Source: Cristatella mucedo (taxonomy: Eukaryota > Bryozoa > Phylactolaemata > Cristatellidae). Taken from it: 64,000 nt of DNA. The notes beneath the pieces were generated by a model. The model had not been told where the DNA came from. It did no database searches and saw only the letters and a program-made list of their open reading frames with translations. Each line of letters starts with the position of its first letter. Positions within the stretch are counted from its first letter, which is position 1. Below are positions 1 through 64,000 of this stretch, one piece after another. The stretch lies in the NCBI GenBank assembly GCA_009760855.2, contig WPIO01000001.1, positions 13,957,001-14,021,000 of the forward strand. The letters are read 5' to 3'. A program made the position numbers and the translations under genes.

Positions 1-666
1 AGAGTCACGATGGAAAGGTAGCCCGTGGTAATGGCATGAGGTCCATCACATTCGTCCAGGAGATAGACACCGAACGTCCAATGATGGACTGGCTGAGGCA
101 GTCAAGGTTCGGACCGAACCTTAAAAAAATCCCAAGATTGCACCCCTGCTCGACACTTGACAGTACATATAGCTTCTTTTCTCGAGCATGCACTTTGGCT
201 ACCCAAAAAGAGCTGCGGTTGCAAGTCAGCCGGGCTGCTTGCTGAGCCGCTCTTACATCTTTTTCCGAGAGGCTACAGGAAAGTGAAACGATCCATCCTA
301 CGAGTGAAATGTTGCATTGCAGGCGCTAGCATTTGTAGCCACCACACAGCAGAGACCCCACCGGCAGGTACTGCTGGAGCAAAACTGCTTGCTGTCACCC
401 ATGGCTGACCGGTTCAGTGACAGTAATCAGACAGGTACTGATCAAAACCCCATGAAAAATGGAAGACACATCATGTCCAAAGTGAAACCAGAAATGAAAA
501 GCGACGGTTCACATGCCTACACGAGGTCGTTGGCGTTAACATAGCTTAAAGCTGTGTCCCTACTAACGAGCAGCTAGCAAGCTTTCAGCTAGACATGAGT
601 TCAGCATGCACGGCTCACCCTCAGCCCAAGCAGCAGCATGCCGCGCAAGACAAAGAGCCACAATAC
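1..666. other. No recognised feature; probably intron of the left SDR paralog
   Basis: No coding similarity or known repeat was recognised. The stretch follows the donor site of the exon at 667-751, so it should be intron of that gene. The short open frames here have no splice context and no family features. Confidence 0.4.
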
Positions 667-751
667 CCGTTAGGTACACCGTCCAGTCTGGACATTCCTT
701 CAGGAACCTCCTAACGATGGCATAGCCAATGCCCTGATTCGCACCTGTCAC
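667..751 (-). CDS. Carbonyl-reductase-like SDR paralog, single exon (partial gene)
   Basis: This 85-nt exon encodes the cofactor-binding start of a short-chain dehydrogenase/reductase. It reads V-T-G-A-N-Q-G-I-G, the TGxxxGIG nucleotide-binding loop, and ends in V-Y-L-T, the second beta strand of the Rossmann fold. It is preceded by an AG acceptor (ctctgacag) and followed by a GT donor (gtattg), and it ends in phase 1. The complete SDR gene to the right has an exon of the same length and phase at 19274-19358; 20 of the 28 encoded residues are identical. Because it lies downstream of that gene's stop codon, it must belong to a second SDR gene whose later exons lie beyond the left edge. Its short first exon (about 8 codons, phase 0) should lie between 752 and 7107, but I did not find it. 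A lone pseudo-exon is the alternative; the open frame and intact splice sites argue against it. Confidence 0.75.
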
Positions 752-2679
752 CTGTCAGAGAAGCAAAAGTAGCAAGTGCACTGGGGGGGAGCACAATAAT
801 TCGCGCCATTCACTGCTGCTGCTGCTGGCTGCCGATTGCTACTGATGCTGGCTACTGCTGAAAGGAAATTGGGCCAATGCACCATGCACCAAATAAACAA
901 AGCTTCTCATGCCTATCAATAAAAATTCATTCTTATATGCAGACAAATCTTACAAACATGCAGTGCCAGGGTAGAGGCTCACTGCCAGAGACATTGCACA
1001 GAAGCCGCCACGGCCAAAACTCAACCTCAAGTAGTTGTCTCTGACTCCGAGCTCAGCCTTCACTAATGGCTCCAGCTACAGTACTTTTTTTTGCCTAACT
1101 AGACAGGACCCCCATGATCGCAACGATTGAGCAATCGATTCCTTCCACCTCGGCTTGCCGATTTTAGTGTTGTAAATTTCCCACCTCAGCATGCTTTCCC
1201 GAAAGATCTTGGGGAATCTTTTAAGGCGATCAGAGACTGCGCTCATTCTGCTTGCTGAGAGGTTTAGTTTACAAGCTAAGAGTCACTCCTCAGGCTCGAG
1301 TAGACTCCCCTCAACCTGCCCGTGTGCAGCAGGCAACTAGTCACCTGTCACCACCGCACTCCTAGCTTGTGCATCTTTTTTTGCCAGTCTCTCAAATGTA
1401 CCATCTCCACTGATGCTGTTAGACTGACACTGGAGTACAGTTATCAAAAAAGGAAGCCATTGAACAACAGGTAGTCACAGTGGGCTCCCCTTTGCCTACG
1501 ACAGGTGCACAGTGACCCGCCAGCCTTCATTCATAGCCAGTCACTTGAGCATTACTCGGCTCACAGCATCGCGAATTTGCCTTTTACTTGTTGTTTATTG
1601 CTGGCCTTTGAGCAGCCTTGTATGAGCGCCACTTCGTTCTGTATTGCACTACACACTCTCGGCTGCTGTCTCATACTGGCGGCCCAGGTGGGCCAGGAGG
1701 CATATTTACACAAGATACCATTTGTCGGTCACTTTCGGGATACCGAAAGCAGTTTGAGAACTCAAAACTTACTAATTCGAGCAACTCACGTGGGATCGTC
1801 ATGATCGAGAGGTGCTGCAAGACCGCCAAGTCTAGCAACGACAAGGCGCTCCTGCTGCTGCTGCTGCTGCTGCCTCTGCCGCTGCTACTACTCGTCGGCC
1901 GGCAAGCAGCCTGACGGGGCTCTACCTCTCTGCCAGCTCAATCTCCACTGGTGATAACACGTTCGTTGCACTAGGTGCACTAGGTGTACAGGTGTATAAA
2001 CTAGTGCTTGCAAGCTGCACTCTGCATGCTGCACTGCATGTGGCTGCTGCTGGTGCCTCGCATCTTGGCCGAGGACTTCACAGTGGACAGCATCGAAAAT
2101 GCACGTTTAACTCCTGAACACGACACGAGACATCTACTTTGTCGCACGCTCTATAAAATACCTATACCATTGAGAAGGCTAGCACTGACGGCTTGTCACA
2201 CTTACAATTACCTGCATGCCAAAGAAGTGAACCACGTTTAGCTTCTGAGTCTTCGCTAAAGCGGCGTTTACACGGTGATTCTTGCTCCCTTCCTGCTTGT
2301 CCTACTTGAGTCTTCAGTTTATATGTCCCAGACACTGGATGACAGTCCAAGACTTAAGGAAGGCAGGACTCAGCAGCCAAACGTAGCTCTACTTCTTGGC
2401 CAAGACTCAGGCAAGACTTAGCAAACGACCAATAATAGGCGCCGTCAAGACCACGTCTTCTTCATTACTTTGAAAACTATGGCAGGCATTCAAGCATTCC
2501 ACCTCCCTAACAAACGCAATTTTCCAAGGATCACTCAGGGGGTGGAGCAAGTACGAAGTAAGACTTAAAGAAAGACCCACCCGTGTAAACTTCCAACAAG
2601 AAGGATAACCGAAGTAGGACAGAAACAGATCGGAAGTAACACTCACCGAGTAAACTCGGCCTAAGTCTTCCTTAAATAA
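752..2679. other. No gene recognised; contains a short (CTG)n tract
   Basis: This lies upstream of the left SDR exon and downstream of the complete SDR gene. The only structure noted is a CTG/CTC-rich run at about 1850-1873. The open frames of up to 99 codons show no family similarity. Confidence 0.4.
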
Positions 2680-2813
2680 TTTGTTTATCAAGCATGATAT
2701 TACTCACGATTCAATCGCGTTTCCCTTTGCAGCAAATATAAAGCGCCTAGAAAGAGATTGAGTTCTCTGAGGGCGCTTTATCGAGTGCATTATTATTATT
2801 ATTATTATTATTT
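2680..2813 (+). mobile_element. LINE family 1, 3'-end fragment with (ATT)n tail
   Basis: This is a very short 5'-truncated copy of the LINE family that is better preserved at 13180-14103. It keeps the last part of the 3' UTR, including the inverted arms GCGCC and GGCGC around an AGAG/CTCT inner stem, and then runs into an ATT repeat. The tail plus repeat is the expected 3' end of a target-primed insertion. Confidence 0.8.
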
Positions 2814-2819
2814 TTATTA

Positions 2820-4930
2820 AGTCTTGGACCGCACCTCAGTCTTGGTGGCTTATGCACAAAAGACTCCAGCAGGGCAGAAGCAGGAAGGAAGCAAGGCTTA
2901 CCATGTAAACGCAGCTTTAGGCTGGCAGGCCCCTTTCCCTATGCCCAAGTCTCCATACATCGGCCTAGATGCCTTGTGCTCACTAATCCGAGCTGTTGCC
3001 CGTGAATGCTCATAATTTACTTCATAAAACCTACAACTTCAGTAAAAAACCTATCGCTTAAGTCACGTGATGTGTGCATCGAGCCAAGGAATAAGGGGTA
3101 ACAGAGGGATTCAGTGCGTCCTCGCCACAGCGTCGGTACCCTAAACGTCTTAACTATTCCATATAACAGTAAGGCTCGATCGCAGATGTGTCGCGTCGGC
3201 CCTGAAGCTCGCTCTAAGATGACGAGGTCAAGGTGAGGTAGAGGTACATCAGCCTTACATAATGTTGTGCCTGTGCGTGAGGTTCCGAGAACTTTTGAGG
3301 TTTTTCCGAACGGGCTCTCGGCCAAATGCTAATAGTGACTATCAAGATCGATTTAAAATTGCTGCTCGCCCGAAAACCAACTGTTTACTACAACTACTAT
3401 ATTATTTAATAAGGCGCCGTTTGTTAACTCTGCCGGTCGCAACTATCCGGTCTTTGGCACGATACGCTCCCGAAACTCTCTCGGTCAAGCCTGCTGCGCC
3501 ATAAATCGGAAAGCATAATTTATTGTTGATGCCTTGGCTGGATATAGCAAACCCTAACGGAGGCCAGCTAATGCAGAGGAAACGCAGAACCATGAGCGAT
3601 GCACCGCTTACATGGGCTCGCGCCCTTCGGCCCGGCAATCTCTTAAGAACCAGACTCTACTCCGGACTCAGGATTCCCAACGGAAGCATTACGCAAACAT
3701 TCTGGCTCACTTTTTCCAACCCCGCGTACATTATGTACTAACTACAACGCGAGATGCCGCACTCCGCTGCCAATGTACATAAGCGCGGCATTCCGGCTAA
3801 GTCGGTGGGCGGGGCGCAACATTGAGACATTGCTACTACGCCCTTGCGTTGGTGTAGCATTTAAGCTTAACAATAAACTTACCACAGCTACTTTAATGTT
3901 GCTCATTACTGCGTCGAATAGCAATGCACAAATTTACAGACGACAGTCCAATCCTACACTGGGACGAGCAGAACTAGAAGTCGATTGTGGGACTCGCTCC
4001 TGCTGGCGGTCGACCAATAGTACGCGATCGACAGCAGCTTAGCGGCCACTCCTTCACCTCTTTCTGCCCCCCCCCCCTTATGGTCCTGAGTAAGATGTTT
4101 CGTCCTTGGAAATTTCGGTAGCTGACCTTTCGGCTACACACGTTTCAACGCTGGACGTTAGGGCCCAGGTTTTTTGGCTACCGACATTTTGCCACAGCAA
4201 ATTTCGGCTCAGGGCGGTTCGGTAGCGGATGTTGCGGCCGGAGACCCCGGCCCTACTGCCGGATATTCCGATTGCCCAAACCGTGGTTTCGGCCGCGAGA
4301 GCTGATGGCTCAGCTGCGGTGTCCGCTAATTGGATGCGATGCACCAACCTTGAAGTGAACTTGTCTTTTCCTCTATGCCAATGACGTTAAACCTATAACC
4401 ATTTGTCTTAATAATTAACCCCGAATAGCGCTCTGATTTAAGCGGCTGCTTAGCACAACCGGGGGTAGGGGTATGACTAATCATGAAATTCTTATTTGAG
4501 TGTCCGGCTGTTTTTACGTATTCGCGCAACTTTTACGAAATTTTTCCACATCCTACAAAATCTTGACGCGTAACAGGTCGCAAATCGAAATATTTGCAGT
4601 TTTGCTCGCTGCCCAGAGTAAACAAATGAGAAACCGCACTAGCAGTTTCGAATCTTACTTCTGCTGATTCATCAATGCAGAGCGAGCATACACTTTCGGT
4701 CTTTCACTCAACAATTTGTTTTGCCTTTTAAGAGGCTGAAAACCAAACACTTTTGCGGTTCTTGTAGATTGAAACATTCACTTTTCTGGCTTCCGTATGA
4801 AGTAAGCCGTGAGGTAATCGAGGACCCGTGTAGATTTATAGACAGTTTTACGTATACAGTAAGAATTATAGAAATGGAAGAGATGAGCGGCTTTCACTTT
4901 CGAGGCTATCGATAGCAAAAAAAGAAAAGG
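2820..4930. other. No recognised feature
   Basis: I see no coding similarity, tRNA-like boxes or repeat shared with the rest of the window. There is a run of C at 4067-4077. Confidence 0.35.
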
Positions 4931-4944
4931 TAGATGATTGCGTC

Positions 4945-5022
4945 CCATCGTCCTGGGCATTTGAACCAAATACCTTAGACACCTGAGGCTCAAGTATTAG
5001 CAACTTAACCATGTCAAAGTAC
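4945..5022 (-). repeat. tRNA-like element (SINE head or tRNA relic)
   Basis: Read on the minus strand, this has an A-box-like TGGTTAAGTTGC followed about 35 bases later by a B-box-like GGTTCAAATGCC, the internal pol III promoter layout of tRNAs. The arms do not form a convincing complete cloverleaf, and no SINE body of the other families follows. A tRNA-derived SINE remnant is more likely than a working tRNA gene. Confidence 0.45.
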
Positions 5023-5270
5023 CTAGCGTCGTTAATTAATTAGCCTGAAAGAACCGACAGCAGCAGGTCTGTAAGCATTTTATGTTCGATTTATGTGAGG
5101 ATGAAGAACGTTATGCTACTTTAAACTATTGCAAACCCGTTTCTTAATGCTTTACGCTGAGAATAGTGGCAGAGAAGAGGATGGCATTTTATTCCTAACC
5201 CAGAACAAAAAAAATTACTATCACCGATTGCAATATTTCAGTTCAAGCCACTCATCACGAAATGACTTTA

Positions 5271-5272
<2 letters not shown>

Positions 5273-5344
<72 letters not shown>
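5273..5344. repeat. (AT)36 microsatellite
   Basis: An uninterrupted AT dinucleotide run of 72 bp. The Ile-Tyr open frames across it on both strands are artefacts of the repeat. Confidence 0.98.
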
Positions 5345-5346
<2 letters not shown>

Positions 5347-7107
5347 TAGAGCGGCTTTAGATGTCAGCGTTTCAAGAAAGCTTAAGTCTTGGAGCAAGTG
5401 CACTGACTAGACGATGGGCTATGGTTGAACGATCTAGGCCAGGGTTCCCGGCGTTGCAATGTCTCATTTCAACCAATACTCAAATTATTGTTTATCTATT
5501 GTAAACTCAACGGTGTTGGGCCTTTGTCTGGCAAGACATGGTTCCGAATCCAATTGTGAGTATTCAGCAGCAACGTGGGGAAAGCAGCTAGGTGGCTGCA
5601 CTCACAACCCAGATGACACATGGCACTCTTATCTACTTACGTACGGTTGTTTGACACGCCCGGTAAGGTCAAGGCTAATTGCCCTTCCTAATTCTGGCGA
5701 GGCAGCTACCTACGATGCGTGCTCTGCCCGTCTACTTCCGTTGCACGGAAATTGCTCAGTAGTTGCTTGAAGGTAGAGTTTCTTCTTCGGATCTATAGTG
5801 CTTCCCCGGATGCGTGCAACTGTTTGGTCTGCAGTGTTGCCTATATGCCCAGTCAGTGTCTGGCATACCCCTCATATGCTGTGAGCATGATACAAATAAG
5901 CGCTTATGTCATTGCCGTTGACGTGCCACACAGCTCAGCATATGTACTCAATGAGGGCACTCCAGATCCAAGCTGAGGATACTTCAGTCCCAACGCCAAC
6001 CTCCCACAGCACGAAAGCACTGAGCACTCTGCCCGTGTCAGTAAAACGCACCTTTACCACGCTTTAAAACTAGGTTTGCCGTGCAACAGGGCTCAATTTA
6101 AAAGGAGAAAGAAAATTACAAACAGGCAAGTCTGTATATCTGTTAGTTTGTCAGTAATAGCACTGCACCTCTCGTTCTGCCGAAGATTAGAGGTGGAATT
6201 ATATGCGTTACAATTATGCGTTCAAACTTGCATGATGCCTGAAAATGAATTAATATACCTCATGCACATAAAAGTGAGAAAATAGTCACAATGTGCCAGC
6301 ATCTGTATTTCTATGCCAGTGGTCAAAAGAGTCGTTTCATTATGGTACTGGTAAATCGAGTCAAAATGATGTAGTCACAGCCACTGCGAGAGCAGTCATG
6401 ATGCATACGAATAAGGCCGGATATGCGACGGCCATTTCGACAAGGCCAAGCTTGATGGCCATTGGCATACAACGTTCAGTGGAGCGACAAAAAATCCCTG
6501 TCCATCCGTGAAGCCTGATTTCTGACACCAGGCAAAGCACTGACTGTCGCTGGCCAGAAGCATTTGCAGCCAGCCTGGCTCTAGTACTAAGTTCTCCGCT
6601 GCAAGTACGTATTGCACATGCGAACATACACCTACTGCCTTAGCATGCACATGCCAGTACAAGAAGCAACCAGACATACCATCTATTCAGTCCAACGACC
6701 TACTTGGCAGCGTTCGTCCCCTGGTTCGAAGGCCATCTTTCTTGGCTTTATCCCATTCTTTCTCTGAATCACTGCACGAGGCCTGTGAGTCGAAAAAGAG
6801 CGTGTCTCCTTTTCTTATATCCTTTATAGATCAGCACATGTGACAACTCCGACAAGATGCCATGGTCCAATTCCCAACCTCTCGAACGGGCTAATTTGAA
6901 AACGCTACCACGTCAGTAGTGATTGCTTTGAATCACAATATGTCTAAACAATAAGCTCACATGGTCAGATAGACGAGTTTAGCCATCCTCTAACCTGTCC
7001 AGCCGTCGTCATCTCCGTTGTCAAACGTATCAACAACACATAAGACTAGAAGTCGGCCTCCGGTGTGCTGATGCGAAGCTATCACACACGCCACGTTAAT
7101 GACACGG
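5345..7107. other. No gene recognised; 3' flank of the complete SDR gene
   Basis: This interval is just downstream of the SDR stop codon and should contain that gene's 3' UTR. I did not find an unambiguous AATAAA in the right position, and no repeat family was recognised. Confidence 0.35.
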
Positions 7108-23507
<16,400 letters not shown>

Positions 23508-23814
23508 CGCGATGGACTTCTCCAGCCCAGCGACCGTAAACAGCAGATCAACCACGTGCGGACTCGCTGCCGCTCCGGCAAGACACGACCAACAGCCATC
23601 CCATCTTTTCCCATTTCCGCCATGCAAGAGGAAAGCATATATCTATGGGCGATGGCCTATAGTTCCTTCTCTAGAGTTATCTCCCGTACTTGTCAGCCAC
23701 CTATGGATTACCAGCTAATACGCGGTCCTGCTCACAGCAGATGTCATGGGCATAGTGCCCATAAGCAAGTGTGCATCGTTTGCTACGGGTACTATGCCCA
23801 TAGCAAACTCACGC

Positions 23815-24020
23815 AATTCTACTCACTATCTCAACTGCTCTCCTGACTCTGCTATGCTTCCCACTTTCTCTTTGTTTCGTGAGATGAAGTCTGTTGGCTA
23901 CCGAATGCGTACCGAAAGCCGCTTAGGCTGTGAGTGGGCTATACACAACTCTCCTGCGTAACACCCACTTAACCTTTATGGCTTTGTGGAGTTACAGACG
24001 GAGATACATTAAAATTATAT
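23815..24020 (+). mobile_element. LINE family 2, 3'-end fragment
   Basis: Well-preserved family 2 3' UTR, from cactatctcaactgctctcc to gtggagttacagacggagat followed by an ATTAAAATTATATT tail. It lies upstream of the SDR start codon, in its 5' flank. Confidence 0.8.
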
Positions 24021-24429
24021 TGCAAAAAATGCACTTTCTCCGGTGGATATTCTTACCAAAAGGTGAGTTCAAAAACTAGCTAACATTGATAAAGAATATT
24101 CAGTACCTCTAAAGGTAAGAAATCCTCTGAATAAGCAGATAAAAACGAGCCTAAAACCAGGTAGCTGAGGAATATAGTTGCTAAAATGGCGCCAAGGCGT
24201 CTGTTACAGACAGAAAAGGCATAGAGCGCTAGACAGGGAGACGGCCCGTTTTGAAGCTGTACGCCGTAAGTGAAAGAGTATTATTATTGTTTAGTTTGTG
24301 GTCGCAATGTGGCGTAGCTTGACTTTTACCGGCTTCTGGCGTTTGGGGGCAAGCGAGGGCTGCAAGCCGCCGTCACTTCCACGAGCGATACACAACGACA
24401 GCTACTCTCACGCTGCTGCGATCGTGGCG

Positions 24430-24695
24430 CATTCTTTCCAGCCACAATGAGCTGCTACTTCTATCCCACTTACTTCCTCGACTGCCCTGCTGACCCGGCC
24501 ATGCTTCTCACTTCCTCTTTGTTGCGAAAGATGAAGCCTTCTGGCTACCGAGTGCGTACCGAAAGCCGCTTAGGCTTTGAGTGGGCCATATAAAACTACT
24601 CAGTGAACTAATTATATTTATATGTAACTCTGTTGAGGAACAACCTCCTAGTTGTATGGCTTTGTAGAGGTACAGACGGAAATAAATTATATTGC
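24430..24695 (+). mobile_element. LINE family 2, 3'-end fragment with internal change
   Basis: Matches the copy at 23815 but carries extra AT-rich bases between the gtgggccatata block and the gtatggctttgtagaggtac block. It ends in aaataaattatatt. Confidence 0.7.
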
Positions 24696-24961
24696 CGCAT
24701 TGCAATGCCCTTCGATTATATGTGATGAGCTTGACAGCTAAGGGTACGAGGGCAAAGGCATAAACCACACGTGGAAGTTTCAGTTACTGTCCTTGCTTAT
24801 TGGTCAAACTTGTCATGATGATAGTATGCCTACTGTGATCTTGAGGCTTGCAAATACTGTTTGCTGATAGGCATACGGCTTCCTCATAAGCAGACTCGTG
24901 CTGCACCTACAAGTAGTTAGCCTCGCTCTAGAGCTCAAGCTTCACCAGTAATCGTCTCACG

Positions 24962-25058
24962 TCGGCAAAGACTAGCGCCGTTACGAGCGCTGCGTTTGCA
25001 AACTAATGGACATTAGTGCATTAGTGCAGAAGCCGCCAAGTCCGTCGGTCGCATTTGG
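24962..25058 (-). repeat. Short dispersed element, about 95 bp
   Basis: Read on the minus strand, this shares ggcggcttctgca, then a variable spacer, then gcaaacgcagcgctcgt followed by ggcgctagtc and a gacg end with 48050-48115. A shorter part recurs at 50672-50715. The element has no coding potential, and its type is unknown. Confidence 0.55.
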
Positions 25059-25233
25059 TGTCGGAGTTTTGGATAATTGCTGAGGACCCTTGGATGTTTT
25101 CTTTTTCGCTGGTCTTATCGCTTACGATTATATGGGTGAGCATTGAACCTGAAATGCGGCTTTCTATATTGGCTGGATTAAGGCAGGCACAGACCGAAAT
25201 AGTGAGTGCTTGAATGCTGAAGTATTGCTTTTC

Positions 25234-25260
25234 CCTGCCTGCCTGCCTGCCTGCCTGCCT
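25234..25260. repeat. (CCTG)n microsatellite
   Basis: Almost seven uninterrupted units of CCTG. Confidence 0.95.
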
Positions 25261-28200
25261 TCCAGCACTTTGAACTCTTTTAACTTTCCTGCATAAGTTG
25301 ATTACGTTCGCACTTGGATGGCAGCAGCAAACTCTCTCGATTTGAATGGTGGTAAAATCAATTTACTAGTTAAAAGCAAACCTAGTGTTACTCGGAGATT
25401 CCAAGTCCTGCTCAACCTATGTGTACTGTACTTCGATTAGGAAGCGCCCTGCAGTTAAAAATGAGTTAAGATAGATCTCTCGATCACCTATCGCCTGTGA
25501 ACTGACAGATTACTGGACACCCCTGCCTCTCCAAGACACGGCTGCCTAGTATCAGATGTGCCTTGAATTCCGACCATTAATCTGTGTGGCAAGTCAGCCG
25601 TGCCCAAGTCAATCGATTGATGGCACCACGGAAGCAAAAGCCAGTCTTATGTCATTCAGATTATTGATCTGCTTTCAATCATTGATTTTTGCCATGCTAT
25701 TATGATGAAAGGTTGGGGCTGCACAATACCACATACTTGGGCTTTTGTCATACAAAAACGGTACGCGAATTGTACATAGCCGTCGGGGTTTCGCTCGCTC
25801 GACAGAATATGCGAACTACGTAGAATGGAATTATTCAAACTGTCGCCATTTCCCGGAAGTATTGTTTCGCTTCAATATTTCGAACTGCACGCTTGTGCGT
25901 GCGTGTGTGTGAAATGGGTTGGTCTACGGTTGGATCTATTACAACACCAATTATAATGGATGCAACCACAGATCTACACACATCGGTCCTATAGTACATC
26001 ATGACAATATTAACCTAACCCGCTATCAATGCTACAACAGTAAAAAACCAATTTGAGACTTTTCTTGATGGACTTTTTAGTGATCATTGTTCTAAGAACA
26101 CTAAAAATCCGTATTAATCCCTTCAGAGTTGTTTACACGAATGTACAGGTATATAACAAGTGGCGGACTTTCTGCAGTTTTTAGTCGGTCTATATAAATT
26201 CATTCACAACTGTTAGCTGGTATTCTCGTTGAATTATTCAGCCCGGTAGAGTAACTAGGTTTTGCACGGAGCTTTCAAATATCCAATAGAAGTTTTATTA
26301 CGCGGCTATGGCGAGAGACAGCGAGATATTTGTACTAGACCCTATCTCCTTTGTCTTGCTGGCGTATGGCAGAAAATAGCTCAACGGTGAATAGACCCAG
26401 CATGGATACGATCGTCCCATACTCATGGATTGTCCAGCACAGCTCTGACTTCATACTTTTAGCTAGGAGCGCTAAATCGGTGCTTGCGTCAAGGACTTAT
26501 TACAGTTGGCCAACCCTACCACGTAGGCTATTCACAATGGCGAAGCTACCTTTGTGGAGGATTTTGCTTTGTAAATGCGTAGTAGAGGCAGTAGCCCCGC
26601 TGGCGATTCCGCTTGAAGTTTAGCAATGCCTCAGCACATTAGAAGCTATATGCATTACATACGAAAACATCTTAGTAAAGGGAAGCCGCCTTAAACCACA
26701 CATCTATGGGTAGAAAACACTGAATTCGTGCACAGACGCACAACCTATAAGGTCAAGCACTGAGAAAACCTGTCGTTTGAAGAATCTCCCATTAAAGGCC
26801 CGGAAGATGTGGAACCTTAGCAGTATTTGGCTATTTAGAAGGGCACAACAGCTCCGAGCCAGATGCAGTTGATTCGCCTGCTATTACCTGCAGTATCTAC
26901 TCTATTGCAGTACATACTTTTTGTTATATGCCTAGATCAGTCCATATTGATAACGTAATGGTTGAAGTCAGAATTGCCGTCGCCGATTAACCGGCAGCAG
27001 CTTCCGGCATGAGCCGCTGTCGGAAGGCAGCTGCGTAGCATATTTGTGTTAGAAAGCGTCGGCGGTGCAGGCTGGCCAACTAGGGCAATGCTCATAGAAA
27101 ATGACTAAATCTAGATGCGAGCGTTGAAGATATTTCCGCCGGTCCAAGTAGTGCCGAATATTAACTAACTTCAAGGTGATACAATGGTGCTAGTGAAAGC
27201 ATTATGCTTACCTGCAATCTCACACGATCCGAAACTAAGTCAAAATCAAAATCGCCCAGGTGATCCCCTTAATTTTCATTGTATGTCGACTAGTAATTTG
27301 CTATAGCACACGGCTGTTTCTACGGACAAAACGTGCGGCTTGCTGCGGACGCACCCAGAGAGTGCCGAGGACGAGCAATCGGTCGCTAGTGCCGTGCTGT
27401 GTTAGTCGGGGACATCTGTACGCGGCAGTACTGTATAGCACAATTATTGCAGCGTGCCGCGTTTGGTAACAGGATTAACGCAATCTAGTTTTCATGCCCT
27501 TAGCGTATTCAAAAATGTGAAGGTCCGACGTTGGGCGCTCAGCCTGTTCAATCCCTCAGACAGCTCCAGTCCGGCTGAGGGGGGGTGAGGACAAATAAAG
27601 GCTCGTGCCCGGCAGGCCGCCACGAGGGCATGGTAGCCTGAATGGCTTTGCGATACTTGGGGTCAGTCATTCTCTTTTGGGTTCCGCTAAGGTTGCCTTC
27701 CAGCCAGATCAAGGATGGAATGTATACTGTAGGCAGAGGCAGGCCGGATTGTTTACGGTCCCAGTCAGGTGTCGCTACGAATCGGACAGCAGGAGTCATC
27801 CAACGTGACCCAGGGACCCACCGCAGATCGATGCATGCTTGACGACGCCCCCCCCCCGGTCATTCAATTCATTGCCGGCTATGAAATGGGGAGACGGCCG
27901 ATCATTCTTTGCCAACCATGAAAAGAGACGACGGCAGTCATGGTGGCAGCGGCGAGAGGGTCAGGCTAAATTGCTCGGCTGCCTTCACACGTCGCCGCTT
28001 TCCGTTTTGCGGTCTGCTCACTAAGCTACGCTACTATCCGGCTGCTACTTTGCGTTGACTTATTTAAGCCTCAATGATGCAAGTGCTATCGGCCAGGGCA
28101 CCACGTTTGTGCTTAGCGTGCAACTCGGGACGCCTCCATATTTATGGCTGTCGATTTTTTTACTCTGCGTGCGCTCTGCTGTCAGTATGACCGAAACGTC

Positions 28201-28789
28201 GGGCCTCTGACGCAGCAAGCAACCGTTTAACAAGTTAGGTGTTGCGAGCCTGTAGCGTGCATCTCTCTACGACTAGAGGAACAGGTCCACTACTGGCTCG
28301 TGGAACGAACAGCCGCAGCATCGGGCAGTTGATCCTTTAGATCCTAGTAGAAGTGTCCGGCGAAATTTGGAGCGCTACACTAAGGACGAGCCACGGGGGG
28401 GGGGAGATACCGCACATCTGCTAAATAGTTTAACTCGAGTCCACTCTAGCCCTCTAGCCCACGACCCGACAACGCTACCGTATGCTAAACTCGGTCCTCA
28501 TTTCAGGTCCATTCTAGAATTGAGTGCAGCGCCGCGACACTGCAGGCTTGCTGGCCTCATGAACTCAGAGTGTTTCTTCAGAAGGATTTATATTAAGACT
28601 TGATTAAGTGGAAGCAGTAGGGTCATTTTGCGAACAAAACCCGCGCTTTCAGTTCGCACGCTTCTGAAGCGCGGAACTCACTAGCAACCAACATCACGAT
28701 GTATCCACTGACTTGGGACATTTAAGCGAAGCTGCAAACTCACAGTATTTTCTCTGTCAGTGTGAGTTGGTTCTTGATGTGCTAGCTCT

Positions 28790-28912
28790 TGCTGAAACTG
28801 TTGCTAACTGTGCATAACCAGCTGACATGCTTTCTTTCCTGTATATAAAGTGTCGGAAACGAGCTTTTTCTCTTGGGGCGTTGTAAAAATGTATTATTAT
28901 TATTATATCATT
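28790..28912 (+). mobile_element. LINE family 1-like tail fragment
   Basis: Includes a ctgacatgctttctttcctg block, ctcttggggcgttgtaaaaa and an ATT repeat, resembling the degraded family 1 3' ends at 20560 and 34970. Confidence 0.5.
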
Positions 28913-29279
28913 CCAAATCTCATCTCAACGGAGGAATAATGAATCTGTCTCTCCTGCATGCTCCAACTTTCCTGGGGTAAACCAGGTGCACAGTCAAAGC
29001 TGAAACTCTTTCCCGAGAGCCGTGTACTGTAAACAGTTTAGAATACAGAGGTGTACGGTCGTGCAATCGTGCAAAGACGGCAGCTTCACCGGTAACCTGA
29101 GTAACTGTAGCCAACAATCGCAGCTGTGCAGTCGACTCGGCGGCCGAAAATTCGTACGATTGCCCGACAGCGGACGACGCTGGCTCTCCGGGGCACTGGC
29201 TCTTTTTTTTTATAAAGTCCAATGTGAAAGTACAGTCCAATGTGAAAGTCCTACTGTATGCGACAACTCGGCCGCCAAC

Positions 29280-29960
29280 ATTCGGCGGCTGACAAGCTTA
29301 ACGCTTCGCTTTGCGGGAAGCGTTAAAAGTCCGCCCGGCGCCCGTACGCGTCCGAGCTCCGTTCGCTCGCGCCAGAGCGAACTGCGACCAGCCGATGCGC
29401 AGAGGGCTGGGCGTGCCCGGCTCATCGCCAGCCAACGTTTCTCCACCTTGTCTCGTGAGGCAGGCAGAAGACTGGACTCTCGCCCAAATCAAAGCGGAGC
29501 TCGAGGACTTCCGGGCTTACGCGCGAGCTCAGCTCGAGGTCGAGGCCAAGAAGAACGCCGCTCTGAGCGCGAGACTGGCCGAGCTCGCCGCTGAGAGAGA
29601 CGAGCAGGCCCGGCTACAGGCGCACCACGCGAGCTCAGCAGAGCGACTGAGCCGCGAGGTGACCAATCTAAGACTGGAAAACAGCAGGCTCTCTGCGCAG
29701 AGTCTGAGCGAGAAGCAGAGCAAGATCGAGGAGCTCTTGGCGGAAAAAAGAAAACTCAAGGAGAGGTGCGAACAGGCGGACTTGACTAACAGGTGAGACT
29801 ATTTAAATCCGTTCCCTGGTGACGGTCGCTCGTTGGCCCGATCCTTCTTTCCGTCCCTTCTCACCCCCCCCCCGATTATTCTCTGCAGCCCCTCCCCTTG
29901 CTCGCTCGGGAGCGTATCTCGTCTTCGTCATCTCGTTTCGCCGCTTCCATCCAAGGAGTT
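29280..29960 (+). promoter_or_regulatory. CpG-rich stretch over the first recognised coiled-coil exon
   Basis: CpG dinucleotides are much denser here than in the flanks. The stretch begins just ahead of the open coiled-coil exon and ends within the next intron, consistent with a promoter and first-exon region. No TATA box or start site can be picked with confidence. Confidence 0.4.
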
Positions 29961-32189
29961 ATTCGCGCGCCAACGAGAAGTGAATTAAACTTGCAATTGT
30001 TTCATCCGAGGACAGCTTGTGTCGTATATTCAGGCTAACCAACTTCGAATTCAACGCGCCTCAGGCCAGCTCACTCGAATCTAGCTCGGAGGACATCTCC
30101 TTTCCTAGATTCTACGAGCGTAAGAAACGATTCTAAGAGATTCTACGAGGAGAAACTTAGATGTCGATTGCAGCAATAGCCGGATGCCGGAATATTTGTC
30201 GGCGACTTGCGTAAGTGGGGGAGGGGGCTCGTGCAGGACTCGCTCAGTACCGACAGGTGCATGTGCAGCGAAACGATTCGTACTCGTTGCAACACTGCGG
30301 TGAGCTAAAGCTTTCTGTCGTAGCCGCTGCAGTGATGCGTCTCTCTTCCTGATAGGACACGGTTACTTTATCCAATGAATCACAATTATAGCAAAAGGAA
30401 AACTGGTATCCGAACGCACCGATCGCAGGTGCTTAGTCGGGCATGAAATGAAACGCGTAAGGCAAAAAAGCAAAGTGAGTGAAATTTCCTGCTCCTACAC
30501 GGCACTGCTAGGCGAATACAAAGCAGCGGAAAGAATGGACGTTTTCTTTACCTGCGATGAACTAGATAACGTGTGCTCTTTCTTTCCACTAAGAGCGCGG
30601 AAGATTCGACGACTATTCGTGGCAAGCTTGGCGCATTTCTTGGAATCGGTGCTGTCCGGATTTACTCAATGCAGGCTGTCCGTGCAACGTTCATCTTTAT
30701 TCGCAAACCAGTCTTCACACGCTGGCTCATCGCTAAGTGTTCAGCGAAGCACTGCAGCTTCTCTAGCAGCAGCAATAGCACGGCGCGTCTGCTTCATTAC
30801 ACGTTATGCTCTGTTTCTTTCCACACCGTCTGTTTATTCTGCCAAAGGGTCGCTTCAGAGACCGAGTTGATTTGCTCGGGTAGTAAAGAGGATCGAAGTG
30901 CTTCGACGAATGGAGAGAAAGACAACTTGGGCGAGATAGTAGGCCAGCACTCACGTCCTTCAGGAAGTGTTCTGAAGAGGCCTGATGATGAACTCTGTAT
31001 GATTATCGTGGGCCGCCGAATTCAAACATTCTGGAATTGTAGGGAGCTACAAGACGGTCTTAGTGAGCTGGGAGAAGTCCTTCGAGAGCAGGTGCGCAAG
31101 ACGGAGGAAAGTGCTGAAGTAATCAAGACACACCTGGAGCAGCGTCTTGCAGCATCAGAAGCCAAACTTCGAGGTTCGTGCTCACATCCTGCTAGTCCCA
31201 GTAACTGAGACCATTTCCAGCGGGTAGAGCCAACCTTTTAATGCACTCTGTATGAATAGACCTGACATAGTTGTAAATCTACATCTACACGGCCACACAT
31301 TTGCCTGACCAACTCGACTATCTGTCTCTGGTGATTGCGATGCTCTTTCATCATTTTGGCCAAATTAATTTGACGATCTTGCTAGCATGGAAGACGGATA
31401 GAGGGAAGCTGTATCGTATTAATGCGCTTAAAAGTCTCTACAAAATTGTGAAGCCGTTAAAAATTCTTTCTGAGACCTAAGGGCACAGACAACGTTAAAG
31501 GGGTCTGACCCTTCTAGAACGAAGTCTGGACCCCAAACCAGCCTATAGTAGCAGGCGGCACACCATTTTTAATGCATGGCACCCTGCTTACGGGCAGTCA
31601 CGTCGGGGCCTCGCTGGCTTTCCTCGCTACCCCTGAGCCCCTGCGTGCACAAGTAGATCGTAATGTTTAGTACCCACAATGAAGCAGAATTCGAGTTATA
31701 TCTTGAGTGGCCGGTTATCCAACGTATGACTGCGACACGATAATCGGCGATGAATCGACCACCTTGCAGAAGTTCAAGAAGAGGTTTTCTGGGGAATTAT
31801 GCCGTGTCAAGCTGAACGCGTTAGAAAGCAAATACACCACTGGTGACTTTTAGTGGATTTAGATTATTCATACCAGCTTGAGGTAAAAGAAATAAAAGTA
31901 ATATTTTCTCTTAATGAAAAAATGCTTTCTAAAATTCCCGAAGCTTACTCGTTTTGAAGCTCTTAACTGTACAGCTAGAGTTTCTCATTGGCTGATGTCG
32001 CTGCTGTTCAAACTTTGCATGGCTGAAAAAGCCGTTATTCTCCGCTTGCCAGATTTAACCTCCAGAAGGCTACGGGAGACACATCAGCAGGAGCTTGCAG
32101 AAACAGAAGCGAGATCGACCATAGAAAGACTAGTGCAAGAAAAAGAGAGCCTCCTTGTCGAGCTGGAGCAAAAGGGCTTACAGCTACAG
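29311..32189 (+). CDS. Unidentified coiled-coil protein, partial gene (three exons seen)
   Basis: Exon a ends at 29792 (AACAG|GTGAGA, phase 2). Exon b spans 31043-31173 (TGTAG acceptor, GAG|GTTCGT donor), and exon c spans 32066-32189 (CTCCAG acceptor, CTACAG|GTAAGC donor). All three encode charged heptad-rich helix, for example A-E-L-E-D-F-R-A-Y, E-L-L-A-E-K-R-K-L-K-E-R and L-V-Q-E-K-E-S-L-L-V-E-L-E. Exons a and b join in frame as N-R-E-L-Q-D-G. Exon b ends in phase 1 but exon c needs phase 2, so at least one exon between them is missing. The start is uncertain: ATG at 29311 or 29395, or exon a may begin at an acceptor near 29455. More exons must follow, but none was found in the window. The protein is a long coiled coil of unknown family, probably structural or scaffolding. 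Confidence 0.65.
29793..31042. other. Intron of the coiled-coil gene
   Basis: The open frame of 140 codons (30448-30870) and the upstream part of the 211-codon frame that overlaps exon b (30573-31208) show no heptads and no family features. I read them as intron. Confidence 0.45.
31174..32065. other. Intron of the coiled-coil gene, probably hiding a small exon
   Basis: The phase mismatch between the flanking exons means at least one short exon should lie here. I could not identify it. Confidence 0.4.
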
Positions 32190-32614
32190 GTAAGCTAGCG
32201 AAGCGACCGTTGCCGCACCACCGGTCTATTTATCTTGCAAGCCATCGAGTCTTTTTTGGAGTTTACATCATGTTGCTTAAGCTTTTAAAATTTCAGCGAT
32301 GAAGCAAATTGAAGGATTCAATATTGCAGTTAATCGTACAATGTCTCGACTCCAGCAAGATCTGCTTCGAGCCGATTGTATAGCGATTCATAGAGGTAAT
32401 GCTCACATCAGCCTTCAAGACTAGTCAGTGGAGGCGCCCACGACCATTTTATCACGAGACCAATTGTGTTGGACGTGAACTCGCATACGTCACTTCAGTA
32501 GAAATAGTATTGAACGGATCGAGATTTCTCACGCGGTGGTGCTTAGAACAGCCATTTGCCTAAGATTATGGGTTTATGGCATGTGAAAAAATCGCTCACA
32601 ACGCCTTAACTTTC

Positions 32615-32765
32615 AAAGATCTGGTTTGGCCCAGGGTTTAAGGAGCTCGCCCTTGACGTCCGAAAGCGTGGGGTCAAGACCCGGCGCCATGCGTGAAGCG
32701 CCTAGATACTTAGATATAAGTTTTCTTAGGGCGCTATAAAATCAATTATATTCATTTATTGATAA
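32615..32765 (+). mobile_element. SINE family B (tRNA-like head, LINE family 1 tail)
   Basis: An A-box-like stretch (TTGGCCCAGGGTTTAAGG) and a B-box-like stretch (GGGGTCAAGACCC) are followed by gtgaagcgcctagatact and ttttcttagggcgctataaa, then an ATT-rich end. The 3' part copies the family 1 stem-loop. Confidence 0.65.
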
Positions 32766-34160
32766 AGACCGGTCGGCACGACCTTTATTGTAGCAACTCT
32801 TCCTACGGCACCTGATCGGCACAGGTTGGTGCACCGGGCACCAGTGGCTCAGGCTGCTGTATATTCTGTTCTTGTGTATTAGGAGAAAACAGGGCAATGA
32901 TGCCGGACACTGTCAAAGCCTGTTTGCTGGGCAGGGCAGTGAACGGTTATCTAATCCAAGTGTCGAACCAGAAAGGGGGCACGGTATGTGAAAGTTGGTG
33001 ATAGGCTGACAAGAGATTCTTTGCCTAAGCTACCCGGCGCGAGTTTTGGGTAGAGCCCCAAATACGCTCGCTGCGATTCACTAAGTTAGCTACGATCTTA
33101 ACTCTCCTGAGGATGAGGGTTTTCATCAAATGCACACAATCTAGATGTTCTTTTGCAATTTTTTAGTTACTATCTAAGCGTCTTACCACCTCTTTGACCT
33201 CAAGTTTTTGTCACCACCGACCTATTAAGCGTTTTTTATAGCCCTTTTTGCTCCACTTACCGCAATCCCATAGGTCGGGAACAGGTACGTGTGGTGAATT
33301 ACGGGATCACCACTTGACATACACATTAGCATTGCTGCCTTCTCTAGTATCGCATATACTTGAACTGTCAAGTGCATCTCTCAAACAAGCGATTTATCCT
33401 ACTGAGTATGAATATAGTCTTCTAGTCAATGACACATCTTGCTCAGAGAGTACCTGTTTATTGGATATAATCATTTAATTATACCCCGAGAAGAGAAAAA
33501 CAGCACGTTTGCAAACTTTTTGGGCGTCAGTCTCTAATATTTGCTTGATCAGTGACCAACTTCTATTTACTGTTCGCTGGCATTAAATTTTCTTCCGTTG
33601 AGATGCTTCCGTTCTTAAAATCTCTTAAGCTAGCCTCTGTCAGGACTTGTCCGTTCCTCATGTCAGCAGATAAACAAAGATTTCTGTAAAGGCTTTCCAG
33701 CTTCACGCGATATACGCACAGCTTATCGTTGATATGCGAATGTCATACAATGATCAGCAACTGTTTAAGTCAAGTATCGTCCATCAATGATGCTGAATAA
33801 TCCTGTTTGCGTTTAGGAAGCGAAAGAAGAAAACAAAAGACTCAAGGCAAACAATAGCAAGCAATGACCGAGGATTGCCAATGTTTGCTTTTACAGCCTG
33901 CAGCAGCCCGAGTTGGTAAAGACTGACTAGGACTGCTAGCGAAAGCACTCTCACAATAAAAGATATGCATACTTTTACGAAAATACGCGATGATGTCAGA
34001 TACAGTTTGCTGTATACGTCATCAAACATCCCGGAGCTTTATTTTCCGAAATCATGGACATTTAGGGCAAAATGTATCCAAGCTGAAATCCTGTAAAACA
34101 AGCAGAGCTGAACTCACATTTCAAATTTCACTCCGATAAGTGAAGTATCAGCCGAGTAGG
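32766..34160. other. No recognised feature
   Basis: No further coiled-coil exon could be recognised here. Short open frames on both strands lack splice context and family features. Confidence 0.35.
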
Positions 34161-34320
34161 GTGAGCCGTGATGATGGCACACTAGGTAAGGCGATTACTT
34201 TTCACGGCCTCGGTCTTGAGGCTGTGGGTTCGAATCCTGCGGTGGGCGATCCTTTATCGATGATGCAAGCGATGATGATAGCCATAAAGGCTCTTCTGTC
34301 GCTTTACAAAAGAGCAGTTA
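34161..34320 (+). mobile_element. SINE family A
   Basis: A box TGGCACACTAGG (34175-34186), B box GGTTCGAATCC (34227-34237), then the shared body (agccataaaggctcttctgt). The head carries a 3-bp duplication (gatgatgg) relative to the copy at 9691. Confidence 0.85.
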
Positions 34321-34399
34321 GTATTTTCTTATGGAATTTACAAGGCACCAACCGACCCTGGAGATGATGCTGTTTAAAAGTCACAAGAATGCACCTCAG

Positions 34400-34665
34400 C
34401 AAGCTTCAAGCATGCATCGCAAGCGATCTATCAAGGTTCGACAAGTTGGGATACAAGTCGCATAAATTGCAGATAGATAAATCTTGTATGTATAGATGTG
34501 TTGCTTCCGGTTTACATCCGGGTTAGACGCGGTTTGCATAACTATATTTTTATGTGGAAGTCGTCAGCACTTCCGATCCCAGTTCTAACATATTTGTCTT
34601 TCGAATGGTACCCTAAACACATTCGATTGTCAGACAAGTATTTTCTTTACATTCCCCTTAACTTG
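34400..34665 (+). repeat. Dispersed repeat R1, copy 1
   Basis: Shares a series of blocks with 40425-40665: caagttgggatacaagtcgc, gtgttgcttccggtttac, gggttagac, tttttatgt and tttgtctttcgaatggtacc. Identity is moderate. There is no coding potential, and its type is unknown. Confidence 0.5.
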
Positions 34666-34689
34666 TAGCTCCTGTCACTCTTTTGCTCA

Positions 34690-35042
34690 GACCTACCTCT
34701 GGGAAATAGTTAGTAGCCAGACTTCAATCGTACCACCTGCTCTTCTGACTTAAGTCATTTAGGTGCATCACTAACCAACCTCAAATCCCTTGGAGACAAG
34801 GCCTTCGCATGCTCCCAAAGCCTCTCCCGACAGACGTCACGACATCCCTGACTTGGCATTTAAAAACGCTGAAGGCATATTTCTCACAGCAATTGCTCCA
34901 TCTTCGTGAAATTGTCCATTGAAGGAGTATGCATGGCGACACTGTGTTATTACTCAACAATGATCATGCTTCCTTTCAAGCATATGTCAAGTGCCCAGAA
35001 AGAGATTTAGATCTCTTAAGGTATACAAATATCTTATTATTA
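34690..35042 (+). mobile_element. LINE family 1 relic, 3' part
   Basis: Contains caacctcaaatcccttggag, then the acatccctgacttggcattt block, a 3' UTR remnant (catgcttcctttcaagcata) and the cccagaaagagatttagatc stem followed by ATTATTA. It is degraded and frameshifted. Confidence 0.65.
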
Positions 35043-35044
35043 CA

Positions 35045-35207
35045 CTAGCTGATTTAACAGCCTCTTTTGTTATAGCGGCAGAAGACCTTTACGGCTATCA
35101 CCACTGCTTGCAGCAGCGATAAAGGATCGCCCACAACAGGATTCGAACCCACGACCTCGGCCGTGAAAAGCAACCGCCTTACCTAGTGTGCCATCATGGC
35201 TCACCAA
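35045..35207 (-). mobile_element. SINE family A, minus strand
   Basis: A complete minus-strand copy: the tail (tgatttaacagcctctttt) faces the ATT tail of the LINE relic at 34690-35042, the B box is at 35139-35150 in reverse, and the head ends at ggctcacc. It sits directly beside the LINE tail, suggesting insertion into the A/T-rich end. Confidence 0.85.
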
Positions 35208-36689
35208 GGTCAAGCCCGAATAGATCATAGCTGAGGCTGCAACAAAGCAGCATAGTTATTCAAGACAAGGTTGGCTGACTGATCGGGCAACATTCGAGTC
35301 AATATTTTACAAGAATCTTTCTTGTATATTCAATTCTTTTCAAGAGAACTTGTTCATATCGGCACCTATTCCTACAACTAGAACCAAGGAGTGATCACGG
35401 CTAAAAAGAACCAAAAGTGCTGCTGTGAGACCAAACAAATGGAGATCAAGCAAATACCTCCCAATGTCCTCACTGACAAACATGAATACTGTGCCACTGA
35501 AGGAAATAAAAGTTGCTCTGGCTGGAGGTAGTGACATATAGGTCGCCCAGTCCTTCCAAGAGACACGTGCAGACTTTAAGGGGTCAGTTGATGGTACCTC
35601 GGAAGTGATCCATCTCAAGTATAGACTTACACATACAGCTTCTCAAAAACTTAACGCATGACAGCGAATAAGCATTTTAACTGCACTATATGCCCTCCTC
35701 CTCTCCAACCCCGGCTTGAAACTCATAGGAACTAGAGCGTGACTCGAGATTGACTAGTGCTGTGTGAACTAGCATCACTTTTGCACAAGCAATCTTATAA
35801 AGCCAGCAGTGAAATGGAAGAGAAAGCCTTTTTGGGCAAATCAAAACAACCTTGTGCAGTCTAGTGAATCTAACAAGGTCAGCTGCCAAATACTCAGAAG
35901 CTGCTCTCGTTATTCACACGTCGACAATTTTGCTGTATTGCCTCATAAGTCCTCAAGAGAGAATGCAGCGAAATTGTTGATGGACTTCAGCCCTATTCAT
36001 TGATGCCAGCTTAAGCAAAAACGGACCCACTTACTAGCATTAACGAATGTCGTCATCCTAAACTGATTAACTTAAGCATTCCCTACGACAGCATCTTAGC
36101 TACTAAAGGCAGACAGAAAAGTTAAGAGCTGCGCCTTCATACGTTTTGTATCGTGAATTAGCAGTCTCACAGCTCCCATGTGCTGCCCAGCACCACAGGC
36201 ATGCAGTCTGCTACTTAAATGCAAGGAGAACCAACTGCTACGTTAATTTTACTGCAAATGCAACTGCACTACCATCGATGTTGAGAATGCCCGCAAGTTA
36301 ACAAGAAAAACCTAGCAGCTACTCTTTAAAGTGAATAAAAAAGCTGACACGGTTCTACACAAGGTGGCATTGCAGCAGAGAAAGTTATCAGCCTCAAGCA
36401 CCCGAGCTCTCATTGATAGGCTAGGCACAACAAGTACTTTCCTATTCTTGCCTTCTTTCTCGCGCATTGAACAATGCATTCGATGAGTTTAAAAGGTATT
36501 CACATTCCACGAATACGGCTGCTAAGTTATTCACATTGCCCTAGACCAGGTGTGCTTACATCCTTATCTCCCCTCCCTACAGAATGGTTAACAGAAAAAC
36601 TCACCTTTCCTTGTAGTCTGAGTTATACCAGTTATATGCAGAAAAGGTCAATACTAATAATAAGACAATTGTATAGGACCCTAATATAA
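35208..36689. other. No gene assigned; one hydrophobic minus-strand frame
   Basis: A 92-codon minus-strand frame (35340-35618) is rich in hydrophobic residues and could be mistaken for a membrane exon. It has no splice context that I could defend and no family match that I recognise. Nothing else was noted. Confidence 0.3.
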
Positions 36690-36880
36690 CTAGATCACTT
36701 TCTAAGCACTTTACCTTTGCTGCAAGGGAAGCATCTCAATTAGTCGGTGATAACCAGCACAGTGTCAGCACGCATAAACACACAATGAACAATTCACAGG
36801 GACCCAGCAAATGCTTTGAGGAACTAGTCCGTTTTAGCTTCTTTATAAATGTCGTCAAGTCAGGGTCACATAAATTGCTG
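36690..36880 (-). mobile_element. LINE family 1, 3'-end fragment
   Basis: A minus-strand copy of the 3' UTR: ctttctaagcactttacctt, the gtgtcagcacgcataaacac block and cacagggacccagcaaatgc. It reaches the last codons of the open frame (aaatgtcgtcaagtcagggt). Confidence 0.65.
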
Positions 36881-36884
36881 CTCG

Positions 36885-37215
36885 ATTCCTTCGACTGTTG
36901 GCAACAGATACATTTGCTCTGCATGTGCTTGGCTATGGAACTCACGGCAACAATTCTTACATAATGACACCATCTCTCCTGCTACCGACTTTGGCACATT
37001 ATCACTTCAAGCCGTCGTGCACCGGCATGCTAATTATTTTCTCGACTGTCTTCCTAGCTCAACTACGCTTCTCAGTTTCTGCTTTTTGCATGAGATGGAG
37101 TTCGCTACCGCACTGCCGAAAGCCGCCCATGCTTAAAGTGCACTATAGGAAACTCTCCTGCCTAGCACTCACTTAGTTCCTGTGGCTCCGTGGAGCTGCA
37201 GTCGGAAATACATGC
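36885..37215 (+). mobile_element. LINE family 2, 3'-end fragment
   Basis: Starts near the end of the family 2 open frame (caattcttacataatgacac) and ends in gtggagctgcagtcggaaat. It abuts the minus-strand family 1 piece, so the two 5' truncation points face each other. Confidence 0.65.
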
Positions 37216-39105
37216 CCTTAAAAATTTTGGTATTAGTTTACTTTCATTTTAGCAATTGGCAGGATTGTTAAAGGTGTAGCAGCAGTGGAAGGATTGCCAA
37301 AGGAGTGAAACTGTAAAACAGTTAAGTGAGTGGCAGCCAAGCAATAGCGACGAACAGACGATGTTTTCTAATTCGGCAGAAAACATGCCACCAATGTGTT
37401 TTCACAATGGTCGTATATGCTAGTAATATGGCTGCCAATGAACTGAACCAGAGCTGACAAAAACACTACAGCCTAGGCGTAAATGACAGTTTGGGTGAAC
37501 CTGCGGGTAGGGTCCGCTGATCACTTCACACAATACGGCTACGTCACACCCGTGGAGGGCATATACAGCACAGTAACGTGTAAAAAAATGTCATCTTCGA
37601 CAGGTTAACAGTGCAAGTTGCCACGAAATACGTCGGGAGCTAAAGGCGAATGCAATGAAGAATACCCGGCAGTAATGGGGAAAAGGATCGGACAAAATCG
37701 CTAACTCTGGCAAGAGAGTACAGAAAGAGACCTAAGGGAACTAAGATCTTCTCCGTGCGAAATGCAGCGGCGAATCCTTTTCTTACACAAGGGCGAGCTT
37801 ACTGTCTACGAAACGCGCATGAACAATTGGAGACGAGACGCCCTACAACGTAATGGCGCTGCGCACTGGGCGCGAAGTAAGTCTCGGGCCGAACAGCAGT
37901 AGTCTTGGTCAGCAAGGAGTGGAGCGTCATAGATCGCCAAAATTACCGAAAATGGGCATTCACTAAATCGGCCGAGATTCGGAGCGTGGTAGCGAAGATG
38001 AGTCTCTTGCTTTCGGCTGGATGCAGCAGTACTGTTTCTGTCCTCGGAAAATGAAGCTATGTTGCATGGTGTAATAGCACCGTAATTGAAATCCGCTCTT
38101 TGCTATAGAACCACGCAACGCCGCCAGAATGGCAAGCGAATCGCCATCCTTTCCCAGCGATGAGGTCGCAGCGTGGCAGCGCCAGTGGTAGAATGCGGCC
38201 ATGCTTTCCCGGATGTGAGATCGGCAGATCAGCAGCGCGTCCAATGATTAGATTTTCCCAGATACTTCCCTACACTAGGCGTATAGTTTGCGCTACCGTG
38301 GGCAACTTCCTGTCAAATGCAGTCCCAATAATATATATCTCATTTTAGAAAAGAAATATACATATTCTTAAAAATAAGCAGAATGTATGCCCTGCTAGAG
38401 CAGAGGTACTTTCAGACCATGGGCGGGTGCAATTTGGACACTCGTATAAACCGTCGGCTGATCGTCCGGCTATATAAAGGAGCTTGCTTCTATTAAGTGT
38501 GGTTGCGTGTGTCCTGGAGGCACAAGAACATCGATCGCTATCGTAGCTGATCTGTTCCCTCAGTGTCCCCTCAAAAACACACTCAACTAGCGTCGTGCCT
38601 CCCGTTGCCATTAGTCGCACGGTCGAGGCCGTCAAAATTGTCTGCACTTTGCAGGCGTCTGGGTTTACCTAGTATCCTGGCTTCCCTGTAGCTCTCGCAC
38701 GAGTCCTAATTAGTTGGAAGTTAGTGATATCTCACGGCCTTTCTGTCGCAACCAGTAGGCACTGCGTGTAGCGGTCTGCCATCAACTTTTTACGTTACGT
38801 TGGTTTTTTCGTTTCAACTGCCTCAAAATTGGCTTCGGAAACTTCGATGAGCAAGCTAGGGATGTCGATACAAATTCTTCTTCTATATAACATGAGCACG
38901 TTATCTCGAAGCACCGATATGAGAGCTACCGGTGCAATATTTGATTATTCAAGTGATAATCATATTCGCCGGTCAAAGAATAACGAACCTAAGCAGCTTT
39001 TGGATACAAAATATACATGTAAATGGCAGTATAAATGGCAGTCTGATTGGTATAGTGCCAAACACAAACAAAAGAATGTGGTAGTACTAATATGAAGGAA
39101 GATGT
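37216..39105. other. No recognised feature
   Basis: I saw no repeat shared with other parts of the window. Frames of 88 to 100 codons at 37963, 38345 and 38829 have no family features. Confidence 0.35.
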
Positions 39106-39107
39106 AA

Positions 39108-39302
39108 TTTATATCCGCTCGACAAAGCCGCAATGACTAAGTGTATATAATGCAGGAGTTCTCTATGGCCAACCTCAAAGGCCTGTGCGGCTTTCGGTAC
39201 ACATAAGATCACGTCGTGTTGTCGTCAGTGGGAGTTGAACACACGACCGCCGGAACCAACGGCACGAGTTATTGCAACTCGCTCGTTTAGACAAATTAAC
39301 GT
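39108..39302 (-). mobile_element. SINE family C (tRNA-like head, LINE family 2 tail)
   Basis: On the minus strand, the head carries a B-box-like GTGTTCAACTCCCAC. It is followed by gtaccgaaagccgcacagg, ggttggccatagagaactcc and gcggctttgtcgag, the same order of blocks as the 3' end of LINE family 2 (for example 23905-24010). It is the only copy seen in the window. Confidence 0.6.
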
Positions 39303-39307
39303 GTCTG

Positions 39308-39332
39308 GTGTGTGTGTGTGTGTGTGTGTGTA
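39308..39332. repeat. (GT)n microsatellite
   Basis: About 12 uninterrupted GT units, next to the head of the SINE C copy. Confidence 0.9.
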
Positions 39333-39764
39333 TTTGTGACGATCTTGAGGACTAAGTGGTTCCAATTCTAGAGAATTTTTTGCAGCACACTCAAGGCCAA
39401 AGTAGCTTTCGATCCGCAACAAAGTACCATGACAGGATAGCTGGCTTCCAGTTGACTTTAGTTCATTTTCATCAGTTGCTGATAATGGATGAATCCATAA
39501 GATGATTTTTCAAATCTGCTAGACACAACACTGGTAATACTAACGATCGGAAAATACTCTGTTATTTGTGCAAAAGTAGAAACTTACATCTTCGCTAGCA
39601 ACTGCTTTTAAAGATTGTGTCGTGAGTGCTGTGTCGAGCTAGTTCAAACTATTCAACCACATGCTTGCCTCTCGTCACGTCTAAACCCGGTTGTCTAAAT
39701 TATTTTACATTAATTATGATCGCTACAGTATGCTACCGAACAGGTTGACTGACACTTCTGACCG

Positions 39765-39840
39765 ATTGCCACACCCCGGTAACATTAGGCTGCCTCCAAG
39801 TAACATTAGCAGTAGCAGTTCACGGCATCAGAGTCTCTGC
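39765..39840 (+). repeat. Landmark X, copy 1 (3' flank of first rolling-stone-like gene)
   Basis: Shares caccccggtaacattaggct and cctccaagtaac, plus a weaker remainder, with 52892-52975. In both places it lies downstream of a rolling-stone-like gene, so I read it as part of the duplicated unit rather than as a dispersed repeat. Confidence 0.5.
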
Positions 39841-40424
39841 ACCAGCAGTAAGGTGCTGGCATTACGAATCCTATCTCGGATTTATAGTCTGAATTATCGT
39901 CGCGAACGGCACAAAACACCAGCCGACGAGCAACACCACCAGTTTATTCTCCCTACACACGGAGCAGAGCGAATCACGACTCTCCTCGCCCCTCTCGCCC
40001 ACCGGAGTCGCCCGACTCCCTTGGCAAAACAACCACGAATAGCCCGGCCCGGCTGCTTACCACGTCGAGCGTCACAGCCCACTCGTACAGCGATCGGGGG
40101 CAGTGTCATCAATTAAATAAAACCACAGGATTCACTAGTTCAGTACAAGGAAATTATTTAGCACCAGCTTCAAATGGTTGGATTAAAAACCGCCATGTAG
40201 ATGGAGTGTTGGATCAGTTTATCTTTCCTTTTTAAACCTCGTACTAAACCCCATCGTAAACCTCGTAATTACCGGTCTGCCTATATGTTTTCGGGGCACA
40301 TACTTCACACCACGTCACACTAGTGAAACGAGTGCTTGCTAAATCGGTTAGATTATGACAATTCTTGAGATTAGCAATAGTTCCTGAATTAAAATAATTA
40401 GGAGCCAGATATGTCATAGTCTGC

Positions 40425-40665
40425 AAAGATTGAACTCGATGTAACAAGGTTAAGCAAGTTGGGACACGAGTCGCATACGATACAGAGATTAGTAAATTTA
40501 CTATTTATAGATATCGTGCTTCCAGTTTACTTCCCTGTTAGACATGGTTTATAAAATCATTTTAATGCTATCTTTTTATGTAGAAATCCTCTAAACTCAG
40601 ATCTGATTTCTGACATACATGTCTTTTGCAAGGTATCCTATACAAATATTTGATTATTGGACCAA
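40425..40665 (+). repeat. Dispersed repeat R1, copy 2
   Basis: The partner of 34400-34665, with the same block order and moderate identity. It has no recognisable coding content. Confidence 0.5.
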
Positions 40666-40776
40666 CCTCCTCAGCATGTCTCAGCAGTGACTCTTAAGCC
40701 ATCAGTGGTTACCCGGTTGCTTGATTTGTCTACGCATATACACCTGCTCGGGTTGGCAATGAACAGAGGTTGACTT

Positions 40777-40782
40777 TTTATT
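40777..40782 (-). terminator. Probable polyadenylation signal of the first rolling-stone-like gene
   Basis: AATAAA on the minus strand about 210 bp past the stop codon. The surrounding bases (tcagtgaAATAAAa) are conserved at 54926-54931 downstream of the second copy, which supports function. Confidence 0.5.
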
Positions 40783-40990
40783 TCACTGAGCATTGTAATG
40801 AGGACTCTTGAAGCATGGCGGTGGGTAAGCAACGAGGCAGCTTTATGGCTTAATTTGCTGGGGCATTTCATTGCATGCGTGAGATAGTGTAATATGGCTC
40901 CAAGTCTAAGTAGGCATGTGCATAATCTGGATCCTAACAAGGTTTGACTTGGTTGCCACGTGCTATGTTGTCCTTACTCGAAATCTCAGG

Positions 40991-43900
40991 TCACTGTGTC
41001 TGGTGGCTGGCGCTGAGTTTCAGCCGCTGGAGGTAGCCCAAGTACAGTAAGAATTGCAAGACAAACAAAGCGAAGAGGCCGCTCGCCAAAGTGACGATCG
41101 ACGTCACGGGCTGGCTCCAGTCGAGCACGCCCGGATAGAGAATGTGGTTGACCTTGTCGAACGTCCAGTACACTCCGTTAAAAGCAGAATAGAGCAAAGC
41201 GTAAGCGAGCGGATAGACGAAGTGCATCAGGCGCACCGGCAGTCGACTGAGGCTTAGTTCCAGCAAGGTGGTGACCGTGTTGACGGCATGCATCGAGTAG
41301 TCGGTGAGACTTTGCATAAAGCTTGTTTGAGGCTCGTACAGCATTGCGAAGTAAATTACTGTGATGCAGGGGCTTGATGAAGCTACGACATCGTACAGCA
41401 GCCAATTCAGCTTCATGAACCACGGCAGCTGCTCAATGTTGTCATGTCGACGGGCGTCTTGGGCCTGTGCTACCGTGTCGAGGTGGTCGGCCGCTCCTTG
41501 CGACGCCGACCTTTCCATTACTGTGGCTCCTGGCGCCACGACTGATACCTCTGCATTGGCAGTGTTGACCTCTGGGTGACGCTTAGTGCCCAGCAGCAGT
41601 ACAATGACTGCAGACAGTGTCAGATGCAAGGTAAGCAAGGCATAAGTAAGCACGGTGAGGTAGACAAGGATGAACCTGCCAAGGTAGTCGTAGGGATCGC
41701 TGCCAAAATTATAGATTAGAATGAATAAGTAGTAGACGGCCACAACAATTCGGTACGTGAAGAACGCACCGCGGCAGCTCCACTGGAATAAAGGGAGAGA
41801 AGTGATCTCAGGAAAGAGCACAGCTTAAATTTTGGGGCGAGCCCCCTAACTTATTGACCTTGTACAGTGCATCATCAAGGTCAAATCCCAAATAAAGTCA
41901 CTGCTTTAAGATAATTGTAGGCGTTAATAGCTACGGATTTAGAAGTTTTATCGCGTCGGCAATGACCAATGTGAAATACCTTAGGTAATTAGAAGATAGG
42001 TGCTCATTTTCATCCGCTTGTGGTTCGGTTAGAACGTGCTATCTGTGTGAAGCTGCACCGTGTCGGTCGCAACAGATCACCAACGTAACGCCTATTTACC
42101 GGGTCTAGCAGGGTCTCACTATTGAGCGTTAGATTGCTGCTAGCTGGTTGAATATCCTACATACCTCCAGTGTATGTAAACATCGTGACATTGCATGATA
42201 AACTGTATATAAAAACCTGGAATACAGCCAAGTTCTTACGGTGGAACTAATACCAATAATTTTACGATAAGAATATTTGTGCATGGTTTTACCTGGATCC
42301 GTTGCCTAGTTTTAGCCTTACAGCAACAAAGCAGCTCTCAAGTTTTCCTATCCTATGCATAAAAGTATTTGAGATGTGTTAAAACCGGACTTTATGATAC
42401 AACGCAACTCTAGCTTCAAATATTAGTAACATTGATTGAACCGAGCTTGATCCCAGAAATACCTGGCCGTCAGCTCAGCGGGAACTGACGCTGACTATCA
42501 AACCATAAATATTGCCTGACGTGGCAGAATTTCATGCAACGCACAATAAAAATAGTGCTTCATTGGTCAAAATATAGGTTGATCAAGAGGATACTACCTG
42601 AGTGAAAGATTAAATCAGCCTATAATAACAGAAATAACTAGAACGAATGCAGAATTTTTCTCCTACTTCGATATTCTTTTGGGAGACTATTTTCCGGTAG
42701 ATTTAGTAACCGCCTGAGAGAGAATTTAATGCCGACAATCAGAACAGCAGACCACATAGTTTGGCAGTTTAATGCAAAAGACCCAGCTGGTTAGCTCAAC
42801 ATCGCCTGTTAAATTGTGCGACAGTTGTGAGTTCATTCATTAAAAATTACTCGGCTGCGAAAATTAGGCACTTAGATGGCTGCTTGTGAAGTTTTAGAGA
42901 AAAATGTCTATAAAAAGCAGAAGCTTGCAGATACTCTCAAATGCTATCACCTAGATACGTGCGAGCGTAGAAAATGCCGCCTTTAGATGAACTATTGAAT
43001 TCAATTGATCCGATGCCTTCAGCACCAACGAAAATTTGTCAAAATTTAGTTATATAGCTATATACTTGCCAGCCATGCATTATATCTCTTGTCTCGTCGA
43101 TTTTGCTTTATTGGGGCATGCCTGGAGCAAGTGGTAATAACCATGCCTATCTGTTTTTTTGCCGTTGTTAGCGGCGACAATTGTTCATGGATTTTGAGTT
43201 AATATAATATAAAAAGCTCTTGGGGCAGAACAGAACAAGCACGGTCTTTGAAGCTATCGGCAGAAGACAATTTCTAAGATGTACCCATTAGTTTTAAAAC
43301 AGGAACTGCTGAATATCGAAAAGCCGCTTATTGGCTTCTATTGGGCAAACGTGTTTGCCGTGCCTGCATTTTGCTTGTAACAAATAAGCTGACGGAAATA
43401 AGTGGATGTTCCGCTGCAGAATTTCAAAGCACACTCAGACTTTGACGTCTTTGGTGTAGAGTCGAAGATCTTTTACGCAACAGCATGAATTGAGAAGTAT
43501 AACTGATTAACGCCAAAGAAATATCGTTGTGTTCAGCACAGTGGCAACAGTGCGAGGAAAGCACACGGTCTTCTACTGCCCGAAATTCTCGGGTGGAGTG
43601 GCTAAGCAGCTAGGCTTTATAGGCTGTGGGCCAATGTTCGCTGACCGAAGCCGTAGCAACACAGAGCTAGAAGCATCGGAGGCTAGGAATATGTGAACTA
43701 TCTCGGACTCAAAAGAGCGTGTTTTGTTATTAAAAGCGGCGGCTTTCCATGAGCTGTACGTTGTGCTAAAAGGTGAATGCTACAATTTCACTTGCGCCCA
43801 GAACTCAACCAGCCTTAGGCTCGGCAATTCTATACTTGCCCCATTATACCATACCTGGTGTCTGCAGATCACCCTTCCAAAGAGATATTTAAGAGAGAGT

Positions 43901-46900
43901 GCAAACAGGAACATAGCGTGTTTGCAGTAAGTACCTGGTAGCTCTCTGGCGCTTACTATACATCGAAGGCTGGAACGGTGCAGCCAAATGTTACAGACAC
44001 TGGCAGATTTAGCGAACTTGATAATGCACTTGATAAAGCGCCCTCCGAGAACTTAATCTCTCTCTAGGCGCTTTACATTTGCTGCAAAGGGAAATGCAAT
44101 TGAATGGTGAGTAAAATAATGCTTGATAAACAAAGAAAATAAATAATATGGTTAGGGGTGACATGCACAGGGTCAGCATGCGAATGTGGTTAGTGGCAGC
44201 ATGCACAGTGTCAGCACGCATAAGCACATCAAGGACGAACCACAGGGACCCACTAAATGCTGTCCTAAATAGGTGTTTTTAAATTCTTTTTAAATGTGGT
44301 CAGGTCAGGGGATGTTCTGACGCAGGTCGGGAGGGAGTTCCAGGCTTTGGGAGCATACGAACTAAATGCCCGGTCTCCAAAGGATTTGAGGTTTATACGG
44401 GGTATTTGTAGACTGTTGGATTGCAAAAAGCAGGTGGTACGATGCTTGGCCTTGTGGGGGAGTATATCTGAGAGATAGGCTGGAGCCAAAGAATGAAGTG
44501 ACCTAAAAGTGAGCGACAAAACCTAAAGTCAATCCGTTGCTTGACTCGTAGCCAGTGCAGGTCGGCGAGAAGTGGAGTAATGTGGCAACTGCGACGCTCA
44601 CGACAGACAAGCCTAGCTGCAGAGTTTTGCACCAGCTGCAATCGCCTGATCGCACATGCTGGTAGGCCAGTAAGCAGTGAGTTGCAGAAGTCGAGACGAG
44701 ATGTCACGAATGCATGGACCAACTTAGACGTGGTATCCTTATCTAAACAAGCCCGAATTTTAGCAATGTTATGAAGCTGAAAATAGGCAGATTTAACTGT
44801 GGAGCTATTATGGTCGTCTAACGAGAGGTCGCTTTGGAATATGACACCTAGATTTCGAGCTGATTCAACAGGAGATATGCTGGCAGAGCCAATTTTGAGC
44901 GCCAGCCTTTCCAATCTCTGAATCACATTGGGTTTGCCCATAACTAGTAAGTTAGTTTTATCATCGTTTAGTTTTAGAAAATTTGCTGCCATCCATGTGC
45001 GGATACCATCAATGCATGCAGCATGTGAGTTGAGAGAATTTGAGGTGCTCGAAGGCTGGGAGAAATCAAAGCAAAGGTACAACTGAGTGTCATCCGCATA
45101 GAAGTGAAAGCCTAGATTGTGCTTGGTAATCACATCAGCGAGAGGGAGAGTATAAACCGTGAAAAGAACCGGACCTAGCATGGAGCCCTGAGGTACGCCA
45201 TATTTCAGAGGTACATCAGATGATCGAAGTGTCTTGAATAAAAATGGCCTGCCTGGATGAGCAATTCATCTGAGTCTGATAGGAATATCTCAGAACGTGA
45301 CAATAGGTTTGGATGAATCTACTAGAGATATTTTATAGCTATATATCTTATACCTAAGCGATCGAGTCACGCCTTCGCTCCAATTCGTTCGTAAATTAAC
45401 CATCGTAGCTCAAGAGCTGCAGCATTTTCAACCTCCTCTTGCCCTCACTTTCTCTCACGGCAATAATTTTAAACGTGCTGTCTCGGCTTCGGAACTAACT
45501 AACGCTCTTATGCCAAAAATATTGCACTCGTAACGGTACTGTTTTTCACCGATGCACAAATTGTATGATTAAAAAGATGAGACAGATGCCGTAACGAGCT
45601 GCAGCAAACTTATATTCCCACGAAGCTCACAGCCTACGGGTAGGCGACCGGTCAGCCCTGCACCCACGTTGCGTCTCCCTTATCTCCTGGGTCTCCTGCC
45701 CCACATCCTAGAATCAGTTCGATCCAGCCCCTACTTCTCAGAAACAGCCCATCGCGGGTGGGCTTACGTGGCCCAGCTGGGCGCAGCCCCGTACCTAAAC
45801 CGGCGGTAAATAGGCGGGTTAATGAGCCGCAGCTGGGTACAGAACTTTACCCAAGCCACAAATAGGTGTCGCGGCCAATTACCCCAACCGACTCACTCGA
45901 TTCCCTTACATGCTGCATCCACGACATTCGCCTACTGATGGCTGCTAACTTCTTGAAGCTGAATGGTGATAAGACCAATCAATAAACTAGCTGTGGCAAA
46001 CTTGTGTCACCTAAAATTGGGAAGACCTAACCCCTCGGGTTAGTTTGGATAGCATCGCTCCAGTGGCGTCTGCCCATAGCCTAGGCGTACTATTCCAGAA
46101 CAACTTGTAATTGGATGAGCAAATTTTCTCAGACATCAAGCCGGCCAACTTTCAGTTAAGTCAGGGCCTGCTTACATACGAGTACGACAGTTTAACTAGT
46201 TCTCGAATTTTTCACATCGCGCCTACCTTGATGCAATTTCGTGGCTTGGCTTCTTTATACACTGCTTGAACTCCTGCACCAGTTTTAGCGACATCGTGTC
46301 ATCAGATCCTGTATGGAAAAATAATGGCTTGCTCCATTCCTACCTTTAAAGACCGTTGGCGACAGAAGCTTTTGCTTTGCATGTCCTAGACTGTTGAACT
46401 CCCTTTTCACAACTCCTAACGAAACGAAATCTTCTCTCGTGCTGCCGACTGTATCACAACCTTTCCAGCCGTCCCAGGCCACTAATTTCGTGCTACTCAC
46501 TTCTTTGACTGCCTCTCGACTCAGTAATGCTTCTCACTTACTCTTTTTTGGGTGAACTTAAGCCTGTTAGCTGCTACTGCGTATCAAAAGCCGCTTGGGC
46601 TGCGAGTGCCTATTGAAAACACTCCGGCGTGACATCCACTTAGTCCTCGTTACTTCGTCGAGTAACGGACGGAGATACAATACATTAAATAACACGACCA
46701 AATATAGTAGGTGTCAACGGTCGTCGTCACCACCTCATCCGGCTCTAACATAAATTATAACCGATAATTCTTCATACACATTTTCGCCCCTGTCATTGTA
46801 GCTGTCGTGTCTTCATCTTCATATCTGAAAGCCATCGCAACAACGAGCTGGGCTTCAATGCATGCCCAGAACCCCGGAAGTTCATGTCAACAGCACTTCA

Positions 46901-49900
46901 CTTGGCTAGAGCCTAGCCAGCGCTTTTTTAATGAGCGCCCTCTCTCTCAACGGAAATCGTGAACGATCTCAAAATAGAATGTGATTAGTACGAACAACAC
47001 AAGGAGGAGCTGACCTCCCTGCTCCAGCGACTGCTACTTCGGCTTATCGGGTCCATTTTCTGGTATCGTCTCCGCCATATAGTCTTGTCTGTCTTTCATT
47101 TAGCTAGACAGTTTTCGCAATACAATGAACCACGTCTAGCAGAGCTCTTAGAGCCCCGCACCCGCTAGCGGACTTGCAAAACTCAATGGAACAATTAAAT
47201 TTCTGCCAATCGGAACAAGAAGTCCCATCTGTTTGCTCTTCCGACCGAGCGACGTTTTTTGACGTGCATTTACACGAAGAGCACAGCGCTGCATTCACCA
47301 AGTTTCAAAGTCAACGGAATAATTTCAGAAGAAAGTAAGTAGACATTACGATATTACGATACACACTCGAGGGAGATTCCTCAGGTAGACGAAAACTTAA
47401 AGCTGATTCATGGAAATACAAAACTCGCGATATAAGCGAGCGATCATCTCCGTCATTTTAAAACGTATGCATACGACAAACAGCCATGTTAGTGCATTGA
47501 ACATCGTTGCAGAAACAAGAGTCATTAATGGGCAAGTAATGAGAAAATGCAAAAGTCACATCACTTGTCGAACAGAAAGCATCAACAGCACGATTACAGA
47601 GTAGAACAGCTATTTGTCCAGCATCAGTGCAGCAGTCGATAACCTGAAAAGTTTGCACGGTAGCAGTCTCGAAGCAAAAAACAGCTGCTACAGTCTTTAC
47701 AGTGGCTGCAGGAAGAAAGGACCGGCATAGGAAGGTCGGCGCCATACTGCTCGTCAGTTCTGCTCGTCAATTTGCCCGATTTTGGTTATGCACCGCTCCA
47801 AAGTTTTCATATTTTTAGCAGCGAGTCGCTCTGAATTCCGAAGATGAACCAGCGACCTCAGCTTTCATGCATTTAATACTCTGGTCAGTAAGTAGTGACT
47901 TAATCCGGCCAATATAGAAGGCCGCGTTTCAGGTAAAACGTCTCACCGATGCAGTTTGTCGCGAGAAATGAGACTGGCATAGGACCAATAGTAAGGATTC
48001 TCAGCGATAATCCAACGCTTTCGGCACTAAAGTTACAAACGCATTGTGGCGGCTTCTGCATTTTCTCCCTTTAGTTCGCAAACGCAGCGCTCGTGGCGGC
48101 GCTAGTCCTTGCTGACGCGCGTAAAACGCCAGCGAAGCCTGAGCTTTTGTTCACGGTCAGAGGCTTGCTTGCGCCGCCGTACAAATATACCCACGCACGC
48201 TTGCCGACCGATGGCGATGGACCAAAGGCAGCAATGAAGAGCGCTCGCACCTTAATATAGCAGGTCCATATCCATAGCGTAGAGCACTGTATTGGACGGC
48301 CACGCACAGGTGTCCAGGTGTCCAGCGCCAGCCGCAGTGTACAGCTCACAGCGCGACATCGGAGCCCAACTCAACTGCCTGACTCGAATGCTAGGACACA
48401 GCCGGGCTGCCTGTTAAATGGCTTGTGCGTTTGTGCCGCTTAACCGTAGAGTACGGTATGGCCTGCTCCACTTATAATCCAGGAACCGCAAATATCTGGG
48501 CCGTCATAATCTGGCTGATAGCACGCTAACGTTTAAATGAATTGGCTGCCCCTTCCGTCACCTAAATACATGTACATTCGTCAGCCTATATAGTTTTAAA
48601 TTACTTACGTATGTCCCGTAAGGGAATTTTTCGCTGATTCGCTAGCCAGCACTGAACGACAGAAAGAGACCTTGGCCAATATACATATATCAAATGTGAA
48701 TGTTATGATGTACGCTCATTATTGATAAGGAAAAATTGCATTTTTAATTATTAGAATAATGTTGAAAAATTGTTTTCAATTTTCCACCTATAAAGTTTGG
48801 ATACATTAACAAAAGAATGACAAGATTGTACCTGCTTACACTGTGCCTGCTGCTTGCGGATGTTACCACTAATCATTCGGTAATGCTTTCTATACAGCAT
48901 CTGTAAAGTGTCTAGAAAGAGATTACGTTATTTGAGGGCGCTATAAAAGTTTATTATTATTATTATTCGTATATTATTAGTATTATTAGATTTCCTGCTA
49001 TCTGGTTAAGTTACACGTACCTCCCTACCAGGTAGTGGGTTTGAGTTCTGTGATTGGCGATGCTTCGTTGCCCTCAGCAAGGGGGGGCTGATGGCCGCTA
49101 AGGCCCTTCTACGGCTATATAGTGGAGGCTTTTGAATTAGCCGAACTTATAAATTTCACTTTCACTTGAGACCACGAGCTGGGTCATGAGATGAAGCTAC
49201 TTTTCCGCTGGTATCACTTGAATTGCCGCTGAAACTCTCAAGTATCCACCTAGTCTTCTTGGCTTTATCAAGTTACCGATGGACGCATTTATTTATACAC
49301 ATAGATACTTAAACATTACGAAGACTCGGTGAATATGCGCAATATTTACACTGACGACTTTCCTCTAGTGAACTGTTGATTTTGATTTGCTCTTGAAGCG
49401 CTCACTTTGCTGTTGTAAGCACATCTGGTGTTGTAGAGCAAAGGCGGAAAGACGTGACCGATTCTGGTAAATAATACGAAGCAAGTCTGCCAGGAGGCAT
49501 CTGCGCTGACCTGCTAAGAATGAGTGCCTACACCTGTGCCAGGAGAAAATAATGGCATGAAAGAGTTACCCGTCGATCTTCGTCATGTCTCTTCAGAACC
49601 TATCCTGGAAGGTCCATCGAATAGGTTAGGAAACCATACTCACTCAGAAGATGTATTCGAAGTACGAATCACCTTCATTTTCAAAAGCATCTTTTTATCA
49701 GCGGCTTCGAAAACGATCTTGAAGTCAGTATTGCATTAAAATTAGCAAGATGTAATTGCATGCGAAGGACATGAACGAGAACTCAGTTAGCCATATTGTG
49801 CTAAGACGTCACTACTTCAGTCCCATTTCAGAAAAGGAAAATTTTTGTGATCAACGATGTGCGGGCGCTGAGTTTTTCTGCCACCTAGTTAACGTCTGCG

Positions 49901-50244
49901 AACACTTTTCAAATTGCAGCCGCATAAGGAGTTTGACCGTTCATTCGAATAGTCGTCGCGAGGATTCGAAGTGGCACCACGTTCACTTACATCCGGCACT
50001 TTTCTCAAGGCAGAGAGGTTCGGGACACTCGCGTCGCCTCAAGAGAGCGAGTGCCGCTGCTGACCTGACCGATGCTCGCGCGAGCGATGCCCGCGCCGCC
50101 AGCTTCCGCTCGTTCGCGCGAAAGTAGACTGCACGGTGGCAAGTAACGGACCTGGCCTTGGGTGAAGTCCTGGTGACGAGCGTCGCTGAAACCGAGCTTG
50201 CGGCACTGGAACTCGGCCCGCAGCGTGGTACAGGACAAGGCCAT
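40991..50244 (-). CDS. Rolling-stone-like multipass membrane protein, copy 1
   Basis: Two exons, 50152-50244 (31 codons, ending CAG|GTCCGT) and 40991-41782 (acceptor TATTCCAG), join in phase 0 into 294 residues. The protein starts M-A-L-S-C-T-T-L-R-A-E-F; the R-A-E-F-x-C-R-x-x-G-F-S and D-F-T-Q-G-Q|W-S-C-R segments resemble the N-terminus of the rolling stone family. About six hydrophobic segments follow, for example around 35-56, 68-95, 150-175, 195-235 and 250-285, with a polar loop at about 100-145. The founding Drosophila member is known for a role in myoblast fusion; the role here is unknown. I chose the second of two in-frame ATGs (the other is at 50250) because the tandem copy starts there. 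The 8.4-kb intron holds two LINE insertions. An internal tract of exon 2 is almost identical to copy 2. Confidence 0.88.
41034..41658. repeat. Near-identical tract shared with 55161-55785
   Basis: By direct comparison, 625 bp differ at 4 positions (near 41070, 41268, 41285 and 41638). Both ends are sharp: the next 124 to 127 bp of coding sequence toward the acceptor differ at about 26 positions, and the C-terminal codons differ as well. Confidence 0.85.
41783..44019. other. Intron 1 of rolling-stone-like copy 1, left part
   Basis: AT-rich sequence with no repeat or coding region recognised. Confidence 0.4.
44020..45300 (-). mobile_element. LINE family 1, longest copy, with reverse transcriptase catalytic motif
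   Basis: The best coding copy of family 1. Reading back from the (short) tail at 44020, one frame spans 44393-45181 and continues upstream to about 45265 as K-T-L-R-S-S-D-V-P-L-K-Y-G-V-P-Q-G-S, the conserved stretch before the catalytic motif. It holds F-H-F-Y-A-D-D-T-Q-L (the YADD catalytic box), then F-L-K-L-N-D-D-K-T and the R-N-L-G-V-I-F thumb region. A frameshift near 44400 moves the C-terminal part into the 44265-44519 frame. It is 5' truncated, so endonuclease and ORF1 are absent. By these motifs it belongs to the CR1/L2 group. It lies within intron 1 of rolling-stone-like copy 1 in the same orientation. Confidence 0.9.
45600..45900. other. GC-rich intronic stretch of unknown type
   Basis: More C/G-rich than its neighbours, with repeated ggcgggttaatgagccgcag-like segments. 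No match elsewhere in the window was found. Confidence 0.25.
45905..46690 (+). mobile_element. LINE relic, family 2 3' end with degraded coding region
   Basis: Begins with a degraded reverse transcriptase piece (A-A-N-F-L-K-L-N-G-D-K-T in one frame at about 45940) and an L-G-V-L-F-Q-N-N remnant. It then continues with family 2 landmarks (ttcgtggcttggcttcttta, gaccgttggcgacagaagct) to the tail at gagtaacggacggagataca. Frames are broken throughout. The first half resembles family 1, so the copy may be mosaic. Confidence 0.65.
46691..48819. other. Intron 1 of rolling-stone-like copy 1, right part
   Basis: No gene was recognised. A short dispersed element lies at 48050-48115. A 95-codon minus frame (47458-47745) and a 92-codon minus frame (48071-48349) have no family features. 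Confidence 0.35.
48050..48115 (+). repeat. Short dispersed element, second copy
   Basis: Shares ggcggcttctgca, gcaaacgcagcgctcgt and ggcggcgctagtccttgctg with the minus strand of 24962-25058. Confidence 0.55.
48820..48968 (+). mobile_element. LINE family 1, tail fragment with (ATT)n
   Basis: Includes gtaaagtgtctagaaagaga and ttatttgagggcgctataaa, followed by TTATTATTATTATT. It contains no coding sequence. Confidence 0.75.
49000..49145 (+). mobile_element. SINE family A, diverged
   Basis: A B-box-like gtgggtttgagttctgtg, then gatgcttcgttgccctcagc, ccgctaaggcccttctacgg and a tail tatagtggaggcttttgaat follow the SINE A order, but with many changes. Confidence 0.55.
49290..49750. repeat. Intron segment conserved with 58600-59050
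   Basis: About 450 bp in intron 1, roughly 0.4 kb inside exon 1, that match the equivalent intron position in copy 2. Shared runs include gatttgctcttgaagcgctc, gtagagcaaaggcg and cctgtgccaggagaaaat, at roughly 80 percent identity by eye. Confidence 0.7.
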
Positions 50245-50700
50245 CCTCATCGGACGCTCGCGACTTGCAGAGGGCCGCCGCCCTCGCCGGCTCTACCGCG
50301 ATCGGACTTGTCACTGCCGCGTGATGCGGCCGAATTTGCCGAACCGCAAAGCTCTTGGCTGCGCGGCTCGTCGCGTAGACTCGACCGCCGCCGCCGCCGC
50401 TGCGAACAGCCTGCCGGAATAGAGCCGCCGCCGTCTGCTGCCGCCTCGCATCTAGCTTCGCGTCGCGCTCGTGCTTAAAGACGCGTCTTCGCCGCTCGCG
50501 TTCCTTCCAGCCAGTTGGAGTGCGTTTAAGCTATTCGTTTTCTTTCGCTCAGCAGCCCGTCCGTCGTCACAAAAACCGCCCGCTGAGGAGTCGTCGGCGG
50601 TACTTAATTTATCTCCCACGTCAGCCTCCTCCGAAGGATGTGGTTATTACCAGGAGATGACGTAACTAGGCCGCAAACGCGGCGCTCGTAGCGGTGCTCT
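49980..50700 (-). promoter_or_regulatory. CpG-rich region around exon 1 of rolling-stone-like copy 1
   Basis: CpG density rises sharply across exon 1 and the bases upstream of it on the minus strand. A comparable region surrounds exon 1 of copy 2. It is a likely promoter; no core motif stands out. Confidence 0.45.
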
Positions 50701-50715
50701 ATGCCGACGCGATAC
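50672..50715 (+). repeat. Short dispersed element, partial copy
   Basis: cgcaaacgcggcgctcgtag followed by cggtgct and gccgacgcgat. It matches the core of the elements at 48050 and 24962 (minus). Confidence 0.45.
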
Positions 50716-51310
50716 CAATAGCGGCGTAGTCCTCCGTCTTGGAGCACGGCTAGCGACTTGTACGTGCAGTACCAAAGCAGGTGCTAGCGGTGCTAGACAC
50801 ACGTTTGTACGAACGTAAGTAAGTGTGCCTAGCACCGCTAGTCGGGCTTAAGGAAGGCGCAAGGCCAAAAAGCATTCATAATCAAAATTTAAAATTGAAT
50901 TGAAAGCTCAACATAATTTCAATTTAATTTCAAATAAGAAATAATGCCCGTCAGCAGTGCCAGCTCAACAGCTAAGTCAGCAGACACTAGGGCCTACTTT
51001 TTAAAAACAATGGTGGAGTTTTCGGAGATTTTGGTCTAGCTTAGTAATTATTATTTCCTTATTCAATCATAGTTAATATAAGTAAATTGCTTCTATAATA
51101 CCTCCTGCACACGACCATTAAGTCTTTTCGCAAGAATTAACGCATTTAGAGGAAAGAGCGTATCCAGTCAGTTTGCCAAGCCATCAGAACAGGGAAAGAT
51201 AATACAGGACATCAAACTGAAAGTGACTTTCGAACACATCCACTTGAGAACAATTTTAGCTCTTTCTTTAAAAACTCCTATCACTTCGGTAGATTTGTCT
51301 AAGCACTCAG
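50716..51310. other. No recognised feature
   Basis: AT-rich spacer upstream of rolling-stone-like copy 1. No repeat or coding region was seen. Confidence 0.35.
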
Positions 51311-51319
51311 CGGTCAATA

Positions 51320-51500
51320 CGCCACGTCAGATTCAAACACGCGGGCGTCTTTTGCGACGCCCGAATTTAAGTTCCTGCAGCAGCAGCAGCAGCAAGCGCG
51401 CTCGCTGCCGGGTCGCTGTCGCATTGCTTTACTCTCTCGGAAAAGTCTCGGTCAAGCAACTGCAAAGCACTTGCCCCTTCTGCAGGCACTCGGGATCGTA
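51320..51500 (+). repeat. Landmark Y, copy 1 (5' flank of first rolling-stone-like gene)
   Basis: Shares gattcaaac, then agcaagcgcgctcgctgccg, tctcggtca and caactgcaaagcacttgc with 63820-64000. In both places it lies upstream of a rolling-stone-like exon 1. Confidence 0.5.
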
Positions 51501-51599
51501 GCCCAGCCTTGCTGACGGAAAATGGTGCTCTCGGAGTAGAAAATCGAGAGCTGATTTAATGCAGTTTTATTTCACTTCGCGGAGTTATTTGCATCTTAG

Positions 51600-52090
51600 A
51601 CTAATAGTAAGATGCTCGCTCTTCACAGCTAAGGTCGCGGGTTCGAGTCCCGCAGCGAGCGATCTTTCGTTGCCCGCTGCGAGCGGCGGTGATGTGGGGG
51701 CTCGCGCGCGGCGGCGGCGAGATGAAGAGAATGATGAACAGTGACTGGCGGTGCCCTCACAGACGAGTGGTGGTGGCGACGAGTGCTATATTAATACTCA
51801 GGCGGACGAGCGTACATACTGGTGGTCGAAGCCATCGTTTGCGCTGCTCCGGAGCACGTGGCGTGAAGAGGGGGAGTATAGTGTGCGTACAGGCCGACGC
51901 ACAAGCAAGAAGCGCAAATACAAGTCAAGGATACGGTCATGGGCCGGCATGGAGCGCGCCCATAGGGCGGGCGAAACTTCGGCTGGGGCGGAATCGCGTG
52001 ATGACGACGACACGCTCACAGCGATAGCAATTGAGGCTCGTTTGCCGCCTTATAAAAATGAGAATGTGAAATCAGCTAGAATTTAAATTT
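51600..52090 (+). mobile_element. SINE family A copy split by about 320 bp
   Basis: The head has a clear B box (GGTTCGAGTCC, 51640-51650) and runs through gatctttcgttgcccgctgc to about 51705. The expected tail (gaggctcgtttgccgcctta, ataaaaatgagaatgtgaaa) appears only at about 52030-52090. The sequence between is GC-rich and carries a 112-codon frame without family features. Confidence 0.5.
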
Positions 52091-52104
52091 TTTAAGGTCT
52101 ACTT

Positions 52105-52285
52105 TTATAGCGCACTGGCGGTTCGGCCCGGGGGTTAAGGAACTGGCCTTTAATGAAATAGGTCATGGTGTTCACCTTTATGCACGAGGTCGAGGGCTCT
52201 AGCCCCGTGACATTGTGAAGCGCCTGGAAAGAGATTCAGCTCTCTTAGGGCTCTATACAAAAGAATTAGACTGATTTTTATTTAT
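52105..52285 (+). mobile_element. SINE family B (tRNA-like head, LINE family 1 tail)
   Basis: The best copy. An A-box-like TTCGGCCCGGGGGTTAAGG and a B-box-like GAGGGCTCTAGCCCC are followed by gtgaagcgcctggaaagaga, then tcagctctcttagggctcta and an AT-rich end. The last 50 bp copy the family 1 3' stem-loop. Confidence 0.65.
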
Positions 52286-52891
52286 TTATTTTACATGCAG
52301 CCTCAACGAGTCGATAGTGCAGAGTGATCTAACTAACCGTCGGCTGCTAGTCGGCAGCTCTATGAGCCGCGCTCCTTTGGTAAGTAAATTTAAAGGGTTG
52401 CCGAATGGTGTAGGGCCGTAATTTAGATCCCCATATTTTGATGTCAAATCGTGCTGTGGTTCACCTGCGTGTACACCGCGAAATGAACAGCTTGGCTTTG
52501 CCTGAACTACCTTCAGACTGAAATTGAGCTTGCGGCCGCTGGATATGACTTGGAATATATCGTGTGACCTTTCATTTCGGAGTGATAAATATTTATTTAT
52601 TGATCCTGATTAGGCGGCGATCATGAGCTGATGTCGTGAATTGGATATGTACCAGGACTAGCCACACTAAGATTCTTGACGTACTTGGATACGTGAACGT
52701 AAATGGAAATTTGAAATATCCGTAGTGTCTGAGCACTCGCTGTATCTTGTGAGTAATTATTTTAAACTAGTTAAAACTGCTCGCACGACTTGTTAGCGTC
52801 TTGCAGGGATCTGAAACAGGATGTTTGCATTGATTATTAAGCCGATTCGCTTTGCCTTTGCTTTGTGATATTTGGTCGTGTAGATAGCTGG

Positions 52892-52975
52892 CGTTTGCTT
52901 GTCGCACCCCGGTAACATTAAGCTTCCTCCAAGTAACTTCAATAAGAGCAGCAGCTCATCATGTCAACCTACTGC
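52892..52975 (+). repeat. Landmark X, copy 2 (3' flank of second rolling-stone-like gene)
   Basis: The partner of 39765-39840. Confidence 0.5.
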
Positions 52976-53689
52976 TGGAACTTAAATTCGGGCATCGCTA
53001 AATACGCCCGCGTTTTGAATCCGAGGCGGCGTATCGGCCTGAATTCGAGTGCACTTCGTGAAAGTGGCTTTGGCGTGGTGCTTTGATCTGCTGCTCATAC
53101 AGATAAGGTTACTTCATTGGATGTGCGAATACTTCCGTCATCCCACAGTATCGCGGTACCTCGTCCGGCATGCAATGCGCAGGTCCATACATAGCACTTT
53201 TCTGCAATGGCACTCCAAGAGTTTCTCTACTTGTCAGTGAGGCAGGCATAAGTCACCCATCACTGGTCGTCGACCGCAGGTAATACTCTAGAATTGGGAC
53301 TAAGCGACAAGAATACTTTGACCGAGTTATTCTGCTAGCAGCTTCTTCGATGATGGCGAACTAGCTTGGTGTGAGCTTGAATATGTATGCCCGCCATGTT
53401 TCAAGGCATTTGATCTGGATATCTGTCTGCTCTTGCGTTCTTGCTTGTAGGGTGCAGCACAGAACAGAGGCACAAAGTAGAGTGCCTTTGTGGGCACGCA
53501 ATAATGCATGCACAGTGCTTTTTATGGCAACGCTTTCTTTCAATTATAACTGTAAAATATTTGCATACCCGTAATAGTGGTACACATCTTTCTGCGAACT
53601 ATACATGGTTTGGATAGAAATCCTGTAAGCTTATTATTAATAATAAATAGCATTCCAATTTCACCCAGTGTAAGCAGGTGAAGCATGAT
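52976..53689. other. No recognised feature
   Basis: Spacer between landmark X and the old LINE relic. No coding similarity was seen. Confidence 0.35.
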
Positions 53690-54300
53690 TCACACAGTCG
53701 GCTCAAAGACTGTGAGAAACAGGTAGGCTTTTGCTTGGTTTAAATAATGCCATACCCGGGATGTCGCGGTATTAGCCGGTGGTGAGTCCCACGCTTTGGA
53801 TGCTTCGGACGTGTGCTCACGGCTTCCAGAGTTTTAGATTGATTACATGAACAGCCTAATGGTCCGAGTCTGAAGAACAGAGAGAACAAGGGGAAGCCTG
53901 ATCAATTATTTACAGAGTCATTAACCGAAGGTGGAAGTGAGAGATCCAAAAGCAAGTGACATAATCCCTGAAGTCATTTGCTCGCTCCTGGATGGAGAGC
54001 CAATGCAGTCGAAAAGACATAGTGTAAAGTTGTTGTTGCGGTGCTAACGAAAGTAAGGCCTAGTTGCCGAGTTGTATACCATCTCCAAACCTCTTATCGC
54101 ACTTTCATGAAGACCTGAATGTGGAGAGTTGCAAAAGTATTAACGGGATTTAACGAATGCATGTACTAACTTGGCTGTGGAACCATTATCCATGAGCCCT
54201 GTAGTTTTGCAATGTTATATAGCTGAAAGTAGATCGATTTGACTATGAAGCTGGTGTGGCCATCCAGAGAAAATTCATTTTGCAAAGTAGGTCGATCATT
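53690..54300 (-). mobile_element. LINE family 1-like relic, strongly decayed
   Basis: The order of minus-strand landmarks follows 44100-44830 (cttccagagttttag, ggagagccaatgcag, cgaatgcatgtactaacttg, gcaatgttatatagctgaaa), but with many indels and no open frame. It lies in the 3' flank of rolling-stone-like copy 2. Confidence 0.6.
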
Positions 54301-54925
54301 TTAGCGACATTTACCAGTCTCTGCAAAACAACTGCACGACTTCAAAATGTACATAGATGCAGCTCTATTGCAATTCTACGGCAATTGCACGCCAGTCAAA
54401 GCAAATAATACTATCACGTATGCGAGTGCTGTAGGCCATCAATTGACAGGTCTGCATAGGTACCTAATGATGTCAAAGGTTGGCTCTACCTATCTCGGAC
54501 CTCTACTGTAGCTGCTACTGCTCTCTCAAAACGCATCTTCAGATCATTTTTCCATCTCCACTAAGGGCGATCGTTTATGTTTAACACCACAGGGCCTCTT
54601 CTGTTATAGCCTCCAGGAAGTGTTTGGGATTACCGATAAGGTGTTTCGAAGCGGGTGAACCAATATGGCTCCAGATTCAACTTTGGTGGCCTTGAATTAT
54701 CCGCACCAGGATAGCATGGCGGATCACTCTTTCTTGGTCGTTACTATAATAGCCCCTTGGGGCGTCGAGTGCTATATTCTGTAAATATAGCTGAAGGTTC
54801 AGCCGAAGATCCTTGATAATATTAATTTGCAAAAGAGGCAAGCAACGAGCATGAACATATTTGCTGCCAGATAAGGTGCTGCATACTCACATCTTCTTGG
54901 GTTCTTGATTACTATAAACTGCCAT

Positions 54926-54931
54926 TTTATT
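54926..54931 (-). terminator. Probable polyadenylation signal of the second rolling-stone-like gene
   Basis: AATAAA on the minus strand about 130 bp past the stop, with flanks matching the site at 40777-40782. Confidence 0.5.
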
Positions 54932-55060
54932 TCACTGAACCCTGTAGTAAGGACTCTTGATAAATTTTTCATAATGGTGTTCACGTCATTCTTTACTAGA
55001 GAATCACACCGCCCGCAATGAAATTTAGTACTGAAGAGTCAATCAAAAAATTAGATCCTA

Positions 55061-58000
55061 TTAAATTAGTTCCTCTTGTTTTACTAGTGCTATGTCTTGT
55101 TTGCTCACCACCTTATCCGGCCATGCCAGGTAGTGGGTACCGAGCTTCAGCCTCTGGATGTAGCCCAAGTACAGTAAGAATTGCAAGACAAACAAAACGA
55201 AGAGGCCGCTCGCCAAAGTGACGATCGACGTCACGGGCTGGCTCCAGTCGAGCACGCCCGGATAGAGAATGTGGTTGACCTTGTCGAACGTCCAGTACAC
55301 TCCGTTAAAAGCAGAATAGAGCAAAGCGTAAGCGAGCGGATAGACGAAGTGCATCAGGCGCACCGGCAGTCGACTGAGGCTTAGTTCCAGCAAGATGGTG
55401 ACCGTGTTGACAGCATGCATCGAGTAGTCGGTGAGACTTTGCATAAAGCTTGTTTGAGGCTCGTACAGCATTGCGAAGTAAATTACTGTGATGCAGGGGC
55501 TTGATGAAGCTACGACATCGTACAGCAGCCAATTCAGCTTCATGAACCACGGCAGCTGCTCAATGTTGTCATGTCGACGGGCGTCTTGGGCCTGTGCTAC
55601 CGTGTCGAGGTGGTCGGCCGCTCCTTGCGACGCCGACCTTTCCATTACTGTGGCTCCTGGCGCCACGACTGATACCTCTGCATTGGCAGTGTTGACCTCT
55701 GGGTGACGCTTAGTGCCCAGCAGCAGTACAATGACTGCAGACAGTGTCAGATGCAAGGTAAGCAGGGCATAAGTAAGCACGGTGATGTAGACAAGAATGT
55801 ACCTGTGAAAGCGGTCGTAGGGATCGCTGGCAAGGCTATAGATCAGAATGAATAAGTAGTAGACTGCCGAGATCGTCCGGTACGCGACGAATGCAGCACG
55901 GCAGCTCCACTGGAAGAAAAAGGTGAGTTATCTCATCCCAGAGCACGGCTAAAAATGTTCAGGAGTTGCATATATAGTTGACGTTGCAGAGTGCATGCAT
56001 TTCACATAAGTTCGCTGCCTTAAGATCGCCATCCTTGCCTCTAGTCATGAGTTCGGAATTATTTTCGAATAAAAGTGTTTCTTGCCAGACCAAAACAATA
56101 CTAGAGGCAATTTAATGGCACACGCTGGTTTCATTCATTTCCTTCATTTAATGGCACATTATGGTTCGATTTAGATTGTGCTAAACGGGTGGGCCAAGAG
56201 CATGCTTAACTGCTTGCCTTTCAAGCTGCACAACGACAGTGGCACCAGTCGTTGTGCCGGAGACCCACTCAGCATCGTTTCGCAGGGGACCCAGGCTAGC
56301 AATGCCTAACTTTGGTTCGGATTGAAAAGGAGGTTCATGCATTTCTGGCATCCCATCTATACTTCTGTAACTCGGTACTTGCACGCGTTCCAGCCTGAGC
56401 AATACAGCGCTCACATTTGGTGCATAACTCTGCAGCCTAGCTTGTTTTTCATGAAAGTCGCAATTGCCACATTACACCACTTCTCGGCGACTTTCACTGG
56501 CTTCTCATCAAGCTCCGTATTGACTTCAAAGGTTTCATTGCTGTCAGGTTTCGCTAGTACCACGCACTCTCCTGATTCAAGTGGTTAAGGTAGTTCTGTC
56601 TCTAACCAATCTCAAATACTTTAGAGACCACACCTTCAGTTCGCACGTTAACAACGCAATGAGTTCACTCCTGACTGACATCGCAACATCCCTTAATCTA
56701 AAAATATTAAATAAAGCTACAAATTCACTTGATAATCACAACATTTGATATGTCCAAGATAAACTTCTTTGTGTGGTGCTGAGTATTTAAATTGCGTATG
56801 TTATCGCTAACCCTTGACATGTTTCCTGTCTTGCATATTTAAAGTACCTAGAAAGAGAGCAGTATAAATATCTTTTATTTATATTTTAAATTAATACAGC
56901 ATTTTGCAACTTTGGGATATTTTAGGAGGACGAGTATCTTATGGGTTTTAATAGATAACTGGGAGTACTTAACATCCACAACTGAACTAAACTAGGTTAC
57001 ATATTTTTTTCAAGAGTATTAAGCGTTACTTTGCAATATCTATCTATCTCGTAATAAGCGTTACTTTGCAATATCTATCTCAAAGGATATATAATGGTCA
57101 TCATCTGCCACAAACTTTTTTTGTGACCAGTCATACATTTGAAATTTACGTTTTCAATAAAAACCGGACGGATTCGCCGTGATGAATGTTTTGGATCACA
57201 TTTAATCGGATCAAGCATTAAATAAGCCAGAACTAATAACACGTGTTTATACTTAAGTAATACAAAAACGACCACGCAATAGTTCGAAGTGAGTACTTTC
57301 CCGAGGTTTTGTTTTCAATATACAATACGTTTATGAATTAGCACTAACCTGTAGTCTTCGACGATGTTCTCATTCTGTTACCCTCGGTTTCGCTGTTTAC
57401 GAAATGTACTACATTCCTAAATTCTGTAGGCAGCGCTTGCATTGCTCCTCCGAGTAAGCACCAGTGTTATCTTTGGAATTTATCAAGATGAACATCAAGA
57501 ATAAAGACAACCTGCAGCCCATTGTGCAGTAGTTCCTAAGCATAGTCTTAACACCCTCCACATACTTTCCATCTTAAAAGTGAAACAAAAATTCATTCTT
57601 TTCCGGTAGTTGTCAGCAAGCTTTCCGTAAGCCACTCTTTGTCAGTGTGATGTTTCAGGTTCTCCTGAAGGCGAAGCTTCTGAATAAAATCAATTAACTT
57701 CCTTCGGTAGCTAAAACTGGACGCCCAATTCGTGCACTCGTCGACGTTCGTTCACATCGCGGCACCTCCGAGCAAGAACTTATAAATGACTGATTCCACT
57801 CAAACGTTAAATATTACCACCAATGGTGAGAACTTACGGTTTTATAATCATTTAGCTTAAGGAAGTTTACTGACATCCAGAACATAGATCTTTTCTTGTG
57901 ATGCATTCCTTTGAACAATCGCCCCAGCTCATTCTGAAGGCATGATCGATGTCGGCAAAGCAGTACGGTGTCGTCGGCAGAGTAGTGACAACCGTCGCTG

Positions 58001-59681
58001 CGAACCTGAATAATACTCTCAATTGGTGCAGTAGAGAAGGTGAACAGCAACGGATCGAGAGCAAACCTTCGCGTAAGCAAGCAGGTGCTGCAGACCTGCT
58101 TGCTTAGACTTGGCCGCCACCCGATGACAGAGGGACTAGAGACGTGGCCCGACAGATACGATTCGCCTCCTGCTTGCTGCAGCGGACATAAAATAATCGC
58201 CTGCTGCAAGACTCGAGCCGCCAATCTGGGTGATGAAGTGCCAAGCACCTTACCGCCGGTGCCCTTGAATACCCACTAAAACTCAAAGATAGCTTATGGC
58301 GCACGGTTTTTTCCGGCGGTCCTAGACTGCGGATCCTACTTCTACGGTTCTGAGAAACGACGATCTTTCTTCTCCTACCCTTCCTTTGATCCTACCCTTC
58401 CTTTCCTCCTACCCTTCCTTTGATCCTACCCTTCCTTTCTTTCTACCCTTCCTTTGATCCTACCCTTCCTTTCCGCCCATAGTGCGCGCATACTTTTAGG
58501 CCTCCTACTACCCTTTCGAACTCAACTATTTCAGTACTGTTGCATGCGACGAAGTCCGTTGGCAACCGCGGGATAATCGAGTGAAGGACGAACGAATGAA
58601 TTTATGTAGATAGGTACTTTAAACACTACGTAGACTCGAATACTACTTAGTCTACGAAGAATCGGTAAATACACGTAATATTGACACTGAAGATTTTCTT
58701 GTAGCAAACTGCTGGGATCGATTTGCTCTTGAAGCGCTCACTTTGCTATCGGTAAGCACATCTGGTGCTGTAGAGCAAAGGCGAAAAGGCGAGACAGACT
58801 CTGGGAAATAATACGAAGCGAGTCTGCCTGGAGGCAGCTTCACTGACCTGCGAGGAAGTAGTGCCTAGACCGGTGCCAGGAGAAAATATTGGTACGAAAG
58901 GGTTACCCATCACTCTTCGTCTCTTCAGAAACTATTACGAAAGGTCCGTCGAAAAGGTTAGGAAGCAATACTTACTCGGAAGATGTTCAAGAAGCACGAA
59001 TCACCTTATTTTCAAAAGTGTCACTGCATCAGTGACTTGAAAATTGGTTGTGGAAGCAGCATTGAATAAATGACTCCACCGCGACATCAGCGCCGTGCTA
59101 TTTTGTACTTGAAAAGAAGCAATTTTACCCGCATGGGCAGGACAGCGGTTGCTGGGTAAACTTGTCCCACAAACTTGTTCGAGGAGCAAAGTTAGTAGGC
59201 TTCAGACTAGGTCGCACGTATACCATGCAACGCTGCTTTCAGGAATCGCTGCTTCGATACGACCCCAGCTATGCAGAGTCTAGAAATGACAGCGATTCGA
59301 GCTCGGAGCGTTTCTTCCGGGCGTGTACGCTCTCCGGGCGCTTTCAAATCAGGGCCGCCGAAGAAGTTCAATCGTTCATTTGACTCGAGACCGCGAGAGC
59401 GCATTGTAGTCGCATCATTTACGTCTAGCTACGCCTGCGGTGCAGCAGGCTTCGAAGCGCAGGCGCCGTCTCTGCATCGTACCGAGCGCGGCTGCCGATC
59501 CGACCGGTCGTACTAGATGGCCCCGTGGCGCGCTAGCGTCCCGCATGGAACGCGAATGCAGTCGACGACGCGGTGGCAGGTTACGGACCTGGCATTGGAC
59601 GAACTCCTGACGATGAGCGTCGCTGAAGCCGAAGCGACGGCACCGGAACTCGGCCCGCAGCGACCTGCACGACAGGGCCAT
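55061..59681 (-). CDS. Rolling-stone-like multipass membrane protein, copy 2
   Basis: Two exons, 59589-59681 (31 codons, ending CAG|GTCCGT) and 55061-55909 (acceptor CTTCCAG), join in phase 0 into 313 residues. It begins M-A-L-S-C-R-S-L-R-A-E-F, and its start has A at -3 and G at +4. F-V-Q-C-Q|W-S-C-R crosses the splice. The membrane segments are placed as in copy 1. The first 45 residues of exon 2 have diverged (A-A-F-V-A-Y-R-T-I-S here against G-A-F-F-T-Y-R-I-V-V in copy 1), the middle is almost identical, and the C-terminus differs: copy 2 has a longer polar tail ending K-Q-E-E-L-I. The 3.7-kb intron lacks the LINE insertions seen in copy 1. As both frames are intact with good splice sites, both copies look functional. 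Confidence 0.88.
55161..55785. repeat. Near-identical tract shared with 41034-41658
   Basis: The partner of the 625-bp tract in copy 1; the offset is 14127 bp. Confidence 0.85.
55910..56389. other. Intron 1 of rolling-stone-like copy 2, left part
   Basis: Nothing recognised. The intron sequence next to the acceptor does not match copy 1 beyond the first 10 bases. Confidence 0.4.
56390..56890 (+). mobile_element. LINE family 1 relic, 3' part
   Basis: Degraded. It has attgccacattacaccacttc, then ttgacttcaaaggtttc, aatctcaaatactttagaga, and a tail with gtacctagaaagagag and a broken ATT end. Confidence 0.6.
57021..57080. repeat. 35-bp tandem duplication
   Basis: The run aagcgttactttgcaatatc followed by tatct occurs at 57021 and again at 57056. 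Confidence 0.85.
57840..58090 (-). mobile_element. LINE reverse transcriptase fragment
   Basis: On the minus strand the frame reads L-D-P-L-L-F-T-F-S-T-A-P-I, then H-Y-S-A-D-D-T-V-L-L, an eroded YADD catalytic box, and V-N-F-L-K-L-N-D-Y-K-T. It is a different lineage from family 1 and could be the upstream part of family 2. Both ends are truncated. It lies in intron 1 of rolling-stone-like copy 2. Confidence 0.7.
58165..58265 (-). mobile_element. tRNA-like SINE head fragment
   Basis: On the minus strand it has an A-box-like gcggtaaggtgcttgg and a B-box-like ggctcgagtcttgcagcagg, then a body with similarity to SINE A (gcgattattttatgtccgct). Confidence 0.5.
58370..58475. repeat. 17-bp minisatellite with alternating unit ends
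   Basis: Six copies or so of tcctacccttccttt, alternately followed by ga and by cc or ct, so that a two-unit higher-order repeat is visible. Confidence 0.85.
58600..59050. repeat. Intron segment conserved with 49290-49750
   Basis: The partner of the conserved intron segment in copy 1. The offset here is about 9.3 kb, less than the 14.1 kb of the exon 2 tract, so intron length has changed between the copies. Confidence 0.7.
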
Positions 59682-60700
59682 CGTCCATCGAAGACTTTCG
59701 ACTCGTACAAGGCAGCTACGGCGACTGGCGCGCCGATAGCATCACTTAAGTGCCCGCGCCGCCAGATACGGTCGGCTCTCGCTTCGGAATGTGTTAGGAA
59801 AAATACCTACCCGGAAGAAATTGCCAGACAACGAATCGCCTTCATCTTCAGCGTACGGACGGCATCAGTAGCACCATTCCATCATACGCGTGCAATCCGA
59901 ACCAAAGTTGGCCAGTTTACACCTAGAAGAAGTTGTTAGGTCAAACCGATCCGGCTTTCCGCCCCTTCGACCCTCCGGGCCGACCCGCGTCGCTAGATAC
60001 TTCAAGGCGTAAACTATCGCTGCACCGTAATGTTACACACGCATTACGCAATAACGTGCTCCGAATTAACAACCTTGTTTTGATAGCCACATTGCTATGC
60101 CGACTCTGAAAATGAAGGCGATTTGCGCTAGAGTATTTCTTCCCGGCGGTTATCTCTCCTCACGCCGCGCCGGTGGGCGGTGCTGGATGACCAGTGGCAG
60201 GCGTCGCTGACTCGCGAGCGACGCTGTGCGAGCCGAGCGGCGCCAGTCGGCGACCGATGCGGCTTCCGGCTTCGCGAAGCGCGAACGCGGAAGACGCTTC
60301 CGCAAACGGCGGTCGAAAAAATCTTGACTTTTTTCTGAGTTTCGAATCTGTACCTAGCAGGACAATGGACGCAGCAGCAGCCAGCGGCTACAAACCCGTC
60401 TGCGAGCTCGACCGGAGCGTAGCGAGCGAATTAAACGGAAGCGATCTCGCAGCTGCGCGAGCGAGCCCCCAGAGCGGCGGTCCGCCGGTCGGCGTCTGCT
60501 ACCGCCACCTCCGTCGCCAAGTCAGCGCTAGCCGCCGCCCATACTCTGCCAGAAACTCGAGGCGAGAGCGAAGCGTAGGACAATTGTGTGAGGTAGTGGA
60601 TGGCGTAGAGAATATTCGCGCGCGGGCGGCAGCTTGCCGAAGCAGCGAGCAAACTGCTCGATTCTGAATCGGCGTCGCGTGGAGGCGGCCGTCTATATCG
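59250..60700 (-). promoter_or_regulatory. CpG-rich region around and upstream of exon 1 of rolling-stone-like copy 2
   Basis: A GC- and CpG-rich block spanning exon 1 and about 1 kb upstream. A 157-codon plus-strand frame (60194-60667) inside it is explained by base composition and shows no protein features. Confidence 0.45.
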
Positions 60701-60734
60701 CCTCCGTGAAATCGAGCGTCGTGAGTCATGCTGC

Positions 60735-61036
60735 CAGGAGGAATGTAATGTACAGTATATCTATCTGTGACTCCACAAAGACTACGTGGCTGTTACACAG
60801 ATTTTTGTATAGCCCACTCACAGCCTTAGCGGCTTTCAATACGCATTCGGTAGCCAACAGACTTCATTTCACGCTACAAAGAGAGCAGGAGAAATATAGC
60901 TGAGTCAAGAGAGCAGTTGACGCTATGAGTAGCTTGGAAGTCGCAGCTCAAGACGGCTAGAAAGGACGTGCCACTGTCGGCAGCCGGAGAGTAGATGTTG
61001 TTGCGTAAGAATTGTGGAGGCGAGCTCCACAGTCTA
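60735..61036 (-). mobile_element. LINE family 2 copy, 3' part (interrupted by family 1)
   Basis: The family 2 3' UTR on the minus strand, from tgactccacaaagactacgt back to ccacaattcttacgcaacaa. It continues at 61453 after a nested insertion. Confidence 0.8.
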
Positions 61037-61446
61037 CAATAATAATAATAATAATAATAATAATGTACTTGATAAAGCGCCATCAGAGAACTTAATCTCT
61101 TTCTAGGCGCTTTACATTTGCTGCAAAGGGAAATGCAATTGAATGGTAAGTAAAATCATGCTTGAAAAACAAACAAAATGAATAACATGGTTAGGGGTGA
61201 CATGCACAGGGTCAGCATGCAAATGTGGTTAGTGGCAGCATGCGCAGTGTCAGCACGCATAAGCACGTGAAGGACGAATCACAGGGACCTACTAAATGCT
61301 GTCCTAAATAGGTGGGTTTTTAAGTTCCTTTTAAATGTGGTCAGGTCAGGGGATGTTCGGACGCAGGTCGGGAGGGAGTTCCAGGCTTTGGGAGCATACG
61401 AACTAAATGCACGGTCTCCAAAGGATTTGAGGTTTGTACGAGGTAT
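61037..61446 (-). mobile_element. LINE family 1 copy nested in LINE family 2, with target-site duplication
   Basis: A 410-bp 5'-truncated family 1 copy. Its AATAAT tail starts at 61037, and its 5' truncation falls within the last part of the open frame. The sequence AGTCTA flanks it on both sides (61031-61036 and 61447-61452), and removing it restores the family 2 order. Confidence 0.85.
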
Positions 61447-61590
61447 AGTCTAGAACCTGCAGAGCACGAGCTTCTGTCGCCAACGGTCTTTAAGCGTACG
61501 AACGGAGCAGCTAATGTATCGTCCATAGAGGACCTGAGGGCACAAGGAGGCTGAAAGTGGCGCAGCAGTTCAGCTAGGTATGAAGGACGG
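61447..61590 (-). mobile_element. LINE family 2 copy, coding part (interrupted by family 1)
   Basis: On the minus strand it encodes D-D-T-L-A-A-P-F-V-R-L-K-T-V-G-D-R-S, matching the reference copy at 22140-22200. A 61-codon frame (61341-61526) crosses the insertion junction and is a chimera. Confidence 0.8.
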
Positions 61591-61800
61591 CACCGAGGCC
61601 GCAGCGGGCAGCGTTACGCAGAAGCAGCTCCACCGCCGACGGCGCCAGGCAGGAGTCGGCTGCGCTCGAGCGTAGCGGTGCCGCACGTGGGCGATTACTC
61701 GTCGCCGTGGCCTCAGGCAGGCCACGCCAACAATATAACGCCCCCAGCCTGAGTAACTGCAGCGCTCGCTCCTATCAATGCCAGCCGCCGACGCCTCACA

Positions 61801-61882
<82 letters not shown>
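61801..61882. repeat. (TAC)27 microsatellite
   Basis: An uninterrupted TAC run of about 82 bp. Poly-Val, poly-Leu and poly-Ser frames over it are artefacts. Confidence 0.98.
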
Positions 61883-61883
<1 letters not shown>

Positions 61884-61887
61884 TTAC

Positions 61888-61968
61888 TAATAATAATAAT
61901 AATAACAATAATACATTTGCATAGCGTCCTCGGAGAACTTAAGTTCTTTCCAGGCACTTTATAAACAG
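61888..61968 (-). mobile_element. LINE family 1, tail fragment
   Basis: AATAATAATAATAACAATAA, then gcgtcctcggagaacttaag and ctttccaggcactttataaa. It directly follows the TAC repeat. Confidence 0.65.
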
Positions 61969-62359
61969 ACCGAGCAGTGGCAGTCCGAGGTCCTGATGGA
62001 AAAAGCGCGTCGATCGGCCGAGAAAGACGAGAAGAGCAGCGGCCGCATGACGAATGGGACGACATGTGCCGGAGAAATGCGAAGCATGGCGGTGAAATGT
62101 TGCCGTGGCGGGCCGCACAGCCGCAAAACGAGTCCGAATCTGGTCAGCGAACGGGCATTCTGCGGAGGCGAGCTATCGCGAGCGCTTCCGGTCGAGAGAA
62201 CTGCGTCGATGTCTGAGCTGAGTCCGGCGAAATGCCGCGGGCTCACTTCGGCACCCGGTGGCATGTGATGTTCCGTCTAGGCTACGCGAGGGGGAGGCAA
62301 GAAGAGAGAATATGCTAGAGACAAAAGGAACCGGTCCAGCATCGTTAAATAAAAGCAAA
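61969..62359. other. GC-rich stretch, nothing recognised
   Basis: Frames of up to 101 codons occur on both strands. I credit these to base composition. Confidence 0.3.
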
Positions 62360-62525
62360 GCAGACGTCTGCTGATTTAGCAGGAGCCTCATTTAAATGGC
62401 GGCAGAAAAGCCTTAGCTGCTACCGTCCTCGCTTGCGGCAGGCAATAAAGAATTGCCTGTTGTAGGATTCGAATCCATGACCCCGGCTAGAAAGAGCGAG
62501 CGCGTTACCCCTGGGCTAAGATCCG
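62360..62525 (-). mobile_element. SINE family A-like, minus strand
   Basis: On the minus strand it has an A box (TTAGCCCAGGGGTAACGC) and a B box (GGATTCGAATCC region, 62465-62476), then gcaattctttattgcctgcc, aggcttttctgccgcc and the tail gaggctcctgctaaatca. Confidence 0.7.
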
Positions 62526-62721
62526 GCGGCAGCCGACCGACTAGTGCGGCGCGAGCGGAGCGCGGGCGGGCGCCTGGCTGCGAGCCCAGAGCCCGCTCTG
62601 GCGCCGTTCTGAGCGTCGCTGCTCTGCACGCAGGCAAAGTGGAATGGCGGGTATTAATGGGCGGGCAGAAGTTAATGCGAAACCTCGTAGACTTGCATAG
62701 TCCATCGCCTTAATAACAACC

Positions 62722-62950
62722 ATAATAATACACTTGATAAAGCACCTTCAGAGAACTCAATCTCTTTCTAGGCGCTTTACATTTGCTGCAAAGGAAACAC
62801 GATCGAATGGTGAGTGTTATCATGCTTGATAAACAACATTGATAACATGGTTAGGGGTGACATGCACAGGGTCAGTATGCAAAAGTGGTTAGAGGCAGCA
62901 TACACAGTGTCAGCACGCATGAGCACATAAAGGACGAGTCACATAGATCT
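62722..62950 (-). mobile_element. LINE family 1, 3'-end fragment
   Basis: An AATAATACACTTGATAAAGC tail, ctctttctaggcgctttaca stem, and the ggttaggggtgacatgcaca 3' UTR block, ending at cacataaaggacgagtcaca. Confidence 0.8.
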
Positions 62951-63780
62951 TTGCCTTGCACAGTCTGAGTAGTACCTTGCACAATCTTGCACGATTGATC
63001 CTTGCACAATCTGAGTTGCTGTCAGACAGTGCGAAATCATGTTTTGCACGATTGCGATCTCGATGTTCACTGGTGCGGTGCACAATAAATAAGGCACTTG
63101 ACGAGCCTATTTTGCGTCTTCCAAATACTTGGGCTGCTAGCACTCGCCGAAGGCAGCAATAGCGAACCCACCTCAACGAGAACGCAGTACGGACGCAAGA
63201 TGGAGCAGACATACCCAGTCAAGCAAGCGCCGTATAAGCAGCTAAAAAAGAAAGAAAGTGCAACAAAAATTGACAACGTAGATTGCGACGACACCCGAAA
63301 ATTCCAGTAACATTGCGGTTGGGGCGATTGGCTAACTAGTCCCGGATCGCCACTTTCGGTCGCCAAGGCAATGAGGCGACTGATTGGGCAGTTCTGCTTT
63401 CCAGACATTGTGTCTGTCGGACTAGTGTCTTTTGGCGGACGTGGTTGAGGCCCGGTTGTTTAGCACGGTTATGATTTCAGCGCATGCGATGGCCTACGGA
63501 GCTCGGCGTTATTACGCAGCGCTGTAGTGCTCTTCATCCTCCGACCTCCCGCAACGTAAGCGTTTTCGGAAGTTTATGCTGCGCCGCCGCTGCCCTGCCC
63601 ACTAGTAAGCCGCGGTTATGGGGGGCCAACCGTGAAGCGCGACGCAGAGGGAGGGAGTCGCGGATACGGATGCGGCGGACGCGGGCGACGTGCGCTTCGC
63701 TTTGACTGCCTTCGAGTGCATTCCGTTTCTGCGCCCATGGCGGACCGTGGGGCCCTGCGAGGGGGCGGCGGCGCAGGGGT
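62951..63780. other. No recognised feature
   Basis: A short internal repeat of ccttgcacaatct occurs at 62970-63010. No gene was seen. Confidence 0.35.
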
Positions 63781-63819
63781 AGGGCTGCCTGGGTGCTCGC
63801 TCAGCGACTAGGGCGCCGC

Positions 63820-64000
63820 GCCGGATTCAAACGCCTACGCGTCGCTAGCAGCGCCTGCATTTAAATGCCAGCAACAACAAGCGCGCTCGCTGCCGGTTCG
63901 TTGCCTGATTCGCTGCGTTCTCGCGGAAGAGCCTCGGTCCACCAATTGCAAAGCGCTTGCTCTTCCGGCTGGCAACGCACGTTGCAGCCCTTGGCGAGCG
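63820..64000 (+). repeat. Landmark Y, copy 2 (5' flank of second rolling-stone-like gene)
   Basis: The partner of 51320-51500, cut by the window edge. Confidence 0.5.

Follow-up and report, generated by a model that had tools for sequence, protein, structure and literature searches.

How did two neighbouring genes of the bryozoan Cristatella mucedo come to be almost letter-for-letter alike through the middle of one exon while differing on both sides of it? We analysed a window of 64,000 nucleotides lying on a 24.8-Mb contig of a 572-Mb assembly (688 contigs). A preliminary description of this DNA had proposed that the two genes diverged and that part of exon 2 was later homogenised by gene conversion. 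The proposal withstood a set of likelihood, synonymous-site and paralog comparisons, and recent interlocus gene conversion in the middle of exon 2 is the best explanation of the data, with a probability of roughly 0.9.

Organization and family assignment of the gene pair

Two rolling-stone (Rost, PF21534) genes stand head-to-tail on the minus strand, A at 50244–40991 and B at 59681–55061. Gene A comprises exon 1 (50152–50244, 31 codons) and exon 2 (40991–41782, phase 0, including the stop codon), and gene B comprises exon 1 (59589–59681, likewise 31 codons and conserved with that of A) and exon 2 (55061–55909, including the stop codon), all on the minus strand. The exon joins were inferred from reading frame and splice sites, which are alike in the two genes (donor CCAG/GTCCGT, acceptor TTCCAG/TGG), giving open frames of 294 codons (294 aa) in A and 313 codons (313 aa) in B. 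Intron 1 measures 8.4 kb in A and 3.7 kb in B.

Both proteins exceed the curated PF21534 cut-off of 26.8 bits, at 53.0 and 55.3 bits, and each exon 2 carries a match, which bears out the rolling-stone-like identity first assigned to the pair. The Drosophila rolling stone gene has a role in myoblast fusion; family membership is here a profile match, and that role belongs to the Drosophila gene. A 19-residue Kyte–Doolittle window revealed several strongly hydrophobic segments in the Rost proteins, and a structure model built from a single sequence was too poor for use (pLDDT 51, pTM 0.30).

A near-identical block with sharp edges

The preliminary description had counted four differences among 625 positions between 41034–41658 and 55161–55785, and this count proved exact. 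The maximum-likelihood block is one base longer, spanning 41033–41658 in A and 55160–55785 in B (minus strand), and is identical at 622 of 626 positions, so that 4/626 differ inside it versus 49/235 over the remainder of the 861 nt compared. Toward the acceptor, the start of exon 2, which encodes the first hydrophobic segment and the first loop (41659–41782 in A, 55786–55909 in B, minus strand), was found to be as diverged as previously described, with 26 differences in the adjoining 124 bp (98/124 identical). On the other side, three differences fall within 18 bp, after which the tails of A and B part. The anatomy of the proteins fits the earlier statement that the first transmembrane segment and the tail were left free to differ, the strongest hydrophobic window before the block being residues 36–54; the edges may be set by selection or simply by a loss of homology.

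A model with two boundaries was favoured over a uniform rate by 54.6 lnL units, the largest value in 200 shuffles being 11.3. The longest identical run measures 352 bp, a length reached in none of 100,000 shuffles (maximum 205). The edges are sharp, with 2-lnL support intervals of 41632–41668 and 41033–41041; one lies within coding sequence, and the other just before homology fades near the stop codon of A. Because these permutation tests count every site alike, the argument is carried by the synonymous and paralog comparisons given below. All four nucleotide differences in the block are transitions, compared with 29/46 in the 5' flank; this pattern fits young mutations, although four sites could show it by chance and prove little. 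Third-position GC content is 0.67 in the block versus 0.75–0.77 in the 5' part of the coding sequence, so the GC bias that is a frequent, but not required, hallmark of conversion is absent.

Synonymous and four-fold degenerate sites

Synonymous divergence is not uniform along exon 2; uniformity had been named beforehand as an outcome that would refute the conversion hypothesis. Between A and B, dS is 0.45 in exon 1 and 0.39 in codons 32–73 (dN 0.20), falls to 0.013 in codons 74–280, which make up the block, and reaches 0.54 in the last seven comparable codons, a value drawn from only some 5 sites; the block value is thus about 3% of that outside. Synonymous differences number 2 over 152.8 sites within the block (95% interval of the proportion 0.0016–0.046) and 17.5 over 53.7 sites outside; diverging as fast as the outside, the block would hold about 50. 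Four-fold sites, counted with the edge codons 73 and 281 left out, differ at 3/8 in exon 1, 5/9 before the block, 1/112 within it and 0/2 after it (8/19 outside in total). The two genes show no difference between codons 80 and 197.

A distant paralog as a control for constraint

A third Rost-like gene lies at a distance of about 8 Mb on the same contig (5,995,369–5,996,142); it matches at 44% over query residues 1–260 and has its exon-2 boundary (TTTCAG/TGG) at the same place as A and B. Residue identity between A and this paralog is 23/42 over codons 32–73, where A and B agree at 28/42, and 86/203 over the whole block, where A and B agree at 201/203. Within the block, the second transmembrane segment (TM2, residues 74–98) is identical to the paralog at 17/25 positions (25/25 between A and B), the loop (99–147) at 8/45 (45/45), in an alignment that omits four of 49 residues as gapped and that the strong divergence of the loop makes uncertain, and the remainder (148–280) at 61/133 (131/133). 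At the nucleotide level, A matches the paralog at 71/123 bases (58%) in codons 32–72 and at 304/612 (50%) in codons 73–280. Fisher tests of block versus flank gave p = 2e-10 for A against B and p = 0.17 for A against the paralog, the latter tending to a more conserved flank. Measured against the paralog, the entire block shows no greater constraint than the start of exon 2, its TM2 piece being somewhat more conserved than the flank. The earlier argument that purifying selection alone would not suffice is therefore upheld: silent sites are spared together with the rest (four-fold differences 1/112 versus 8/19), in a block that carries no extra constraint against the distant paralog.

The paralog was also used to polarize the differences. 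Of the 14 residues that differ in codons 32–73, it shares 5 with A and 1 with B, and matches neither at the remaining 8; of the 26 differing bases before the block, 14 match A, 7 match B and 5 match neither. At most, these counts hint at a more derived flank in B than in A, and they do not indicate the donor of the block. Inside the block the four differences split evenly, the paralog carrying A's base at two of them and B's base at the other two.

Old divergence and homology outside the block

The C-terminal codons, introns and flanks had also been described as differing, and this holds throughout. Exon 1 is identical at 73/93 positions (20/93 differ), the end of the intron at 68/105 aligned bases and the 3' flank at 80/135 aligned bases with 146 gap columns. 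Pairs of 200-bp sequences aligned likewise in 20 random draws had a mean identity of 0.45 and a maximum of 0.55, and the intron adjoining exon 1 (236/456, 52%) and the bases before the start codon (29/56) are at this random level.

Two further pieces of homology lie beyond the exons. An island in intron 1, at 49317–49687 in A and 58653–59018 in B, is identical at 305 of 365 aligned positions (about 84%), well in excess of the 52% in the intron that separates it from exon 1, and a piece of about 91 bp upstream of the genes, at 51384–51474 for A and 63869–63960 for B, at 73 of 91; the latter lies 1.1 kb from A and 4.2 kb from B. Homology is thus found on both sides, in exon 1, the intron island, the 3' end and the upstream piece, so the whole gene was duplicated, and outside the block the A/B pair looks like an old duplication. 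The intron of A holds a long repeat (44021–44901) that is present elsewhere in the window too, and the intron of B holds a distant, inverted piece of the same repeat family at 56332–56535.

The intron island was matched at these two places only in a genome search, and a transposon was rejected on that ground. It carries a donor-like GTRAGTAT after TCTGA in A and TCCGA in B, and no shared open frame was seen in it by eye. The island is a candidate regulatory element or unrecognised exon, and the upstream piece a candidate promoter or 5' exon.

Searches for further copies

No third close copy or haplotig copy of the block was found in the 572-Mb assembly, A and B being the two candidates that the DNA search scored. 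The block as a mobile element was likewise considered and rejected, as it occupies two places only. A protein search of the assembly scored 11 candidates and matched A, B, the 44% paralog and two weaker places, and a Pfam search scored nine candidates and matched four places, all above the cut-off. Such searches score the best candidates only, and copies absent from the assembly are invisible to them. Weaker members of the Rost family lie on two other contigs (C204 and C288), that on C288 being recovered by the Pfam search as well. No additional tandem copy turned up in the sequence flanking the window, searched over 20 kb on its left and 30 kb on its right (best E 0.50). Among 2108 candidates of a protein collection no homolog reached E 0.01; viral contigs yielded none, and on bacterial and archaeal contigs 0/10 pattern matches were confirmed, an animal gene not being expected in either.

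Other features of the window

A full-model match to 7SK RNA at 38501–38787 on the plus strand (42.5 bits, gathering score 35; E 7.5e-8 for the window) has two GAUC motifs near its 5' end and probably represents a real 7SK gene. Pieces of a LINE-like element lie at 44396–45265 (minus strand) and 13168–13857 (plus strand), the former containing YADD, which we take to be the reverse-transcriptase motif, and the repeat copies at 13196–14078 and 44021–44901 are about 94% alike. A tRNA-Lys(ttt) call at 35129–35200 (minus strand) lies inside a repeat family (9686–9871, 11470–11646, 34160–34320 and 35045–35206) which makes a tRNA-derived SINE more probable than a gene.

Interlocus gene conversion and competing explanations

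Under gene conversion, an old tandem duplication would have produced two whole Rost genes, which would then have diverged throughout, to a dS of about 0.4, with introns of unequal length and different tails. The two blocks are separated by 14.1 kb on one chromosome, and homologous recombination between the copies would later have carried most of exon 2 from gene to gene without exchange of the flanks, and the repair would have been conversion rather than a double crossover. From the low synonymous divergence of the block, we infer that the event was recent. Copies that are 20% apart recombine poorly, so repeated earlier conversions would have kept the block alike; conversion has probably occurred more than once, the present state being the last of several such events.

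An assembly or polishing artefact, in which the middle of one gene was built from reads of its neighbour and the identity is absent from the animal, is unlikely, though it is the most serious of the competing explanations. Short-read polishing is known to go wrong on near-identical paralogs, and the assembled sequence alone is our basis; against this, the contig is 24.8 Mb long with no N in the window, diverged sequence stands directly beside both edges, four differences are retained within the block and neither a third nor a haplotig copy was found. A polisher would, moreover, be expected to confuse the copies only when they are already nearly alike. Purifying selection or nucleotide-level constraint (RNA structure, an overlapping code) without any exchange is the least credible alternative and can practically be dismissed. 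The block does encode most of the Rost domain match, and TM2, its first piece, matches the distant paralog at 17/25 residues, but synonymous and four-fold sites are almost unchanged as well, and the block as a whole is less conserved to the paralog than the flank. Purifying selection also fails because the least constrained stretch, the loop, is identical between A and B, silent sites included.

Two further routes to the same mosaic are each very improbable. The genes might be a recent duplication in which the ends of one were replaced from a more diverged relative, the block being the original part; this would leave the same pattern, and a comparison of two sequences does not tell which way the exchange went. 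Such a history would need several separate replacements, since exon 1, the start of exon 2, the intron island, the tail and the upstream piece are all anciently diverged; the assembly searches revealed no close relative to serve as donor of the ends, and the introns are of unequal length, with repeats placed and oriented differently. Alternatively, the block might have been copied through mRNA by cDNA-mediated repair rather than from gene to gene, as it lies wholly inside one exon and no intron can betray the template. This route requires reverse transcription, to which nothing positive points, and exon 1 was not carried along. Gene conversion is supported over these alternatives by the non-uniform dS, by a block that is not specially constrained relative to the paralog and by the lack of a third close copy in the assembly searches.

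Known parallels and significance

Gene conversion is a well-known, common process, encountered here in a new gene pair. In the Tigriopus californicus duplicates GOT1p1 and GOT1p2, near-identical and strongly diverged stretches occur within one coding region and are ascribed to conversion (PMC3728101). Both cases are duplicate pairs with a mosaic coding region, the copepod genes having islands of divergence; that work drew on four populations and GENECONV, whereas the present one rests on one genome, a pair, a block and a distant-paralog control. In Caenorhabditis, section 4.1 of the source gives surviving conversion tracts that aggregate to 50–200 nt, with a tabled range of 12–2,958 (PMC3966223), and the paralogs there are alike in that tracts of tens to thousands of bases survive between duplicates. 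The 626-bp block is long beside the 50–200 nt of that section, falls within its tabled range and may sum several events (PMC3966223). Judged by titles and the beginnings of abstracts, no paper retrieved on rolling stone and gene conversion treats the subject; PMC11285510 and PMC3654919, in which both terms are present, concern by the same measure an ant supergene and butterfly oogenesis.

The locus offers an unusually clean single-genome case, in which a distant paralog separates conversion from selection without a sister species, because the most weakly constrained loop is letter-for-letter identical between old duplicates. Dating the duplication by the middle of exon 2 would underestimate its age roughly thirtyfold (dS 0.013 versus about 0.4), and short reads will probably be assigned to the wrong member of the pair. 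A more speculative extension, which we consider rather improbable, is that recurrent conversion between A and B keeps the protein core in step, while selection keeps the two genes different in the C-terminal tail and in the first membrane segment and its loop. If so, A and B would represent two specificities built on one shared, continually homogenised core.
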